Below, in pieces: positions 1-64,000 of a DNA stretch of 64,000 bases. A program made the translations under genes and the position numbers. Each line of letters starts with the position of its first letter. Position 1 is the first letter of the stretch. The notes beneath the pieces are model-generated. The model saw only the letters and a list, made by a program, of their open reading frames with translations, was not told where the DNA came from and searched no databases. Source of the stretch: Micromonospora rifamycinica (GTDB lineage Bacteria; Actinomycetota; Actinomycetes; Mycobacteriales; Micromonosporaceae); assembly GCF_900090265.1 (NCBI RefSeq), contig NZ_LT607752.1, forward strand, positions 1,488,001-1,552,000, given 5' to 3'.

Positions 1-1
1 C

Positions 2-580
2 TTCGTCGACGACCTGGCGGGGCTGCTGGCGGCGCTGGAGGTCGACGGTCCGCTGCTGCTGCTGGGCAACTCGTTCGGCGGGACCATCGCGTTCGGTTAC
101 GCCGCCCGGCACCCGGACCGGGTGGCCGGCATCGTGACCGTGGAGTCCGCCCCGCCGATCCCGGAGTGGATGGGCCGGGTGCGGCAGCGGCTCGCCCGGG
201 TCGCCGCCCGGCTGCCCCGGGCGGAGACGGTCACCGAGATCGGTGCCCGGCGCGGGCGCGTCGCTGCCCAACGGGCCGCCGAGACCGGTCGTATGCTCAC
301 CGACACCAGCCTGGCGCAGGAGCTGCCGGCGAGCCCGCTGCCGACCACCGAGGCGCTGGCCGCGATCGGCTGCCCGGTGCTCTGCCTCTACGGCGGCGAC
401 TCGGCGGTGATGGAGCTGGCCCCGGCGGTCCGCGGGCTGCTGCCGCAGACCCGGGTCGCGGTCCTGCCCGACCAGAAACACACGGTGCTGATCGACCGGC
501 CCGAGGAGATCCGCCGGTTGGTCTTCACCTGGCTCGCCGAGGACTGCTCGCTCGACGTCTCCCAACCCACCACCGCATGA
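2..580 (+). CDS. Alpha/beta hydrolase, C-terminal part (5' end outside window)
   Basis: The frame is open from the window edge and ends in TGA at 578-580, giving 192 visible residues. The nucleophile elbow GNSFGG (G-x-S-x-G) is visible near residue 23, an Asp-containing strand (LCLYGGDSAVMELAP) sits about two thirds along, and a His follows in LPDQKHTVLIDRPEEI. That is the Ser-Asp-His order of the alpha/beta hydrolase fold, so a cytosolic esterase, lipase or thioesterase-like enzyme is expected. The substrate cannot be told. The next gene, a sulfotransferase, starts 26 bp downstream behind a good Shine-Dalgarno, so the two are probably cotranscribed. Confidence 0.85.
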   Translation, partial: FVDDLAGLLAALEVDGPLLLLGNSFGGTIAFGYAARHPDRVAGIVTVESAPPIPEWMGRVRQRLARVAARLPRAETVTEIGARRGRVAAQRAAETGRMLTDTSLAQELPASPLPTTEALAAIGCPVLCLYGGDSAVMELAPAVRGLLPQTRVAVLPDQKHTVLIDRPEEIRRLVFTWLAEDCSLDVSQPTTA

Positions 581-606
581 CGACGCGACACGCAGGAGGT
601 CTTCCG

Positions 607-1569
607 ATGGACACCCCGATCACCGGCCGGTCGATCATCATCAGCAACGGCCGGTGCGGATCCACGCTGTTGTCCGACCTGATCCACGAGGAGCCGGGCA
701 CCCTGAGTGCCCAGGAGTTCTTCATGTCGGTGGCGCCGTGGGCCCGCAGCGCCGAGGTGATCAGCGGTGCCGAGTACTGGGGGGTGCTGGCCAGCCCCAA
801 GGCGGAGCTGGCCACGCTGTTCCGGATCGGGCTGCCGCCGAAGGAGGTCCGCTACCCGGCGACCGGCCGCTGGGCCGACCGGCTGACCGAGCTGCCCCGG
901 ATCCTGGCGATCACCCTGTCCAAGCTCACCGCCGATCCGGACGCGCTGTTCGACCAGCTCGCCGAGCGGGTGCCGCAGTTCCCCGACCAGCCCGTGACCC
1001 AGCACCACCGCGACTTCCTGGACCTGCTCGCCGTGCTGACCGGCAAGACCCGGTGGGTGGAACGCTCCGGCGGCTCCAGCCACGTGGCGCCCTACCTGCT
1101 GCGGGGCTTCCCGGACTGCAAGATCGTCTACCTGACCCGGAGCTGGGAGGACACCGCCCGGTCGATGAGCCGGCACTCGTCGTTCCAGCTCCTGCAGCTG
1201 CGGGTGGAGTTCCTCGGCAAGTGCGGCCTGGACCCGTTCCGGATCGAGGACGACACGGCGGTGCCGGAGGCCCTCCAGCCGTACCTGCCGGACCGGCTGA
1301 CCCCCGACGCGCTGCGCGAGCGCGGCCAGGACCTGCGCCGCTACCTCGGGTTGTGCGCGTTCATGAGCAGCCAGGCCGACCAGGCGCTGCGGGACGTGCC
1401 CCCGACGCACCTGCTGCGGATGTCGTACGAGGATCTGGTCGCCGACCCGGTGGCCGAGTTGACCGGTCTCGGCACGTTCCTGGACTTCCCCGATCCGTCC
1501 GGATGGGCCGAGCGGATGGCGCCGCGGGTGGTCGCCCCGGCACCCCGGAAGCTGCCCGCCGCCGTCTGA
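607..1569 (+). CDS. Stf0-like PAPS-dependent sulfotransferase
   Basis: 320 aa starting at ATG 607 behind AGGAGG (593-598). The N-terminus carries a 5'-phosphosulfate-binding loop (SNGRCGSTLLSDLIHEE, about residues 14-30), and IVYLTRSWEDTARSMSRHSS in the middle looks like the 3'-phosphate-binding segment. These features, the length and the lack of a signal peptide match Stf0-type sulfotransferases, which move sulfate from PAPS to a small-molecule hydroxyl. The acceptor is unknown. The cysQ-cysD-cysN genes 5 kb downstream could supply activated sulfate and remove PAP, and the intervening ABC exporter could move a sulfated product; both links are inferred from proximity. Confidence 0.8.
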   Translation: MDTPITGRSIIISNGRCGSTLLSDLIHEEPGTLSAQEFFMSVAPWARSAEVISGAEYWGVLASPKAELATLFRIGLPPKEVRYPATGRWADRLTELPRILAITLSKLTADPDALFDQLAERVPQFPDQPVTQHHRDFLDLLAVLTGKTRWVERSGGSSHVAPYLLRGFPDCKIVYLTRSWEDTARSMSRHSSFQLLQLRVEFLGKCGLDPFRIEDDTAVPEALQPYLPDRLTPDALRERGQDLRRYLGLCAFMSSQADQALRDVPPTHLLRMSYEDLVADPVAELTGLGTFLDFPDPSGWAERMAPRVVAPAPRKLPAAV

Positions 1570-1589
1570 ACGGTCCCTGTGTGTCCCTG

Positions 1590-1628
1590 CCCGTCCCGGG
1601 TCCGGCCATCGGCGGGGCCCGGGACGGG
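1590..1628 (+). terminator. GC hairpin after the sulfotransferase gene
   Basis: Perfect 11-bp arms (CCCGTCCCGGG at 1590-1600 and CCCGGGACGGG at 1618-1628) lie 21 bp after the stop. There is no U-tract, which is usual for high-GC actinomycetes. Confidence 0.55.
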
Positions 1629-1660
1629 TGTCCCCCTTCCTTCGGAAAGAGAGATAGTTG

Positions 1661-3484
1661 GTGAATCCACTCCGGATCTCCGCGCGACGGTTGTCGACCG
1701 TCGTCGCCGTACTCGGACTCGGGTCGGTGTTGGCGGTGCCCTCGGCGGCGCTCGGCGTGCCGCTGGACGCCGCCGACGCGGCCAGTGTGGCCGGCACGCA
1801 ACAGGGCAGCCCGCAACTGCTCGCCAAGGCCCAGCCGGACGAGTGTTTCGCCGGGATCGGCCTGCCGTACCCGGCCGGCCCGCCGTGCGCCACCGGCCAG
1901 GCCAAGGTCAACCAGGCGTACCTGTGGGGGATGACCCGGGCCGGCAAGACGCTGTGGTTCGGCACCGGAGCGAACGTCAACTGTCTGACCAGCGGACGGG
2001 CATTGCGCAACACCACGCCGACGGTCAACGACGACTGGGTCTGCGAGTACGGCGAGAGCCAGGTCGCCAAGCGCAACCCGCAGCTGCCGGCGATCCTCGG
2101 TGACCACCGCCAGCCGCGCCTCTACACCTATGACACCCGCGCCAACAAGCTGACCGAGAAGACCGACCTGGTGAAGGCGGCCTCGCCGGAGGACGCGAAC
2201 CGGTTGCAGACCACCGCGGGCATCCGGGCGGCCGGCAACTTCAACGGGGTGGCCCTGCTGGGCGGCCCGGCGCTGGGCACCAGCGTCAACCTGTTCGCCT
2301 TCGACACCGACACCGGGGCCTTCCTCGGCTCGCGCAACTTCCCGATGTACGGCAACATCCGGCACTTCACGGTGGCCGGCGACGCGCTGTACGCCGGGGT
2401 GGGTGTCGGGGCCAACGGCGGTGAGCGCGGCAACGTGCTGCGGTGGACGGGGAGCAAGTCCGACCCGTTCGCCTTCACGGTGGTGGCGAACCTGCCCGCG
2501 CAGGCCGCCGACCTCACCGTCCACCAGGGACGGATCTTCGTCACCACCTGGCCGGGTTCGGACGCCGAGCTGGCCGGGCCGACGGCCGGTGCCGCCGAGC
2601 CGACCACGAGCATCGCCGCGGTCTGGATGAGCCCGCTGCTGGCGTCGGGTGCGCCGGGGCTCAACCCGGAGGACGCCGACGGCTGGCAGCAGGTGTGGAC
2701 CGCGTCGTCCTACGAGCCGGACCCGGTGATCGCCCGCGCCTACGCCCTGGGCGGTCTGGCCTCCTACGGCGGGTTCCTCTACTGGGGCACCATGCACGTG
2801 CCGATGAAGGCGACCACCCTGCACATGACGACGTACCCGCCGGCGGACGACGCGGCGGCCCAGGCCACCATCCAGAACACCCAGCGGTCGATCAGCATCT
2901 ACCGGGGGCGCAACTTCGGCTCCCACTTCGAGAAGGTCGAGCTGCTGTACGGCGCGGCCGAGCTGCCGGCGTACGACCCGGCGGCGAACGGCGGAGCCGG
3001 CGCGTGGGCGTTGCAGTCGACGCACCAGACGCCGAAGTTCGGGCCGCCCGGTTTCGGCAACCCGTACAACAACTACACCTGGAAGATGGTGGTGGCCGGG
3101 GGGAAGCTGTACGTCGGCACGATGGACTGGAGCTACCTGGCCAAGCAGCTGGGCAAGGAGACCGCCGCCGAGCTGGGCCTGTCGCCGGCGCTCGCCGACG
3201 ACCTGGCCCGGGCGCCGATGGACGCGACCGGGTCGCGCTCCAGCGCGCTGCCCGAGGCGGTCTACGGCGGTGACCTGTACGCGTTCCCGTCGCCGACCAA
3301 ACCGGCGACGACGGTGAACAACACCGGGTTGGGCAACTACCTGAACTACGGCATCCGCAACATGGTCGCCGACGGGGCCACCCTCTACCTGGGCATGGCC
3401 AACCCGATGAACCTGCGGGCCAACCCGAGCGACGACGTTCCCGAGGGCGGCTGGGAGCTGATCCGGCTGCGGGGCGGCTACTGA
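1661..3484 (+). CDS. Secreted protein of unknown function, probable beta-propeller
   Basis: 607 aa from GTG 1661 (TTG 1658 is one codon upstream); GAAAGAGAG at 1646-1654 is a plausible ribosome site. The N-terminus has basic residues, a hydrophobic core (VVAVLGLGSVLAVPSAALG) and a likely cleavage before about residue 40, so it is exported by Sec. The mature part is rich in repeated short strands such as LYTYDTRANKL, LFAFDTDTGAF, LYAGVGVG, GFLYWGTMH, LYVGTMDW and LYLGMANP, with conserved Trp, Tyr and Gly, which suggests propeller blades. No catalytic motif is recognised. It stands alone between two hairpins. Confidence 0.7.
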   Translation: MNPLRISARRLSTVVAVLGLGSVLAVPSAALGVPLDAADAASVAGTQQGSPQLLAKAQPDECFAGIGLPYPAGPPCATGQAKVNQAYLWGMTRAGKTLWFGTGANVNCLTSGRALRNTTPTVNDDWVCEYGESQVAKRNPQLPAILGDHRQPRLYTYDTRANKLTEKTDLVKAASPEDANRLQTTAGIRAAGNFNGVALLGGPALGTSVNLFAFDTDTGAFLGSRNFPMYGNIRHFTVAGDALYAGVGVGANGGERGNVLRWTGSKSDPFAFTVVANLPAQAADLTVHQGRIFVTTWPGSDAELAGPTAGAAEPTTSIAAVWMSPLLASGAPGLNPEDADGWQQVWTASSYEPDPVIARAYALGGLASYGGFLYWGTMHVPMKATTLHMTTYPPADDAAAQATIQNTQRSISIYRGRNFGSHFEKVELLYGAAELPAYDPAANGGAGAWALQSTHQTPKFGPPGFGNPYNNYTWKMVVAGGKLYVGTMDWSYLAKQLGKETAAELGLSPALADDLARAPMDATGSRSSALPEAVYGGDLYAFPSPTKPATTVNNTGLGNYLNYGIRNMVADGATLYLGMANPMNLRANPSDDVPEGGWELIRLRGGY

Positions 3485-3490
3485 GTTTCG

Positions 3491-3532
3491 GGTCGCCGGC
3501 CCGGTGACAGCGCCGTCTCCGGGCCGGCGACC
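3491..3532 (+). terminator. Strong GC hairpin terminator
   Basis: Perfect 14-bp arms, GGTCGCCGGCCCGG at 3491-3504 and CCGGGCCGGCGACC at 3519-3532, begin 6 bp after the stop of the secreted protein gene. Confidence 0.65.
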
Positions 3533-3661
3533 CCACTCCCCGTGGGACCGGTGTGGGGTGTCCTCCGGCCGGCGGGCCGGGAGGCGGGCGCTCCGTGCCG
3601 GTTTGCCGAATCCTGGCGCGTCCCTGACGTTCCTCGAACATTCCCGGGCGAAAGTATAATT

Positions 3662-4732
3662 ATGATGCCTTTTACCGTATTTCGTGATGAAGTAGGGCGG
3701 CGCCGCCGCCAGCCGGCGGGCCGGCTCGCGGGAACGCTCGCCCTGCTCGTCGCCCTGACCTCCCTGGCCGGGTGCACTCCCGAGCGCCGGGACGCCGCGC
3801 CCGGCGGCGCGGGGTCCGAACCGGCGGCCAGCGCCCCGGCCACCGGCGACGCCCGGCCGGCACCGGACGTCCCCGTCGGCAGCTCCACCCACGACCTCAC
3901 GGTGGACGGTCGGAAGCGTACCTACCGGCTCTACCGGCCCACCTCGGCCGACCTCACCAAGCCGGTCCCCCTGGTGGTGATGCTGCACGGCGCGGCCGGC
4001 ACCGGCGAGCAGGCCGAGCAGGCGTACGGCTGGACCGGACAGGCCGACCGGGGCGGCTTCCTGGTGCTGTTCCCGGACGGGCTGAACCGGGCCTGGGCGG
4101 TCGGTCCACAGTGCTGCGGCGCACCCGCCCGGGACGGCGTCGACGACGTCGCCTTCATCACCGAACTGGTCGCCACCGTCGGCCGGCAACTACCGGTCGA
4201 CCCGGCCCGCCGGTACGTCACCGGGATCTCCAACGGCGGGCTGCTGGCGTACAAGCTGGTCTGCGACACCACGACGTTCGCCGCGATCGGCGCGGTGGCC
4301 AGCACCCTGACCGGGCAGTGCCCCGCCCCGAAACCGGTCTCGGTGCTGCACATCCACGGCCGCCAGGACCAGACCATGCCCTACGGCGGCGGCCCCGGCC
4401 GCCGGGACAACAACGGCACCGGCCGCAACCCGGTGAAGATCGACGGCCCGCCCACCCCCGAGCTGGCGGCCCGCTGGCGGTCCATCGACTCCTGCGGCGC
4501 CCCGACGGTGACCACGGACGGCCCGGTCACCCGGGCCACGGCGAGCTGTGCCCAGGGCCGCGCCGTCGAGCTGATCACCGTTGCCGACGCGGGACACCAG
4601 TGGCCCGGCGGACGGCCCAACCCGCCCCGGGCGGAGAAGCTGCTCAACCTCGATCCCCCCTCCACCGCGCTGAACGCCACCGACACGATCTGGCGGTTCT
4701 TCGCCGCCCACCCCCAGCCCGCCGGCGGCTGA
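3662..4732 (+). CDS. Lipoprotein esterase of the PHB depolymerase/LpqC-CE1 type
   Basis: 356 aa from ATG 3662 (a second ATG follows at 3665). After a basic stretch and a hydrophobic segment comes the lipobox LAGC, so the protein is probably a lipid-anchored exported enzyme. The catalytic signature is clear: PLVVMLHGAAGTGE (oxyanion strand), VTGISNGGLLAYKLVCD (G-x-S-x-G), HIHGRQDQTMPYGG (Asp) and VADAGHQWPGG (His). The family splits short-chain esters, feruloyl/acetyl groups or polyhydroxyalkanoates. A TATAAT lies at 3655-3660, too close to the ATG to place a normal leader. The frame stays open upstream to 3542, but the start given is the one that yields a signal peptide. Confidence 0.8.
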   Translation: MMPFTVFRDEVGRRRRQPAGRLAGTLALLVALTSLAGCTPERRDAAPGGAGSEPAASAPATGDARPAPDVPVGSSTHDLTVDGRKRTYRLYRPTSADLTKPVPLVVMLHGAAGTGEQAEQAYGWTGQADRGGFLVLFPDGLNRAWAVGPQCCGAPARDGVDDVAFITELVATVGRQLPVDPARRYVTGISNGGLLAYKLVCDTTTFAAIGAVASTLTGQCPAPKPVSVLHIHGRQDQTMPYGGGPGRRDNNGTGRNPVKIDGPPTPELAARWRSIDSCGAPTVTTDGPVTRATASCAQGRAVELITVADAGHQWPGGRPNPPRAEKLLNLDPPSTALNATDTIWRFFAAHPQPAGG

Positions 4733-4784
4733 CCGGCACCGTCGCCCGCCGCCGGCTCACCGGCACCGTCGCCCGCCGCCGGCA
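4731..4784 (+). repeat. 27-bp tandem duplication at a gene end
   Basis: Two 27-bp copies of the unit beginning (g/c)accggcaccgtcgccc, at 4731-4757 and 4758-4784, differ at about two bases. The first copy starts within the stop codon of the esterase gene. Confidence 0.8.
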
Positions 4785-4816
4785 CCGCGGCACCCGCACC
4801 CAGGACAGGAGTTGAG

Positions 4817-5989
4817 ATGCCCAGCAGAGACGGGCCGGCAGTGGTCGAGGTCGACGATCTCGTCAAGCGTTACCCCCGGGCCGACACCAACGCGGTCGAC
4901 GGGCTGTCGTTCACCGTCGCGCCGGGCGAGATCTTCGGGCTGTTCGGGCCGAACGGCGCCGGCAAGTCCACCACCGTCGGCATCCTGACCACCCGGCTGC
5001 GGGCCACCGGCGGCCGGGCGGTGGTCGGCGGGGTCGACGTCGGCCGGGATCCGGCCGCCGCCCGGGCCCAACTGGCCGTGGTCCCCCAGCACAACAACCT
5101 GGACCGGGCGCTGACCCCCCGGCAGAACCTCGTCTACCACGCCACCTACCACGGGGTACGGCGGCGGGACGCGCAGGAGCGCGCCGCGGAGCTGCTGGAA
5201 CGGTTCGGTCTCACCGACCGGGCCGACCGGAAGATCGAGGCGTACTCGGGCGGAATGGCGCAGCGGCTGATGATCGCCCGCGCGCTGGCCCACGAGCCGG
5301 CGGTGCTCTTCCTCGACGAGCCGACCAACGCCCTCGACCCGCAGACCCGCCTGCTGATCTGGGGGCAGCTCCGCGAGCTGCGCCAGCGGGGGGTGGCGAT
5401 CGTGCTGACCACCCACGCGATGAACGAGGCGGCCCGGGTGGTCGACCGGGTCGGCATCGTCGACCACGGCCGGTTGCTCACCCTGGACACCCCGACCAAC
5501 CTGGTCCGGGGCCTGGCCGGCGACGCGCTGCTCGACCTCACGGTCACCCCGGCCGGTGGGGACGATCCGGACACGCTCTGCGCCGCGCTCGGCGAGCTGA
5601 CCGGCGTCCGCAAGGCGGAGCGGGTGGCGACCCCGACCGTGCCGGCCGGGTGGCGGCCGGGCGGCGGCGGGACCGGGCTGGCCGGGGCCGGCGCGGGTGG
5701 CGCCGGCATGCTGGCCGCGCTCGCCGCCGGGGCCGGCGGTGGCCGTCCCGGCGCGGGCCGGCTGGCCGCCCTGGCCGGCGCGGGCCTGCTCGGGCGCGGC
5801 GGGGCGGCGGGCAACGGCGGTCGCGGCCGGCTGCGCATCCGCCTGCACCTGGCGGGCGACCCGGCCGCGCTGCTCGGCCCGGTGGTGACCGCGCTGGCCG
5901 CCCGGTCGGCGCAGATCAACGCGGTCGACATCGGCGAACCCAGCCTGGAGGACGTCTTCATCGAACTCACCGGAAGGCAACCGCGGTGA
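4817..5989 (+). CDS. ABC transporter ATP-binding protein (DrrA-like exporter)
   Basis: 390 aa, ATG 4817 behind AGGACAGGAG. All nucleotide-binding motifs are present: Walker A GPNGAGKST (about 44-52), Q-loop VVPQHNN, signature YSGGMAQR, Walker B VLFLDEP and switch His in TTHAMNE. Together with the downstream permease it should form an ABC-2 type exporter for a drug or secondary metabolite. The C-terminal domain, usually a compact DUF4162-like module, is interrupted at about residues 278-337 by a run made almost only of Gly, Ala, Leu and Arg. It then resumes with LRIRLHLAGDP and ends in the usual SLEDVFIELTGR. The insert is atypical for the family. Confidence 0.9.
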   Translation: MPSRDGPAVVEVDDLVKRYPRADTNAVDGLSFTVAPGEIFGLFGPNGAGKSTTVGILTTRLRATGGRAVVGGVDVGRDPAAARAQLAVVPQHNNLDRALTPRQNLVYHATYHGVRRRDAQERAAELLERFGLTDRADRKIEAYSGGMAQRLMIARALAHEPAVLFLDEPTNALDPQTRLLIWGQLRELRQRGVAIVLTTHAMNEAARVVDRVGIVDHGRLLTLDTPTNLVRGLAGDALLDLTVTPAGGDDPDTLCAALGELTGVRKAERVATPTVPAGWRPGGGGTGLAGAGAGGAGMLAALAAGAGGGRPGAGRLAALAGAGLLGRGGAAGNGGRGRLRIRLHLAGDPAALLGPVVTALAARSAQINAVDIGEPSLEDVFIELTGRQPR

Positions 5990-6813
5990 CCGCACTCGAC
6001 ACCCCCACCCCGCTGCTCCCGACGCACCAGCCACGCTCCCGCCCCGGGACCGGGCGGGTGTTCGCCGCGGTGCTGCGCCGCGACCTGATGGTCACCGGCC
6101 GGGAACTCTGGATCATCCTGGTGCAGGTCGGGCTGACCCCGCTGTTCATGCTCTTCGTCTTCAACACCGTCCTCGGCAGCCAGGGGCTCGTCGGGCGTGG
6201 CTTCGCCGATGTGTTCCTGCCCGGCATCATCGCGCTGGCCGCCCTCACCACCGCGTTGCAGAGCGTGGCCCTGCCGCTGGTGAAGGAGTTCGGCTTCACC
6301 ATGGAGATCGAGGACCGGCTGATGGCGCCGCTGCCCACCGGGTACGTGGCGATCGGCAAGCTGGTGATCGCCACGGTCCGGGGGCTGCTCGCGGCCGTGC
6401 TGATCTACCCGCTCGGCGCGCTGATGGTCGGTTCCGCGCCGTGGCGGCCGGCCGGGCTGCCACTGGCGTTCGTGGTGGCGCTGCTCGGGGCCTGGATCGG
6501 CGGGGCGATCGGGATGAGCCTGGCCACCACCCTGCCGGTGCAGCGGATCAACGTCGCCTTCTCGGTGATCCTCACCCCGATCATCTGGACCGGCTGTATC
6601 CACTACCCGTGGCCCCGGCTGTCGTCGGTGCCCTGGTACCAGGTGGTCACCGCCCTCAACCCGATGACGTACGTCTCGGAAGGGGTGCGCGGGGCGCTGC
6701 TGCCCGGCGTGCCGCACCTGCCGGCGTGGGTGTGCCTGACCGTGCTGACCGGGGTGGCCGTCGTGCTGACCTGGGTCAGTGTCCGCTGCTTCAACCGCCG
6801 GGCGATCCAGTGA
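5986..6813 (+). CDS. ABC-2 type transporter permease
   Basis: 275 aa starting at GTG 5986, which overlaps the ATPase stop by 4 bp (GTGA), so the genes are translationally coupled. About six hydrophobic segments are visible, starting with LWIILVQVGLTPLFMLFVFNTV and ending with VCLTVLTGVAVVLTWVSV. LNPMTYVSEGVRGALLP near the end is the usual ABC-2 membrane signature region. It forms the membrane pore for the ATPase encoded just upstream. The substrate is unknown; the nearby sulfotransferase makes a sulfated metabolite one possibility. Confidence 0.9.
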   Translation: MTALDTPTPLLPTHQPRSRPGTGRVFAAVLRRDLMVTGRELWIILVQVGLTPLFMLFVFNTVLGSQGLVGRGFADVFLPGIIALAALTTALQSVALPLVKEFGFTMEIEDRLMAPLPTGYVAIGKLVIATVRGLLAAVLIYPLGALMVGSAPWRPAGLPLAFVVALLGAWIGGAIGMSLATTLPVQRINVAFSVILTPIIWTGCIHYPWPRLSSVPWYQVVTALNPMTYVSEGVRGALLPGVPHLPAWVCLTVLTGVAVVLTWVSVRCFNRRAIQ

Positions 6814-6864
6814 CCAGGCCCGCCCCGGTTCCGCCCCCCGTACCCGACCGGCCCAGGAGTTGCC

Positions 6865-7722
6865 ATGGCAGACCCCACCCCCGCCGAATCCGACGCGGCG
6901 CTCGCCCGCCGGCTCGCCCTGCTCGCCGGAGAGCTGCTGCTGCGGGTACGCGCCAGCCACGGCCACGCCGACCCCGCCGCGTTGAAGGCCGCCGGTGACC
7001 GGGCGTCGCACGACTTCCTCCGGGCCGAGCTGGCCCGCTGGCGGCCGGCCGACGCGGTGCTGTCCGAGGAGGACGAGGACTCCCGGCTGGTCGACACCGG
7101 CGACGGGGTCTCCCGGCGCACCGCCGACCGGGTGTGGATCATCGACCCGTTGGACGGCACCCGGGAGTTCTCCGAGTCGGGGCGGTCCGACTGGGCGGTG
7201 CACGTGGCGCTCTGGGCGCGGGACGCGACGACCGCGCACGGCCTGGTGGCCGGGGCGGTCGGGTTGCCGGCGCAGGGCCGGGTGCTGGCCACCGACCTGC
7301 CGACGCCGCCGCCGGACGGATCCGGCGGGGTGATCCGCCTGGCGGCCAGCCGCAGCCGTCCCCCCGCCTTCCTGGCCGAGCTGGCCGAGGAGGTGGGTGC
7401 CGAGCTGGTGCCGATGGGCTCGGCCGGAGCGAAGATCGCCGCGGTGGTAACCGGAGAGGTGGACGCCTACATCCACGCGGGCGGCCAGTACGAGTGGGAC
7501 TCCGCCGCGCCGGTGGCGGTGGCCACGGCGGCCGGGCTGCACGCGTCCCGCATCGACGGCTCGGCACTGACCTACAACGAGGCGGATCCGCGCCTGCCGG
7601 ACCTGCTGGTCTGTCGCGGCGAGCTGGCCACCCCGCTGCTCGCCGCGCTGCGGCGGCAACTGGCCGGCACGGCGGTCCCGTCCGGCTCCCCCGTCCCCCC
7701 ATCCGGAAAGGACCCGCGATGA
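6865..7722 (+). CDS. cysQ: 3'(2'),5'-bisphosphate nucleotidase CysQ
   Basis: 285 aa of the inositol monophosphatase-like fold. Metal-binding motifs are in order: EEDED (about residues 72-76), WIIDPLDGTREF (the DPxDGT core) and QYEWDSAAPVAVATAAG (the WD-x-AAP motif). CysQ hydrolyses 3'-phosphoadenosine-5'-phosphate to AMP, relieving product inhibition after PAPS-dependent sulfation or reduction. It overlaps cysD by 4 bp (ATGA), so cysQ-cysD-cysN is one operon, which strongly supports the CysQ assignment over a true inositol phosphatase. Confidence 0.92.
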   Translation: MADPTPAESDAALARRLALLAGELLLRVRASHGHADPAALKAAGDRASHDFLRAELARWRPADAVLSEEDEDSRLVDTGDGVSRRTADRVWIIDPLDGTREFSESGRSDWAVHVALWARDATTAHGLVAGAVGLPAQGRVLATDLPTPPPDGSGGVIRLAASRSRPPAFLAELAEEVGAELVPMGSAGAKIAAVVTGEVDAYIHAGGQYEWDSAAPVAVATAAGLHASRIDGSALTYNEADPRLPDLLVCRGELATPLLAALRRQLAGTAVPSGSPVPPSGKDPR

Positions 7723-8633
7723 GCAGCGAACCGGCTGCGTACCAGGTCTCCCAGCTCGACGAGCTGGAGGCGGAGAGCATCTTCGTGATGCGTGAGGTGG
7801 TCGCCGAGATGGAGCGGCCGGTGCTGCTCTTCTCGGGTGGCAAGGACTCGATCGTGATGCTCCGGTTGGCGCAGAAGGCGTTCGCTCCGGCGAACATCCC
7901 GTTCCCGGTGATGCACGTCGACACCGGGCACAACTTCCCCGAGGTCCTCGACTACCGCGACCAGCGGGTCACCGAACTGGACCTGCACCTGATCGTGGCG
8001 AGCGTCCCCGAGGCGCTGAACCGGGGCCTGGTCAGGGAGTCCGGGGACGGGATGCGCAACCGGATCCAGACGCCGGTGTTGTTGGACGCGGTGGAGAAGC
8101 ACCGGTTCGACGCGTTGTTCGGTGGGGCGCGGCGGGACGAGGAGAAGGCGCGGGCGAAGGAGCGGGTGTTCTCGTTCCGGGACGAGTTCGGGCAGTGGGA
8201 TCCGAAGAACCAGCGGCCGGAGTTGTGGTCGTTGTACAACGGTCGGCATCATCCGGGTGAGTCGATCCGGGTGTTCCCGTTGTCGAACTGGACCGAGTTG
8301 GACATCTGGCACTACATCGCGCGGGAGCGGGTGCCGTTGCCGTCGATCTACTACGCGCACGACCGGGAGGTCGTCGAACGCGACGGCATGTTCTACGCGG
8401 TCAACGAGTTCTTCCAGCCCCGGGCGGGCGAGGAGCCGTTCACCGCGCGGGTGCGGTACCGGACGGTGGGAGACGCCTCCTGCACCGCCGCCGTCCGCTC
8501 GGACGCGGACACCGTGGAGAAGGTGATCGACGAGGTCGCGGCCACCCGGATCACCGAGCGGGGGGCGACCCGGGGCGACGACCGGGTCAGCGAGGCCGCG
8601 ATGGAGGACCGCAAGCGGGAGGGGTACTTCTGA
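7719..8633 (+). CDS. cysD: Sulfate adenylyltransferase subunit 2 (CysD)
   Basis: 304 aa from ATG 7719, which overlaps the cysQ stop. The PP-loop LFSGGKDSIVMLRLA (about 34-48) is the ATP pyrophosphatase signature. GGARRDEEKARAKERVFSFRDEFGQWDPK and PLSNWTELDIWHYI are hallmark CysD segments, and the tail GDDRVSEAAMEDRKREGYF is the conserved C-terminus. With CysN it makes adenosine 5'-phosphosulfate from ATP and sulfate. The upstream in-frame extension is a shadow of cysQ and is not counted. Confidence 0.96.
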   Translation: MSSEPAAYQVSQLDELEAESIFVMREVVAEMERPVLLFSGGKDSIVMLRLAQKAFAPANIPFPVMHVDTGHNFPEVLDYRDQRVTELDLHLIVASVPEALNRGLVRESGDGMRNRIQTPVLLDAVEKHRFDALFGGARRDEEKARAKERVFSFRDEFGQWDPKNQRPELWSLYNGRHHPGESIRVFPLSNWTELDIWHYIARERVPLPSIYYAHDREVVERDGMFYAVNEFFQPRAGEEPFTARVRYRTVGDASCTAAVRSDADTVEKVIDEVAATRITERGATRGDDRVSEAAMEDRKREGYF

Positions 8634-9937
8634 TGAGCACCGACATGCTGGCACCGGCCGGTTCGCCGACCGAGGCCCGGCCGATGGACCTGCTGCGGTT
8701 CGCCACCGCGGGAAGCGTGGACGACGGTAAGTCGACCCTGATCGGGCGGCTGCTCTACGACACGAAGTCGTTGTTCACCGACCAGCTGGCGGCGGTGGAG
8801 GCGGTCAGCGCGGCCCGGGGCGACGAGTACACCAACCTGGCGTTGCTCACCGACGGGCTGCGGGCCGAGCGGGAGCAGGGCATCACCATCGACGTGGCGT
8901 ACCGGTACTTCGCCACCCCCCGCCGCAAGTTCATCATCGCCGACACCCCCGGGCACACCCAGTACACCCGGAACATGGTCACCGGCGCCTCCACCGCCGA
9001 CCTCACCCTGGTGCTGGTGGACGCGCGGAAGGGGCTGGTGGAGCAGTCCCGGCGACACGCGTTCCTGTGCTCGCTGCTGCGGGTGCCGCACCTGGTGCTG
9101 TGCGTCAACAAGATGGACCTGGTCGACTTCTCCCAGGAGGTCTTCGAGCAGATCGCCGACGAGTTCACCGCGTTCGCCGCGAAACTCGACGTACCGGACC
9201 TGACCGTGGTGCCGGTGTCGGCGTTGCAGGGCGACAACATCGCCACCCGCTCGGAGAACATGCCCTGGTACGAAGGCCCCTCCCTGCTGCACCACCTCGA
9301 ACGGGTACACATCGCCTCCGACCGCAACCTGGTCGACGTCCGGTTCCCCGTGCAGTACGTGATCCGCCCCCAGTCGACCACGGTCACCGACTACCGCGGC
9401 TACGCCGGTCAGGTCGCCTCCGGCGTCCTCAAGCCCGGCGACGAGGTGATGGTCCTGCCCTCCGGGTTCACCAGCCGGATCAGCGCCATCGAGACCGCCG
9501 ACGGACCCGTCGACGAGGCGTTCCCCCCGATGTCGGTCACCGTCCGCCTCACCGACGAGATCGACATCTCCCGCGGCGACATGATCTGCCGACCCCACAA
9601 CGCCCCCACCGTCTCGCAGGACATCGAGGCGATGGTCTGCTGGATGGACGAGACCCGGCCCCTCCAGGTCGGCGGCAGGTACACCATCAAGCACACCACC
9701 CGTTCCGCCCGCGCCATCGTCCGCGACCTGCACTACCGCCTGGACATCAACACCCTGCACCGCGACGAGACCGCCGGTGAGCTGAAACTCAACGAGATCG
9801 GCCGGATCCGGCTGCGCACCACCGTGCCCCTGCTGGTGGACGACTACCACCGCAACCGCACCACCGGCGGCTTCATCGTCATCGACGAGGCCACCAACCG
9901 CACCGTCGGCGCCGGCATGGTCATCCAGCGGGACTGA
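8633..9937 (+). CDS. cysN: Sulfate adenylyltransferase subunit 1, GTPase (CysN)
   Basis: 434 aa; the ATG at 8633 shares one base with the cysD stop (TGATG). It is an EF-Tu-like GTPase: P-loop GSVDDGKST (about 28-36), switch region EREQGITIDVAYRYF, DTPGHTQYTRNM and NKMD. It couples GTP hydrolysis to APS synthesis by CysD. Many actinobacteria carry a CysN-CysC fusion of over 600 aa; this protein stops after the beta-barrel domains, so there is no APS kinase part and PAPS synthesis needs a cysC elsewhere. Confidence 0.95.
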   Translation: MSTDMLAPAGSPTEARPMDLLRFATAGSVDDGKSTLIGRLLYDTKSLFTDQLAAVEAVSAARGDEYTNLALLTDGLRAEREQGITIDVAYRYFATPRRKFIIADTPGHTQYTRNMVTGASTADLTLVLVDARKGLVEQSRRHAFLCSLLRVPHLVLCVNKMDLVDFSQEVFEQIADEFTAFAAKLDVPDLTVVPVSALQGDNIATRSENMPWYEGPSLLHHLERVHIASDRNLVDVRFPVQYVIRPQSTTVTDYRGYAGQVASGVLKPGDEVMVLPSGFTSRISAIETADGPVDEAFPPMSVTVRLTDEIDISRGDMICRPHNAPTVSQDIEAMVCWMDETRPLQVGGRYTIKHTTRSARAIVRDLHYRLDINTLHRDETAGELKLNEIGRIRLRTTVPLLVDDYHRNRTTGGFIVIDEATNRTVGAGMVIQRD

Positions 9938-9952
9938 CCCCCGCCACTCGCG

Positions 9953-9986
9953 GGTCGGCCCGGCGGCTCCCACCGCCGGGCCGACC
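9953..9986. terminator. Hairpin between convergent cysN and monooxygenase genes
   Basis: Perfect 14-bp arms, GGTCGGCCCGGCGG (9953-9966) and CCGCCGGGCCGACC (9973-9986), with a 6-nt loop. Short direct copies of ccgaccgtcagg/gaccaggaccgac follow to about 10044. It can serve both convergent genes. Confidence 0.65.
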
Positions 9987-10032
9987 GTCAGGGCCGACCA
10001 GGACCGACCGTCAGGCAGACCAGGACCGACGG

Positions 10033-11640
10033 TCAGGGCCGACCCGCCGGGCCGATCGGCGTCGACCGTCGGGGCCGGTCGGGGCGCGGTGGCCCGAACC
10101 AGCGGGTGAGGGCGGCGGGCAGCCCGTCCCCGTCCGGCCCGGTCCCGGTCGACTGCCAGGCCACATAGCAGTCGGGACGCAGCAGCAGCGCGGTCGACGC
10201 CCCGCCGCCGGCCGCCCCGGCGGGCCGCTCGGTCGGGCCGGGGTCGGCCTCGAACGGCCCGGTGACCACCTCGACCCGGTCCCGCCACGGTTCGGCCAGC
10301 GGGGCGAGGACGCCGGTGGGGTCGAGCAGCAGCGCCCGGGCGGACCGGGTCAGCTCGGCCAGCCGGACCGGGCCGGCGTCGGTACGCAGCACCAGGTCGG
10401 GCGCCCAGCGGCCGACCAGCGGCCCACCCGGTGCCCCCATCTCGTAGCGGACGTCCGAGCCGGCCAGCAGGGCGGCGACGCGGGCGGCGTTGGCCGGTTC
10501 GGCGAGCAGCTCACCGAGGAGCACGCGCAGCGCGGTGACCTCGCTGCCCGGGGCGATCAGCGCCGACTGGGCCTGGGTCGACATGGTCACCCGCAGGGCC
10601 ACCGGGCGGCGTTCCTCCTCGTACGAGTCCAGCAGCCCGTCCGGGGCCCAGCCGTGCAGCCGCGCCGCCAGCTTCCAGCCGAGGTTCACCGCGTCCTGCA
10701 GGCCGAGGTTGAGCCCGGGGCCGCCGATCGAGGAGTGCACGTGGGCGGCGTCGCCGAGCAGCAGCACCCGGCCGACGCGGTACCGTTCGGCGATCCGGGT
10801 GTTACCGCCCACCAGGCGACGTAGCAGGTGCGGCCCGGCGCCGGCCGGTGGACCGAGCGGCACGTCCGCGCCGAGCACCCGGGCCACGCTGGCCCGCAGC
10901 TCGGCGAGGGTCAGCGGTCCGTCGAACGCGGTCGACTCCGGCCATTCGATGGTGGTCAGGCCCGGTGGACGGCCGGGGAAGGGCGCCCACGCGATCAGAC
11001 CGTGTTCGGTGCGGGTGTGCCGGAACGGTGCGACGGTGCCGTACCCGGGGACCACCAGACCACCGGTCGTCGGGTCGACCAGCTCCGCGGGCAGGCCGAC
11101 CTGGGCGGTCCGGGAGACCGTGCGGTCGGTGGACACCCCGGGGAAGGCGATCCCGGCCAGCCGGCGGACGACGCTGTGCCCGCCGTCCGCGCCGACGAGG
11201 TACCGGCAGCGCAGCGTGGCGCCGTCGGAGAGGGTGACCCGCACGGCGTCGGCCTCCTGGGTCAGCCCGGTCACCTCGCACCCGCGCCGGACCGGCACGC
11301 CCAGCTCGGCGGCCCGCTCGGCGAGCACCCGCTCCAGGTCGCGCTGCGGCACCGGAAGCAGGTGGAGCGGGTTGTCCACCACCGCCTTCAGGTTCAACGG
11401 CAGCGCGCCGAAGACGAACTCCGGCTGCGGCCGCGGTGGCCCCGGGTCGTCGCCGAGACGCTGGTACAGGCCACGCCGGTCGAGCATCCGGACCACCTGA
11501 CCGACCAGGCCGTTGGCCCGCTGTTCGGTGGTGGGCGCGGCCAGCCGTTCACACACCACCGGCCGGATCCCGGCCAGGGCCAGCTCGGTGGCGAGCAGGA
11601 GGCCGTTCGGGCCGGCTCCGACGATCACGACGTCATGCAT
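10033..11640 (-). CDS. FAD-dependent aromatic hydroxylase (PheA/TfdB-type monooxygenase)
   Basis: 535 aa from ATG 11640. The N-terminal dinucleotide fold VVIVGAGPNGLLLATELALAG binds FAD; YLVGADGGHSVVRRLAG is the DG motif, and LLLGDAAHVHSSIGGPGLNLGLQDAVNLGWKL is the second FAD-ribityl motif. A thioredoxin-like C-terminal domain follows, as in class A flavoprotein hydroxylases of phenols and polyketides. It probably uses NADPH and oxygen to hydroxylate or epoxidise an aromatic compound. A tetR gene on the same strand 208 bp upstream is the likely controller, and the pair may be induced by the enzyme's substrate. Confidence 0.88.
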   Translation of the reverse strand: MHDVVIVGAGPNGLLLATELALAGIRPVVCERLAAPTTEQRANGLVGQVVRMLDRRGLYQRLGDDPGPPRPQPEFVFGALPLNLKAVVDNPLHLLPVPQRDLERVLAERAAELGVPVRRGCEVTGLTQEADAVRVTLSDGATLRCRYLVGADGGHSVVRRLAGIAFPGVSTDRTVSRTAQVGLPAELVDPTTGGLVVPGYGTVAPFRHTRTEHGLIAWAPFPGRPPGLTTIEWPESTAFDGPLTLAELRASVARVLGADVPLGPPAGAGPHLLRRLVGGNTRIAERYRVGRVLLLGDAAHVHSSIGGPGLNLGLQDAVNLGWKLAARLHGWAPDGLLDSYEEERRPVALRVTMSTQAQSALIAPGSEVTALRVLLGELLAEPANAARVAALLAGSDVRYEMGAPGGPLVGRWAPDLVLRTDAGPVRLAELTRSARALLLDPTGVLAPLAEPWRDRVEVVTGPFEADPGPTERPAGAAGGGASTALLLRPDCYVAWQSTGTGPDGDGLPAALTRWFGPPRPDRPRRSTPIGPAGRP

Positions 11641-11761
11641 GGCAGGTTCCCTTCCTCGGGCACGGTCGACCCACCCACCGGCGGGGCCGTGGGCAGGGCA
11701 GGGTGGAGCGGTGGGACGGCCGGGAGTCCGGCGGTGGGGATACGGGCGCGGCGCGGGCGGC

Positions 11762-11863
11762 GGCGGTAGCCGGCGCGTCGATGCGGCGCGATGGGCGGTA
11801 GGCGGCGCGTCGATGCGGCGCGGTAGGCGGTAGGCGGTAGGCGGCGCGTCAGTGCGGCGCGGG
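11762..11863 (-). repeat. Degenerate GC-rich tandem repeat, about three copies
   Basis: The core ggcgcgtcgatgcggcgcg appears at about 11772 and 11803, and again as ggcgcgtcagtgcggcgcg at about 11843, joined by taggcgg linkers. The last copy covers the final codons of the TetR gene. Confidence 0.7.
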
Positions 11864-12469
11864 CGGTGGCAGGCCCGCCGCGAGCTGGGCCAGCGCGTCG
11901 GGGAGCAGCCGTTCCATCGGGACCGGCGGGTCGGCGCGGACGAAGTGTCGCATCGCCGCGGTGACGGCGGCGTTCACGCTGGCCGCCACCAGGTGCGGGT
12001 ACAGGTCACGCTCCAGGTCGGTGCCGGTGCGCTCGGCGACGGCCGCGGCCAGCTCGACCTCGGCGAGCGCGCCCGCCCGCAGCATCTCGCCCTGGAGCGC
12101 CGGCTCGGCCAGCATCACCCGGAGGCCGTCCGCCCACTCGGTGGGCGAGTCCGGCGGCCACTGCCCGACCTCCGGTCCGGGGGTGAACTGGGCCATGACC
12201 GCCGCGATCAACGCGGTCCAGAGTGGTTCCCCGGTCGGCCGCACGCGCAGCGCCTGTGCCGTCCGCCGGCTGCGGTCGAGGTGCCGCGCGGCGATCGCCT
12301 CGGCCTTGCTGGAGAAGTAGTTGTTGAACGTGCGCGGGGACACGCCCGCGGCCTGGGCGATGTCGTCCACCAGGACGTTGTCGAAGCCGTGGGCCACGGT
12401 CAGGCGGATGGCAGCCCAGCTCAGCGCCGCCCTGGTCGCGTTCTTCTTGCGCTCCCGTAGTCCGCTCAC
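11849..12469 (-). CDS. TetR-family transcriptional regulator
   Basis: 206 aa from GTG 12469, which gives the normal TetR beginning SGLRERKKNATRAALSWAAIRL. The helix-turn-helix DDIAQAAGVSPRTFNNYFSSKAEAI is typical. The frame stays open to GTG 12499, but that start would lie inside the operator palindrome and adds a poor leader. The C-terminal ligand domain (about 150 aa) is unrecognised. It lies upstream of the FAD monooxygenase on the same strand, so it probably represses both itself and that enzyme. Confidence 0.88.
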   Translation of the reverse strand: MSGLRERKKNATRAALSWAAIRLTVAHGFDNVLVDDIAQAAGVSPRTFNNYFSSKAEAIAARHLDRSRRTAQALRVRPTGEPLWTALIAAVMAQFTPGPEVGQWPPDSPTEWADGLRVMLAEPALQGEMLRAGALAEVELAAAVAERTGTDLERDLYPHLVAASVNAAVTAAMRHFVRADPPVPMERLLPDALAQLAAGLPPPAPH

Positions 12470-12485
12470 GAGACCAGCGTACAGG

Positions 12486-12523
12486 AAAGTGCGTGGCACG
12501 CAATATTACGTGCCACGCACTTT
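12486..12523. promoter_or_regulatory. 38-bp palindrome: probable TetR operator over the tetR promoter
   Basis: The 15-bp arms AAAGTGCGTGGCACG (12486-12500) and CGTGCCACGCACTTT (12509-12523) are perfect. The centre is also palindromic except for one pair, so the whole element reads as one dyad. On the - strand its centre contains TAATAT, a good -10 candidate, 17 bp before the GTG at 12469. The position fits autorepression. A bidirectional terminator is the alternative, since T5 follows on the + strand. Confidence 0.7.
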
Positions 12524-12534
12524 TTGCCGTCAGC

Positions 12535-13503
12535 TCAGGCGGTGACCGCCGGACTGGCCCGACCCCGGCGACGGAAGGCGAAACCGGCGAAGAGAAGCAG
12601 CACCGCTGTGGACGCGACGAGGCCACCGGTGAGCACCAGCCCGGAGTGGTCCGCCCTGGTCGCGGCGGTGGCCGGGTGCCCGCTGAAGGAGACCGAGCCC
12701 GTCGCGGTACGCCGGGTCCAGCCGCTGGCGAGGTCGAGGCGGGCGTTCCACGGGCCGTCCGGCAGCCGGGGATCCAGCTGCACCCGTACGGTGGTGGTGG
12801 CCCCGAGCGCGAGCGTGTCGGCCTCGGCGCGGACCGGCCCGACCGACAGCCCCCCCGGGCCGTCGGTGAGGCGTAGCTGGCCGGCGAGGTCCAGCGCCCG
12901 TCGGCCGGTGTTGCGCACCTCGGCGGTGACCACCGGCGCACCGTCCCCGTCCCGGTCGCCGGCGAGCCCCGTCACCTCGAAGCCGGACGGGGGTTCGCCA
13001 CCCGGCCCGACCGACAGGTACACCCGGATGCCGGCCCGGCCGACGTTACGGACGTTCGCGCCGTCGGTGGTGGACACCTCGGCCCAGATGACCGCGTACC
13101 GCTCCCCGGCGGACGCCTTCTCCGGCACCACGATGGTCACCGTGAGCACCGACTCGTCGTCGGGCTCCAGCTCCACCTCGTCGTGGTCGACGGTGATCCA
13201 GCTGCTCAGCTCGTTCGGCGTCCGGTCGGGCGCGAAGACGAAGCCGGTGCGGTCGACCTCGGCGGCAGCCGCGTAGACGGCGATCTTCCGCTCGATCTCC
13301 GAGACGTTCTCCACCACGATCCGCCGCTTGACGGTCGTCCCGGGATGGACGTGGTCGACGATGTACTTGTGCGCCCGGCTGTCGTCGCGCCGGTTCACCG
13401 GGGCGTCGAGCAGCCGGATGCCGACTGCCGCGGCCGGGCCGCTGAAACTGGGGCTCGGCGGGGGCGACGGCGACGCGGCGGACGCCGGTGTCCCGGCGGT
13501 CAC
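12535..13503 (-). CDS. WxL-interacting-type (DUF916-like) surface protein, C-terminal membrane anchor
   Basis: 322 aa from the first canonical start, GTG 13503. An N-terminal beta-sandwich domain (YIVDHVHPGTTVKRRIVVENVS ... SSWITVDHDEVELEPDD ... VVPEKASAGERYAVIWAEV) resembles the peptidoglycan-binding half of WxL-interacting proteins. A second sandwich follows, then a transmembrane helix (LVLTGGLVASTAVLLLFAGFAF) and an Arg-rich tail. The frame continues upstream to a stop at 13558-13560, and the extra residues look like the missing half of a signal peptide (RLRAVVLAVTVLVTAGTPASA). The only possible start there is ATT 13554, which overlaps the upstream gene. It is homologous to the protein at 39211-40266. 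Confidence 0.75.
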   Translation of the reverse strand: MTAGTPASAASPSPPPSPSFSGPAAAVGIRLLDAPVNRRDDSRAHKYIVDHVHPGTTVKRRIVVENVSEIERKIAVYAAAAEVDRTGFVFAPDRTPNELSSWITVDHDEVELEPDDESVLTVTIVVPEKASAGERYAVIWAEVSTTDGANVRNVGRAGIRVYLSVGPGGEPPSGFEVTGLAGDRDGDGAPVVTAEVRNTGRRALDLAGQLRLTDGPGGLSVGPVRAEADTLALGATTTVRVQLDPRLPDGPWNARLDLASGWTRRTATGSVSFSGHPATAATRADHSGLVLTGGLVASTAVLLLFAGFAFRRRGRASPAVTA

Positions 13504-13540
13504 CAGGACGGTGACGGCCAGGACGACGGCGCGGAGTCGG

Positions 13541-14080
13541 TCAGGCCACCGAATGGGTCACCGTCCCCGAGTAGAGGCCGCCGACGGCCGCCGGCGGCAG
13601 GGTGATCCGGAGGCTGGGGTTCCAGGTGGCCGTGTTGTTGCCGCTGCCGGAGGTCTTGGAGAACGCCGTCCGGGGCAGGTTGAGCGTCACCGCGTCGGCC
13701 GAGGTGGGCTGGCCGGGCACGAAGGTGCCGGTGCCGGTGGTGGAGATCGCCGGCCCGGACCAGTACTCCACCAGGTTGGGCAGGATGGTCTCCTCGGCCG
13801 AGCCCCCGCCGGTGGTGAACGCGGTGCTGGTGACCGACGCGGTCCAGGTCGCCGAGAGCGCCGCCCGGCTGTCGGTGACCGTGACGTTGCCGAGCGAGCC
13901 GCTGAGGGTGGAGCCGGCGAAGGCCGCACCCAGGTTCACCGAGGCCGGCACGGTGATGTCCAGGTTGGCGGTCGACACGGTGAAGGTGACGATGGTGTCG
14001 CCCGACGGGGCGGCGGCGGCGGGCGATGCTACGGCGAGCACCGCTGCCCCGGCGGCCAGGGCGAGCAATGGCTTCTTCAT
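13541..14080 (-). CDS. Secreted WxL-domain-like surface protein (first copy)
   Basis: 179 aa from ATG 14080; GTG 14089 is three codons upstream. The signal peptide KKPLLALAAGAAVLAVASPAAA is clear. The mature protein is a single beta-rich domain with LGNVTVTDSRAALSATWTASVTSTAF, NLVEYWSGPA and a C-terminal PPAAVGGLYSGTVTHSVA. This layout matches actinobacterial relatives of the WxL cell-wall-binding domain, although the motif reads W-T-A. It is a paralogue of the gene just upstream (14139-14678) and precedes a DUF916-like partner, the same pairing as WxL/WxLIP operons of Firmicutes. Function is probably cell-surface display. Confidence 0.7.
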   Translation of the reverse strand: MKKPLLALAAGAAVLAVASPAAAAPSGDTIVTFTVSTANLDITVPASVNLGAAFAGSTLSGSLGNVTVTDSRAALSATWTASVTSTAFTTGGGSAEETILPNLVEYWSGPAISTTGTGTFVPGQPTSADAVTLNLPRTAFSKTSGSGNNTATWNPSLRITLPPAAVGGLYSGTVTHSVA

Positions 14081-14138
14081 GCCTGCCACGCTAATTGCTC
14101 ATCAACGTCATATACCGCGTTATGGGCTAATCACCCCA

Positions 14139-14678
14139 TCAGGCGACAGAATGGGTGATGGTGCCGGTGTACACGCCCCCCACCGCCGCGGCGGGGATCG
14201 CCACCCGGAGGGTGGGTGCCCAGCTCACACTGTTGCGCTGGTTGCCCGAGGTCTTGGTGAACGCGACCCGCGGCACGGTCAACGTCACCGCCTGCGCGGC
14301 GGTGGCCTGACCCGGCACCTTGGTGCCGCCACCGTTCTGCTTGGTCACCGGGCCCGACCAGTAGGAGACCTGGGTGGCGGCGATGGTCTTGCCCGCTCCA
14401 CCGCCGGCGGTGATGAACACCGTGGTGGACACGGTGGCCAGCCAGGTGTTCGGGTTGGTCGTCCGGGTGTCGTTCACGGTGACGGTGCCCAGCGAGCGGC
14501 TGAGGGTGGCCCCGGGCACGCCGGCACCGAGGCTCGCCGTAGGGGGCACAGTGATGTCGAGCCCGACCACCAGCGCCATCGCCCGCACCCGCGGGACGGG
14601 TGCCGCGCCGGGCGGTGCGACACCACCCACGAGCAACAACGGGCTGACCAGGGCTGCCAGAACATGCACGGACGACAC
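14139..14678 (-). CDS. Secreted WxL-domain-like surface protein (second copy)
   Basis: 179 aa from GTG 14678 (GTG 14669 is an alternative). After a short hydrophobic leader (VHVLAALVSPLLLVGGVAPPGAA) the domain repeats the features of its neighbour: LGTVTVNDTRTTNPNTWLATVSTTVF, VSYWSGPV, VTLTVPRVAFTKTSG and the end PAAAVGGVYTGTITHSVA. The shared tail THSVA and spacing show a tandem duplication. A TATAGT (- strand) overlaps the first GTG, so initiation may be at the second GTG with little or no leader. Confidence 0.65.
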   Translation of the reverse strand: MSSVHVLAALVSPLLLVGGVAPPGAAPVPRVRAMALVVGLDITVPPTASLGAGVPGATLSRSLGTVTVNDTRTTNPNTWLATVSTTVFITAGGGAGKTIAATQVSYWSGPVTKQNGGGTKVPGQATAAQAVTLTVPRVAFTKTSGNQRNSVSWAPTLRVAIPAAAVGGVYTGTITHSVA

Positions 14679-14748
14679 TATAGGATGCTTTTTGGCCTTT
14701 TGTCCAATATGAAGTACCGCTCACCCCACTATCCGCCCCCGGAACAGG

Positions 14749-14778
14749 GCGTGCCCCGGCCGATCGGCCGGGGCACGC
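14749..14778. terminator. Perfect 30-bp palindrome downstream of katG
   Basis: GCGTGCCCCGGCCGA pairs with TCGGCCGGGGCACGC with no loop mismatch, beginning 16 bp after the katG stop. It ends the furA-katG transcript and separates it from the WxL-like genes. Confidence 0.7.
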
Positions 14779-14793
14779 ACCAGCAGGGTCGGA

Positions 14794-17522
<2,729 letters not shown>

Positions 17523-17528
17523 GGCACG

Positions 17529-17558
17529 ACCCTAGCCCGCTCTTCTGGAGCAAATCAA
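17529..17558 (-). promoter_or_regulatory. Promoter of furA-katG
   Basis: Read on the - strand: -35 TTGATT (17558-17553), an 18-bp spacer and -10 TAGGGT (17534-17529). The expected start of transcription coincides with the furA ATG. The AT-rich stretch GCTAAACTTGATTTG over the -35 is a possible FurA site. Confidence 0.5.
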
Positions 17559-17608
17559 GTTTAGCCACCGGCGCGTCGCCGTACCGGTGGGCCGCCGGAG
17601 GGAGCGGG

Positions 17609-19159
17609 TCAGCCGGCCGGGTGGTAGGCGAACCAGTCGAACGCGGCGCTGCCCGCGGTGACGTACATGCCGACGACCCGGCCGGTGAAGCCGGCGGCGA
17701 CCTCGGTCGACAGGTACCGCCCGTCGAGTTCGGCCAGCACGGCGTCGCCGCCCGGTTCCGCCACCCCGAACGTGATCATGTCGCAGCCGGCGGCGCGTAC
17801 CCCCCAGGGGGCCGTCCCGGCCGCCAGCTCGGCGGCGGAGGTCACGGTCGGCGGGTAGAGGTCGTGGGTACGGGTGGCCACCGTCAGGACGAGCGGGCCG
17901 TCCGGCACGGCGCGGGAGGCGAAGACCTGCCGGAACGGGCCGACCCGGCCGATCACCCGGACCGTGCCGGCCGCCACCTCCAGGTCGTAGTGGTGCGCCT
18001 CGTCGATCCGGATGGTCAGCCCGGCGGTGCCCTCACCCGGGTCGACCCGGACGCTGACCCGGCAGTCGTGGTGCCGCTGCCGCACTGCCACGATCGTCGC
18101 CCCGGCGCGGTCGAGGGTCGCGCCCGTGGCGTACAGGGTGAGCCAGCCCGGCCGGGCGGTCAGCGACCAGGAACCGTCGGGCCGGTGGCGCGGCGAGATC
18201 CACTCGGGTGCCAGGACGGTCGCGTCGAAGTCGTCGCGGTAGGCCCCCGGGGCGGCCGGGGCGGCACCGGCCGGGGCGCTACCCGGCGGGGCGGCGGTCA
18301 GTTCCCGGACCGGGTCGACGACCGGCCAGCCGTCGACCCAGCGCACCGGGGCGAGGAAGGTCTCGCGGCCGAGGGCATGGTAGGGCGGCCACTGGCCCCT
18401 GGCCCGGATCCCGAGCAGCACCAGCCACCAGCTGCCGTCGACCGCCTGGACCAGGTCGGCGTGCCCGGTGGCCTGCACGGGCAGGTCGGTGCCCCGGTGG
18501 GTGAGGATCGGGTTGGCCGGGGCGGGGGTGAACGGGCCGCGCGGGCTGCGCGAGCGGGCCACGGAGACGGCGTGGCCGGTGTGCGTGCCGCCCTCGGAGA
18601 CCAGCAGGTACCACCAGTCGTCGATCCGGTAGAGGTGCGGCGCCTCGGGGTACTGGCCGCCGGTGCCCGACCACATCGGCAACGGACCCTCCAGCACCTC
18701 CCCCCGTTCCGGGTCGATCCGGTAGGCGTCCACCCCGGAGGTGGTCAGCCAGCAGTTGCCGTCGTCGTCCCAGGCCAGCGACGGGTCGACGTGCGGCAGG
18801 TCGAGGTAGACCGGTTCGGACCACGGGCCGGTGGGCTCCGACGCGGTGACGATGAGGTGCCGGCCCAGGCTGACATTGGTGGTGATCAGCCAGAACCGAC
18901 CGTCGTGGTGACGCAGGGTCGGCGCGAAGATCCCTCCGGACGACGTGGTGTCCGGGGGCAGCTCCAGCTGGCCGGGCCGGTCGAGGATGTTGCCGATCTG
19001 CCGCCAGTTGACCAGGTCACGGCTGTGCAGCAGGGGTACGCCGGGGAAGTACTCGAAGCTGGAGCAGACGAGGTAGTAGTCCGCGCCCACCCGGCAGACA
19101 CTCGGGTCGGGGTAGAAGCCGGGGACGACCGGATTGCGGTAGGACGGTCCGGCGGACAC
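17609..19159 (-). CDS. Glycoside hydrolase family 43 (beta-xylosidase/arabinofuranosidase type)
   Basis: 516 aa from GTG 19159, no signal peptide, so probably cytoplasmic. The five-bladed propeller begins YRNPVVPGFYPDPSVCRVGADYYLVCSSFEYFPGVPLLHSRDL, the classic GH43 start with the general-base Asp in YPDPS. HVDPSLAWDDDGNCWL supplies the pKa-modulating Asp, and GGQYPEAPHLY the acid Glu. A C-terminal beta-sandwich (about 320-516) is typical of GH43_11/12 exo-enzymes that trim xylo-oligosaccharides. A LacI-type palindrome 71 bp upstream is the likely control site. Confidence 0.9.
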   Translation of the reverse strand: MSAGPSYRNPVVPGFYPDPSVCRVGADYYLVCSSFEYFPGVPLLHSRDLVNWRQIGNILDRPGQLELPPDTTSSGGIFAPTLRHHDGRFWLITTNVSLGRHLIVTASEPTGPWSEPVYLDLPHVDPSLAWDDDGNCWLTTSGVDAYRIDPERGEVLEGPLPMWSGTGGQYPEAPHLYRIDDWWYLLVSEGGTHTGHAVSVARSRSPRGPFTPAPANPILTHRGTDLPVQATGHADLVQAVDGSWWLVLLGIRARGQWPPYHALGRETFLAPVRWVDGWPVVDPVRELTAAPPGSAPAGAAPAAPGAYRDDFDATVLAPEWISPRHRPDGSWSLTARPGWLTLYATGATLDRAGATIVAVRQRHHDCRVSVRVDPGEGTAGLTIRIDEAHHYDLEVAAGTVRVIGRVGPFRQVFASRAVPDGPLVLTVATRTHDLYPPTVTSAAELAAGTAPWGVRAAGCDMITFGVAEPGGDAVLAELDGRYLSTEVAAGFTGRVVGMYVTAGSAAFDWFAYHPAG

Positions 19160-19229
19160 CGGGCGTCACCTCCCCCTGGCGGTCGTCGACCACCACCACA
19201 CCGCTCGGGGCAGCACCGTGGACCGGAAA

Positions 19230-19243
19230 TGTTCACGATAACA
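19230..19243. promoter_or_regulatory. LacI-type operator, copy 1
   Basis: TGTTCACGATAACA: the dyad TGTT-N6-AACA with central CG, 71 bp upstream of the GH43 start. It matches the second copy at 12 of 14 positions. Confidence 0.5.
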
Positions 19244-19299
19244 ATCGATGCGCCGAATGCTACGGAAGTCGCCGGCCGGGTTCAAGGCCCACCGCCCGG

Positions 19300-19392
19300 A
19301 GCAGGCCCCGGAAGCCGGCGCGACCGCCGGAGCAGGCCCGGAAGCCGACACGACCGCCGGAGCAGGCCCGGAAGCCGGCGGGACCGCCCGGA
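19300..19392. repeat. 30-bp tandem repeat, three copies
   Basis: The unit starting gcaggcccggaagccg recurs at about 19301, 19332 and 19362 with a few substitutions and one length change. It lies in non-coding DNA between divergent genes. Confidence 0.85.
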
Positions 19393-19549
19393 ACGGGCGA
19401 GGAACATTCGCGCAACATGACGGTCATATCTTGACGGGACCTCAGGAATCCACGAGAGTCCATATAAGGCGAGATGGTGCGCCGCCGGGAGCCCGACGCG
19501 CCGTCGCAGCGTCTCCGGGTGCCGACGTCAGGGTATGCGGGGCCGCGCC

Positions 19550-19563
19550 TGTTAACGCTAACA
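19550..19563. promoter_or_regulatory. LacI-type operator, copy 2
   Basis: TGTTAACGCTAACA, a near-perfect dyad with central CG typical of LacI-family sugar regulators in actinomycetes, 240 bp upstream of the GH95 start. Confidence 0.55.
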
Positions 19564-19802
19564 GCGACGTTCCGGTCACCGGCCCGGCGACCCAACCACC
19601 CGCCCGGGCCGGACGGCAACCGGTGGTGTCCCCGATCGCGGGCCGCCTCACGGCGCCGGCCACCCCGCCCTGCCCTGATGTCGGACCACCCCCGCCGGGC
19701 CGCACCACCGACAGGAGGCATGGAACGGCACCGTGGCCACCGGCACGTCCACGACGTTCGGCCCACCCGCACCGCCACCGATCCGCACCGCTGGGAGAGA
19801 CC

Positions 19803-22655
19803 ATGTCCGAAGTGACCCGAAGAAACGTCCTGAAGGCCGGGGCGGCGGGGGCCGGTGCCGCGTTGGTCCCGGTCGCCTGGACCGCCACCGCCCGCGCCGA
19901 CTCGGTAGCGCCACCGCAGGTGCTGGCCGCGAACGACCTGGCCCTGTGGTACGACGAGGGAGCCGGCACCGACTGGCTCCGCGCGCTGCCGATCGGCAAC
20001 GGCCGGCTCGGCGCGATGGTGTTCGGCAACGTCGACACCGAACGGCTCCAGCTCAACGAGGACACCGTCTGGGCCGGTGGACCGTACGACTCGGCCAACA
20101 CCCGGGGCGCGGCCAACCTGGCCGAGATCCGGCGGCGGGTCTTCGCCGACCAGTGGACCTCGGCGCAGGATCTGATCAACCAGACCATGATGGGCAACCC
20201 GGGGGGTCAGCTCGCCTACCAGACCGTGGGCAACCTCCGGCTCGCCTTCGGCTCGGCCAGCGGGGTCAGCCAGTACGTCCGGACGCTCGACCTCACCACC
20301 GCCACGGTCACCACGACCTACCTGCTCAACGGGGTACGGCACCAGCGGGAGGTGTTCGCCAGCGCGCCCGACCAGGTGATCGTGGTGCGGTTGACCGCCG
20401 ACCGGGCCAACGCGATCACCTTCTCCGCCACCTTCGACAGCCCGCAGCGGACCAGCGTGTCGAGCCCGGACTCCGCCACCATCGGGCTGGACGGCATCTC
20501 CGGCAGCCAGGAGGGGGTCACCGGTTCGGTGCGGTTCCTGGCCCTGGCCAACGCCGCCGCGACCGGGGGCACGGTCAGCAGCTCCGGCGGCACCCTACGG
20601 GTCTCCGGGGCCACCAGCGTCACCATCCTGATCTCGATCGGGTCCAGCTACGTCAACTACCGCACCGTCAACGGCGACTACCAGGGCATCGCCCGCACCC
20701 GGCTCAACGCCGCCAAGGGCGTGGCGATCGAGCAGCTGCGCAGCCGGCACCTGGCCGACTACCAGGCGCTGTTCAACCGGGTGAGCATCGACCTGGGGCG
20801 GACCGCCGCGGCCGACCAGACCACGGACGTGCGGATCGCGCAGCACGCGAGCAGCAACGACCCGCAGTTCGCCGCGCTGCTGTTCCAGTTCGGGCGGTAC
20901 CTGTTGATCTCGTCGTCACGGCCGGGCACCCAGCCGGCGAACCTCCAGGGCATCTGGAACGACTCGCTGACACCGTCCTGGGACTCGAAGTACACGATCA
21001 ATGCCAACCTGCCGATGAACTACTGGCCGGCCGACACGACGAACCTGTCCGAGTGTTTCCTGCCGGTCTTCGACATGGTGAAGGACCTGACGGTGACCGG
21101 GGCACGGGTCGCCCAGGCGCAGTACGGCGCGGGCGGCTGGGTCACCCACCACAACACCGACGCCTGGCGGGGCGCGTCGGTGGTCGACGGGGCGCTGTGG
21201 GGCATGTGGCAGACCGGTGGGGCCTGGCTGGGCACGCTGATCTGGGACCACTACCTGTTCACCGGCGACCTGGGCTTCCTCCAGGCGAACTACCCGGCGC
21301 TCAAGGGTGCCGCCCAGTTCTTCCTCGACACCCTGGTCGCCCACCCGACGCTGGGCTACCTGGTGACCAACCCGTCGAACTCGCCGGAGCTGCCGCACCA
21401 CTCGAACGCCAGCGTCTGCGCCGGCCCGACGATGGACAACCAGATCCTGCGGGACCTGTTCGACGCCGCGGCCCGCGCCAGCGAGACGCTCGGCGTGGAC
21501 ACCACCTTCCGGTCACAGGTACGCACCGCCAGGGACCGGCTCCCCCCGACCCGGGTCGGTTCCCGGGGCAACGTCCAGGAGTGGCTGGCCGACTGGGTGG
21601 AGACCGAGCGGAACCACCGGCACGTCTCCCACCTTTACGGCCTGCACCCCAGCAACCAGATCACCAAGCGGGGCACCCCCTCGCTGTACGAGGCCGCCCG
21701 CAAGACCCTGGAGCTGCGGGGCGACGACGGGACCGGCTGGTCCCTCGCCTGGAAGATCAATTTCTGGGCCCGGCTGGAGGACGGCGCCCGCGCCCACAAG
21801 CTGCTGAAGGACCTGGTCCGCACCGACCGGCTCGCCCCGAACATGTTCGACCTGCACCCGCCGTTCCAGATCGACGGCAACTTCGGGGCCACCTCCGGCA
21901 TCGCCGAGATGCTGTTGCACAGCCACACCGGCGAACTCAACGTGTTGCCCGCACTGCCGAGCGCGTGGTCCACCGGGCAGGTCGCCGGCCTGCGGGGTCG
22001 CGGCGGATACACCGTCGGCCTGCGCTGGAGCAACGGCCAGGTCGACGAGATCGGCGTCCGGGCCGACCGGGACGGCACGCTCCGGCTGCGGTCCCGGCTG
22101 TTCACCGGCAGCTTCACCCTGGTCGACGTCGCCGACGGCAGCACGCCGACCACCACCCGGCCGGAGACCGACGTCGTCCAGTTCGCCGTCCGCGCCGGTC
22201 ACACCTACCGGGCGGCCCGGCCCGGCGTGACGCCGACCCCGACCGCCACGCCCACCGCCACCCCGACGCCCACCGACACCCCCACCCCGGTCCCCACCAC
22301 GCCGACGCCGACGCCGACCACCCCGGCCCCGACCACCAGTCCGCCCGCCCCCTCGGGCGCCCGGGCGACGTACGCGGTGACCGGCTCGTGGTCGGGCGGC
22401 TTCCAGGCCGAGGTCACCGTCACCGCCGGCGCCACCGCGATACGAGGGTGGACGGTCTCCTGGTCGTTCGCCAACGGGCAGACCATCAGCCAGATCTGGG
22501 GTGGCTCGCACACCCAGAGCGGCGCCAACGTGACGGTACGCAACGTCGACTACAACGGCAGCCTGGCAGCCGGCGCGTCCACCACCTTCGGCTTCATCGG
22601 CACGGTCAACGGCACCAACACCGCACCGACGAACCTCACCTGCACGACGAGCTGA
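19803..22655 (+). CDS. GH95 alpha-L-fucosidase with C-terminal CBM2, Tat-exported
   Basis: 950 aa from ATG 19803 behind GGGAGAG. The leader begins with twin-arginine TRRNVLKAG and ends in ATARA, so export is by Tat. The catalytic region (about 40-800) starts NDLALWYDEGAGTDWLRALPIGNGRLGAMVFG and has LGYLVTNPSNSPEL, NVQEWLADWVE and DGNFGATSGIAEMLLHSH, segments that carry the active-site Asn, Glu and Asp of GH95. A Pro/Thr linker (about 805-850) leads to a CBM2 cellulose-binding module with the usual Trp residues (SWSGGFQAEV, WSFANGQ, WGGSHTQSG). It probably removes alpha-1,2-fucose from xyloglucan while held on plant cell wall. Confidence 0.93.
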   Translation: MSEVTRRNVLKAGAAGAGAALVPVAWTATARADSVAPPQVLAANDLALWYDEGAGTDWLRALPIGNGRLGAMVFGNVDTERLQLNEDTVWAGGPYDSANTRGAANLAEIRRRVFADQWTSAQDLINQTMMGNPGGQLAYQTVGNLRLAFGSASGVSQYVRTLDLTTATVTTTYLLNGVRHQREVFASAPDQVIVVRLTADRANAITFSATFDSPQRTSVSSPDSATIGLDGISGSQEGVTGSVRFLALANAAATGGTVSSSGGTLRVSGATSVTILISIGSSYVNYRTVNGDYQGIARTRLNAAKGVAIEQLRSRHLADYQALFNRVSIDLGRTAAADQTTDVRIAQHASSNDPQFAALLFQFGRYLLISSSRPGTQPANLQGIWNDSLTPSWDSKYTINANLPMNYWPADTTNLSECFLPVFDMVKDLTVTGARVAQAQYGAGGWVTHHNTDAWRGASVVDGALWGMWQTGGAWLGTLIWDHYLFTGDLGFLQANYPALKGAAQFFLDTLVAHPTLGYLVTNPSNSPELPHHSNASVCAGPTMDNQILRDLFDAAARASETLGVDTTFRSQVRTARDRLPPTRVGSRGNVQEWLADWVETERNHRHVSHLYGLHPSNQITKRGTPSLYEAARKTLELRGDDGTGWSLAWKINFWARLEDGARAHKLLKDLVRTDRLAPNMFDLHPPFQIDGNFGATSGIAEMLLHSHTGELNVLPALPSAWSTGQVAGLRGRGGYTVGLRWSNGQVDEIGVRADRDGTLRLRSRLFTGSFTLVDVADGSTPTTTRPETDVVQFAVRAGHTYRAARPGVTPTPTATPTATPTPTDTPTPVPTTPTPTPTTPAPTTSPPAPSGARATYAVTGSWSGGFQAEVTVTAGATAIRGWTVSWSFANGQTISQIWGGSHTQSGANVTVRNVDYNGSLAAGASTTFGFIGTVNGTNTAPTNLTCTTS

Positions 22656-22778
22656 CCGACGCGGGACGCGCGTCGTCGTCCGACCCGCCCACGGGCCGGT
22701 CGGGGCGGCGACGCGCCTCCCGACCCTCCCGGTACGCACGACCCCATCCCTGTGGAACGGAACGGACGGAAGAAGAAC

Positions 22779-24437
22779 ATGAGACGACCCACGCGCAGGC
22801 GTCGCCTGCTGACCGCCCTGGCGACCGGGCTCCTGCTGGTGACGGGCCCGGCCGTGGTGCTGCGGACCTCCCCGGCACTGGCCCTGAACAACGGGGTGGC
22901 CCGGACACCGCCGATGGGGTGGAACAGCTGGAACACCTTCGGGTGCAACATCAGCGAGGCCCTGATCCGGCAGATGACCGACGCGATGGTCAGCTCCGGC
23001 ATGAAGGACGCCGGCTACCAGTACGTCGTCGTCGACGACTGCTGGATGAACCCCAACCGTGACTCCGCCGGCAACCTCCAGGGCGACCCCACCCGCTTCC
23101 CCTCCGGCATGAAGGCGCTCGGCGACTACATCCACGCCCGCGGCCTCAAGTTCGGCATCTACCAGGCACCCCTCGACAAGACCTGCGCCCAGTACTTCAA
23201 CAGCTATCCCGGAGCCACCGGCTCGCAGGGACGGGAGGCACAGGACGCCCGGCAGTTCGCCGCCTGGGGCGTCGACTACCTCAAGTACGACTGGTGCTCG
23301 CCCACCGGCAGCATCGACGACCAGGTCCGCGCCTTCGCCAAGATGCGCGACGGTCTCGCCGCCGCCGGCCGCCCGATCGTGCTGAGCATCAACTCCAACA
23401 GCATCCACTCCAAGACCGGCCCCCAACGCGACTGGGGCGACGTGTCGAACATGTGGCGCACCACCGAGGACATCACCAACACCTGGAACAGCGGGCAGAC
23501 CAACGGCTACCCGATGGGCATCCAGAACATCGTCGACGTCACCGTCCCCCTCGCCGCCCGCGCCAAGCCCGGCGCGTTCAACGACATGGACATGATGGAG
23601 GTCGGCCGGGGCGGCATGACCGACACCGAGATGCGCAGCCACTTCGCCCTCTGGGCCATCCTGGCCTCGCCGCTGATCGCCGGCAACGACGTGCGCAACA
23701 TGAACGCCGCGACCCAGACGATCCTCAAGAACGCCAACCTCATCGGCATCAGTCAGGACCCGCTCGCGCTCCAGGCCAGCCAGGTCTCCTTCGACGGCAC
23801 CCGCCGCGTCCTCGCCAAGCGACTGGCCAACGGGGACGTCGCCGTCGCCCTGTTCAACCAGGGCACCGCCGCCACCACCATCAGCACCAGCGCGTCCGCC
23901 CTCGGGTTGTCGGGTGGCCCGTTCACCCTGCGCGACGCCTGGACCAACACCACCAGCACCACCACCGGCGCCATCTCGGCCAGCGTCCCGGGCCACGGCA
24001 CCGTCGTCTACCGGGTCAGCGGCACGACCGGCACCCCGACCCCGACCACGCCGACGCCCACCCCGACCACTCCCGCGCCGACCACCCCCGTGCCGACCAC
24101 CCCGCCGCCGTCGGCCGGCCCGTGCCAGGTCACGTACGCGGTCAGCAGCCAGTGGCCGGACGGGTTCCAGGCCGAGGTGACGATCCGCAACACCGGGACC
24201 TCCGCGATCAGCGGTTGGAACCTGCGGTGGTCGTTCGCCAACGGCCAGCAGGTGAACCAGGCCTGGGGCGGCACGTACACCCAGAGCGGAGCGCAGGTCA
24301 CCGTCACCAACGCGGGCTGGAACGGCACCATCGCCGCCGGCGGCAGCGCGAACTTCGGATTCATCTCCACCTGGTCCGGGGGTAACACCGCACCGACCGC
24401 GTTCACCCTCAACGGTCAGGAGTGCAGCGTGGCCTGA
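22779..24437 (+). CDS. GH27 alpha-galactosidase with C-terminal CBM2
   Basis: 552 aa; ATG 22779 gives a clean Sec leader (RRRLLTALATGLLLVTGPAVVL). The catalytic barrel has the family signature RTPPMGWNSWNTFGCNI, the nucleophile Asp in YLKYDWC, and FNDMDMMEVGRGGMTDTEMRSHFALWAILASPL with the acid/base Asp. After the barrel and a C-terminal beta domain come a Thr/Pro linker and a CBM2 module beginning GPCQVTYAVSSQWPDGFQAEV. The enzyme removes alpha-galactosyl side groups from galactomannan or xyloglucan outside the cell. It follows GH95 by 123 bp on the same strand. Confidence 0.95.
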   Translation: MRRPTRRRRLLTALATGLLLVTGPAVVLRTSPALALNNGVARTPPMGWNSWNTFGCNISEALIRQMTDAMVSSGMKDAGYQYVVVDDCWMNPNRDSAGNLQGDPTRFPSGMKALGDYIHARGLKFGIYQAPLDKTCAQYFNSYPGATGSQGREAQDARQFAAWGVDYLKYDWCSPTGSIDDQVRAFAKMRDGLAAAGRPIVLSINSNSIHSKTGPQRDWGDVSNMWRTTEDITNTWNSGQTNGYPMGIQNIVDVTVPLAARAKPGAFNDMDMMEVGRGGMTDTEMRSHFALWAILASPLIAGNDVRNMNAATQTILKNANLIGISQDPLALQASQVSFDGTRRVLAKRLANGDVAVALFNQGTAATTISTSASALGLSGGPFTLRDAWTNTTSTTTGAISASVPGHGTVVYRVSGTTGTPTPTTPTPTPTTPAPTTPVPTTPPPSAGPCQVTYAVSSQWPDGFQAEVTIRNTGTSAISGWNLRWSFANGQQVNQAWGGTYTQSGAQVTVTNAGWNGTIAAGGSANFGFISTWSGGNTAPTAFTLNGQECSVA

Positions 24438-24451
24438 CCGGGTGCGGTTTC

Positions 24452-24467
24452 CCGCACGGACGTGCGG
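24452..24467. terminator. Small hairpin between convergent genes
   Basis: CCGCAC-GGAC-GTGCGG, 15 bp after the GH27 stop and facing the SGNH gene. Confidence 0.35.
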
Positions 24468-24527
24468 ACCCCCTGCCCCGACGTCGCCCGGCACCCGGGC
24501 GGCCCGTGGCAGGGGGGCCGCGTCGGT

Positions 24528-25421
24528 TCAGCCGCCCAGCGTGGCCAGCAGGGCGGTGGCCATGCCCTGCTCGCCCCGGGCGTTCGGGTGGAAGGGCGCG
24601 GCCGGGTTCTCCGGCAGCAGGCCCTCGACCCACCGGGTGCCGCTGCTCTTGCACGTGTCGCGCCCGATCGACGGGGTGTAGACGTCGGCGTAGCCGGCCC
24701 CGTTCGCGGCGGCGGCACCGGCCAGCATCGCGTTCAGCGTGGTGGCGACACCCCGCAGGTACGGCACGTCCTGGTAGGCGATCGGGACCACCGGCCAGCA
24801 GCCGTACCCGCTGTCCGGCACGATCGCCGGGTAGCCGAGCACCACGATCCGCGCCGCGGGCGCGGCCTGCCGGACCGCCTGGAGCACGGCGGCCACCTTC
24901 GGCGCGGTGGCGGTGATCCTGGCCCGCAACTGGTCGGTGCCACCGGCGGTGTACAGGTTCTTGCAGGGCGAACCCAGCGGGCTGCTGAAGCTCGCCTGCG
25001 CACAGTCGCCGATGATGCTGGAGAAACCGATGTCGTTGCCGCCGATCTGCACCGTCACCAGCGCCGTGTCGGCGGTGACGGCGCTGAGCTGCGGCGGGAG
25101 CGCGGCGGCCGACGAGCCGCCGTCCCCGACCAGGATGTCGTCGGTGGTGGCCCCGGAGCAGCTCACGTCGACGAACGACGACGAGCCGGCGGACGCGGCG
25201 ACCAGGGAGGGGTAGTTGCGGTTGGAGCGCAGGCAGGTCCGGTCGACCTGGGTGGGGATCAGCGGACCGGAGGTGTACGAGTCGCCGAGCGCCACGTACC
25301 GCCCGGTGGGGACGGCGGCGTGGGCGGGTGCGGCGACGGTGGACAGCACACCGGCGGTGGCCACGACGAGCGCGGCCGTCCGGGTGACCGCCCTCAGCAG
25401 GGGCCGGCGGGGACGGGACAT
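24528..25421 (-). CDS. Secreted SGNH/GDSL lipase-esterase
   Basis: 297 aa from ATG 25421 behind GGGAGG; further upstream reading in this frame is only antisense to the next gene. Signal peptide TAALVVATAGVLSTVAAPAHA. Block I is YVALGDSYTSGP with the catalytic Ser, block III is VTVQIGGNDIGFS with Gly and Asn of the oxyanion hole, and block V is PFHPNARGEQGMA with His. Six Cys in the mature part suggest disulfides, as in Streptomyces secreted lipases (SCO1725 type). It cleaves lipid or carbohydrate esters outside the cell. Confidence 0.9.
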   Translation of the reverse strand: MSRPRRPLLRAVTRTAALVVATAGVLSTVAAPAHAAVPTGRYVALGDSYTSGPLIPTQVDRTCLRSNRNYPSLVAASAGSSSFVDVSCSGATTDDILVGDGGSSAAALPPQLSAVTADTALVTVQIGGNDIGFSSIIGDCAQASFSSPLGSPCKNLYTAGGTDQLRARITATAPKVAAVLQAVRQAAPAARIVVLGYPAIVPDSGYGCWPVVPIAYQDVPYLRGVATTLNAMLAGAAAANGAGYADVYTPSIGRDTCKSSGTRWVEGLLPENPAAPFHPNARGEQGMATALLATLGG

Positions 25422-25748
25422 GACGCCTCCCAGAAGGGATCGCGGGGTGGTGGCCGCGATCCTGCCCGTGACATCCGTAATCGTCAATATGCACAACCCC
25501 CACTCATGCACGGTGCGGGATGTGGCCCGGTCGCACCGTACCGACCCGCCGGGCGACCCATTGGTTGACCAACCGGCCGACCGGTCGCGTCGATTGACGG
25601 GCGTCGAAGCTGGGCGGGATAATCCCCGCGGAGCCGGGCTGGCAGCGAGCCGAGGGACAGACAGGGCGCGACACCGACCGACGTGAACGGACCGAGGGCA
25701 CACCACGGCCGGCGGTCGCACGTCACCACCATCCCCGGAAGGATCTCC
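25422..25748. other. 327-bp divergent promoter region of two secreted esterases
   Basis: On the - strand TTGACG (25487-25482), 17 bp and CAGGAT (25464-25459) form a likely promoter for the SGNH gene, about 30 nt from its ATG. TTGGTTGACCAA at 25561-25572 is a small dyad of unknown role. AAGGA before 25749 is the ribosome site for the rightward gene. Confidence 0.45.
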
Positions 25749-27320
25749 ATGCCCACCACGCGTTCCCGGTCCCGACTGGCGGTGTCGGTGCTCAGCACCG
25801 TCGTCGTCACCGGCACCGCCGCGCTCTCCGCCACCGTTCCCGCGCAGGCCGCCGCCGGCTGCCGGGTCACCTACACGGTGGCCAGCCAGTGGCCGAGCGG
25901 CTTCAGCGCGAACGTCGACCTCACCAACCTCGGCGACCCGATCACCAGTTGGCGGTTGACCTGGTCGTTCACGGGGGGACAGGTGATCAGCCAGGGGTGG
26001 AACGGCACGGTCACCCAGTCCGCGGACCGGGTCACGGCCACCAACGCCAGCTGGAACGGCAGCCTCGGCGTCGGCGCGAGCACCCAGCTCGGCTTCGGCG
26101 CCTCGTGGAACAACTCGTCGAACCCGGTCCCTGTCGACTTCGCGCTCAACGGGGTGCCGTGCACCGGCCGTACCACTTCCCCCACGCCGCCGCCGACCAC
26201 CACGCCGCCACCCACCACGCCGCCACCGACGACGCCGCCGCCCACCACGCCGCCGCCGACGACGCCGCCGCCCACCACGCCGCCGCCGGCATCGGGCGCG
26301 CTGGACCAGACCTCGACCGTGGGTCGAGTCAAGGCGGTGGGAGACAGCGCCCAGTTCACCTGGCCCGGCATCTATTTCGAGGGCCGGTTCCGCGGCACCG
26401 GGGTCGGCATCGTCCTCGACGACGCCCAGAACGACTACGCCGTGCAGGTCGACGGGGCGACGGTCGCCACCCTGGTCACGCCGGGTCGGACCACCTACTG
26501 GGTCCGCAACCTGACCAACGCCGAGCACACCGTACGCCTGGTCAAGCGCACCGAGAGCCCGTGGAGCGCGGGCGAGTTCGGCGGCCTGGTCCCCGTCGCC
26601 GGGGGCGCGATCCTGGCCAGACCCGCCGCCCGCAGCCGGCAGATCGAGTTCATCGGCGACTCCTGGACGGCCGGCTACGGCAACATGTCGACCACCCGCG
26701 ACTGCTCGAACAACGGCGGGGTCACCCGCAACTCGAACGCCGACGTCACCTTCGGTGCCCTCACCGCGCAGAGCCTGAACGCCGACTACCAGCTCACCGC
26801 CTGGTCCGGCCTCGGCATGGTGCGCAACTACAACGGCGGGGGCACCGACAACTTCCGCACCTACTACGAGACCGACCTGCAGGCCCTGTGGAACAGCACG
26901 GTGTGGCAGAAGCCGAGCACCTGGAAGCCGCAGCTGGTCGTGGTGGGGCTGGGCATCAACGACTTCTCCACCGCCCTCAACCCCGGTGAGCGGTGGACCA
27001 CCGTCGACCAGCTCGCCGCCGACTACCGGAGCGCCTACCTGGCCTTCATCGACAAGCTGCGCAGCCGGTACGGCCCCGACACGTTCATCGTGCTCACCTA
27101 CCCCGACCTGTCCCCCACGACCGCGCTGGCCAGCTCCGTCCAGCAGGTCGTCCAGACCCGCACCAGCCGGGGCGACACCCGGATCCGCTCGCTGTACTAC
27201 GACGACAACGCGCTGGGGCTGGACAAGCTCGGTTGCGACTGGCACCCGTCCCGCCGCGACGACCAGCTCCTCGCCGGTGCGCTCACCCGGTTCGTCAACA
27301 CCCTGCCGTTGAACTGGTGA
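25749..27320 (+). CDS. CE2-like acetyl (xylan) esterase with N-terminal CBM2
   Basis: 523 aa from ATG 25749. Domain order: signal peptide (ending VPAQA), CBM2 (about 38-135, CRVTYTVASQWPSGFSANV), a Pro/Thr linker of repeated TPPP units, a jelly-roll domain (ALDQTSTVGRVKAVGDSAQFTWPGIYFEGRFRG) and an SGNH hydrolase domain. The catalytic Ser is in IEFIGDSWTAGYG, and GLGINDFST and LGCDWHPSRRDD supply the oxyanion Asn and the Asp/His. Jelly roll plus SGNH is the layout of carbohydrate esterase family 2, which removes acetyl groups from xylan or mannan. The CBM is N-terminal here, unlike its neighbours. Confidence 0.88.
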   Translation: MPTTRSRSRLAVSVLSTVVVTGTAALSATVPAQAAAGCRVTYTVASQWPSGFSANVDLTNLGDPITSWRLTWSFTGGQVISQGWNGTVTQSADRVTATNASWNGSLGVGASTQLGFGASWNNSSNPVPVDFALNGVPCTGRTTSPTPPPTTTPPPTTPPPTTPPPTTPPPTTPPPTTPPPASGALDQTSTVGRVKAVGDSAQFTWPGIYFEGRFRGTGVGIVLDDAQNDYAVQVDGATVATLVTPGRTTYWVRNLTNAEHTVRLVKRTESPWSAGEFGGLVPVAGGAILARPAARSRQIEFIGDSWTAGYGNMSTTRDCSNNGGVTRNSNADVTFGALTAQSLNADYQLTAWSGLGMVRNYNGGGTDNFRTYYETDLQALWNSTVWQKPSTWKPQLVVVGLGINDFSTALNPGERWTTVDQLAADYRSAYLAFIDKLRSRYGPDTFIVLTYPDLSPTTALASSVQQVVQTRTSRGDTRIRSLYYDDNALGLDKLGCDWHPSRRDDQLLAGALTRFVNTLPLNW

Positions 27321-27377
27321 ACCGTCCCGCCGGTTGACGGCGGGAGCCGAGTCGCCCCGCCGACGGGGAGAAACGAC

Positions 27378-27420
27378 GGTGCGGGGTCGGCGGCGTCCTG
27401 GACGCCGCCGACCCCGCACC
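27378..27420 (+). terminator. Very strong hairpin, 20-bp perfect stem
   Basis: GGTGCGGGGTCGGCGGCGTC (27378-27397), a 3-nt loop CTG, and the exact complement at 27401-27420, 58 bp after the CE2-like stop. Confidence 0.8.
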
Positions 27421-27504
27421 GGCAGTCGTAAGGGCACTCGCCGGGCGGCCAGGCCACGCAGCAGAACCTCGTTTTCCCTGCTCCAGACGACATACGGCCT
27501 CTTG

Positions 27505-27540
27505 TTGACATCATACGTCATACGGATTACGTTTGTAATC
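27505..27540 (+). promoter_or_regulatory. Promoter of the CE1-like gene with overlapping operator dyad
   Basis: TTGACA (27505-27510), 17 bp, TACGTT (27528-27533) looks like a housekeeping promoter in an AT-rich island. A perfect dyad GATTAC-GTTT-GTAATC (27525-27540) covers the -10. Direct copies of CATACG flank the -35. The rest of the 27321-27662 spacer holds only the terminator above. Confidence 0.5.
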
Positions 27541-27662
27541 ATCGATACATATGATCACCTTCCGTCGAGGGTCGAGGGCCGTCGCCACCGGATCCCCGGC
27601 CACCGCACCTCCTCCCCCGGGCGGTCGATCGCCTGTCCCCTGCCCCCGAAGGAGCCCTCCTG

Positions 27663-28979
27663 ATGTCGAGACACCGCCTGGTAGCCGGCGCTGTCGCGGG
27701 GATCGCGGCGCTCGCCCTCGCCATGGGCGGCGCCGCGGTCACCGCCGGAGCCAGCCCGCCGGCCTACGCGAACGACGCCGCGCCGCTCGCGGCCACCGCC
27801 GGCTGCGGCAAGGCACCCACCCTGACCAGCGGCAACCGCACCATCTCCAGCGGCGGTCAGAACCGCTCGTACATCCTGCGGATCCCGGAGAACTACGACC
27901 GCAACCACCCGTACAAGCTGATCTTCGGCTTCCACTGGAACGGTGGCACCGCCAACGACGTCGACTCGGGCGGGACGAGCGGCTACCCGTGGTCCTACTA
28001 CGGCATCCGGGCGCTGTCGAACAACAGCGCGATCTTCGTCGCGCCGCAGGGCATCGGCAACGGCTGGGCCAACAGCGGTGACCGCGACCTGACCTTCGTC
28101 GACGACATGATGCGCCAGATCGAGTCGGCCCTGTGCGTCGAGACGACGCAGCGGTTCGCCATGGGCTTCAGCTACGGCGGCGGCATGAGCTACGCCATCG
28201 CCTGCGCCCGCGCCACGGTCTTCCGCGCCGTCGCCGTCTACTCCGGTGGCCAGCTCAGCGGCTGCAACGGCGGCACCCAGCCGATCGCCTACATCGGCAT
28301 CCACGGGCTGCGGGACACCGTACTCCCCATCGCCACCGGCCGGTCGCTGCGCGACCGGTTCGTCCGGAACAACGGCTGCACCCCGCAGAACCCGCCGGAG
28401 CCGGCGCAGGGCAGCCTGACCCACACCGTCACCTACTACGCGGGCTGCCGGGCGGGGTACCCGGTCGCCTGGGCGCCGTTCGACGGCGGGCACGCCCCCA
28501 ACGCCGTGGACGGCACCGCCGACCCCTACGCACCCGGCGAGAAGTCCTGGACCCGGCCGGTGGTGTGGAACTTCTTCAGCCAGTTCGACGGCACCACGCC
28601 GCCCACCACTCCACCGGCGACCCCGACCACCCCACCGGCCACCCCGACCACTCCACCGGCGACCCCGACCACCCCACCGCCCGGCGGTAGCGGCTGCACC
28701 GCCACGGTGACGGTGAACCAGTGGACCGGTGGCTTCACCGCCTCAGTACGGGTCACCGCCGGCTCCGCCGGCACCACCGGCTGGACGGTCAGCGCCACCC
28801 TGCCCGGCGGGGCCAGCGTCACCAACACCTGGAGCGCCACCGCCAGCGGCAGCACCGGAACGGTGCGCTTCACCAACGTCGACTACAACGGCCGGCTCGC
28901 CCCCGGCCAGGTCGCGGAATTCGGCTTCCAGGGCAACGGCAGCGGGTCCGGGCTGACGCCCACCTGCACCGCACGCTGA
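27663..28979 (+). CDS. CE1-like esterase (feruloyl/acetylxylan or PHB-type) with C-terminal CBM2
   Basis: 438 aa from ATG 27663 behind GAAGGAG. Sec leader to about residue 36. Catalytic part: RSYILRIPENYDRNHPYKLIFGFHWNGG (oxyanion region), RFAMGFSYGGGMSYAIACA (G-x-S-x-G), GLRDTVLPIATG (Asp region) and APFDGGHAPN (His). A linker of TPPATPT repeats leads to a short CBM2 (CTATVTVNQWTGGFTASV ... YNGRLAPGQVAEFGFQG). It should cut feruloyl or acetyl esters on cellulose-bound hemicellulose. The fold resembles the lipoprotein esterase at 3662-4732, but that one lacks a CBM. Confidence 0.88.
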   Translation: MSRHRLVAGAVAGIAALALAMGGAAVTAGASPPAYANDAAPLAATAGCGKAPTLTSGNRTISSGGQNRSYILRIPENYDRNHPYKLIFGFHWNGGTANDVDSGGTSGYPWSYYGIRALSNNSAIFVAPQGIGNGWANSGDRDLTFVDDMMRQIESALCVETTQRFAMGFSYGGGMSYAIACARATVFRAVAVYSGGQLSGCNGGTQPIAYIGIHGLRDTVLPIATGRSLRDRFVRNNGCTPQNPPEPAQGSLTHTVTYYAGCRAGYPVAWAPFDGGHAPNAVDGTADPYAPGEKSWTRPVVWNFFSQFDGTTPPTTPPATPTTPPATPTTPPATPTTPPPGGSGCTATVTVNQWTGGFTASVRVTAGSAGTTGWTVSATLPGGASVTNTWSATASGSTGTVRFTNVDYNGRLAPGQVAEFGFQGNGSGSGLTPTCTAR

Positions 28980-29013
28980 CCGGCGGCCCGCCGACAGGGC
29001 ACCAGCACCGCGC

Positions 29014-29059
29014 CCCGGGGCCGGTGGGCGGGGTTCGACTCCCACCCACCGGCCCCGGG
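29014..29059 (+). terminator. Hairpin terminator with 15-bp perfect arms
   Basis: CCCGGGGCCGGTGGG (29014-29028) pairs with CCCACCGGCCCCGGG (29045-29059), 35 bp after the CE1-like stop. Confidence 0.75.
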
Positions 29060-29154
29060 CAGGCTCTCCCCCGACCCCGGGTCGTCCGAACCGACCCCAC
29101 CGGTCACCCGATCCGCGAATTCGTCGTGGCCGATCGGCGATCCAGCGGCCAGAC

Positions 29155-29544
29155 ATGACTCTTGCTGCCATGATGGCGGACGTGGGAGCTGCGAAAACCA
29201 ATACGCCTGTCATCTCGCCGCTGGCCGGCGAGCCGATCAAACGCGCCGACGCGGAACGGCTCGCGGGGGTGCTGAAGGCCTTCGCCGACCCGGCCCGGCT
29301 GCGGCTGCTCAGCCTCATCCAGTCGGCCCCGGAGGGCGAGGCGTCCGTCACCGACCTCACCGCGCCGCTCGGCCTGTCCCAGCCGACGGTGAGCCATCAC
29401 CTGCGGATCCTCACCGAGGCCGGGCTGATCGAACGCGAGAAGCGCGGCGTCTGGGCGTACTACCGGACGGTGCCCGCCGCGATCAGCGCGATCGCCGACC
29501 TGTTGACCCCACCCCGCAAACGGGCCACCAAGAAGACCCGCTGA
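29155..29544 (+). CDS. ArsR-family transcriptional regulator
   Basis: 129 aa from ATG 29155; ATGs at 29170 and 29173 are alternatives, and no strong ribosome site precedes any of them. The winged helix reads LKAFADPARLRLLSLIQSAPEGEASVTDLTAPLGLSQPTVSHHLRILTEAGLIEREKRGVWAYYRTV. The metal-sensing ELCVCD motif of ArsR/SmtB is replaced by SVTDLTAPL with no Cys anywhere, so the signal is unlikely to be arsenite. The tail is Lys/Arg rich. It is a single gene convergent with the NTPase gene, and its target is not evident. Confidence 0.85.
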   Translation: MTLAAMMADVGAAKTNTPVISPLAGEPIKRADAERLAGVLKAFADPARLRLLSLIQSAPEGEASVTDLTAPLGLSQPTVSHHLRILTEAGLIEREKRGVWAYYRTVPAAISAIADLLTPPRKRATKKTR

Positions 29545-29571
29545 CGCCGGACGGTCGGCGGCCCACCGGGG

Positions 29572-32103
29572 TCAGGATCCGAAGGACCCGGCCCCCGGTT
29601 CCCAGCGGTACAGGTACACCGGGGTCTGCTCGGCCACCATCCGGGCGAGGTTCTGTCGGACCTCCCGCAGGTGCGGCGAGAAGACCTCCGGGTCGGCACC
29701 GCCCCAACGGGTGAAGATCCGCTCGGCCTCGGCATGCGTCCGGAGCGCCTCGGCGCGTCGGTTCAGCCGCCACAGGTGGCCGCTCAGGTTCGCCAGCACC
29801 GCGGCCAGGTCCAGCTCGAACACCACCGGATTGCAGTCGACGAGTTCCCGGTAGATCTCCTCCGACTCCGCAGTCGCCTTCACCGCCTCCTCCAGCCGGC
29901 CGGACTCGGCGTACCGGAGACCGAGCGTGTTCAACGTCAGGGCCAGTTCCGGTAGGTACACCGCCGGCTGTTCGTCGCTGAGCCGACGCCAGAGCCGCGC
30001 CGCGCGGCGCGCGGTCCGCAGGGCGGAGTCGGCCCGGCCCTGGTGCGCCTTGATGGCCGAGAGGTTGGTCAACGCGGCGGCCCGGCCGACCTCGCCGGCC
30101 GGCGACGGGGCGTCGGCGGAGAACAGCTTCACGCTGCGCCGGGCCGCCACCTCGGCCTCCGGGTGGCGGCCGACCTCGGCCAGCCGGATGCCGAGATTGT
30201 CGAGCGTCTCGGCGAGACGGAACCGGTACGCCGGGTCATCCCCGGCGAGGAAATCGAGGATCTCGACCGCCCGCTCGACGCTGGCCAGCGCCTCGGCGCT
30301 CCGGTTCACCGCGGCGAGCCGGTGACCCCGCAGGTGCAGCGCCCAGGCGAGCAGCACGGCGGTCGTCGGGCCGGGATCGGCGGCGCGCGCGGCCTCGGCG
30401 GCGGCCACCGCCCGGTCGAGGGCGGCCTGCGCCGCGTGCCGATCGCCGGCCCGGGCCAGCCGGCGACCGTAGTCGATGTGCAGCCGGGCCCGTTCGGCGT
30501 CGTCACCGCACCGGGGCAGCCGGTACTCGACCAGCCGGCCGGTGATGCGGCGGGCCACCAGGTCGAAGTCGGAATGCCGCCCCGGGGGGAGGTGCGGCTC
30601 GATCGCCGCCAGCAGTTCGACGTCCATGTCGGGCAGGTCGACGATCGTCGCCAGGACCGCACCACCGGCGGCGGTGGCGAGTGCCGGATCCGCCCGGAGC
30701 GCCGGCAGCAGCACCCTGGTCGCCACGTGCCGCCATTCGGTGGCCACCTCGCTGAGCACGGTCAGCGCCCGGGCCCGGACCCCGGCCGCCGTGGCCGGCT
30801 CCAGGTCCGCCGCCCGGAGCAGTGCCCGGGCGACACCGGCCGCCCAGGAACGGGGCGGGTGGCGGGACCACCAGTCGTGACCGGCCACGGCCAGCGCGAG
30901 ATACGCCTCGCCCCACCGGTCGGGCCGCAACGGTTCCAGCACGGACTCCTGGTCGTACGACGGATAGCAGGCGGTGTGGTCGGTCAGCAAGGCCCTGATC
31001 GTGGTCGGTTCGGCACCGGCGCAACGGAGGATCTCCCCCGCCGCGTCGTCCGCCACCGGGCCGGCCAGCGTCGCGGTCACCACGGCCAGATCGAGCTGTT
31101 GGGTCGGGCTGGTCGTCACCCCGGCCCGGCGCAGCTTCTGCCAGTGGGCGGTCTCCCGGCCGATCAGGTGGCCGTAGAGATCCACCAGACTGGACGGCGC
31201 GGTCGATCCGGCCAGCCGGCTGACGTCGACGGCGACCAGGGCGGCCAGCTGCACCGCCAGCGCGGTCCCGTACGCGGGATCGGTCAGCCGGGGCACCACC
31301 ACCTCGGCGGGCCGGGCATCCGGGAGCAGGCTGGCGAACCGGTCGACCGCCACCCGGAAGAGCCGCCGCCGGGCCTGCGGATCCGCCGCCAGCGGCGGCA
31401 ACGGGAACTCGTCGGCCGGCATACCGACCCCGGTCAGCCAGGAGCGCAACCCCGCCCACCAGTACCCCGGGGAACGGGCCAGCAGCAGCACCCGGACCTG
31501 TCCCCCGCCGTGCAGCAGCGGGTCGGTCAGGAGCGACGGCAACGCGCCGGCCGGCCAACGGTCGGCGTAGTCGACCACCACCAGCAGTGCGCCATCGTTG
31601 TCGGACCCGCCGGACGGACCGGATCGCGGCTCGGGCGTCAGGGGCTCACAGGACGCGTGCAACACCGTCCATCCGGCCTCCTGGGCGGTCGCCCCGACCC
31701 GGTCGGCGAGCCGGGTCTTGCCCTGGCCACCCGGGGCGTACATCAACCGCACCGACCTCAGGCCGGCGTGCGGCGGGTCGAGCCAGCGCCACAACGACCG
31801 TTGCTCGTCCTCGCGCCCCACGAAGGGCACCACCCGGTGACGCGGGTCGAGCAGCTCGGACAGTCGCAGGCTCTCCACCGCGCGCGGCACGCCACCGCCA
31901 GCGCCGGTCAGCCGGTAGGCCGGCGAGCCGATGAAGACATTTCCGTGGAAATAGCCGCTGATGCCGACACTGAAGGGCTCGGCCCACACCGGGCCGGTGT
32001 GCGAGACGACGTAGCCGGTCGGTAGGAACGGGTCGGTGCGGTCGGTGATCGCCTGATGCGGCGGATTCCGTGGAGCCGGACGCCACCAGCGGCCCGGGAT
32101 CAT
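29572..32103 (-). CDS. STAND-like P-loop NTPase with C-terminal TPR repeats
   Basis: 843 aa from ATG 32103, overlapping the upstream gene by 4 bp (ATGA). The N-terminus (about 40-66) has a short glycine-rich motif VGISGYFHGNVFIGSPA, then FVGREDEQRSLWRWL, Walker A YAPGGQGKTRLADR (123-136) and Walker B ALLVVVDYAD (about 172-181). A long helical region follows, and the last 300 residues are tetratricopeptide units (for example ALNTLGLRYAESGRLEEAVKATAESEEIYRELV). This is the plan of STAND signalling ATPases that oligomerise on ligand binding. No effector domain is fused, so the small membrane protein encoded upstream may be the output partner. Target unknown. Confidence 0.75.
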   Translation of the reverse strand: MIPGRWWRPAPRNPPHQAITDRTDPFLPTGYVVSHTGPVWAEPFSVGISGYFHGNVFIGSPAYRLTGAGGGVPRAVESLRLSELLDPRHRVVPFVGREDEQRSLWRWLDPPHAGLRSVRLMYAPGGQGKTRLADRVGATAQEAGWTVLHASCEPLTPEPRSGPSGGSDNDGALLVVVDYADRWPAGALPSLLTDPLLHGGGQVRVLLLARSPGYWWAGLRSWLTGVGMPADEFPLPPLAADPQARRRLFRVAVDRFASLLPDARPAEVVVPRLTDPAYGTALAVQLAALVAVDVSRLAGSTAPSSLVDLYGHLIGRETAHWQKLRRAGVTTSPTQQLDLAVVTATLAGPVADDAAGEILRCAGAEPTTIRALLTDHTACYPSYDQESVLEPLRPDRWGEAYLALAVAGHDWWSRHPPRSWAAGVARALLRAADLEPATAAGVRARALTVLSEVATEWRHVATRVLLPALRADPALATAAGGAVLATIVDLPDMDVELLAAIEPHLPPGRHSDFDLVARRITGRLVEYRLPRCGDDAERARLHIDYGRRLARAGDRHAAQAALDRAVAAAEAARAADPGPTTAVLLAWALHLRGHRLAAVNRSAEALASVERAVEILDFLAGDDPAYRFRLAETLDNLGIRLAEVGRHPEAEVAARRSVKLFSADAPSPAGEVGRAAALTNLSAIKAHQGRADSALRTARRAARLWRRLSDEQPAVYLPELALTLNTLGLRYAESGRLEEAVKATAESEEIYRELVDCNPVVFELDLAAVLANLSGHLWRLNRRAEALRTHAEAERIFTRWGGADPEVFSPHLREVRQNLARMVAEQTPVYLYRWEPGAGSFGS

Positions 32104-32453
32104 CGGGGTCGGCGGTGGATGCCGCTGATGCCCACACCACCGTCGGTCTCGACATCACCGGTCGCGGAGGCGCTCATCGGGGTGTCGTCGTCGGCCGGAG
32201 CGTCGATCCCGGAGACGCCGTACCCGTGACGGGTGGTCGTCACCCGGCCTGTTTTCTCGGCCCGCAGGCCCGGTCGGGTCGGGGCCAGGGCGGCCCACAG
32301 GGCCACGCCGACCCCGGCGACGGCGGCCACCGCGGACACCGCCGTGGCGACCAGGTCGGCCGTGTCAGCGCGCAGGACGACGAACGACAGCGCCAGGACG
32401 GCGACGAGCGCGCCGGTGACCAGCAGCACCATCCGACGGGACGACCTCAACAC
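32100..32453 (-). CDS. Small two-TM protein coupled to the NTPase
   Basis: 117 aa from GTG 32453, just after a strong GAGGAGGT; the frame is open to 32513, so GTG 32510 is an alternative. Two hydrophobic helices (MVLLVTGALVAVLALSFVVL and LVATAVSAVAAVAGVGVALWAAL) are followed by a polar C-terminal tail of about 60 residues. The tail contains two short motifs, GVSGI and GISGI, echoed by GISGY at the start of the partner NTPase. The ATGA overlap means fixed stoichiometry with that NTPase. No known family is recognised. Confidence 0.65.
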   Translation of the reverse strand: MLRSSRRMVLLVTGALVAVLALSFVVLRADTADLVATAVSAVAAVAGVGVALWAALAPTRPGLRAEKTGRVTTTRHGYGVSGIDAPADDDTPMSASATGDVETDGGVGISGIHRRPR

Positions 32454-32592
32454 CGACCTCCTCGCAGCGCGGGCGCTGCCACCCGGGAACGTCACCCGGT
32501 CGCCTGTCACCAAGCGTAGGGTCGCCCGGCCGGCCGCCGACCGTCCTGCCGGCTATCCGACATGGACGGTGCCGCCGGCCGGGCCGCAACAC

Positions 32593-32901
32593 TCAGTCGG
32601 CGGGGCGCGACGGTACGCCGAGCGCGGCGCACGCCTGCTCGTACATCCGGACCACCTCGCGGCGGATCTCGGCCCGCTCGGTGAGCCGGTGGGCGAACGG
32701 GATCCGCACCGGCACCTCAAGGTCGTCGAGGGTGACGGCGAAGTCCATCCCGTCGGCGTCCAGGCCGGTCACCCGCGCCCGGGTCGCCGCCGGGCAGCCG
32801 CCGAGGGCACGGCAGATCAGCAGCGAGTCCCCGGCGTGGTCGTCGTTCATGTGCCGGCTGACCGCGTGGACGACGTCGGCGTCGAACGGCTGCCCGGTCA
32901 C
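32593..32901 (-). CDS. DUF2470 heme-utilisation domain protein
   Basis: 102 aa from GTG 32901, overlapping the heme oxygenase stop by 4 bp. FDADVVHAVSRHMNDDHAGDSLLICRALGG is the N-terminal signature of the DUF2470 domain, which forms the C-terminal half of HugZ-type heme-degrading proteins, and VTGLDADGMDFAV and VRIPFAHRL follow. It stands alone, without the FMN-binding split barrel. It is the last gene of the hmu operon, so a role in heme binding or iron release is likely. Confidence 0.85.
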   Translation of the reverse strand: MTGQPFDADVVHAVSRHMNDDHAGDSLLICRALGGCPAATRARVTGLDADGMDFAVTLDDLEVPVRIPFAHRLTERAEIRREVVRMYEQACAALGVPSRPAD

Positions 32902-33575
32902 GCCACCGCCTCCGGCATCCCCGGGCCGTCCGGCACGTGCCCGGCCAGGGCGGTGAAGACCGCCATGTTGTGCCGGTAGGCCACCAGCACCTCGTCCAGC
33001 AGCGCCGCCTCGTCGGCCGGGCTCAGCGGCAGGGCGTCCAACCGCGCCCGGTACGCGTCCTTGTACGCCGTGGGCCGGGGGATCCGGTCGAAGGTGTAGA
33101 AGGCCACCCCCGCCTGCCCGGTCAGCCCGTACCGTCGGGCCACCGCCCGTCCGATGTACAGCCCCCCGGAAAGGTCGCCCAGGTAGCGGGTGTAGTGGTG
33201 GGCGATGAAACGCACCGGGGACGTGCCGCCCACGGTCCGGATCCGGTCGGCGTAGGCGACCGTCGTCGGGTGCGGCGTGGTGCGCGACGCCCAGTCCGGT
33301 CCGGCCAGGTGGATCAGGTCCGCCTCCAGGGCGGGCAGCCGGGTCAACGCGTCGTCGACGAACCCACCCGCGACCGGATCGTCGCGCATCGCCTCGGCGG
33401 CCGACTCCAACGCCTGGTACAGGGCATGGTGCTGCACCACCAGGTCGAGGTAGCCGGCCAGGTCCAGCTCGCCGCCGACCAGCGCGGTGACGTAGCGCTG
33501 GCTCTCGGCGGCGGCATGGACCTCCTGGCTGGCGGCCCGGAGCCGGGCCGAGAACGGCAGGGGTGGGGTGTCCAT
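32898..33575 (-). CDS. hmuO: Heme oxygenase (biliverdin-producing, HmuO type)
   Basis: 225 aa from ATG 33575 behind GGAGGAATAG. The proximal heme ligand is His20 in RLRAASQEVHAAAES, and the distal helix holds RYLGDLSGGLYIGRAV with the flexible GDLSGG. The family opens heme to biliverdin, CO and ferrous iron with electrons from a reductase. The gene follows hmuV directly and so links uptake to iron release in the cytoplasm. Confidence 0.95.
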   Translation of the reverse strand: MDTPPLPFSARLRAASQEVHAAAESQRYVTALVGGELDLAGYLDLVVQHHALYQALESAAEAMRDDPVAGGFVDDALTRLPALEADLIHLAGPDWASRTTPHPTTVAYADRIRTVGGTSPVRFIAHHYTRYLGDLSGGLYIGRAVARRYGLTGQAGVAFYTFDRIPRPTAYKDAYRARLDALPLSPADEAALLDEVLVAYRHNMAVFTALAGHVPDGPGMPEAVA

Positions 33576-34466
33576 CTATTCCTCCGTGACGGGGGTGTTC
33601 CGGGTCGGACCCCGGCGGCGGGGGACGACCAGCGGCAGGTGGGTGTCCGGGTGCGGCACGACCTCGATGTCGTGCCGGTAGACCTCGCTGAGCAGGGGCG
33701 CGGTCAGCACCGTGCCGGGGGGTCCGGTGGCCCGTACCCGGCCCTCGGCGAGCAGGGTGATCCGGTCCGCGTACGCCCCGGCCAGGGCGAGGTCGTGCAG
33801 CACCACCACGACGGCGTCGCCGGCCTCGGCCCGCTCCCGGGCGATACGCATAACCAACTCCTGGTGGTGCAGGTCGAGGGCGGCGGTCGGTTCGTCGAGC
33901 AGCAGTACCCCGGTCTGCTGGGCCAGCACCCGGGCCAGTGCCACCCGGGCCTGCTCGCCGCCGGAGAGCGACGGGTGGGGCCGGGTGGCGAACCGGATCA
34001 CGTCACAGCGTCGCATGGTCTCGGCGACCACCGCATCGTCGTGGGCCTCCTCCGGGCGACCGGCCCAGGGGGAACGACCCATCCGGACCACCTCGACCAC
34101 CGCGAAGGGGAAACTCAGGACACTGTGCTGGGTCAGCACCGCCCGGCGCATCGCCAGCTCCACGGCCGACCACTCGGCCAGCGGACGACCGTCGACCTCG
34201 ACCGTCCCGGCGGCGAGCGGCAGGTCACCGCTGACGGCGGCCAGCAGGGTGGACTTGCCGGCGCCGTTCGGCCCCACCAGGGCGTGCAGTTCACCGGCGC
34301 GGACCCCGAGGTCGACCCGGTCGAGCACCGCTCGGCCGGCGCGCTCGACCCGGACCCCGGTGGCCCGGATCCGGGTGCCGCCCGGCACCGGGGCGGTCGG
34401 CACCCGGGCGGCCGTCCGGGCTCCGAGCAGCCGCAGCGGCCCCCGTCGCCGACGTACGTTCACCAC
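33576..34466 (-). CDS. hmuV: Hemin ABC transporter ATPase HmuV
   Basis: 296 aa from GTG 34466 behind GAGGGGGG; GTG 34463 is the next codon. Motifs: Walker A GPNGAGKST, Q-loop LTQHSVL, signature LSGGEQARVALARVL, Walker B VLLLDEPTAALD and H-loop VVLHDLALA. The order hmuT-hmuU-hmuV and the heme oxygenase next door point to hemin rather than siderophore or cobalamin import. An N-terminal Arg-rich extension of about 20 residues precedes the domain. Its stop codon abuts the heme oxygenase ATG. Confidence 0.93.
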   Translation of the reverse strand: MVNVRRRRGPLRLLGARTAARVPTAPVPGGTRIRATGVRVERAGRAVLDRVDLGVRAGELHALVGPNGAGKSTLLAAVSGDLPLAAGTVEVDGRPLAEWSAVELAMRRAVLTQHSVLSFPFAVVEVVRMGRSPWAGRPEEAHDDAVVAETMRRCDVIRFATRPHPSLSGGEQARVALARVLAQQTGVLLLDEPTAALDLHHQELVMRIARERAEAGDAVVVVLHDLALAGAYADRITLLAEGRVRATGPPGTVLTAPLLSEVYRHDIEVVPHPDTHLPLVVPRRRGPTRNTPVTEE

Positions 34467-34506
34467 GGTCCCCCCTCGGATGTGCGGGGCGGGGTGCCGG
34501 CGGCGC

Positions 34507-35604
34507 TCACGCCCACCCGCCGGCACGGTCCCGGGTGCGGCGCAGCAGCCAGAAGAAGGCGGGGCCGCCGACCAGCGCGGAGAGCACCCCCAGCGGCAGC
34601 TCCTGGTAGTCGACGAGGGTCCGGGCGGCGAGGTCGGCGACGACGACGACGATCGCGCCGCCGAGCGCGCTGGCCGGCAGCAGCAGCCGGTGTCCGGGGC
34701 CGGCGACCATCCGGACCAGGTGGGGCACGACCAGGCCGACGAAGCCGATGATGCCGGTGAAGGCGACCGCCGCCGCGCCGAGCAGCGCGGTGACCACGAT
34801 CATCCGGACCCGCAGCCGTTCCACGTCGACCCCGAGGTGGCGCGCGGAGCGTTCGCCCAGGGCGAGCAGGTCGAGCCGGCGGGCGTCGGCGAGGGTGGCG
34901 AGCAGCCCGACCGCCAGGCAGGGCGCGGCCAGCGCGACCGCCGACCAGTTCGCCTGGGCCAGGCTGCCGAGGTTCCAGAACGCGATGGCCTGCACACCCG
35001 ACTCGTCGGCGACGAACATCAGCAGCCCGATGGCGGCCCCGGCGACGGCGTTGACCGCGACCCCGGTGAGCACCAGGGTGACCACCTCGGTCCGGCCGCC
35101 GGAGCGGGCCAGCAGGTAGACCAGCCAGGTGGTGGCGAGGCCCCCGGCGAACGCGGCGGCGGGCACCGTCCAGCCACCGAGGACGGTGACACCGGTGACG
35201 ATGGCCAGTGCCGCTCCGACCGCCGCGCCCGCCGAGACGCCGATGACGCCCGGCTCGGCCAGCGGATTGCCGAACACCCCCTGCATCACCGCACCGGCGC
35301 AGCCGAGCGCGGCGCCGACCACGGCGGCGAGCGCGACCCGGGGGAAGCGGACCAGCCACAGCGCGCTCTCACCGTGCACGGCGGCGGGCCGGGGGCCGAC
35401 ATCCAGGCCGAGGCGGTGCAGCACCGAGCCGAGCACCTCCGCCGGGCTGACCGCCACCTGCCCCCGCCCGGCGGCGACCAGGGCGACCAGCAGCAGGGCG
35501 GCGGAGAGCCCGGCGAGCAGGACCGGTCCGCGCCGTACCCGACGGCGGCCGTCGCGACCGGCGGTGGTGTCCCCGGTGGCCGGTCGGGTGTCGGTGGCGG
35601 TCAT
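34507..35604 (-). CDS. hmuU: Hemin ABC transporter permease HmuU (FecCD family)
   Basis: 365 aa from ATG 35604, overlapping the hmuT stop by 4 bp. About ten hydrophobic helices are visible. VRFPRVALAAVVGAALGCAGAVMQGVFGNPLAEPGVIGVSAGAAVGA and GFVGLVVPHLVRMVAGPGHR are FecCD signatures, the second being the site that contacts the ATPase. It is the dimeric membrane channel for heme taken from HmuT. Confidence 0.95.
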   Translation of the reverse strand: MTATDTRPATGDTTAGRDGRRRVRRGPVLLAGLSAALLLVALVAAGRGQVAVSPAEVLGSVLHRLGLDVGPRPAAVHGESALWLVRFPRVALAAVVGAALGCAGAVMQGVFGNPLAEPGVIGVSAGAAVGAALAIVTGVTVLGGWTVPAAAFAGGLATTWLVYLLARSGGRTEVVTLVLTGVAVNAVAGAAIGLLMFVADESGVQAIAFWNLGSLAQANWSAVALAAPCLAVGLLATLADARRLDLLALGERSARHLGVDVERLRVRMIVVTALLGAAAVAFTGIIGFVGLVVPHLVRMVAGPGHRLLLPASALGGAIVVVVADLAARTLVDYQELPLGVLSALVGGPAFFWLLRRTRDRAGGWA

Positions 35605-36614
35605 CGCGGGCTCCGGCAGTGCAGCGCGTCGGCCAGTGCCCGCACCACCCGCCCGGAGCGGGTGCCGAAGGTGAGCAGGACGCCGTCGTCCATGTCGACG
35701 ACCCGGCGGGCGGCCCCGGCCGGGGTCTGCCCCACCCCGGGGAGCCTGAGCAGGCCGTCGACGCCGCCGACGGACTCCAGCCCACCGCTCATCACCAGCA
35801 GCACGTCCGGGGCCGCGTTGATCAGGCCCTCGCTGGTCAGCGGGCGGAACTTCGCCAGGCCGATCGCGCTGCCGGCGTCCACCCCTCCGGCCGCCTCGAT
35901 CATCGCGTCGGAACCGGCCCCCTGCCCGCCGATCAGGTAGACCCCGGCGGTGCCGCGCAGATAGAGGAAGGCGACACGGGGGGCCGGACCGTCGGGCACC
36001 CCGGCGCGGGCCGCGGCGGTCTCCCCCTCGATCCGGGTGACCAGCCGGTCGCCGGCCGGGCCGACGCCGAGCGCCGCCGCGATGGCCCGGACGTGCCCGG
36101 GCACGGCGTCGAGGGTCTGCTCGGCGGCGACCAGGACCACCGGGATACCGGCGGCGCGCAGTTGCCGCAGTGTCTCGGGTGGACCGATGCTGTCGTCGGC
36201 GACGACCACCGTGGGGGCGAGGGCGAGCACCGCCTCGGCGGACAGGTCGTGCCCGGCCGGGGTGACCACGGGCAGGTGTGCCGCGGCCGGGAAGGTGGTG
36301 GAGGTGTCCCGGCCGACGACGTTGCCGCCGAGGCCGAGGCTGAACACGATCTCGGCGATCGAGCCGTAGAGGTTGACCGGCAGGATGCGCGCGGCGTCGG
36401 TGACCGTGGTAGCGACGCCGTCGGTGGAGGTGACGGTGACCGGCAGGGCCGGGGTGGGGGCCGGGTCCAGCGGGGTCACGTCGGTGTCGGGCAGGGTGGC
36501 GGTGACCGGGCCGCAGGAGGTCGGGGCCGACCGCGCCTCGGCCGCCGGGTCGGTGCAGCCGACCAGGGCGCCGGCGAGCAGCACCAGGACGAGCGGCAGC
36601 GCACGCGGGGTCAC
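35601..36614 (-). CDS. hmuT: Hemin-binding lipoprotein HmuT
   Basis: 337 aa from GTG 36614, overlapping the upstream surface-protein stop by 4 bp. The leader LPLVLVLLAGALVGC ends in a lipobox (LVGC), so the protein is anchored outside the membrane. The rest is a cluster A-III binding protein: ARILPVNLYGSIAEIVFSLGLGGNVVGRDTST, ALAPTVVVADDS, and the C-lobe GGVDAGSAIGLAKFRPLTSEGLINAAPDVLLVMSGGLESVGG, close to HmuT of corynebacteria. It passes heme from surface proteins to HmuU. Confidence 0.93.
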   Translation of the reverse strand: MTPRALPLVLVLLAGALVGCTDPAAEARSAPTSCGPVTATLPDTDVTPLDPAPTPALPVTVTSTDGVATTVTDAARILPVNLYGSIAEIVFSLGLGGNVVGRDTSTTFPAAAHLPVVTPAGHDLSAEAVLALAPTVVVADDSIGPPETLRQLRAAGIPVVLVAAEQTLDAVPGHVRAIAAALGVGPAGDRLVTRIEGETAAARAGVPDGPAPRVAFLYLRGTAGVYLIGGQGAGSDAMIEAAGGVDAGSAIGLAKFRPLTSEGLINAAPDVLLVMSGGLESVGGVDGLLRLPGVGQTPAGAARRVVDMDDGVLLTFGTRSGRVVRALADALHCRSPR

Positions 36615-37438
36615 GGGGTGCTCCGGCGGTGGCGACGGCGGCGCAGGCCGGTGAGCAGCACCGCCCCGAGCACGGGTACGACCAGCACGGCGAGCCACCA
36701 GCGGCCGGTGTCGGAGGCGGCGCTGACCCGGGTCACCTGCGCCTGGTCGCCGGCATCGGCCGGGTCCGCCGGGTCGCCGGTGCCGGCAGGGGCGACGGCG
36801 GTGGCCGACGCCGGTGTGCCGCCGGTGGGCGTGCCGGCCGCGCCGGTCGGGGCCGCCGCCGGTGGGGTGGTCCGGGCGGCACCCCCGGTGGTCGCCGGGG
36901 CGGCGGTGGCCGGGGTACGGGTCGGTGCGGGCGCTGCGGCGGCGGCGAAGGTGACCGGCACCCGGACATCCTGCGAGCGGTCGGCGGTGCGGGTGTGGTC
37001 GGCGCGGGAGGCGACCACGCACCGGCTGACGGTGCAGTCGATCGTGCCGATGCGGGGGTTCACGGTGAGGGTCACCCGGAACGAGCCGCCCGGGCCGTAG
37101 GGGACGGCCAGTCCCTCCCCGTAGGAGGGTGGGTCGGACGAGATCCAGTGCGACGCGCCGGTGCTGCCGGTGGTGTCGGCCCCACCGCCGCACGGGCTGG
37201 GGGCGGCCCCGGCGCCGTTGTCCACGCAGAACGCGACATAGATGCCCTTGGTGACGTCGTACCCGTTGCCGGTGACGGTCACCGTCGCCCCGGTGCGGGA
37301 CACCCCGCTGGTGGGGGTGGCGGTGAGGGTCTGCCCGGCGGCGCCCCGCCCGGTCCCGGCGTGGGCCGGCGTCGACCCCACGCCGATACTGACAGTGATC
37401 GCGGCGACGGTCAGGATGGCGCGAGGCAGTGCCCGCAT
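36611..37438 (-). CDS. Iron-regulated surface protein, one Ig-like domain, C-terminal anchor
   Basis: 275 aa from ATG 37438 behind GGGAGGAG; an in-frame extension to 37474 is unlikely because the ribosome site fits 37438. Signal peptide AILTVAAITVSIGVGSTPAHA. One Ig/IPT-like domain (LTATPTSGVSRTGATVTVTGNGYDVTKGIYVAFCVDNG ... IDCTVSRCVVASRADHTRTADRSQDVRVPVTF) matches the second domain of the HtaA fusion encoded across the promoter. A Pro/Ala/Thr linker leads to a TM helix (WWLAVLVVPVLGAVLLTGL) and RRRRHRR tail. Cys pairs are shared between the two proteins. It probably relays heme at the cell surface, like HtaB/HtaC. Confidence 0.8.
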   Translation of the reverse strand: MRALPRAILTVAAITVSIGVGSTPAHAGTGRGAAGQTLTATPTSGVSRTGATVTVTGNGYDVTKGIYVAFCVDNGAGAAPSPCGGGADTTGSTGASHWISSDPPSYGEGLAVPYGPGGSFRVTLTVNPRIGTIDCTVSRCVVASRADHTRTADRSQDVRVPVTFAAAAAPAPTRTPATAAPATTGGAARTTPPAAAPTGAAGTPTGGTPASATAVAPAGTGDPADPADAGDQAQVTRVSAASDTGRWWLAVLVVPVLGAVLLTGLRRRRHRRSTP

Positions 37439-37486
37439 CAGGCTCCTCCCATGACGGATCGGGCCGGCTGCCACACCGACCGTAGT

Positions 37487-37505
37487 TAAGGTTTGCCTAA
37501 CCTAA
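37487..37505. promoter_or_regulatory. DtxR/IdeR iron box, leftward operon
   Basis: TAAGGTTTGCCTAACCTAA matches the degenerate 19-bp consensus TWAGGTWAGSCTWACCTWA at 18 of 19 positions. It lies 49 bp before the ATG at 37438, so iron-loaded DtxR/IdeR should repress the 37438-32593 hmu operon. Confidence 0.85.
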
Positions 37506-37577
37506 GCGACTGATCCGCTGTTCACAAGAGGTTCTTCGGCCCAAGATCTTCGGCCGCTTTGCCGGATGCCGCAGTAG

Positions 37578-37596
37578 TTAGGTTTGCCTAACCTCA
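37578..37596. promoter_or_regulatory. DtxR/IdeR iron box, rightward operon
   Basis: TTAGGTTTGCCTAACCTCA matches the same consensus at 17 of 19 positions, 37 bp before the ATG at 37633. The two boxes are 91 bp apart, one for each divergent transcript. Confidence 0.85.
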
Positions 37597-37632
37597 ACCA
37601 CTGTCCGTATTGGGCACCACAGAGGGAGCAGC

Positions 37633-39141
37633 ATGGTCAGATCCAGAACCAATGCCGGTCGGTGGCGGACGTCGCGCTGGGCGGCGGTCGCCCTGCTCGG
37701 CGCGTCGACCGTCCTCGTCGGGGTCAGCCCCGCCCAGGCCGCCGGGGCGGAGCTCAGCTCCGGCAGCCTGACCTGGGGTTTCAAGGCGTCTTTCCGCGCC
37801 TACGTGAACACCGGCAACGGCAACCCGCCGATCGCCGCCAGCGACGGCGCCCGCATCAACAGCGACGGCACCTTCACCTTCCCCGCGAAGGGCGGCACGT
37901 ACGACGCCGGCACCGGCGCCATCGACGCCGCGTACGGCGGGAAGATCGTCTTCTCGTACCCGGCGCACTTCTTCACCATCGCGTTGGCCAACCCGACGAT
38001 CGTCGTGACCGGTGGCACCGCCGCCGTCAAGGCGGACGTCGACCTCACCACCACGGCGGCCGAGCCGGTCTCGGTCCGCCAGGCCACCATCGCCACCGTC
38101 ACCACCAGCGACGGCAACCCCGGTGGCAGCGGTGGCACGGTGACCGCGACCGATCTGGCCGCGACGCTGACCGCCGAGGGCGCCTCGGCGTTCAACGGCT
38201 TCTACAGCGCCGGCTCCACGCTCGACCCGCTGTCGTTCACCTTCTCCACGGGTGGCGGCGGCGAACCGGCCGGACCGGCCGTCGGCGTCACCCCCGCCAC
38301 CGGGCTCGACCCGGCCGGGGCGACGATCACGGTCACCGGCAGCGGCTTCGACCCGGAGGCCAACGGGGCGGCGGGGATCTACGTCTCCTTCGGCCCCAAG
38401 GTCGACCAGCACTGGACCAACGCCGGTGTCCTCCAGGTCACCAAGTGGGTCAACAAGACGAACGAGCCGACCGAGGCCCGCGACCGGCTCAACGCCGACG
38501 GCACGTTCCGCACCACCCTGCCGATCAGCGCGGTCTACACCGACCGCACCGGCGCGCAGGTCGACTGCACGAAGGTGCAGTGCTACGTCGTCACCTTCGC
38601 CGCCCGCGGCGCCGCCGACCGTAGCCAGGACACCTTCACCCCGGTGACCTTCGCCCGTGCCCCGGTGGGCGGCGGCGACGCCGACCAGCAGATCACCACC
38701 ACCGTCACCGGTGGCGCGCTGACCCTCGGCGTGGCCGGCTCCACGGTCGCCCTGCCGGCGGTCAGCAACGGGCAGGTCACCACCGGGGCGCTGAACGCCG
38801 CCACGGTCGCCGACCTGCGCGGCACCAACGCCGGCTGGAGCCTGGTCGGGCAGGCCTCCGACTTCGCCTCGACCACCGGCGGCACCATCGCGGCGGACAA
38901 CCTGGGTTGGGTGCCGAGCGCCACCGTCGGCACCGACCCGCTCGCCGGCACCCCCGGCGTGGTCACCCCGGGCGCGCCCGCCGCGCCCGGTGCCGGACTG
39001 GGCACGGCGCGTGCGCTGTGCACCTCGGCCACCGGCGCGAGCAACGGCACCTTCACCTGTGGCGCCCAGCTCAACCTGGGGGTTCCGGCGTCCGCCCCGG
39101 CGGGCGACTACAGCGCGGTGCTCACCCTCACCCTCTCCTGA
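37633..39141 (+). CDS. htaA: Surface heme-binding protein: HtaA domain, Ig-like domain and C-terminal WxL-like domain
   Basis: 502 aa, ATG 37633 behind AGAGGGAG. Signal peptide to VSPAQA (about 36). The HtaA domain (about 38-205) has the hallmark LSSGSLTWGFKASFRAYVNTGNG, FPAKGGTYDAGTG and GKIVFSYPAHFFTIALANPTIVV, with the conserved Tyr that can ligate heme. An Ig/IPT-like domain follows (215-345: VGVTPATGLDPAGATITVTGSGF ... DRSQDTFTPVTF). The last 150 residues form a WxL-like domain with a true W-S-L motif (NAGWSLVGQASDF) and the ending SAPAGDYSAVLTLTLS. HtaA proteins normally end in a TM anchor; here the WxL-like module replaces it. Confidence 0.88.
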   Translation: MVRSRTNAGRWRTSRWAAVALLGASTVLVGVSPAQAAGAELSSGSLTWGFKASFRAYVNTGNGNPPIAASDGARINSDGTFTFPAKGGTYDAGTGAIDAAYGGKIVFSYPAHFFTIALANPTIVVTGGTAAVKADVDLTTTAAEPVSVRQATIATVTTSDGNPGGSGGTVTATDLAATLTAEGASAFNGFYSAGSTLDPLSFTFSTGGGGEPAGPAVGVTPATGLDPAGATITVTGSGFDPEANGAAGIYVSFGPKVDQHWTNAGVLQVTKWVNKTNEPTEARDRLNADGTFRTTLPISAVYTDRTGAQVDCTKVQCYVVTFAARGAADRSQDTFTPVTFARAPVGGGDADQQITTTVTGGALTLGVAGSTVALPAVSNGQVTTGALNAATVADLRGTNAGWSLVGQASDFASTTGGTIAADNLGWVPSATVGTDPLAGTPGVVTPGAPAAPGAGLGTARALCTSATGASNGTFTCGAQLNLGVPASAPAGDYSAVLTLTLS

Positions 39142-39210
39142 TCAGGCACCACACCGGTGGGACGGGCCCCGTGCCCGTCCCACCGGCCCGACCACTCCCC
39201 GGAGCCCGGC

Positions 39211-40266
39211 ATGTCCCTGTCTACCGCCCTGTCCCGCAGCGGCGCCGCGCTCGCCGCCGCGCTGCTCGTGGCCACGGTCCAGCCCGCACCGGCCCGCGCC
39301 GCGCCCGCCCCGACGCCCGGCCCGACGGCCGCCGCCGGGGAGACCGGCACGGCCCGCTGGGCCGTCCAGCCGTCCAGCGCCAAGGGTCCGACCGGGCGCA
39401 ACTACTTCATCTACGACCTGGCCCCGGGCAGCACCCTGACCGACCACGTCGGCATCACCAACCTCGGCGACCGCCCGGTCACCTTCGATGTGTACGGCAC
39501 CGACGCGTACAGTGCCGCCGACGGCGCGTTCGCCCTGCTGCCGGCGGACCGGCCGGCCACCGACGTGGGCTCCTGGATCCGCGTCGACCGGCGCGAGTGG
39601 ACGATCCCGGCGGGCAAACGGGTCGACATCCCGTTCCGGCTCACCGTGCCGGTCAACGCGACCCCGGGCGACCACACCGGCGGGGTGATCGGCGCGGTGG
39701 CCCGGGTCCGGACCACCGCCACCGGGCAGCGGGTGCTGGTCGACCAACGGCTCGCCGCCCGGGTCTACCTGCGGGTCACCGGCCCGGTCCGACCGGCCGT
39801 CACCGTCGAGGCGGTCGACGTCTCCTACGACCACCCGGTCGACCCGTTCGGCGGTGGCGACCTGGTGGTCCGCTACCGGCTGCGCAACGACGGCAACGTC
39901 CGGCTCGGCGGCAGCGGCACGGTGACCGTCACCGCCCCCTTCGGCCGGGAACAGGCCCGCACCTCCCCCACCGACCTGCCGGAGCTGCTCCCCGGGACGA
40001 CCTTCACCGTCACCGAGCGGATCACCGGCGTACCCCCGCTGCTGCGGCTGACCGCCGCGGTCGACATCGCGGCGACCAGCACGGACACCGCGCTACCGCC
40101 GGTGGTCCGTACCGCCGGGGTGTGGGCACCGCCCTGGCTGTTGCTGGCCCTGCTCGCCGGGGCGGCCGGCTGGGCCGGGCTGCGGTGGTGGCGACGCCGG
40201 CGCACTGCCGCCGACGGGCCGGATCCGGATGCCGACCCGCGTCCCGCCGCCCCGCCCGCCCGATGA
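39211..40266 (+). CDS. WxL-interacting-type (DUF916-like) anchored protein of the heme island
   Basis: 351 aa from ATG 39211. Signal peptide ending PAPARA. The first sandwich domain reads NYFIYDLAPGSTLTDHVGITNLGDRPVTFDVYG ... GSWIRVDRREWTIPAGKRVDIPFRLTVPVNATPGDHTGGVIGAV, like DUF916. The second (about 185-300) is a CARDB/Ig-like sandwich, then a TM helix (PPWLLLALLAGAAGWAGL) with RWWRRRR stop-transfer. It is homologous to the protein at 12535-13503. It lies directly after the HtaA-WxL fusion, so a WxL to WxL-interacting pairing at the wall is the natural reading. Confidence 0.8.
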   Translation: MSLSTALSRSGAALAAALLVATVQPAPARAAPAPTPGPTAAAGETGTARWAVQPSSAKGPTGRNYFIYDLAPGSTLTDHVGITNLGDRPVTFDVYGTDAYSAADGAFALLPADRPATDVGSWIRVDRREWTIPAGKRVDIPFRLTVPVNATPGDHTGGVIGAVARVRTTATGQRVLVDQRLAARVYLRVTGPVRPAVTVEAVDVSYDHPVDPFGGGDLVVRYRLRNDGNVRLGGSGTVTVTAPFGREQARTSPTDLPELLPGTTFTVTERITGVPPLLRLTAAVDIAATSTDTALPPVVRTAGVWAPPWLLLALLAGAAGWAGLRWWRRRRTAADGPDPDADPRPAAPPAR

Positions 40267-41132
40267 CCGGGCCGCTGCGTGCCGTGGCCCTGCTGGCGGT
40301 GGCCGCCGCGTTGGCTCCGGGCGGCACCCCGGCGGGCGGTGCTCCCGGCGTCACCGTGCCGGCCGGGACGCTGCGGGTCGGCCAGCGGGTGCTGGTCGGC
40401 CTGGACGGCTGGCCGGCCGGCACGGTGCAGGCCGAGGTGTGCGGCAACGCGGCCCGGCGCGGGGTGCTCGACTGCGCGACCGGGGCCGCCACCCACGGCC
40501 AGGTGCCGCCCACCGGCCGGGCCACCCTGCCGGTGCTGGTGGCCGCCCCGCCGGTAGCCTGCCCCTGCGTGCTGCGGGTCCGCACGCCGACCGGCACCGC
40601 CAGCGCCGTCACCGACCTGGCGCTGACCGGGGTCGACGCCCCGGCGGTCGCGCCGACCGTACCGGCCGGGCTGACCCTGGTACGGGTGCACGCCGTCGAC
40701 CGGTCCGGGCCACGCGGCTGGTTCGGCCTGCCCGGCGAGCTCGCGGTCCGGATCACCCTGCACAACCCCGGCGCGCAGGACGTCACCGACCCGCCGTTGC
40801 AGCTCACCGTCGGGCCGCCCGGACAGGCCCGGACCATCGTGGCCGCCCCGGCGTTGGGCCGCATCGCCGCCGGGCAGACCCGCGAGTACCACGTGCCGGT
40901 GTCCACCGGCACGGCCCCGTTCGGCAGCTACGAGGTGGAGGGTCGGATCGTGACACCCGGTCGACCTGTCGCGTTCACCGTGGCGGCTGCCCGGCGGCCC
41001 TGGGGGCTGCCGGTCGCCGCCGCCGTCCTCACGGTCGTGTCGCTGCTCGCCCGGCCGGCACGACGCCGGGCAGAGGACGGCCCGGTCGTCGTCGCGGCCG
41101 GGGTGTCGACGCCTCCCCTGCCTGGCGGCTAG
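40263..41132 (+). CDS. Secreted, C-terminally anchored protein of the heme island, function unknown
   Basis: 289 aa from ATG 40263, overlapping the previous stop by 4 bp. Signal peptide VALLAVAAALAPGGTPAGG. An N-terminal domain contains two Cys pairs (AEVCGNAARRGVLDCATG and PVACPCVLRVRTPTG) and resembles the neocarzinostatin/Ig-like domains seen in actinomycete surface proteins. A second sandwich follows (ELAVRITLHNPGAQDVTDPPLQLTVG ... GQTREYHVPVSTG), then a TM segment (WGLPVAAAVLTVVSLLA) and a basic tail. It is the last gene of the DtxR-controlled rightward operon. Confidence 0.75.
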   Translation: MTGPLRAVALLAVAAALAPGGTPAGGAPGVTVPAGTLRVGQRVLVGLDGWPAGTVQAEVCGNAARRGVLDCATGAATHGQVPPTGRATLPVLVAAPPVACPCVLRVRTPTGTASAVTDLALTGVDAPAVAPTVPAGLTLVRVHAVDRSGPRGWFGLPGELAVRITLHNPGAQDVTDPPLQLTVGPPGQARTIVAAPALGRIAAGQTREYHVPVSTGTAPFGSYEVEGRIVTPGRPVAFTVAAARRPWGLPVAAAVLTVVSLLARPARRRAEDGPVVVAAGVSTPPLPGG

Positions 41133-41710
41133 CCCGGGCCTGACCCGCTCCGGCCCTGCACCCGGGGCAGCGCCCGCCGGATCGCCGCGTCGCTGTGCCC
41201 GCCCACCCAGATCGGTGGCCCGCCGGGCCGGTACGGGGCAACGCCGATGCGCGCGCCGCGCAGGCTCGCGAACCTGTCGTCCAGGTCGGCGGTGGTGCCG
41301 GCCCAGAGGGCCTTCATGACCTCCAGGCTCTCGTCGGTCCGCCGGCCACGTAGCCGCAGCGGCACCCCCAGCGCGCTGAACTCCTGCGGGTTCCATCCGG
41401 TGCCGACGGCGACCGCCAGCCGACCCGCCGACACGACGTCCAGCGTCGCGAGCTGGTTGGCCAGCACCACAGGTTGGTAGTAGGGCAGGACCAGCACGCT
41501 CGTCGCGATCCCCAGGCGGGTCGTCGCCCCGGCGACCGCCGCCAGCAGGACCACCGGGTCGAAGCCGGCGCCGTGCGGGTTCTCCAGCACGTGGTTGGCC
41601 AGCAGGACGTGATCCAGGCCGATCCGCTCGGCGTTCCGCGCTGCCCGGAGCATCGCGGCACCCGCGTCGCCCGGCCACGCCTGCGGTTCGAGGGAGAGTC
41701 CGAATCTCAT
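41129..41710 (-). pseudogene. Truncated LLM-class F420-dependent oxidoreductase
   Basis: 193 aa; the luciferase-like barrel begins normally (MRFGLSLEPQAWPGDAGAAMLRAARNAERIGLDHVLLANHVL) and continues through IATSVLVLPYYQPVVLANQLATLDVVSAGRLAVAVGTGWNP to PPIWVGGHSDAAIRRAL. It then breaks into RVQGRSGSGPG and stops, about 100 residues short of the usual 280-330. The lost part includes the last barrel strands. The stop overlaps the end of the convergent heme-island gene by 4 bp, so the truncation sits on the island's border. Its ATG is 10 bp after the MerR remnant. It is probably inactive. Confidence 0.75.
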
Positions 41711-41720
41711 CGTGACCGGG

Positions 41721-41762
41721 GGGGCTGACGCCGCAGCGGCGCGCGAGTTCTCCGATCCGCAT
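41721..41762 (-). pseudogene. MerR-family regulator remnant (first 14 codons)
   Basis: ATG 41762, behind AAGGAG, reads MRIGELARRCGVSP, the textbook start of a MerR helix-turn-helix. The next expected residues (xTLRYYE...) are missing: the frame passes straight into the start of the oxidoreductase gene in another frame. Everything after the first recognition helix has been deleted. Confidence 0.7.
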
Positions 41763-41791
41763 GTCGCCGGTCTCCTTCCGCACCTGGCGAT

Positions 41792-41822
41792 GCTAGAACC
41801 CTGACATCACTGTCAAGGTCAA
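41792..41822 (-). promoter_or_regulatory. MerR-type promoter with 19-bp spacer and dyad
   Basis: On the - strand, -35 TTGACC (41822-41817), a 19-bp spacer and -10-like TCTAGC (41797-41792). The spacer carries the dyad CCTTGACA-GTGA-TGTCAGGG (41818-41799, one mismatch). The long spacer with a dyad inside is characteristic of MerR-activated promoters. Confidence 0.7.
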
Positions 41823-41957
41823 GCCATCGCGGGCGCGGCGGGACCGGACGTCGCGGGCAGGACGGCGGGATGGCCCCTGACCGGGCCACCCCGCTCCAGC
41901 GTGCCTACCGGCCGGGCGGGTACGACACCCCGCCCGCCGGCCGGGGCCGGGCTCGAC

Positions 41958-42851
41958 TCAGAAGCGCGCCCAGTCGTCGGCGGCCGGCCGCCACACGTCG
42001 ATGTTGCGCGGGTCCACCGCCATCCGACGCGCCCGGTGGGTCTCGTGCTCCTCCGGGGTGAACACCCGGTGCCGGTCGCACAGCTCGTAGCGCGGCCCGT
42101 GCCGGGTGTCATGCATGTAGAAGGCGATCGACGTGGACGCCGAGTGGTTGACCAGGTCGGACGCGATCGGGATCTGCTTGTACTGCGCCCGCGCCCGGCC
42201 GCGCATCACGTGGTCGAAGCTCTTCATCATGAAGCACAGGTGCGCGACGTAGAACTCGTTGTTGCGCTGGATCGCCAGGCTGTGGTGGTAGCGGTCCTCG
42301 CTGCGCAGGAAGACCGTGACGTCGCCGACGTGGTCGGACTCCAGGAAGCCGAGCACCTTGGTGTAGAACGCCAGCGTCTCGTCGTACTTGTCGGTGGCGA
42401 GGAACGGGTGTACCAGGTCCAGCGGGCGCAGCTCGATCAGCGGCGGCTCGGCGTACTCCTGGAACTCGGTGAACAGCTCGACGATCAGCCCGTTGGGGTC
42501 GCGGACGGCGAAGCCCCGCTGGACCAGGCCCTTGACCCGGTCGGCCAGCTCGAACACCTCGTGCCCGGCGGCGGTCACCCGCTCGCGCAGGTCGTCGAGG
42601 ACGGCGTCGTTCTCGACGCTGAACCCGACCGCCGTGGTCCACGACTCGGTACGCTGCGGCGCGGCGACCAGTTCGATGCTGTGGTGCTCCAGGTCGGCGC
42701 GGAGGAACGCGTACTCGTCGTCGTGCTGCTCCAGTTGCAGCCCGACGTGGTATTGGAGGAACTCGATGGAGGCGGCCAGGTCGGGCACCTCGATCCGGGC
42801 GTACTCCATGCCGTACGGCCCACGGCGGCGGGCGGTGGCCTCGGTGGTCAT
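41958..42851 (-). CDS. Type I extradiol (ring-cleavage) dioxygenase, two VOC domains
   Basis: 297 aa from ATG 42851. Two vicinal-oxygen-chelate modules: the N-terminal one (YARIEVPDLAASIEFLQYHVGLQL) lacks metal ligands, and the C-terminal one has His148 (DLVHPFLATD), His204 (YVAHLCFMMKSFDH) and Glu256 (GPRYELCDRH), the 2-His-1-carboxylate Fe(II)/Mn(II) site, with Tyr255 next to it. The layout is that of homoprotocatechuate or catechol 2,3-dioxygenases. It should open the ring of a catecholic intermediate. The start overlaps the Dabb gene's stop by 4 bp; the Rieske oxygenase genes lie just upstream. Confidence 0.88.
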   Translation of the reverse strand: MTTEATARRRGPYGMEYARIEVPDLAASIEFLQYHVGLQLEQHDDEYAFLRADLEHHSIELVAAPQRTESWTTAVGFSVENDAVLDDLRERVTAAGHEVFELADRVKGLVQRGFAVRDPNGLIVELFTEFQEYAEPPLIELRPLDLVHPFLATDKYDETLAFYTKVLGFLESDHVGDVTVFLRSEDRYHHSLAIQRNNEFYVAHLCFMMKSFDHVMRGRARAQYKQIPIASDLVNHSASTSIAFYMHDTRHGPRYELCDRHRVFTPEEHETHRARRMAVDPRNIDVWRPAADDWARF

Positions 42852-43177
42852 CTGTGACCCCTCTCGATGGGCTGGGTGTCCCCGGCGGTGGGGAGACTGA
42901 CGATGGCCTGACGCTCGATGACCGGCCGCCAGCGTTCCCGGACGAACCGCTCGTGCGAGTCGCTGTGCAGGTAGTCGAGCAGGTCCTGCTCGGTGGGGAA
43001 CTCCACGACGAAGCCGTGGGTCATGCTGGTGTCCCGGGTGCTGACGTTGACCCCGCTGCGCCAGTTACGCATCGCGGGGTACCGGCTCGGGAAGGTCTCC
43101 AGCTCGGCCAGGACCGACTCGGCCGCCCCGGGCGGCAGGTCGTCGCGGAACCGGAAGACCAGGATGTGGGTGATCAT
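42848..43177 (-). CDS. Dabb-family (stress-responsive alpha/beta barrel) protein
   Basis: 109 aa from ATG 43177. MITHILVFRFRDDLPPGAAESVLAELETFPSRYPAMRNWRSGVNVS and THGFVVEFPTEQDLLDYLHSDSHERFVRERWRPVI are the Dabb ferredoxin-like fold, with a conserved His in HxxF. These proteins act as small dimeric enzymes or binding proteins (olivetolic acid cyclase is one). In this operon a role in handling an unstable ring-oxidation intermediate is possible but unproved. Confidence 0.85.
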   Translation of the reverse strand: MITHILVFRFRDDLPPGAAESVLAELETFPSRYPAMRNWRSGVNVSTRDTSMTHGFVVEFPTEQDLLDYLHSDSHERFVRERWRPVIERQAIVSLPTAGDTQPIERGHR

Positions 43178-43187
43178 GGCGGCCGGC

Positions 43188-43724
43188 TCAGAGGATGAAG
43201 CTGAGTCGGGCGCCGGGGTCCATCGACTCCATCACCGGCACGGCACGGCGCAGCCGGAACCGCAGCCCGTCCGGGTCGACCTTGAGCACGTGCTCGTACC
43301 GGCCGACGTAGGTGTAGGCGCCGCCGTCGCGGTAGCGGTGGATGAGGAAGTTGGCGCTGATCCAGACGGTCTCCGCGCCGGCCTCCAGCAGCAGCACGTT
43401 GGAGATCATCCGGTGGGTACGCGAGTGCGGGTTCTCGGCGTGCGCCTTGCGGCTCTTGAGCCGCTTGACCCGGGCCTGGATCAGCTCGTAGTCGTCCGCG
43501 ACGAAGTACCCGGCGGTGGTGGCGTCCCAGCCGGCCCAGTCGGTGGTCGGCACCTCCAGCCGGCCACCCGGCTCGATGAGGGTGAGCCACTCGTCGAGCC
43601 GCCACTCGTCGAGCAGTTGGGCCTCCCGGTAGAGGAAGTCCTCCACCTCGGCCCGGGTCACCTCGCGCGATGCCACACTGACCACTCCCCCACGGCTGCC
43701 TGCCGTCGTCGACGTCACGCTCAC
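43188..43724 (-). CDS. Rieske dioxygenase beta subunit
   Basis: 178 aa from GTG 43724, overlapping the alpha-subunit stop by 4 bp. The cystatin-like NTF2 fold is typical of ring-hydroxylating oxygenase small subunits: VEDFLYREAQLLDEWRLDEWLTLIEPGGRLEVPTTD, YFVADDYELIQARVKRL, NPHSRTHRMISNVLLLEAG and an end with RRAVPVMESMDPGARLSFIL. It stabilises the alpha3beta3 complex. Confidence 0.92.
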   Translation of the reverse strand: MSVTSTTAGSRGGVVSVASREVTRAEVEDFLYREAQLLDEWRLDEWLTLIEPGGRLEVPTTDWAGWDATTAGYFVADDYELIQARVKRLKSRKAHAENPHSRTHRMISNVLLLEAGAETVWISANFLIHRYRDGGAYTYVGRYEHVLKVDPDGLRFRLRRAVPVMESMDPGARLSFIL

Positions 43725-45094
43725 TTGCCCGCACCTCCCGTGGCGGGTCCGGCGGCGGGCGTACCGGCCGGCGGGTCACCGGCCACGCTGGTGCTCGCCC
43801 CGACCACCTCGGCCCAGCGCCGCCAGAAGCTGCGCATCGCACCCTCGTCGATCGAACGGCCTTGGTTGCCCTGCTTCTCGTTGGCCATGCCCCGGGACAT
43901 GTCGCTCCAGTCGTGCGCGGGGTCGACCGCATCGGCGGTCGCGGTGATGCCGCGCTGCACCGCCTCGTACGCCTCGATGTCGTCGGGGGTGGCCAGGCCG
44001 CCCGGCCCGACGAAGCTGACCATCGTCTTGATTCGCAGCGCGCGGACCGACTCCGGCTCGCCGACCTCGACGAACTGCCAGGCCCGCACGTCGGTGCGGT
44101 CGGCGGCGACCGGTTCGAGCTGCCGGATGGTCAGCGCCTCCAGGTCGAACAGCAGCAGGTTGGGGAAGACGAAGAGGATCCGGCTGGCGTCGGCCACCTC
44201 GGCGGCGAGTTCGGGGCCGAGCCGGGCCTCCAGCTCGCGGCGCTTGGCGACCGTGCGGGTCTTCTCCTCGTCGCCGAAGCGGGGTTCCCAGACCATGCCG
44301 ATCCGGCCGTTGTGCCCGGTGAGCACCAGCAGCCCGTGACCGCCGCCGAGATCGTAGGCGTACTGGTCGTCGTCGGTGACGGCGAAGCCGGTCTCCCGCA
44401 GGTAGCCGACGAACGTGTTGTGGGTGGGGGCGAAGTGGTAGCCGTCCATCGCGTTCTCGACGGCGAGCTTCCAGTTGCCCTTCACGCTGTAGAGCTGCAC
44501 GCCCGGCAGGGTGGTCATGCCGTGCTCGCCGATCTTGGCGGTCAACGACATGTAGTGCGCGGCCGGGCCGAGGTGGGTCAGCAGATCCGGCACGTCCGCG
44601 TCGAAGGCGACGAAGACGAAGCCCTCGTGGATCTGGAGCCGGGGCACCTGCCGCAGGGCCATCGACGCCCGGAAGGCGGGGTCGTCGGGGTACGCGTCGT
44701 CGCCGGGCAGCGCGGCCAGGTCACCGGAGTTGCTGAACGCCCAGGCGTGGTAGAAGCACTGGAAGAACTTGGTGTTGCCCTCGCTGTGCCGGCACAGCAC
44801 GGTGCCCCGGTGGGTGCAGGCGTTGAAGAAGGCCCGCACCTGACCCTCGGCGTCCCGGCAGAAGATCAGCGGTCGACCGCCGAGGGTCCGGGTCTTGAAG
44901 TCGCCCGGCTTTGGGATCTCGGTCTCGTGACCGAGATAGAGCCAGGTGTGGTTCCAGATCCGGTCGACCTCGGTCCGGAAGACCTCCGGATCGCGGTAGG
45001 CCGAGCGGTGCACGCGGAACCGCAGCGCCTCCCAGTCCTCGTCGATCATCGCGCCGGCTGCACCGAGCGGACGTACCGGCGTCTGCTGCGCCAT
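43721..45094 (-). CDS. Rieske non-heme iron dioxygenase alpha subunit
   Basis: 457 aa from ATG 45094, which has GAGGTG just before it; the open frame further upstream lacks a ribosome site. Rieske cluster ligands are in ACTHRGTVLCRHSEGNTKFFQCFYHAW (C-x-H ... C-x2-H). The catalytic domain has ENAMDGYHFAPTHNTFVG, giving the two His, and a distal Asp in the C-terminal half completes the facial triad. The enzyme adds O2 to an aromatic ring, taking electrons through the ferredoxin and reductase encoded at 51223-52514. Substrate unknown. A candidate IclR site overlaps its promoter. Confidence 0.92.
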   Translation of the reverse strand: MAQQTPVRPLGAAGAMIDEDWEALRFRVHRSAYRDPEVFRTEVDRIWNHTWLYLGHETEIPKPGDFKTRTLGGRPLIFCRDAEGQVRAFFNACTHRGTVLCRHSEGNTKFFQCFYHAWAFSNSGDLAALPGDDAYPDDPAFRASMALRQVPRLQIHEGFVFVAFDADVPDLLTHLGPAAHYMSLTAKIGEHGMTTLPGVQLYSVKGNWKLAVENAMDGYHFAPTHNTFVGYLRETGFAVTDDDQYAYDLGGGHGLLVLTGHNGRIGMVWEPRFGDEEKTRTVAKRRELEARLGPELAAEVADASRILFVFPNLLLFDLEALTIRQLEPVAADRTDVRAWQFVEVGEPESVRALRIKTMVSFVGPGGLATPDDIEAYEAVQRGITATADAVDPAHDWSDMSRGMANEKQGNQGRSIDEGAMRSFWRRWAEVVGASTSVAGDPPAGTPAAGPATGGAGK

Positions 45095-45115
45095 CACCTC
45101 ACCGCCTTCTACGTC

Positions 45116-45146
45116 ATGCGAGACAGCATCTCGCCACCCGATGCTG
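45116..45146. promoter_or_regulatory. Operator-like inverted repeats before the Rieske operon
   Basis: ATGCGAGACAGCATC (45116-45130) contains the shared motif GAGAC-AGC-ATC. It is overlaid by GCGAGA-N5-TCTCGC (45118-45134) and CAGCATC-N9-GATGCTG (45124-45146). A -35 TTGACA for the Rieske operon lies at 45170-45165 on the - strand, so binding here, 22 bp before the alpha-subunit ATG, would block early transcription. Confidence 0.5.
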
Positions 45147-45404
45147 CTACTCCGCCCTGGCAACTGTCAAGAGCAGGGCAGACTCCGGCACCGGGTTACT
45201 CGCTGTTAATACGAACGCAACACGTACCTGCTGATTCGCCGGCCACGATGCCCCACATCCGACTCGGCCCGTCCGACCCGCCCGACCGCGGTCGCCGGCC
45301 CTCGGACGCGGCCCGCGCACCCCGTCGCCGGCCGCCGGCCACCCGCACCGGGCAGCGCCGTCCCGTCGCACCGCCAGCCGGTGTCACCCCTCCCGGAGGA
45401 TGTC

Positions 45405-46514
45405 ATGCTCCAGCCGCACAATGGCCCGATCGGTGGAACCCACTACCTGCCCAGCACCCCGGACACCTGTCTGTGGGGCCGGCTGCCCGACCGGCGGCAC
45501 GAGCCCGTGCTGCGGGTCGGATCCGGCGAGACCGTGACCATCGACACCCTCAGCCACGAGGGCATCCTGGAGGACCAGGGCCGCGACCCCGTCGGCTACC
45601 TCAAGCAGTTCGACGTGCCCAGCGACCGGGTGCTCACCGACGCCCGCGACCTGGCCGCCTCCGACGTCGCCCACGACTACGACGCCGACGGCCCGCACGT
45701 GGTCACCGGCCCGATCACCGTGGCCGGGGCCGAACCCGGCGACCTGCTCCGGATCGAGGTGCTCGATCTGCTCGTCCGCGCCCCCTACGGCTTCATCAGC
45801 AGCCGGCACGGCTACGGCGCGCTGCCCGGCGAGTACCCGCTCACCCCCACCGACACCGGCCCGGCCGGCGACGGCCCCCGGGAGTACGGCACCGTCAGCC
45901 ACTTCACCGAGGTGATCCACCACGGCGGCCGGCTGTTCGGCACCCTGCCGTACGGCGACGGCCGGGCGGCCCGCTTCCCGCTCGCCCCCTTCCTGGGCCT
46001 GATGGGCGTCGCCGTGGACACCGACGAGCCGGTCCACTCGGTGCCGCCCGGCGCGTTCGGGGGCAACCTCGACATCAACGAGTTGCAGGTCGGCTCGACC
46101 CTCTACCTGCCGGTGCAGCTGCCCGGGGCCGGCTTCTACGCCGGTGACCCGCACTACGCCCAGGGCGACGGCGAGGTGGCGCTGACCGCCCTGGAGGCGC
46201 CGCTGCGGGCCACCCTGCGGCTGTCGGTGATCCCCCGGGCGCAGGCCGCCGGCCTGGTCGGGGCCGTCGACGGGCCGTTCGGCGAGACCGCCACCCACTG
46301 GCTGCCGGTCGGCCTGCACGCCGACCTCGACGAGGCGATGCGGCGGGCCGTGCGGGCCGCCGTCGACTTCCTCGTCCGCACCCAGGGCATGCCGCCGCAG
46401 ACCGCGCTGGCCTACCTGAGCGCCGCCGCCGACTTCGAGGTCAGCCAGGTCGTCGACGGGGTGAAGGGCATCCACTGCCTGATCCGCAAGGCCGACTTCC
46501 CGGCCCACTTCTGA
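45405..46514 (+). CDS. Acetamidase/formamidase family protein
   Basis: 369 aa from ATG 45405 behind CCGGAGGA. The family pattern is plain: HYLPSTPDTCLWG, LRVGSGETVTIDTLSHEG, VTGPITVAGAEPGDLLRIEVLDL, FGGNLDINELQVGSTLYLPVQLPGAGFYAGDPHYAQGDGEVALTALEAP, with the conserved Asp, Glu and His cluster. It should cut short amides, or amide-like catabolic products, to acid and ammonia. It is divergent from the Rieske operon across a 310-bp spacer with the candidate IclR site. Confidence 0.88.
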   Translation: MLQPHNGPIGGTHYLPSTPDTCLWGRLPDRRHEPVLRVGSGETVTIDTLSHEGILEDQGRDPVGYLKQFDVPSDRVLTDARDLAASDVAHDYDADGPHVVTGPITVAGAEPGDLLRIEVLDLLVRAPYGFISSRHGYGALPGEYPLTPTDTGPAGDGPREYGTVSHFTEVIHHGGRLFGTLPYGDGRAARFPLAPFLGLMGVAVDTDEPVHSVPPGAFGGNLDINELQVGSTLYLPVQLPGAGFYAGDPHYAQGDGEVALTALEAPLRATLRLSVIPRAQAAGLVGAVDGPFGETATHWLPVGLHADLDEAMRRAVRAAVDFLVRTQGMPPQTALAYLSAAADFEVSQVVDGVKGIHCLIRKADFPAHF

Positions 46515-46826
46515 CCGACGGCACGGTCCCGGCCGGTGACGCCACGCCACCGGCCGGGACCGGCGGGTCACCAGCGGACCCGCAACCCCCCGGACGGCAC
46601 ACCCGCGTCCGTACCAGTGCGGGCGGCACCGCCGCCTGCGCCGCTCCGGGCGGCACCGCCGCCTGCGCCGGCCCGGGCGGCACCGCCGCCCACACCGGCC
46701 CGGACGGAAAGCGGCCACGCCGTCGCCCCCGACCGGGACAGACCGGGGGCGACGCGCAGCCGGCCGGAGCCGGGCCGCTCCGCCGCCGCGAACGGCACGA
46801 CGGGCGGCAGGATCCGGGAGTACGGG
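46515..46826. other. 312-bp spacer with a 27-bp tandem repeat
   Basis: No supported gene. Three 27-bp copies of the unit starting gggcggcaccgccgcc lie at 46621-46647, 46648-46674 and 46675-46701. A - strand frame through it (46568-46798) has only repeat-driven composition. Confidence 0.7.
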
Positions 46827-47762
46827 TCAGGCGGCCGTGGGCACCTCGGCTCGGCGCGGGGCGGCAGCCATCGCCCCCGGCCGGGTGACGGTGACCGCCG
46901 CCGCCCGGCTCGCCCACCGGGCCGCCTCGTCGATCGCCGCGCCGTCGAGCAGCGCGTCGGCCAGGGCGGCGCAGAAGGTGTCCCCGGCCCCGGTGGCGTC
47001 CACCGCGTCGACCCGCTCGGCCGGCACCAGCCACTGCCGGTCGGTGGTCACCACCAGCGCGCCGTCACCGCCGAGGGTCACCACCACCGGCCCCCGGGTA
47101 CCCAGGGTGCGGGCCATCGCCGCCAGGTCGTCGGTGCCGGCCGCTCCGGCCGGCAGGTTCTCGGTGCCGGCCGCGCCGGCCGGGGACCGGACGCCGGCCA
47201 GGGCGGCCAGCTCACCCCGGTTGGGCACCAGCACGTCGACCCGGGCCAGGGTCGCCGGGTCGACCGGGCGGGCCGGGGCGGGATTGAGCACCACCAGGCC
47301 CTCCGCGGCCCGGACCGCCTCGGCCACCACCGCGGCGTCGATCTCCTGTTGCAGCAGCACCGCCCGCGCCGAGCCGATCAGGTGCCGCAGCGGGGTCAGA
47401 TGGTCGGGGGCGAGCCACATGTTCGCCCCCGAGCTCACCGCGATGGTGCTGTCGCCGTCGTCGGTGACCAGCACGATCGCCTGCCCGGTGGGGCGCGGGG
47501 CGCGCAGCACCGCGTCGGTGGCCACCCCCTCGGCGGCGAGCAGCCCGAGCAGCCAGTCCCCGTCGGCGTCGATGCCGACCGCGCCGACCATCGCCACCCG
47601 GCGGCCCAGCCGGGCCGCGGCGACCGCCTGGTTGGCGCCCTTGCCGCCGCCGGCCCGCCGGTGGTCGGCCGCGCCGAGCACGGTCTGACCGGGGGCGGGC
47701 AGCTCGTGCAGCGGCACCACCACGTCCACGTTGAGGCTGCCCACCACCACGATGTCGGTCAT
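46827..47762 (-). CDS. PfkB-family sugar kinase (ribokinase-like)
   Basis: 311 aa from ATG 47762; the longer frame upstream is antisense to the cupin gene. VVGSLNVDVVVPLHELPAPGQTVLG and AGGGKGANQAVAAARLG are the first PfkB signature, and VDAVDATGAGDTFCAALADALLDG the second, with catalytic Asp in GAGD. It phosphorylates a sugar or nucleoside with ATP. A short internal duplication (PAGAAGTENL/PAGAAGTDDL) lies in a surface loop. As the last gene of the 52514-46827 operon, its role in an aromatic pathway is unclear; a sugar released from a glycoside is one possibility. Confidence 0.9.
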   Translation of the reverse strand: MTDIVVVGSLNVDVVVPLHELPAPGQTVLGAADHRRAGGGKGANQAVAAARLGRRVAMVGAVGIDADGDWLLGLLAAEGVATDAVLRAPRPTGQAIVLVTDDGDSTIAVSSGANMWLAPDHLTPLRHLIGSARAVLLQQEIDAAVVAEAVRAAEGLVVLNPAPARPVDPATLARVDVLVPNRGELAALAGVRSPAGAAGTENLPAGAAGTDDLAAMARTLGTRGPVVVTLGGDGALVVTTDRQWLVPAERVDAVDATGAGDTFCAALADALLDGAAIDEAARWASRAAAVTVTRPGAMAAAPRRAEVPTAA

Positions 47763-47766
47763 CGGG

Positions 47767-48141
47767 TCAGCCCTGCCCGGGACGCCAGGCGTGCGGCAGG
47801 AAGTCGGCCCGGGGCGGGGCGAAGACGTCCACGTTGATGCACGGGCCCTCGGTCGGCTCGATGTAGTGCTCCGCACCGCGCGGCACCAGCAGCAGCGAAC
47901 CCGGCCCCATCGGGTGCGGCACCCCGTCGACGTAGTAGTTGCACCGGCCGCCGAGGATCAGCACCAGCTGGTCGAAGTCGTCGTGATGGTGCGGGTTGAG
48001 GTCCATCCCGACGCTGAGTTCGTGCCAGGCGAAGAGGACCTCGTCGGTGGCGTACACCTTGCGGCGCACCCCGGGCCGGACCTCGGTGGCCGGAATGTCG
48101 TCCCAGTTGACCGAGGTGCCGTACAGCTGCGGACTGAGCAT
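47767..48141 (-). CDS. Single-domain cupin
   Basis: 124 aa from ATG 48141. A cupin barrel with metal-binding motif 1 in GMDLNPHHHDDFDQLVLILGG (His cluster and Glu/Gln position) and motif 2 PMGPGSLLLVPRGAEHYIEPTEG (His). A metal-dependent dioxygenase, isomerase or sensor function is possible. The gene starts 25 bp after the aldolase stop and ends 4 bp before the kinase start. Confidence 0.85.
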   Translation of the reverse strand: MLSPQLYGTSVNWDDIPATEVRPGVRRKVYATDEVLFAWHELSVGMDLNPHHHDDFDQLVLILGGRCNYYVDGVPHPMGPGSLLLVPRGAEHYIEPTEGPCINVDVFAPPRADFLPHAWRPGQG

Positions 48142-48166
48142 GTGAACGCGTCCCTTCTCAGGCGGA

Positions 48167-49120
48167 TCAGGCGGGTGCGGCGAGCCGACGCAGGCCGGTG
48201 CCGAGCAGCTGCAGGTCCGAGCCGACGACCAGGTACCGCGCGTCGGTCAGGCCGTAGCGGCCCAGCGCCCCGGCGGAACGGTCGGCGACCCAGCCGCCGA
48301 GGGCGGCACCGGTGGTGCGGGCCGCGTCGGCGATGTCCCCGGTTCGCCGCAGCAGCGGCCCCGGGTCGTCGCTGGTCGACAGGCCCAGGCTCACCGCCAG
48401 GTCGGTGGTGCCGACGAAGCCGACGTCCACCCCGGTCAGCAGGGCGGGCAGCGGGTCGTCGGTGGTCGCCGTCTCGATCTGCGCCACCAGGACGGGCGGG
48501 TGCTCGGCCTCCGCCGCCAGGTACCGGTCGAGGCCGTCGCCGCCGTACCCGGCGGACGGGTGGGCCAGGCTGATGCTGCGCCGCCCGTGCGGGGCGTACC
48601 GGCTGGCCGCGCGCAGCGCCTCGACGTCGGCCCGGCGACGGACGGTCGACAGCTGCACCCCGACGGCCCCGGCCTCCAGCAGTCGGTTGACCTGGCCGGG
48701 GTCCACCGCCGGCACCCGGACCAGCGCCGGCAGGCCGGCCAGGGCGGCGAGCCGGAGCTGGTCGGTGGCGGTGCGCTCGTCCAGCCCGGAGTGCTCCAGG
48801 TCGATCACCACGAAGTCGAGGCCGGAACGAGCGGCCAGGGCGATCACGTCGGCCCCGGGCAGCTTGACGAAGGTGCCGACGAGCTGCCCGCCGTCGCGCA
48901 ACGTGCCCCGCAGCCGGGCCCGGGCGGCGTGCACGCCGGTGGACGGCGTCGGGTCGGCGGGCACGCCGGTGGACGGCGTCGGGTCGGCGTGCACGCCGGT
49001 GCTCGGCGTCGGGTCGGCGCACGCCGCCCCCGCTGCCGGCGGCCCGGCGGACACCGGTGGTGTCGACCCGGCGGACAGCTGCGGCGCACGCCCCGGCGGG
49101 GGCGGCTCCACGGCGGACAT
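48167..49120 (-). CDS. HpcH/HpaI-type class II aldolase
   Basis: 317 aa from ATG 49120. The aldolase barrel starts at about residue 65: LVGTFVKLPGADVIALAARSGLDFVVIDLEHSGLDERTATDQLRLA, with VGVQLSTVRRRADVEALRAASRYAPHGRRSIS, VLVAQIETATTDDPLPALLTGVDVGFVGTTDLAVSLG (metal Glu and Asp). Such enzymes split 4-hydroxy-2-keto acids to pyruvate and an aldehyde, the last step of meta-cleavage routes. Unusually, 50-60 residues precede the barrel, made of Pro-rich sequence and a 10-residue repeat (ADPTPSTGVH) encoded by a 30-bp minisatellite. Confidence 0.88.
   Translation of the reverse strand: MSAVEPPPPGRAPQLSAGSTPPVSAGPPAAGAACADPTPSTGVHADPTPSTGVPADPTPSTGVHAARARLRGTLRDGGQLVGTFVKLPGADVIALAARSGLDFVVIDLEHSGLDERTATDQLRLAALAGLPALVRVPAVDPGQVNRLLEAGAVGVQLSTVRRRADVEALRAASRYAPHGRRSISLAHPSAGYGGDGLDRYLAAEAEHPPVLVAQIETATTDDPLPALLTGVDVGFVGTTDLAVSLGLSTSDDPGPLLRRTGDIADAARTTGAALGGWVADRSAGALGRYGLTDARYLVVGSDLQLLGTGLRRLAAPA
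48931..49020 (-). repeat. 30-bp in-frame tandem repeat in the aldolase gene
   Basis: Three adjoining 30-bp copies (48931, 48961, 48991; unit starting gcacgccggtggacgg) differ at three or four bases and encode the 10-residue repeat in the N-terminal extension. Confidence 0.9.
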
Positions 49121-49127
49121 CAGCGGG

Positions 49128-50294
49128 TCACGCCCCGGTGGCGGGCAGGCCGCGCCACGGCACGGTCGGCACCTGCTCACCGGCGAGCAGCACCACGGCC
49201 GGGTCCAGCCGGGGTGCGGTGATCTTGTTACCGGCGGCGTCGGGCAGCACCGCCTCCTCGGCCTCGGCCAGCACGGTGACGTGGGCCGGGCCACCCTCGA
49301 CCAGCGTGCCGTAGCCCTCGGCGTCGAGGCCGGTCAGCCGGGCCGGCGCGGAGGTCACCCGGGGCACCAGCTGCTCCAGGGTCATCCCCATCGCCCGCAG
49401 CTTGGCCATGCTGGTGACCAGGTCGAAGACCGGGCCGCGCCAGTTGCGGGCGCTGGTGTCGGAGGTGACCACGTCGGGCAGGAAGCCCTGCTCGATCGCC
49501 GGCCGGGCGACGGCGAAGCTGAGGTTGCTCTTGCCGTGGGCGGACTCGAACAGCACCCCGCGCTCACGGGCGGCGTACACCTCGGGCAGCACGGTGCCGT
49601 CGTCGAGGATGCCGTACGGCTTGCCGGTGTAGCAGTGCGCCACCACGTCGCCGGGGCGCAGCAGGGGCAGGATCACCGGCAGCGGCTCCGGCGTCTCGCC
49701 GATGTGGATCATGAGCGGCAGGCCCGCCTCGGCGGCCAGCGCCAGGGACCGCTTGAGCAGCGGACGCCAGTCCAGCCCGACGACGTCCTCGGAGAGCCGG
49801 ATCTTGAAACCACGAACCCGGTGCGGGTTCGCCTCGGCCACCGCCAGCGCGTCCTCGGGGACCAGCGTGCCCGGGTTGATCAGCTCACCGAACCGGAAGT
49901 CGATCAGGCCGAGGACCGAGACGTTGAGGAAGTTCACCAGCCGCATCCGGGCCGGTGTGGCGACGTACTTCTCGAACGCGGCGAAGGTGGACGCGCCGAC
50001 GGTGCCGGCGTCACAGGCCGCCACCACGCCCCGGTGCAGGTGCGCCTCGTCCGGCGGGGCACCCACCTTGGAGACCTCGGCGAAGATGTGGGTGTGCGCC
50101 TCGACCAGGCCGGGCAGCACGTACTGGCCGGTGCAGTCGACCACCCGGTCGGCGGCGGCGGCGAGGCCGGGCGCGATCCGGGCCACCCGGTCGCCGCTGA
50201 CCGCGACGTCGGCGACCCGGCTCGCGCCGGTCTCGCCGTCGAACACCTGACCACCGGCGAGCACCAGGTCGTACCGGTCGGAATTCTCACTCAT
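49128..50294 (-). CDS. Amidohydrolase-superfamily metal-dependent hydrolase
   Basis: 388 aa from ATG 50294, overlapping the FAH-gene stop. DLVLAGGQVFDGETGASRVADVAVSGDRVARI is the small beta-sandwich, and YVLPGLVEAHTHIFAEV gives the HxH metal site. RGFKIRLSED offers a carboxylated-Lys position, LMIHIGETPE and VVAHCYTGKPYG the His ligands, and VTSDTSARNW the catalytic Asp. The pattern is closest to the amidohydrolase/deacetylase group near dihydroorotase and EF_0837. It should open a cyclic amide or remove an N-acyl group. Confidence 0.88.
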   Translation of the reverse strand: MSENSDRYDLVLAGGQVFDGETGASRVADVAVSGDRVARIAPGLAAAADRVVDCTGQYVLPGLVEAHTHIFAEVSKVGAPPDEAHLHRGVVAACDAGTVGASTFAAFEKYVATPARMRLVNFLNVSVLGLIDFRFGELINPGTLVPEDALAVAEANPHRVRGFKIRLSEDVVGLDWRPLLKRSLALAAEAGLPLMIHIGETPEPLPVILPLLRPGDVVAHCYTGKPYGILDDGTVLPEVYAARERGVLFESAHGKSNLSFAVARPAIEQGFLPDVVTSDTSARNWRGPVFDLVTSMAKLRAMGMTLEQLVPRVTSAPARLTGLDAEGYGTLVEGGPAHVTVLAEAEEAVLPDAAGNKITAPRLDPAVVLLAGEQVPTVPWRGLPATGA

Positions 50295-51226
50295 GACATC
50301 GGGCTCTCTGTGCGAAGCGGGTGGGTCGACGCGCTGACCGTGGTCGCCCCGGGGGCGGCCGGCGCGGCGTGGTCCGGGCCCTCGGCACGGAACCGGGTAC
50401 GCAGGGGCAGCACCCCGGCGACGGTGACCTCCACCAGGTCGCCGGGGCCCAGGAAGCAGCCCCGGTCCTGGCCGGTGCCGGTCGGGGTGCCGGTGAGCAC
50501 CACGTCGCCGGGTTCCAGCACCACGTACCGGGTGATCCAGGCGAGCAGGTCGGGCACCGGGAAGATCAGGTCGGCGGTGCTGGCCTGCTGGCGCAGCTCG
50601 CCGTTGACGGTGGTGCGTACCCCGATGGCGTCGCGGTCGGCGACCGCGCCCAGGCCGAGCACGGAGGCTCCCAGCGCGCCGAAGCCGGGGAAACTCTTGG
50701 CCAGGGTGGGGTTGCCGGTGGCGGTCATCACGTCCCGGGCGGTCAGGTCGTTGGCCGCGGTGACGGCGGCGAGGTGCGCCCAGACCTCCCCGGCCGGGGT
50801 GTGGTGCATCCGCGCGCCGACGACGAGGGCGACCTCGCCCTCGTAGTCGGGCTGGCTGCTGACCGAGTCGGGCAGCGGCACGGTCTGTCCCGGGCCGGAG
50901 CCGGCGCTGGGCGACTTGAGATAGAGCACCGGCCGGGTGGGCAGGGCGCGGCCGGTGGTCCGGGCCTTGCAGTGGTAGTTCAGCCCGACCCCCCACACGG
51001 CACGGGTGCCGGCCAGCGGTGGACGGAGGTCGCCGACCAGGGTCTCCAGCGGCAGCCGGCGACGGACCCGGGCCTCGGCGGCCGGGGCGAGCCCGAGGCC
51101 GGCGCGCAGCAGGGCCGCCACGTCCGGGTAGGGCAGGTCGAGCAGCTCGACGTCGTCGCCGGTGATCCGGCCCAGCCCGTACCGGGTGGCGACCAGGTGC
51201 ACGTCGGTGGGCGTCGGGGCGGTCAT
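50291..51226 (-). CDS. Fumarylacetoacetate hydrolase family protein
   Basis: 311 aa from ATG 51226, overlapping the reductase stop by 4 bp. WGVGLNYHCKARTTGRALPTRPVLYLKSPSAGSGPGQTV, DYEGEVALVVGARM (metal Glu), VTAANDLTARDVM and YVVLEPGDVVLTGTPTGTGQDRG are the FAH signatures. Members hydrolyse C-C bonds or isomerise/decarboxylate the open-chain products of meta-cleavage, which fits an operon holding extradiol dioxygenase and HpaI aldolase. Confidence 0.9.
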   Translation of the reverse strand: MTAPTPTDVHLVATRYGLGRITGDDVELLDLPYPDVAALLRAGLGLAPAAEARVRRRLPLETLVGDLRPPLAGTRAVWGVGLNYHCKARTTGRALPTRPVLYLKSPSAGSGPGQTVPLPDSVSSQPDYEGEVALVVGARMHHTPAGEVWAHLAAVTAANDLTARDVMTATGNPTLAKSFPGFGALGASVLGLGAVADRDAIGVRTTVNGELRQQASTADLIFPVPDLLAWITRYVVLEPGDVVLTGTPTGTGQDRGCFLGPGDLVEVTVAGVLPLRTRFRAEGPDHAAPAAPGATTVSASTHPLRTESPMS

Positions 51227-52203
51227 GCCGCGTCCGAGGAGTGGCCGGGGACGGTGCCGAGCGCCGGGTTGACCAGCGGGGCCAGGTTGTTGACGGCGGC
51301 GGCGGCCTCGCCGAAGCCGACCGAGATCAGCCGGACCTTGCCGTCGTAGTCGGTGATGTCGCCGGCGGCGAAGACCCGGGGCAGGTTGGTCCGCATCGAC
51401 CGGTCCACGGCGACGTGCCGGCGGCGCATCTCCAGCCCCCACCGCTCCATCGCGCTGAGGTCGGCGATGAACCCGAGCGCGGCCACCACCGCCTGGGCGG
51501 GCAGCGTCTGCCGGCCCTCGCCGCGCACCTCGGCCAGGTGCACCGCCTCGACGGTCTGCTCCCCGTCGATCCCGCAGACCTCGTACGGGGTGAGCACCCG
51601 CACGGTGGAGTCGTGCAGTTGGCTGACGCTGTGCTCGTGGGCGCGGAACTGCGGCCGGCGGTGTACCAGGGTGACGCTGCTGGCGTACGGCTCCAGGGCC
51701 AGCGCCCAGTCGACGGCCGAGTCGCCGCCGCCGACCACCACGACCTCCTGGCCGGCGAGCTCCTCCAGTCGGGGCACGAAGTAGCGCAGCCCCCGGCCGA
51801 GGTGGTCGTTGCCGACGGGCAGTTCCCGGGGGGTGAAGGTGCCGATGCCGGCGGTCAGCAGTACCGCCGCCGCCCGGACCTGGGTGCCGGTGTCGGTGCC
51901 GATCAGCACGTGGTCCTCGGCGCAGGTCAGCTCGACGGCGCTCTGCCCGAGCAGGAACGTCGGCTTGGCGGTGGCGGCCTGGGTGAGCAGGGCGTCGACG
52001 AGTTCCTGGCCCCGGACGGCGGGCAGCCCGGCGATGTCGTAGATCGCCTTCTCGGGGTAGAGGGCGGCGATCTGCCCGCCGGCCTCGGGCAGCGAGTCGA
52101 TCACCGCCACGCTCATCCCGCGGAAGCCGGCGTAGTAGGTGGCGTAGAGCCCGGCCGGGCCGGCGCCGATGATCGCGAGGTCGACCTCGTGCCGTTCGGC
52201 CAT
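51223..52203 (-). CDS. Ferredoxin-NADP+ reductase (thioredoxin-reductase-like type)
   Basis: 326 aa from ATG 52203. FAD-binding IIGAGPAGLYATYYAGFRGMSVAVID and NADPH-binding EVVVVGGGDSAVDWALAL are present, and the redox CxxC of thioredoxin reductases is absent. FAAGDITDYDGKVRLISVGFGEAAAAVNN is the C-terminal FAD motif of this FNR class. The gene shares one base with the ferredoxin stop. It reduces the ferredoxin that feeds the Rieske oxygenase. Confidence 0.92.
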   Translation of the reverse strand: MAERHEVDLAIIGAGPAGLYATYYAGFRGMSVAVIDSLPEAGGQIAALYPEKAIYDIAGLPAVRGQELVDALLTQAATAKPTFLLGQSAVELTCAEDHVLIGTDTGTQVRAAAVLLTAGIGTFTPRELPVGNDHLGRGLRYFVPRLEELAGQEVVVVGGGDSAVDWALALEPYASSVTLVHRRPQFRAHEHSVSQLHDSTVRVLTPYEVCGIDGEQTVEAVHLAEVRGEGRQTLPAQAVVAALGFIADLSAMERWGLEMRRRHVAVDRSMRTNLPRVFAAGDITDYDGKVRLISVGFGEAAAAVNNLAPLVNPALGTVPGHSSDAA

Positions 52204-52514
52204 CAGCCGGCGCTTTCCGCGATGGCCGGGTGGTCGTGGCCGACCCGGCCGATCTTGCGGGCGCCGCCCGGGGTACCGATCTCGGTGAAGAACTCCGCGT
52301 TGATCGGCCCGAAGCGGGCCCGGTCGGCGGGCAGATCGTCGAGGTGGAAGATCGAGGTGACCGGGCAGACCGGCTCGCAGCGCCCGCAGTCGACGCACTC
52401 GTCCGGGTTGATGTACATCATCCGGTCGCCCTCGTAGATGCAGTCCACCGGGCATTCCTCGACGCAGGACCGATCCTGTACGTCCACACATTCGTCGGTG
52501 ACCACGTAGGTCAT
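52203..52514 (-). CDS. 7Fe ferredoxin ([3Fe-4S][4Fe-4S])
   Basis: 103 aa from ATG 52514. Cys9, Cys17, Cys21 and Cys25 lie in DECVDVQDRSCVEECPVDCIYEGDRMMYINPDECVDCGRCEPVCP, followed by Cys40, 43, 46 and 50; the spacing at the first cluster is that of actinobacterial FdxA/FdxC proteins. It carries single electrons from the reductase downstream to the Rieske oxygenase. It is the first gene of the seven-gene - strand operon. Confidence 0.93.
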   Translation of the reverse strand: MTYVVTDECVDVQDRSCVEECPVDCIYEGDRMMYINPDECVDCGRCEPVCPVTSIFHLDDLPADRARFGPINAEFFTEIGTPGGARKIGRVGHDHPAIAESAG

Positions 52515-52649
52515 CGGTCCTCCTGCGGTTCGGTCGGCCAGCCGTCTCCGGTGCGACGCGGCAGGTCCGGGCGGGTGTGGCCGGTGCGGTGTGCCGGGCC
52601 CGTTCCGCGACGTCGCCGGGTACGGGGCGGTGTCGTTTGGTGTGAGGCC

Positions 52650-52679
52650 ACGCTAGAGACTTGGCGCGGAGTATGTCAA
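52650..52679 (-). promoter_or_regulatory. Promoter of the ferredoxin operon
   Basis: On the - strand TTGACA (52679-52674), 18 bp, TAGCGT (52655-52650). The palindrome GTATGTCAACATAC (52671-52684) covers the -35. Confidence 0.55.
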
Positions 52680-52680
52680 C

Positions 52681-52695
52681 ATACGAGACGTCATC
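52681..52695. promoter_or_regulatory. Candidate IclR site between divergent operons
   Basis: ATACGAGACGTCATC carries the shared core GAGAC-GTC-ATC, two bases upstream of the -35 of the leftward operon and 33 bp before the M20-like gene. GACGTCAT-N5-ATGAAGTC (52686-52706) is an overlapping dyad. Confidence 0.5.
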
Positions 52696-52727
52696 TTGAA
52701 TGAAGTCAAGCAGACCGAGGAGCGCGA

Positions 52728-54062
52728 ATGGCCGACGAGGTACCGGCGACCCTGCGCCACGCCGCCGACCAGGCGATCGACCCGGCAACCCTGCTCGACG
52801 CCCTGGCCGCGCTCGCCGCGCAGCCGAGCCCGTACGGCCGCGAGCGGGCCACCGCGCACCGGGTCGCCGACTGGGCCGCCGCCCGGTGGCCGGCGCTGTC
52901 CTGGCGGGTCGACCCGCTCCCGCGCACGGCGGCCACGCCGGACAGCGCCAACCTCGTCGGCGGATCCAGCCGGGGTGGGCACCCCGAGCTGCTGATCTAC
53001 TCACACCTGGACACCTCGCTGACCGACGCGGCGGACTTCGACGCCCCGATCACCGGCCGGCGTACCCCCGCCCCGGCGCTGGACCTGCCCGGACCCGACG
53101 GCGAGGTGGTCAGCGGCTCCGGCCTCGGGGTGGCGCGGGCGGCGGCGGCCGCCGCCCTGGTCGGCTACGCCGCCGCGGCCGAGGCCTGCCGGGCCGCCGG
53201 CCGCCCGCACCGGCTGACCCTGCTGCTCGCCGCCACCGGCACCCACCGGCACGACCCCGACGCCGGGCCGGACGACGGCGTCGCGCCGGCCCCCACCACC
53301 GGCGGCGTACTCCATCACCTGCGCGACCGGCCGCCGCCGGCCGCCGCGATCGTGGCCAAGACCAGCCCGCCGGGCATCCTCACCGCCGAGCCCGGGGCGA
53401 TGTTCCTGCGGGTACGGCTGTCCAGCGGCTTCCATCCGGCGCTGTTCCGGGACACCGCCACGCCCCCCGGCGGGCTGCTCGCCCACCTCGGGGTGGTCGT
53501 CGAGGCGCTGGAGGACTTCCGCCGCGCCCACCTGGCCCGCCGCACCGACCCGGACGCCCTGGTCGGCCCCGAGCTGGGCCTCGGGGCGGTCCGCGCCGGC
53601 CAGCCGGGCAAACCCGACCTGCTGCCCGGGGCGGTGGACCTCCACCTCTACCTGACCACCGTGCCCGGCGACGACCCGGCGGAGATCACCGACGCGCTAC
53701 GGGCGATGCTGGCCCGGCGGCTGCGGGACACGCCGCTGGCCGGCTGCGGGCTGGCCGTGGCCGGTCACCCGGTCCACCCGTCGGCCGCCACCGCGCCCGA
53801 CGCCGCGATCTGCCGGCACGCCGACGCCGCGTGGCGCACCGCCCACGGGCGACCGCCTACCCCGCTACGCGGCTGGACCGGGTCGACCGACGGGGTGGTG
53901 CTCCGCGGCCGGGGGGTGCCCACCGTCCGGCTCGGCCCCCCGGCGTTGCCACCCGACCCGGCCGACCCGCGCCGGGAGCGGTACGCGATGGCGGAACTGG
54001 TGCGTTTCGCCCGGCTGTACGCCGACATCGCCCTGCGGCACCAGCAGGCATCGACAGGCTGA
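52728..54062 (+). CDS. M20-like peptidase/deacylase-fold protein, metal site incomplete
   Basis: 444 aa from ATG 52728. The start PATLLDALAALAAQPSPYGRERATAHRVADWAAARWPAL and the first metal motif LLIYSHLDTS (His and Asp) look like an M20 amidohydrolase. The second motif, normally G-x-x-D-M-K-G, reads GSGLGVARAAA with no Asp, and the E-E catalytic motif is replaced by LAATGTHRHDPD. A C-terminal GRGVPTVRLGPP and dimerisation-domain-like middle are kept. It may be a divergent or inactive hydrolase. It is divergent from the ferredoxin operon and just upstream of iclR. Confidence 0.65.
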   Translation: MADEVPATLRHAADQAIDPATLLDALAALAAQPSPYGRERATAHRVADWAAARWPALSWRVDPLPRTAATPDSANLVGGSSRGGHPELLIYSHLDTSLTDAADFDAPITGRRTPAPALDLPGPDGEVVSGSGLGVARAAAAAALVGYAAAAEACRAAGRPHRLTLLLAATGTHRHDPDAGPDDGVAPAPTTGGVLHHLRDRPPPAAAIVAKTSPPGILTAEPGAMFLRVRLSSGFHPALFRDTATPPGGLLAHLGVVVEALEDFRRAHLARRTDPDALVGPELGLGAVRAGQPGKPDLLPGAVDLHLYLTTVPGDDPAEITDALRAMLARRLRDTPLAGCGLAVAGHPVHPSAATAPDAAICRHADAAWRTAHGRPPTPLRGWTGSTDGVVLRGRGVPTVRLGPPALPPDPADPRRERYAMAELVRFARLYADIALRHQQASTG

Positions 54063-54077
54063 GGTGTCATATGCCAT

Positions 54078-54092
54078 GATACTGTCTCACTC
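54078..54092. promoter_or_regulatory. Candidate IclR site before iclR
   Basis: Read on the - strand GAGTGAGACAGTATC, with core GAGAC-AGT-ATC, 20 bp before the ATG at 54112. The position suits autoregulation. Confidence 0.5.
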
Positions 54093-54111
54093 TGCGCACA
54101 AAGGAATCCAG

Positions 54112-54939
54112 ATGGCGGACGATGCCCCTTCGCCGGTCAAGAGCGCTGACCCCAGCTCACCGGCGATCCAGACCGTGCAGCGCGCGGCGGTCATCCTGAA
54201 CGCGTTCACCGCGGCCCGTCCGCGCCTGAGCCTCAACGAACTCACCGCCAGCCTCGGCACCAGCAAGGCCACCGCGCACCGCTACACCAAAGCGCTGCGG
54301 GAGAGCAACCTGCTGCGCTACGACGAGCGGGAGGGACTCTACTCGCTCGGGCCGCAGATCCTCACCCTCTCCGCCGCCGCCCGCGCGGCGATGCCGGTGA
54401 TCAGCATCGCCGGCCCGCGCATGCAGCAACTGGTCCGCGAGATCGACGAGACCGTCGTGCTCAGCGTCTGGGACGGCGACACCGCCGTGGTGGTCCGCGC
54501 CGACGACAACACCGACCGGGTCATCCGGGTCAGTGTTCGCACCGGCTCCCGGCTGTCGCGCACCGAGTCCGCCCAGGGCCGGGTGTTCTGCGCCTTCCTC
54601 CCCGAAGCCGACGTGCCGGGGCTGGCCGACGAGATCGCGGCCTCCGCCGAGCTGCGCCGGGAGGTCGACAAGATCCGGCGTACCGGCATCTCGGCCAACA
54701 CGCCCTCGGCCAACGGGGTCCGCAGCATCGCCGCGCCGATCTTCCGGGGCAGCACCCTGATCGCCGCGATGGCCATCGTCGGCACCACCACCTCGGTCCC
54801 CGAGGGCACCGACAGCACGCTCGCCATCGCCCTGCAACGCGCCGCCGCCGTGGTGACCGCCGAGCTGGGCAGCAGCAACGGCCACCACCCGCACGGCAAC
54901 GGCCAGCACCCGCCGGCCGGCGGCAACGGCAGCCGCTGA
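54112..54939 (+). CDS. IclR-family regulator (copy 1)
   Basis: 275 aa from ATG 54112 behind AAAGGAA; the in-frame stretch from 54064 has no ribosome site. The winged helix-turn-helix IQTVQRAAVILNAFTAARPRLSLNELTASLGTSKATAHRYTKALRESNLLRY is followed by the GAF-like effector domain (LVREIDETVVLSVWDGDTAVVVRADDNTDRVIRVSVRTGSRLSRTESAQGRVFCAFL). The C-terminal tail is a His/Asn/Gly-rich stretch (NGHHPHGNGQHPPAGGNG). It is the best candidate controller of the surrounding catabolic genes. Confidence 0.93.
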   Translation: MADDAPSPVKSADPSSPAIQTVQRAAVILNAFTAARPRLSLNELTASLGTSKATAHRYTKALRESNLLRYDEREGLYSLGPQILTLSAAARAAMPVISIAGPRMQQLVREIDETVVLSVWDGDTAVVVRADDNTDRVIRVSVRTGSRLSRTESAQGRVFCAFLPEADVPGLADEIAASAELRREVDKIRRTGISANTPSANGVRSIAAPIFRGSTLIAAMAIVGTTTSVPEGTDSTLAIALQRAAAVVTAELGSSNGHHPHGNGQHPPAGGNGSR

Positions 54940-55000
54940 CCTGCCGCAGCGGCCCTACCCCGCGCCGGCCGGGTAGCCGGCCCGGTGTGCCCCGCCCGCG

Positions 55001-55771
55001 TCAGCTCGCGCCGAGCGCCTCGGACAACTCCCGGGCCACCAGCCGCAGGCTGTCCGCCGCGGCGATTTCCACCGCGCCGGACAGCGCCGTGCTGGTGCCC
55101 AGCACCGCCAGCGCGGCGACCACCTGGCTGCGCTCGAACACCGGCGCGGCGAGCACCCGTACCCCGAAATCCTCCGGGGAGTTGACCGCGTAACCGTCCC
55201 GGCGGACCTGCTCGACGACCGCCCGCAGCCCCGCCGACAGCCGCAGCTGGCGGGCCACCGCAGGCGCCTCGCCGGGCGACAGGTAGGCGCAGAACACCCG
55301 GCCCTGCGCCGAGCGCAGCAGATCCAACGGCGACCCGGTACGCACACTCAACCGCACGTCACCGCTGGTGTTGTCCATGCAGCGGACCACCGTGGGGGCC
55401 TCGCCGTTCCACACGCTGAGCACCGAGGTCTGGTTGGTCACCCGGGTGAGCCGGTCGAGGTGGGGCTCGGCGGCGGTGACGATGGGCAGCGCCGCGCGGG
55501 CGGCGGCCTCCATCGCCAGGATCTGCGGACCCAGCGTGTAGGTGGCGGTGGCCACGTCGAAGCGCAGCAGGTTGGCCGCGCGCAGCGCGCGGGCGTACCG
55601 GTGCGCGGTGGCCCGGCTGATCGCCAGGTCGGCGGTCAGCTCGGCCAGGGTGAGCCGGGGCCGCTCGACGGAGAACGCCTGGAGGATGGTGGCGGCCCGC
55701 TGCACGGTCTGGATCGCCGGCGCGTCACCGGCCGGCTCGTCGACTCCGCCCGTCACCACGTCACCTCGCAC
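55001..55771 (-). CDS. IclR-family regulator (copy 2)
   Basis: 256 aa from GTG 55771; GTG 55759 with AGG a few bases ahead is an alternative. HTH IQTVQRAATILQAFSVERPRLTLAELTADLAISRATAHRYARALRAANLLRF and effector domain TNQTSVLSVWNGEAPTVVRCMDNTSGDVRLSVRTGSPLDLLRSAQGRVFCAYL are close to copy 1, so the two arose by duplication. It is convergent with copy 1, ending 61 bp from it. The effector pocket differs (C instead of A before MDN), suggesting a second ligand. Confidence 0.93.
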   Translation of the reverse strand: MRGDVVTGGVDEPAGDAPAIQTVQRAATILQAFSVERPRLTLAELTADLAISRATAHRYARALRAANLLRFDVATATYTLGPQILAMEAAARAALPIVTAAEPHLDRLTRVTNQTSVLSVWNGEAPTVVRCMDNTSGDVRLSVRTGSPLDLLRSAQGRVFCAYLSPGEAPAVARQLRLSAGLRAVVEQVRRDGYAVNSPEDFGVRVLAAPVFERSQVVAALAVLGTSTALSGAVEIAAADSLRLVARELSEALGAS

Positions 55772-55854
55772 TCGCCGTCCGCCGAAAGGCGAACTCTACC
55801 GAGCGCGGACCGCATCCGGCGACACGGACACCACCCCACCGCGGATGCCCCGGC

Positions 55855-55901
55855 GATCTTGGTGGGAAACAGCCCCCAGGGGGCACTTTCCCACCAAGAT
55901 C
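55855..55901. terminator. Nested hairpin with 15-bp perfect arms
   Basis: GATCTTGGTGGGAAA (55855-55869) pairs with TTTCCCACCAAGATC (55887-55901), and the loop itself contains GCCCCC-A-GGGGGC. It follows the SnoaL-like gene by 38 bp. Confidence 0.7.
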
Positions 55902-55938
55902 TCTCAGACCTGCCGGCGGACCCGACGCCGGGGCCGGG

Positions 55939-56391
55939 TCACGCCGGGCCGCCCGCCCCCGAACCGGGGACGGGCGGCGGACCGGTGGCGTCGGCGAGCT
56001 GACGGTGGACCTCACCGCTGTCCCAGTAGTCGACCCGGTGGGCGATCAGGCCGTCCGGGTCGACCCGGAACCGGAACACGCCGCGGATACGTACCGGTGC
56101 CCGGCCGGCGGAGGCCAACCGGAACGACATCCGGTACGCCACCGCCGCCCGGTCACCGTCGGCGAGCAGCTCCTCCACCTCGTACCGCAGGTCGACGAAC
56201 TCGGCCAGGAAACCGTCGAGCCGGGCCCGGTACCGGGACCGGCCGACCACCGTCCGGCCGAGGGCGGCGGTGTGCTCGTTGACGAAGTCGGCGCTGACGC
56301 AGCCGGCGACGGCGTCGGCGTCGTGGGCGTTCAACGCCGCCAGGTACCGCTGGACGGCGGCGCGGGTGGACGCTGCGGTCAGCTCCCCCAC
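55939..56391 (-). CDS. SnoaL/NTF2-like protein
   Basis: 150 aa from GTG 56391, which lies within the last codons of the upstream VOC gene. STRAAVQRYLAALNAHDADAVAGCVSADFVNEHTAALGRTVVGRSRYRARLDGFLAEFVDLRYEVEELLADGDRAAVAYRMSFR is the cone-shaped NTF2/SnoaL fold. Such proteins act as isomerases, cyclases or hydrolases on small hydrophobic substrates. Coupled translation with the VOC gene suggests a shared pathway. The exact start is uncertain. Confidence 0.8.
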   Translation of the reverse strand: MGELTAASTRAAVQRYLAALNAHDADAVAGCVSADFVNEHTAALGRTVVGRSRYRARLDGFLAEFVDLRYEVEELLADGDRAAVAYRMSFRLASAGRAPVRIRGVFRFRVDPDGLIAHRVDYWDSGEVHRQLADATGPPPVPGSGAGGPA

Positions 56392-56828
56392 CGACGCCGC
56401 ACGGTGTCGAAGACCTGCTGGTCGTGGGAGATCTCGATGACGTTGCCGTCGGGGTCCTTCAGCGCGCAGATGTAGCCGACCGGCGGCGGCATCTGCCGCG
56501 GCTCCCAGTGCAGGCAGCCCAGCTCGCGGGCCCGCCCGGCGATCTCGTCGACGTCCGACCGCTGCGGCACCTCGATGCCGATGTGCGCGAACGGGTGCAG
56601 CAGGCCGAGCTGGCCGCCCTTGTCCTTGTTGAAGGAGACGAGCACCAGCACGAACGGGGTCTCGACCTGCTTGTCGTTGGAGAGCCAGACGCTCTCCCCG
56701 TCGGCGTCGGCGAACCGCTCCACGACCACCAGCGGGGTGAGCGTGGTGTAGAAGGAGATCGCCTTGTCGAGGTCGCCGGTGGGCAACGCCACGTGCGTCC
56801 ATCGGGCTTGGGTCAGACCGGTCGCCAC
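56379..56828 (-). CDS. Single-domain VOC (glyoxalase/dioxygenase-like) protein
   Basis: 149 aa from GTG 56828, with GGAGG eight bases before it; GTG 56840 lacks such a site. RWTHVALPTGDLDKAISFYTTLTPLVVVERF, HIGIEVPQRSDVDEIAGRARELG and ALKDPDGNVIEISHDQQVF are the VOC fold, with metal ligands His (THVAL), His (AHIGIEV) and Glu (VIEISHD). It is a small lyase, isomerase or extradiol-type enzyme and is divergent from the aldo/keto reductase. Confidence 0.85.
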   Translation of the reverse strand: MATGLTQARWTHVALPTGDLDKAISFYTTLTPLVVVERFADADGESVWLSNDKQVETPFVLVLVSFNKDKGGQLGLLHPFAHIGIEVPQRSDVDEIAGRARELGCLHWEPRQMPPPVGYICALKDPDGNVIEISHDQQVFDTVRRRWGS

Positions 56829-57014
56829 TGTTACCTCCACCGTACCGAAATGTCCATCGCTATCGCGTTCACCAGCCTATTCACTGTTCGGTCGGCGGGT
56901 CGATGTGCCGGGGACACAAAGCCGGCCCGCCGGCTTCGACGCGCCGGGACGGTGCCGGCGGCCGGTCGCCGTGTCAGCGTGGGGACACACCGCGTACGGG
57001 AGGACGATCGGATC

Positions 57015-58043
57015 ATGCAGTACCGCAGACTGGGCGGGACCGGGGTCGAGGTCAGCACCCTCTGCCTGGGCACGATGATGTTCGGCGCCTGGGGCAACAC
57101 CGACGAGCAGGAGTGCCACCGGATCGTCGGCGAGGCGCTCGACGCCGGGATCAACCTGGTCGACACCGCCGACGTGTACGCCCACGGCGAGTCCGAGGAG
57201 ATCCTCGGCCGGGCGCTGCGTGGCCGGCGCGACGACGTGGTGCTGGCCACCAAGTTCCACGAGCCGATGGGGGACGACCGCAACCGGCGGGGCAACTCCC
57301 GTCGCTGGATCCGGCAGGCGGTGGAGGGCAGCCTGCGCCGGCTGGGCACCGACTGGATCGACCTCTACCAGGTGCACCGCCCCGACCCGCTGACCGACGT
57401 CGACGAGACCCTCGGCGCGCTGACCGACCTGGTCCGGGAGGGCAAGGTCCGGATGATCGGCACCTCGGCGTTTCCCGCCGAGCAGATCGTCGAGGCGCAG
57501 TGGACGGCCGAGCGCCGGCACCGGGAACGCTTCACCACCGAACAGCTCGGCTACTCGATCCTGACCCGGGGCGTCGAGGCCGCCGTCCTGCCCACCAGCG
57601 AGCGGTACCGGCTCGGCGTGCTGGTGTTCAGCCCGCTCAACGGCGGCTGGCTGACCGGCAAGTACCGGTCGACGGCTGTACCCGCCGACTCCCGCGCCGG
57701 GCGCAACGGCGACCACTTCGACTTCCGCGACGCCGCCGCCCGGGACCGCAAGCTCGCCCTGGTCGACGAGCTGGCCACGCTCGCCGACGAGAGCGGCCTG
57801 ACGCTGATCGAGCTGGCGCTCGGTTTCGTGCTGAGCCACCCGGCGGTGACCAGCGCCATCATCGGGCCACGCACCCTCGCCCAGCTCCGCAGCCAGCTAC
57901 CCGCCGGGGAGCCGGCCGGGCTGCCGGCCGACGTGCTGGACCGGATCGACGCGTTGGTCCAGCCGGGCCACGACGTCAACCCGGCCGACGCCGGCTACCG
58001 GGTGCCCGCCCTGACCGACCCCACCCTCCGCCGCCGCCCCTGA
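57015..58043 (+). CDS. Aldo/keto reductase
   Basis: 342 aa from ATG 57015. The catalytic tetrad is Asp50 (LVDTADVYA), Tyr55, Lys80 (VLATKFHEP) and His121 (YQVHRPDP). LGFVLSHPAVTSAIIGPRTLAQL is the NADPH-binding end of the barrel. It reduces an aldehyde or ketone to alcohol, or works in reverse. The gene's end (RRRP stop) lies inside the first unit of a 36-bp tandem array that runs on into non-coding DNA. Confidence 0.93.
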   Translation: MQYRRLGGTGVEVSTLCLGTMMFGAWGNTDEQECHRIVGEALDAGINLVDTADVYAHGESEEILGRALRGRRDDVVLATKFHEPMGDDRNRRGNSRRWIRQAVEGSLRRLGTDWIDLYQVHRPDPLTDVDETLGALTDLVREGKVRMIGTSAFPAEQIVEAQWTAERRHRERFTTEQLGYSILTRGVEAAVLPTSERYRLGVLVFSPLNGGWLTGKYRSTAVPADSRAGRNGDHFDFRDAAARDRKLALVDELATLADESGLTLIELALGFVLSHPAVTSAIIGPRTLAQLRSQLPAGEPAGLPADVLDRIDALVQPGHDVNPADAGYRVPALTDPTLRRRP

Positions 58044-58170
58044 CACCGCCGCCCCCACCCTGTGCGCCGCCGCCCCTGACACCGCCGCCCCCACCCTGTG
58101 CGCCGCCGCCCCTGACGCCGCCGACCCCACCCTGCGCCGCCGCCCCTGACGCCGCCGACCCCTGACGCCG
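58024..58170 (+). repeat. 36-bp tandem array built from the 3' end of the aldo/keto reductase gene
   Basis: The segment CGCCGCCGCCCCTGAC recurs with tgac at 58041, 58077, 58113 and 58147, then a partial copy at 58163. Spacings are 36, 36, 34 and 16. The first copy contains the gene's stop codon, and later copies carry the same stop. Confidence 0.85.
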
Positions 58171-58270
58171 CCGGCCCCGGTCGCGTCGCCGGTGCCGTCG
58201 CCCGTGCCGGTACCGGCGGCTTCCGGCGGACGTCCGGCGCGGTCCACCTCCCAAGATCACGCTCGAACAT

Positions 58271-58310
58271 GGTTGTAGTGGCCTCGCTGCGCCCGGAGGC
58301 CACTACAACC
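58271..58310. terminator. Hairpin with 15-bp perfect arms between convergent genes
   Basis: GGTTGTAGTGGCCTC (58271-58285) pairs with GAGGCCACTACAACC (58296-58310), 10-nt loop. The right arm covers the stop of the 58653-58303 gene. AAGATC and GATCTT flank the structure, as in the 55855 hairpin. Confidence 0.7.
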
Positions 58311-58653
58311 AGGAAGTAGCACGATCTTGCCGGCCGGCGACGGCACCGCAGAGCGGGCAGCGGGTGTCGGAGGCGGTGAGTGGGTCGCCGGGAGTGGCAG
58401 CGCGGCGTGGGGTGCGGGTTGCGGAGGCAGCGCGCGGGGCGCGGGTTGCGGAGGCAGCGCGCGGGGTGCGGGTTGCGGAGGCAGCGCGCGGGGTGCGGGT
58501 TGCGGAGGCAGCGCGCGGGGTGCGGGGAGCGGAGGCGGGGAGCGGATCGCGAGTAGCGGGATGTGGGCTGTCGCGGTGGTCGCGGAGGGCGTGGCGGGCC
58601 TGGAGGGTGAGGCGGTTGCGGATCTGGGCCAGGGACAGGAACGGCGCGGTCAT
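58303..58653 (-). CDS. Small protein with CPLCG knuckle and repeat-expanded middle
   Basis: 116 aa from ATG 58653, two bases after the XRE regulator's stop, so it belongs to that operon. The N-terminus (FLSLAQIRNRLTLQARHALRDHRD) is a predicted helix, and the C-terminus has one zinc-knuckle-like CPLCGAVAGRQ. Between them four copies of PRAASATRT, plus partial ones, are encoded by a 27-bp tandem repeat. No known family is recognised. Position and the conserved ends argue for a real gene despite the repeat. Confidence 0.6.
   Translation of the reverse strand: MTAPFLSLAQIRNRLTLQARHALRDHRDSPHPATRDPLPASAPRTPRAASATRTPRAASATRTPRAASATRAPRAASATRTPRRAATPGDPLTASDTRCPLCGAVAGRQDRATSWL
58413..58520 (-). 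repeat. 27-bp in-frame tandem repeat, four copies
   Basis: The unit tgcgggttgcggaggcagcg... starts at 58413, 58440, 58467 and 58494, with a fifth degenerate copy at 58521. The period of 27 keeps the small gene's frame. Confidence 0.9.
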
Positions 58654-58655
58654 GC

Positions 58656-59857
58656 TCAACTCACCGTGAGGGCGGCGGCGAGTTGGACGATCGTGGCGGG
58701 GGCGTGTGGGTCGTGGGCTACCTGGGTGAGGACCGCACGGGCGGCGGGCCGGTGGCGTACCTCGTCGGGGGCGGTGCGCTCGGCGGCGAGCAGGGCGCGG
58801 GCGGCGTTGCCCGGGTCGCCGACGTGCAGGTAGGCGCGGGCGGCGTCGAGCAGGTGCGCGGCGCGATGTTCGGCGGGTAGCCACCGCCAGCCGTCACGGG
58901 CGACTGTCTTCTCGTGCCACACCACCGCCGCACCGGCGTCGCCCAGGTCGAGGGCGGCGGCGACCCGCGCCAGGTCCACCGCGACCGGCCCGAACGCGGT
59001 CCGGTGGTGGTCATGGCCGTCACCGACCCGGGCGGCCATGCCGGCGGCCTCGTCGAGCAGCTCGGCCGTGGTGTGGTCGTCGCCGTCCCGGGCGGCGGCC
59101 AATGCCGCCTGCACCACCAGCGTCCCGCACAGCGACAGCTCCGCAGCGGGCGCGTCGTCGAGGTCGGGCGGGCCATCCGGTACGCGGCAGCAAGCGCCGT
59201 CGACCTGGCCATCCGCGCCCGCCCCGAGGCACGCAGCACCTGGCCGAGTTGCACGGTGACGGTGGCCACCAACACCGCGTCACCGGTAGCGGTCGACATC
59301 GCCCGGTCGGCGGCCAACCACGCCAGATCCAGCTCACCGAGCTTGACCAGCAACGACGCGGTGAGCCGGTACGTCTGCACCAGCACCGACCGCCCCGCCA
59401 CCGGATCGTCCGCGTGGACCCGCTGCGCGGCGACCACCAGGCCCGGGAGCATCCCGGTCAGCGGCGGATACCGGGCGTGCTGGAACGTGGACCAGGCGAG
59501 GCTGACCTCCCGCGCCAGCCGATCCGCCGACAATGCCTGACCCGGCGCTGCCGGCCGACCCACCACGACGTCGTACGTCGAGAGCGCCTCCCGGACCCGC
59601 CCCACCCCCTCGACCTGCCCGCTCACCTCGGCCGGCGGGACGTCCCGACCGAGCAGCACGCTCGTGTCGATCCGCAACACTCCGGCGATGTCCTGGAGGG
59701 TGGACACCTTGTCCAGGGTGCGGACACCCCGCTCCACCTTGTCCACCCAGCTCTTCGACTTGCCCAGCCGGTCGGCGAACACCTGCTGCGACAGCCTGCG
59801 CCGCCCCCGCCAGTACGCCACCCGCCGCCCCACCGGCAGCATCTCGCTACCGTCCAC
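58656..59857 (-). pseudogene. XRE-family regulator with TPR-like domain, frameshifted
   Basis: Start at GTG 59857 (or ATG 59842), giving LPVGRRVAYWRGRRRLSQQVFADRLGKSKSWVDKVERGVRTLDKVSTLQDIAGVLRIDTSVLL, a clear XRE helix-turn-helix, and then a helical sensor region to AALAAAYRMAR. There the frame is lost: the natural continuation DLDDAPAAELSLCGTLVVQAALAAARDGDDHTTAELLDEAAGMAARVG lies one frame over and runs to the stop at 58656. The break is in the C/G run at about 59162-59172, equal to one missing base. The rest of the gene is intact, so a recent mutation or sequence error is likely. It overlaps the 55-aa gene upstream. Confidence 0.75.
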
Positions 59858-60014
59858 CACGCCACCGCCGATCCGGCAGCGCCCGGGTCGTCTCCTCCAC
59901 CGGTATCCGCTCCGCCTCGGCCTGCGCGAGCAGCCGCTGCCGCGCCGCCTCCCGCTCCGCCGCCTGGATCTCCTCACCCCGGCTTCCACCCCGACCCCTG
60001 TCCGTGCTATCCAT
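59847..60014 (-). CDS. 55-aa hydrophilic helical protein upstream of an XRE regulator
   Basis: ATG 60014 behind GAAGGGGA. The sequence is charged and helix-forming (EEIQAAEREAARQRLLAQAEAERIPVEETTRALPDRRW) and has no known domain. Its end overlaps the start of the frameshifted XRE gene by about 11 bp, so translation is coupled. It may be a small partner of the regulator. Confidence 0.55.
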   Translation of the reverse strand: MDSTDRGRGGSRGEEIQAAEREAARQRLLAQAEAERIPVEETTRALPDRRWRGGR

Positions 60015-60182
60015 CTGCGTCCCCTTCGGAAAAGGGCGCGACGGTGTGCTCGGAAGGTGCCGCCGCGCCGGATCACGGGGCATCGTTCGACCCCGTGCTG
60101 AGGGGGACGCGGCGACCAGGCGACGTCGCACCGCCCGCCGCATCCCGTGCGGAAGACGTTACGTACGGTGACCACGAGGAAT

Positions 60183-60199
60183 GGGTAGGGTTTCTACCC
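60183..60199. promoter_or_regulatory. Inverted repeat GGGTAG-N5-CTACCC
   Basis: A perfect 6-bp dyad just beyond the stop of the 61416-60205 gene and upstream of the 60014 gene. It could be an XRE operator for the second transcription unit; a terminator role is the alternative. Confidence 0.4.
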
Positions 60200-60204
60200 C
60201 CGGT

Positions 60205-61416
60205 TCACGGGACGAGGCCGACCTTCACCGCGAGGTCGCGGGCCTCGTCGCGGGTGGACCGTGGACCGTGGAGCAGATCCAGGGTGATCTGTCGGGCGTA
60301 CCCGTTGAAACGGATCGTCTCCGGGGCCGACTCGTACGCCTGCCGGAGCATCGCTACGACAGCCTCCTTGTCGCCCTTTCCGTAGTGCGCCCGCGCCACC
60401 TCGATCAGATGCCGCGCCCGGCGTGGCCTCGACGGAATCGCCGCCGCCTCGTGGCGACGCGCCTGTCGCACCGCTTCGCCGGACTTCTGCAACTCCACCG
60501 CCACGGTCACCGCATGAGCGCCCATGATGACCCGGGAGAACGACGTCTGTGGCTGGTAGAAGCCCGACGGCAGTCTTTGCGCGGCCCGGTCCGCACGGTC
60601 CCAGTACCGCCACGCCCGGCCCTCCTCTCCCGCCCGGGCGGCGGTGTACGCGGCCTCGAAGTTCAGTGCCCCCCACAACGCCAGCAGACCCGCTCCTCCC
60701 TCGGTCGCCCGGGACTCCAGAGCCGACAGCACATCCAACGTCACCGCCATCGCGGTGTCCCAGTCGCCGGTGTCGCGGTGCACCTGCCCCAGGAACCACC
60801 CCGCGCGGGCGATGGCCTCGGGGTCGCCCGACTCCTGTGCCGCCACCATCGCCCGATCCGCAACCCGCCAGATCAGCTCGGCGGCGGGCTGGTAGGCCAG
60901 GAACATCTGCACCGCCCCGAGTGTCTCGGCCAACAACGCCTGGGCCTGTCGCCGCTCCGTGCCCTCGTACTCCAACGCGGCGTGCTGCACATCCCGCAGC
61001 AGCCCGGGCAGCAACGTCCCCAGCACCGTCCGGTGGTCCGATGCCTGGTGACGCGCCCGCCACGCCGCCGCAAGCCGCTCACAGAGGCTGGACAACGATT
61101 CGGGCGGAGCATCCCGGGGGATCGCGAAGCGGTTGACCGCGTCCCGCACCGACGCCAGCGCCGGGTGCTCGGGACCGTTGACCACCGCCGACCGGTTGCC
61201 CAGCTCGCCAGCGAGGACGGAGACGTCGACCTTGAGGGCACGCGCGATCCGGTCCAACATGTGGATGCGTGGCGGCAGGATGCGATCGGTCTCCACCGCC
61301 TTGACCCACTCGGCGCTGCGGCCGACCAGTCCACCCAGCACCGCGCGGGTCTTCCCGGAACGCTCCCGGTAGACCTTTAGCCGCTGCCCGAACGTCAACT
61401 CCGGCAAGGAATCCAC
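60205..61416 (-). CDS. XRE-family regulator with TPR-like C-terminal domain
   Basis: 403 aa from GTG 61416 behind GAGGAGGT. The HTH reads LTFGQRLKVYRERSGKTRAVLGGLVGRSAEWVKAVETDRILPPRIHMLDRIARALKVDVSVLAGEL. About 300 residues of helical repeat follow (AIARAGWFLGQVHRDTGDWDTAMAVTLDVLSALES and similar pairs). This is a common actinomycete regulator design in which the repeat region binds a peptide or partner. It is related to the frameshifted regulator downstream. Confidence 0.9.
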   Translation of the reverse strand: MDSLPELTFGQRLKVYRERSGKTRAVLGGLVGRSAEWVKAVETDRILPPRIHMLDRIARALKVDVSVLAGELGNRSAVVNGPEHPALASVRDAVNRFAIPRDAPPESLSSLCERLAAAWRARHQASDHRTVLGTLLPGLLRDVQHAALEYEGTERRQAQALLAETLGAVQMFLAYQPAAELIWRVADRAMVAAQESGDPEAIARAGWFLGQVHRDTGDWDTAMAVTLDVLSALESRATEGGAGLLALWGALNFEAAYTAARAGEEGRAWRYWDRADRAAQRLPSGFYQPQTSFSRVIMGAHAVTVAVELQKSGEAVRQARRHEAAAIPSRPRRARHLIEVARAHYGKGDKEAVVAMLRQAYESAPETIRFNGYARQITLDLLHGPRSTRDEARDLAVKVGLVP

Positions 61417-61856
61417 CCCGACCTCCTCGTCAGTACGGGATGCACCAACGGCCCACCGGCCCACCGGCCCACCGGCCGCCGTCACGCCAACGCTACCGAC
61501 CGTTCCGCCACCGCATAACCCCTCTTCTGGTGACTGTGTAGACCGGGGTGAGGTCTACAGGAACAGGAAAGCGACGACATCTCGGGTTGGTGCTGCCCAG
61601 CGGGGGCATACCAGCGGCAACTTCACCACGTCAAGTGGCCCCGGATGGACATGAGTCTGGGCCAGAGCCGGACAGCCTCGACAACGACTTCAGCATGTCC
61701 GGGTGCAGCGATTCCGGAAGACGCTGGCAGCTCCGGTAACTCGGTTCTGGCCACGTTCTCCGTGACAAGGTATCCGCTGCGGAGAAGATCTGTCGGGGCA
61801 CCTGAACCCGCCCCCACCAGCACAAAGCCAGCTGAAGAACGCCCCGTGGCTTCGGA
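61417..61856. other. 440-bp region without a confident gene
   Basis: It contains the dyad at 61537-61559 and short frames on both strands (61548-61739 +, 61623-61823 -) with no recognisable domain. Base composition is less GC-rich than the flanks, so gene decay or leftover DNA is possible. Confidence 0.5.
61537..61559. promoter_or_regulatory. Inverted repeat TGTAGACC-N7-GGTCTACA
   Basis: A perfect 8-bp dyad 121 bp upstream of the XRE gene start at 61416; a candidate autoregulatory operator. Confidence 0.45.
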
Positions 61857-62330
61857 TCAGGTCCGCTTGCGGCGCGCGATCTCGTCAGCGAGCTGCCGCA
61901 CCCGGGCGGGGTCCACGTCCCGGGCAAGGGCGACGTAGTGGTCCATGACGGCCGGCCGGTAGCGCACGGGCAACGTCTGCCCCGGGGCGAGTCGGGTGAG
62001 CTCGGTGATCGTGAGGCCTTCGTCTGCGACACCGCGGAACGAGATGCCGTCGGCGGTCTCCACGTCGAACATCAGGACCACGCGAGGGTTGCTGTTCACC
62101 TCCCGCCAGTCGACGAGAACGCCGAGCGCGAGCGCCCCCGAACGCAGTTCCGCGTTGCGCTTCCGCGCCTCGCTGCTCATCAGCGGGTTCGGGGCGATCC
62201 CGGGGAAGTCAGGCCCGACCCCCAGCGATTCCCGACTCAGGTCGGGCCTGAGCTGGTCCACCTGACCGCTGAGGTTGTTCGTCGAACCGATGATCCTGCC
62301 GATCATCGCGCCAAACATCCTGCCGAACAT
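61857..62330 (-). CDS. Hypothetical protein with hydrophobic N-terminal helix
   Basis: 157 aa from ATG 62330 behind GGGAGGGG; the longer frame to 62417 lacks a ribosome site. The start MFGRMFGAMIGRIIGS is amphipathic. It is followed by a polar link and a beta-rich domain (ALALGVLVDWREVNSNPRVVLMFDVETADGISFRGVADEGLTITELTRLAPGQTLPVRYRPAVMDHYVAL). A C-terminal ARVRQLADEIARRKR helix ends it. It resembles uncharacterised actinobacterial proteins; no function can be given. Confidence 0.75.
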   Translation of the reverse strand: MFGRMFGAMIGRIIGSTNNLSGQVDQLRPDLSRESLGVGPDFPGIAPNPLMSSEARKRNAELRSGALALGVLVDWREVNSNPRVVLMFDVETADGISFRGVADEGLTITELTRLAPGQTLPVRYRPAVMDHYVALARDVDPARVRQLADEIARRKRT

Positions 62331-62464
62331 CCTGACCCCTCCCTCACGCCGGTGTCGGAGTCTCGGCCTGGCGCTCCGCCTTACCGTGATTGTATGGCGG
62401 CCCTTCCCGAGCGCCATCGCACCGCCCTGTCTCGATGGATCGGCAGGGATCGGGCGACGGGTGC

Positions 62465-63067
62465 TCAGATCCAGCCCTGTTCCCAGGCGATCGTGGCGGC
62501 GGCCGTACGCGAATCGACGTCCAGTTTGGTCATCGCGGACGAGATGTGGTTGCGGGCGGTGCCGTGGGCCAGGCCGAGCTGCCGTGCGATCTCCTTGGTG
62601 GGCAGGCCGTCCCGGGTCAGTCGCAGCACGTCGGTCTCCCGGGCCGTCAGCGGGCTCTCCTGCTCGGTGAGCGCCGACGCGGCGAGGCGGGCGTCGATGT
62701 AGCGCTCCCCGGCGGCGACCGACCGGATGATCCTGGCCAGCTCCGACGCCGGGGTGGACTTCGGCACGAAGCCGTGTACCCCGGCGCTCAGCGCCCGCTT
62801 CAACGTCCCCGGTCGGGCGTGTCGGGTGACGATGACGACCCGCGTCGGGACGAGCCGCAGCAGGCGGCGGGCCGCGTCGACCCCGTCGAGTCCGGGCATC
62901 TCAAGGTCGAGCAGGGTCAGGTCGGGGCGGTGGGCGACGGCCGCCGCGACCGCGGCCTCGCCGTCGGCGACGTCCGCGACGACCTCGATGTCGGCCTCCA
63001 GGGAGAGCAGCGCCACGAGCGCGCCCCGGATGAGTTCCTCGTCGTCGGCGATCACGATCCGGATCAC
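62465..63067 (-). CDS. LuxR-type response regulator (DesR/NarL family)
   Basis: 200 aa from ATG 63067, overlapping the kinase stop by 4 bp. Receiver domain with Asp8/Asp9, phosphoacceptor Asp54 (LTLLDLEMPG) and Lys in FVPKSTPASEL; DNA-binding LuxR domain ESPLTARETDVLRLTRDGLPTKEIARQLGLAHGTARNHISSAMTKLDVDSRTAA. The short linker and the GTARNH recognition helix are DesR-like. It is paired with the kinase next door. Confidence 0.95.
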   Translation of the reverse strand: MIRIVIADDEELIRGALVALLSLEADIEVVADVADGEAAVAAAVAHRPDLTLLDLEMPGLDGVDAARRLLRLVPTRVVIVTRHARPGTLKRALSAGVHGFVPKSTPASELARIIRSVAAGERYIDARLAASALTEQESPLTARETDVLRLTRDGLPTKEIARQLGLAHGTARNHISSAMTKLDVDSRTAAATIAWEQGWI

Positions 63068-64000
63068 CGTCGGGTCCTCCGTCGTCTCCTCGGGGAGGCA
63101 GGCTCCTGTGCTCCGGGCGGGTCGGTGTCCGGCGCGGGAATGCGGACGACCAGCGTGAAGGTGTCCCCCTCGCGGGTGGTCTCGACCGTCCCGCGCTGGG
63201 CCGCGACCCGCCCGGCGAGACCGGCCAGGCCCGTTCCGCCCCGGCGCGGCGCGGCTGCGGCGTCGTTGGTGACGGTCAGCCGGTACTCGGCCGCGACGTG
63301 GACGAGGTCGATGGTGGCCTCGGTCGCTTGGCTGTGCCGCAGCACGTTCGTCACCGCCTCCCTGATCGCGACGGCGAACACCGCGCCGAGGGCCACCGGC
63401 AGGTCCGGTGTCCCGATGCGCGCCGTGCAGCGGATGCCGGCGGAGCGCAGCACCGCCGCCGCGTTGCGCGCCTCCGCCGCGACGGTGACGGTGCGGTAGT
63501 CGTTCACCACGGCGCGGGTGTCGTCGAGGGCCACCCGTGCGATCCGGCGGATCTCGGCGATCTCCCGGCCGGCCCGCTCGGGCTGGCCGGGCAGCAGGCG
63601 TTCCGCCAGTTCACTCTTCAACGCGATCACCTGGAGGTTGTGGCCCTGGATGTCGTGCAGGTCGGTGGCGAACCGGAGCCGTTCCCGCGCCACCGCCAGG
63701 TCGGACGCGAGCCGGCGGGCGTGTTCCAGGCGCAGCACCACCTGGAGCACCCAGACCGCGCTCAGCGGCAGCAGCGTGAACACCGCGAGGGTGCTGAGCA
63801 CGATGGCGTCGGCGGCCGTGTCGGGCGGCGTCCCGACGCGCGACGGGGTCAGCACGCCGGTCAGCCCGCCGAGGCCGATCACCGCCCAGCAGCCGAGGAT
63901 CACCGCCGCCCGCCACCGGCCCCGGACCAGGCAACTGAGCACCCCGCCCGCCATCGCCAGGGTGAACGCCCACCCCCAGCCGGCGAACGGCGGCACGACG
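63064..64000 (-). CDS. DesK-like sensor histidine kinase (N-terminus outside window)
   Basis: Open to the window edge, about 312 residues visible. At least three TM helices remain, then a HisKA_3 box with the phospho-His in ERLRFATDLHDIQGHNLQVIALKSEL. The HATPase module has AVFAVAIREAVTNVLRHSQATEATIDLV (N box) and GGTGLAGLAGRVAAQRGTVE (G box). It ends with an Arg-rich tail. The DesK/DesR pair senses membrane state or envelope stress in relatives; the regulon here is unknown. Confidence 0.93.
   Translation of the reverse strand, partial: VVPPFAGWGWAFTLAMAGGVLSCLVRGRWRAAVILGCWAVIGLGGLTGVLTPSRVGTPPDTAADAIVLSTLAVFTLLPLSAVWVLQVVLRLEHARRLASDLAVARERLRFATDLHDIQGHNLQVIALKSELAERLLPGQPERAGREIAEIRRIARVALDDTRAVVNDYRTVTVAAEARNAAAVLRSAGIRCTARIGTPDLPVALGAVFAVAIREAVTNVLRHSQATEATIDLVHVAAEYRLTVTNDAAAAPRRGGTGLAGLAGRVAAQRGTVETTREGDTFTLVVRIPAPDTDPPGAQEPASPRRRRRTRR

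Follow-up and report, generated by a model that had tools for sequence, protein, structure and literature searches.

A probable compound deletion scar and parallel decay of a merR-LLM oxidoreductase operon in Micromonospora

In this study, we analysed a 64,000-nucleotide stretch of the Micromonospora rifamycinica chromosome (hereafter the window, whose first base is position 1). The sequence from about 41068 to 41762 is very probably a compound deletion scar, left by an operon that has been eroded repeatedly in a variable slot, and the gene remnants in it are taken to be ordinary pseudogenes. Intact orthologues of both operon genes, merR and an LLM-family oxidoreductase gene, stand at the same site in two related species. 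The copies in M. rifamycinica carry disabling deletions of 346 bp and 327 bp, and two further related species carry different lesions. This parallel decay of the operon is the new result of our analysis. Judged by what the deletions removed, neither a working regulator nor a working (beta/alpha)8 oxidoreductase would be expected to remain in the window.

Results

The genome from which the window comes (G000) is a single 7.01-Mb contig listed as 100% complete. The merR-LLM site has a heme-uptake/WxL island on one side and a Rieske/VOC dioxygenase cluster on the other (Table 1), and the last gene of the island has no Pfam match. An HtaA-domain protein of the island (window 37633-40266) shows a sub-threshold C-terminal WxL match (21.4 against 25 bits), and the gene after it matches a WxL-interacting-protein domain (38.2 against 27.3 bits); we read these genes as a putative heme-binding surface system of the WxL type. 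An imperfect inverted repeat, GGCGGGATGGCCCC...GGGCCACCCCGC (window 41865-41895), separates the VOC gene from the merR promoter and is present too in G155, G140 and G060. This repeat is perhaps the terminator of the VOC operon; a scan for T-run terminators found none there.

Table 1. Features of the scar and its borders in the window.
Feature	Position	Strand	Details
Last gene of heme-uptake/WxL island	40263..41132	+	C-terminal codons are scar sequence
SnoaL-like gene relic	41073..41107	+	23 + 12 exact bases against the G043 copy, 10-base gap
LLM (F420-type, TIGR03619-like) oxidoreductase remnant, 193 codons and native stop	41129..41710	-	Codons 182-290 (G004 numbering) deleted in frame
Native LLM C-terminal tail and stop, last 12 codons	41129..41166	-	PRVQGRSGSGPG then stop; compare G004, PRVQRTSGSGPR then stop
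LLM deletion junction	41167..41170	-	CTGC at both ends, 4-bp microhomology
merR deletion junction	41711..41724	-	Seven-C tract, then GGTCACG
merR remnant, codons 1 to about 14	41723..41762	-	MRIGELARRCGVS common to G155; next P as in G140 and G060
merR promoter region	41790..41822	-	TTGACC 41817-41822; imperfect dyad 41798-41819; TAGCAT 41790-41795
VOC (extradiol-dioxygenase-like) gene, intact, flanking	41958..42851	-	Protein 98-100% identical in the other four species

The merR gene is reduced to its beginning. From the ATG at 41760-41762 on the reverse strand, the remnant reads MRIGELARRCGVSP and runs into the LLM ATG at 41708-41710. This start and the promoter stretch match the intact merR of M. 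wenchangensis CCTCC AA 2012002 (G155; from 41724 onward, within a block of 95% identity) and that of M. antibiotica MMS20-R2-23 (G004; 41720-41840, 86%), as a first-pass annotation had supposed when it described a merR promoter and start leading directly into the LLM gene. Relative to both intact copies, merR has lost 346 bp, a gap that opens at about codon 14 and closes seven bases short of the LLM start. The GGTCACG at the junction is the heptamer that precedes the LLM ATG in the intact operons, and the seven-C tract leads into GGTCACGATG, which contains this ATG. The tract (window 41718-41724) is two bases longer than its five-C counterpart in G140 and G060, and this excess makes any microhomology at the junction ambiguous. 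The merR frame no longer ends at the LLM start and differs from the LLM frame. This frame runs on without a stop for about 630 codons, antisense to the island genes, and was therefore not taken as a gene.

The intact MerR proteins of G155 and G004 match the HTH models of the MerR family (PF13411/PF00376) and have a dyad upstream, whereas the window copy, with about 14 codons left, has lost nearly all of the DNA-binding domain together with the dimerisation/effector region. The NCBIfam profiles nearest to the intact MerR are ZntR, CadR, MerR and CueR, and each scores far below its own cut-off. As to the promoter, TTGACC and an imperfect dyad are in place, but the 19-bp spacer that had been assigned to it is ambiguous, with TCTAGC standing 19 bp from TTGACC and a better -10 candidate, TAGCAT, identical in five species, at 21 bp. 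A sigma-70 scan with 16-18 bp spacing found no site at this promoter. The dyad, placed by eye, pairs at 8 of 10 arm positions, a value reached by 0.22% of window positions; its score out of 10 is 9 in G155 and G060, and 7 in G004 and G140.

The LLM gene keeps both of its ends. Compared with G004, it lacks 327 bp (109 codons, in frame) between RRAL and PRVQ, which leaves 193 of 302 amino acids. The BLAST blocks on either side of the deletion (41167-41717 and 41124-41170) overlap by 4 bp in the window and are offset by 327 bp in G004. The alignment thus indicates a gene that is internally deleted, not C-terminally truncated with a stop about 100 residues early, as had been proposed from the window alone. 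The native stop and that of the island gene on the forward strand have CTAG (41129-41132) in common, an overlap that the earlier reading had described correctly. The retained block is 94-95% identical to G155 and G004, and none of the 181 shared codons is a premature stop.

The oxidoreductase class of the LLM copies and their use of F420 are predicted from the family match. The intact orthologues score above the cut-off of TIGR03619 (F420-dependent LLM oxidoreductases, PF00296; 193.8 bits in G155 and 190.5 in G004, cut-off 166.9). The window copy differs in that it aligns over residues 23-186 at a sub-cut-off 163.3 bits and lacks barrel strands 6-8. For the intact G155 protein, an AF2 model (pLDDT 89.8), made with an alignment of 22 sequences, places these strands at E186-190, E219-225 and E266-270, which fall in the deletion together with their helices. 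The closest solved folds to this model include bacterial luciferases and the F420-dependent methylene-tetrahydromethanopterin reductase (Mer). Based on this model of the intact orthologue, the window copy would not form a complete (beta/alpha)8 barrel.

Could the 193-codon product be a functional minimal oxidoreductase, or a protein kept by selection for a new role? Such a protein would fit the in-frame deletion (with a one-in-three prior), the retained native stop, the clean reading of the remnant, and the Pfam Bac_luciferase match (PF00296), which persists at 143 bits over residues 2-181. However, the missing strands and the low TIGR03619 score speak against it, as does the lost stop-start coupling to merR, with no GGAGG-like site directly before the LLM ATG in the window. 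Moreover, the same short form was found in none of the other 159 genomes of the genus that were searched, which disposes of conservation of the short gene across the genus. Altogether, we consider this explanation very unlikely.

A further scar ends the last island gene. Conserved sequence of this gene reaches to about 41067 and the LLM tail takes over from 41124; the interval holds the relic of a SnoaL-like gene, fused in frame to the island gene and reading EDGPVVVAAG, as in G043. Among 500 random 57-base stretches of the window, none reached an equal score against the G043 copy; against the G060 copy, one did. In a whole-genome search alone, the 22-base match to G060 is weak (E 0.003); despite this value, we find the relic convincing because its position and frame fit. 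An ArsR-AHSA1-SnoaL set stands at the place of the relic in G060, with families assigned on the G043 copy, which sits at another locus. The 3' end of the set is kept in G140, and no SnoaL relic was found at the site in G155. In G060 (L143, 8350-9262), AHSA1 runs into SnoaL out of frame and the region is about 260 bp shorter than in G043, which marks a further deletion in this slot. Hence, the window holds more lesions than the two breakpoints counted in the first-pass annotation.

A protein search with the short LLM sequence against 160 genomes of the genus, that of M. rifamycinica included, matched 18 of them (E <= 1e-30). Besides the window itself, identity was 90% in G155 and G004, 59% in G052, and 39-53% in the rest. 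The syntenic site in G155 (L028) and G004 (L029) holds an intact merR and LLM gene, 92% identical over the pair, which substantiates the earlier proposal of a deletion scar. In both species merR has 133 codons and its TGA overlaps the LLM ATG, and the LLM gene has 300 codons in G155 and 302 in G004. A full-length orthologue of 294 amino acids is present in G052, where the ORFs of at least 110 amino acids listed beside it include none that is merR-like. In a wider survey, we examined 40 of 73 LLM orthologue loci, the 33 left out being mostly MAGs and weaker matches; 22 of the 40 supplied the alignment for the structure model. A merR relative lies within 1.5 kb upstream at four of the 40 loci: two in Micromonospora, one in Actinoplanes siamensis (74%) and one in Planotetraspora mira (66%). 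From the start of the match, 39 loci read at least 273 codons. The exception, in the draft genome of Streptomyces sp. GKU 895 (L079; 62%), stops after 214 codons, and may be another broken gene or a sequencing frameshift.

In G000, G140, G060 and G155, the operon has the HtaA end of the island on one side and the VOC/Rieske cluster on the other. The intact pair of G155 thus has the same colinear flanks as the window: the HtaA end (equivalent to window 37072-41057; 93% and 88%) and, opposite, the VOC/Rieske cluster (95%). The G155 contig stops at the equivalent of window 37072, so the heme oxygenase end is beyond its reach; in G140, G060 and G004 the conserved block does extend that far (window 32.6-33.1 kb). 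The island side of G004 is colinear from window 32592 on, its contig stops about 2.2 kb past merR, after unrelated genes, and the VOC gene starts another contig. Across the 160 genomes, 19 carry HtaA and nine carry the VOC gene (both at E <= 1e-60). The outgroups G012 and G043 carry the HtaA gene at one locus and the VOC cluster at another. The adjacency of HtaA and VOC is therefore a clade-specific arrangement older than the deletions: the merR-LLM pair sits on this older boundary, and the deletions in the window came later than the junction.

These data bear on whether the breakpoints mark the arrival or rearrangement of the heme island, as first suggested. The separate loci in G012 and G043 do make this an old junction, but in G155 and G004 the island side is colinear beside an intact pair, colinearity in G155 extends to the VOC cluster beyond the pair, and the breakpoints of the operon lie inside its own genes. 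Thus, arrival of the island in the M. rifamycinica genome is a highly improbable cause and was rejected. The check that had been proposed, an intact merR-LLM pair in relatives lacking the island, succeeded as far as the pair is concerned; the relatives that have it are not island-free. Between the LLM and island genes, G155 has an extra ORF of 435 codons (L028, 6226-7533) that matches no family in Pfam or NCBIfam at E 0.01, an insertion which indicates that the slot gains and loses genes readily. Read by eye, this ORF shows a signal-like stretch near its start.

A DNA search with the intact pair, which scored two first-look candidates per genome and could thus miss weak relics elsewhere, gave some match in 50 of the 160 genomes (E <= 1e-10). 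Matches of at least 120 bp at 80% identity or more occurred in five: over nearly the whole pair in G155 and G004, and in pieces in G000, G140 and G060. The remaining matches, to merR or LLM, were weaker; the highest identity among them was 85%, over 65 bp in G023. What remains differs among the three eroded copies. G000 keeps merR codons 1-14 and LLM codons 1-181 plus the tail. G140 (L041) keeps merR codons 1-82, with a junction to LLM codons around 16-57, and then a deletion reaching the island side. In G060 (L143), merR codons 1-27 are joined to LLM codon 253 to the end, a net deletion of 1071 bp. The retained parts are nested in no pair, and a common ancestry of the deletions was rejected on this ground. 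Barring exchange between species, the operon was therefore inactivated independently at least three times, through no fewer than five deletions. In three unrooted trees of flanking genes (node support 48 to 100%), G140 and G060 recur together (79-94%), as do G012 and G043 in all three (100%), and the intact G155 and G004 fall outside the G140-G060 group. The G140 locus (L041, 10010-10264) encodes an 83-codon truncated MerR with its promoter, covering the positions that match the MerR HTH in G155 (1-63); such a protein could still bind the operator.

Regarding selection, w between G155 and G004 is 0.57 for merR; in LLM it is 0.19 over codons 1-181 and 0.72 over codons 182-288. For the VOC gene (G000-G155), w is 0.013. 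Codon comparisons thus point to a pair that is weakly constrained even where intact, with some constraint on LLM codons 1-181. The high values are partly regional, as HtaA of the same island has a w of 0.33 (G155-G004). For the LLM remnant, w against G155 is 0.29. Nonsynonymous to synonymous singleton changes in LLM are 8:5 in G000, 6:12 in G155 and 5:9 in G004, differences that are not significant with so few changes (p = 0.16 and 0.26).

Discussion

The lesions and their counterparts in relatives suggest the following course, in which the loss of function and the order of events are deduced from sequence comparison. In the ancestor of this small clade, the operon would have stood between the heme island and the Rieske/VOC cluster, with a MerR-type regulator driving itself and a stop-start-overlapping F420 oxidoreductase of the LLM class. 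The ancestor may also have carried the whole ArsR-AHSA1-SnoaL set. In the M. rifamycinica lineage, the 346-bp deletion would have reduced merR to about 14 codons and broken its translational coupling to LLM. The 327-bp in-frame deletion, with its 4-bp microhomology, would have cut barrel strands 6-8 from the protein; we take microhomology-type deletion to be the probable mechanism. At least one more loss would have fused the SnoaL-like relic to the last island gene. An assembly or sequencing artefact is scarcely credible, given the single contig listed as complete, the 327- and 346-bp lesions with colinear, diverged flanks, and comparable lesions in two other assemblies.

Kuo and Ochman (2010, PMC2916853) likewise describe, for bacterial pseudogenes, how dispensable genes erode by deletion. 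The present case differs in concerning an operon of a high-GC actinomycete with different lesions in three of five species, a small sample. That study reports that young pseudogenes of Salmonella are removed too rapidly for a neutral model. Our literature search on this type of locus found no paper combining all of its features, a statement confined to that search, and no paper on merR-LLM pairs appeared in the titles or abstract starts of the matches listed.

It is also conceivable, though unlikely, that the loss was adaptive. The operon would have become costly or harmful once the heme island and the dioxygenase cluster adjoined it, and at least three lineages would have inactivated it independently and quickly. 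The count of at least three independent inactivations among five species, and the colinearity of both flanking clusters in all three with an eroded operon, are in line with this idea. However, the weak constraint on the intact copies and the other gene losses in the slot fit plain decay, and five species give no statistical power. Distinguishing drift from selection in the loss of the operon would need population data. If adaptive, the loss would tie heme or aromatic metabolism to an F420-type oxidoreductase that is otherwise an orphan.

The reading that we favour, repeated erosion of a weakly constrained operon in a variable slot, corrects how three ORFs are to be read that gene callers might accept as genuine: the short LLM gene, the merR-frame ORF and the C-terminus of the last island gene. 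It also provides a small, clean case of parallel gene decay in an actinomycete, in which one operon at one site shows three non-nested sets of deletions alongside two intact references.
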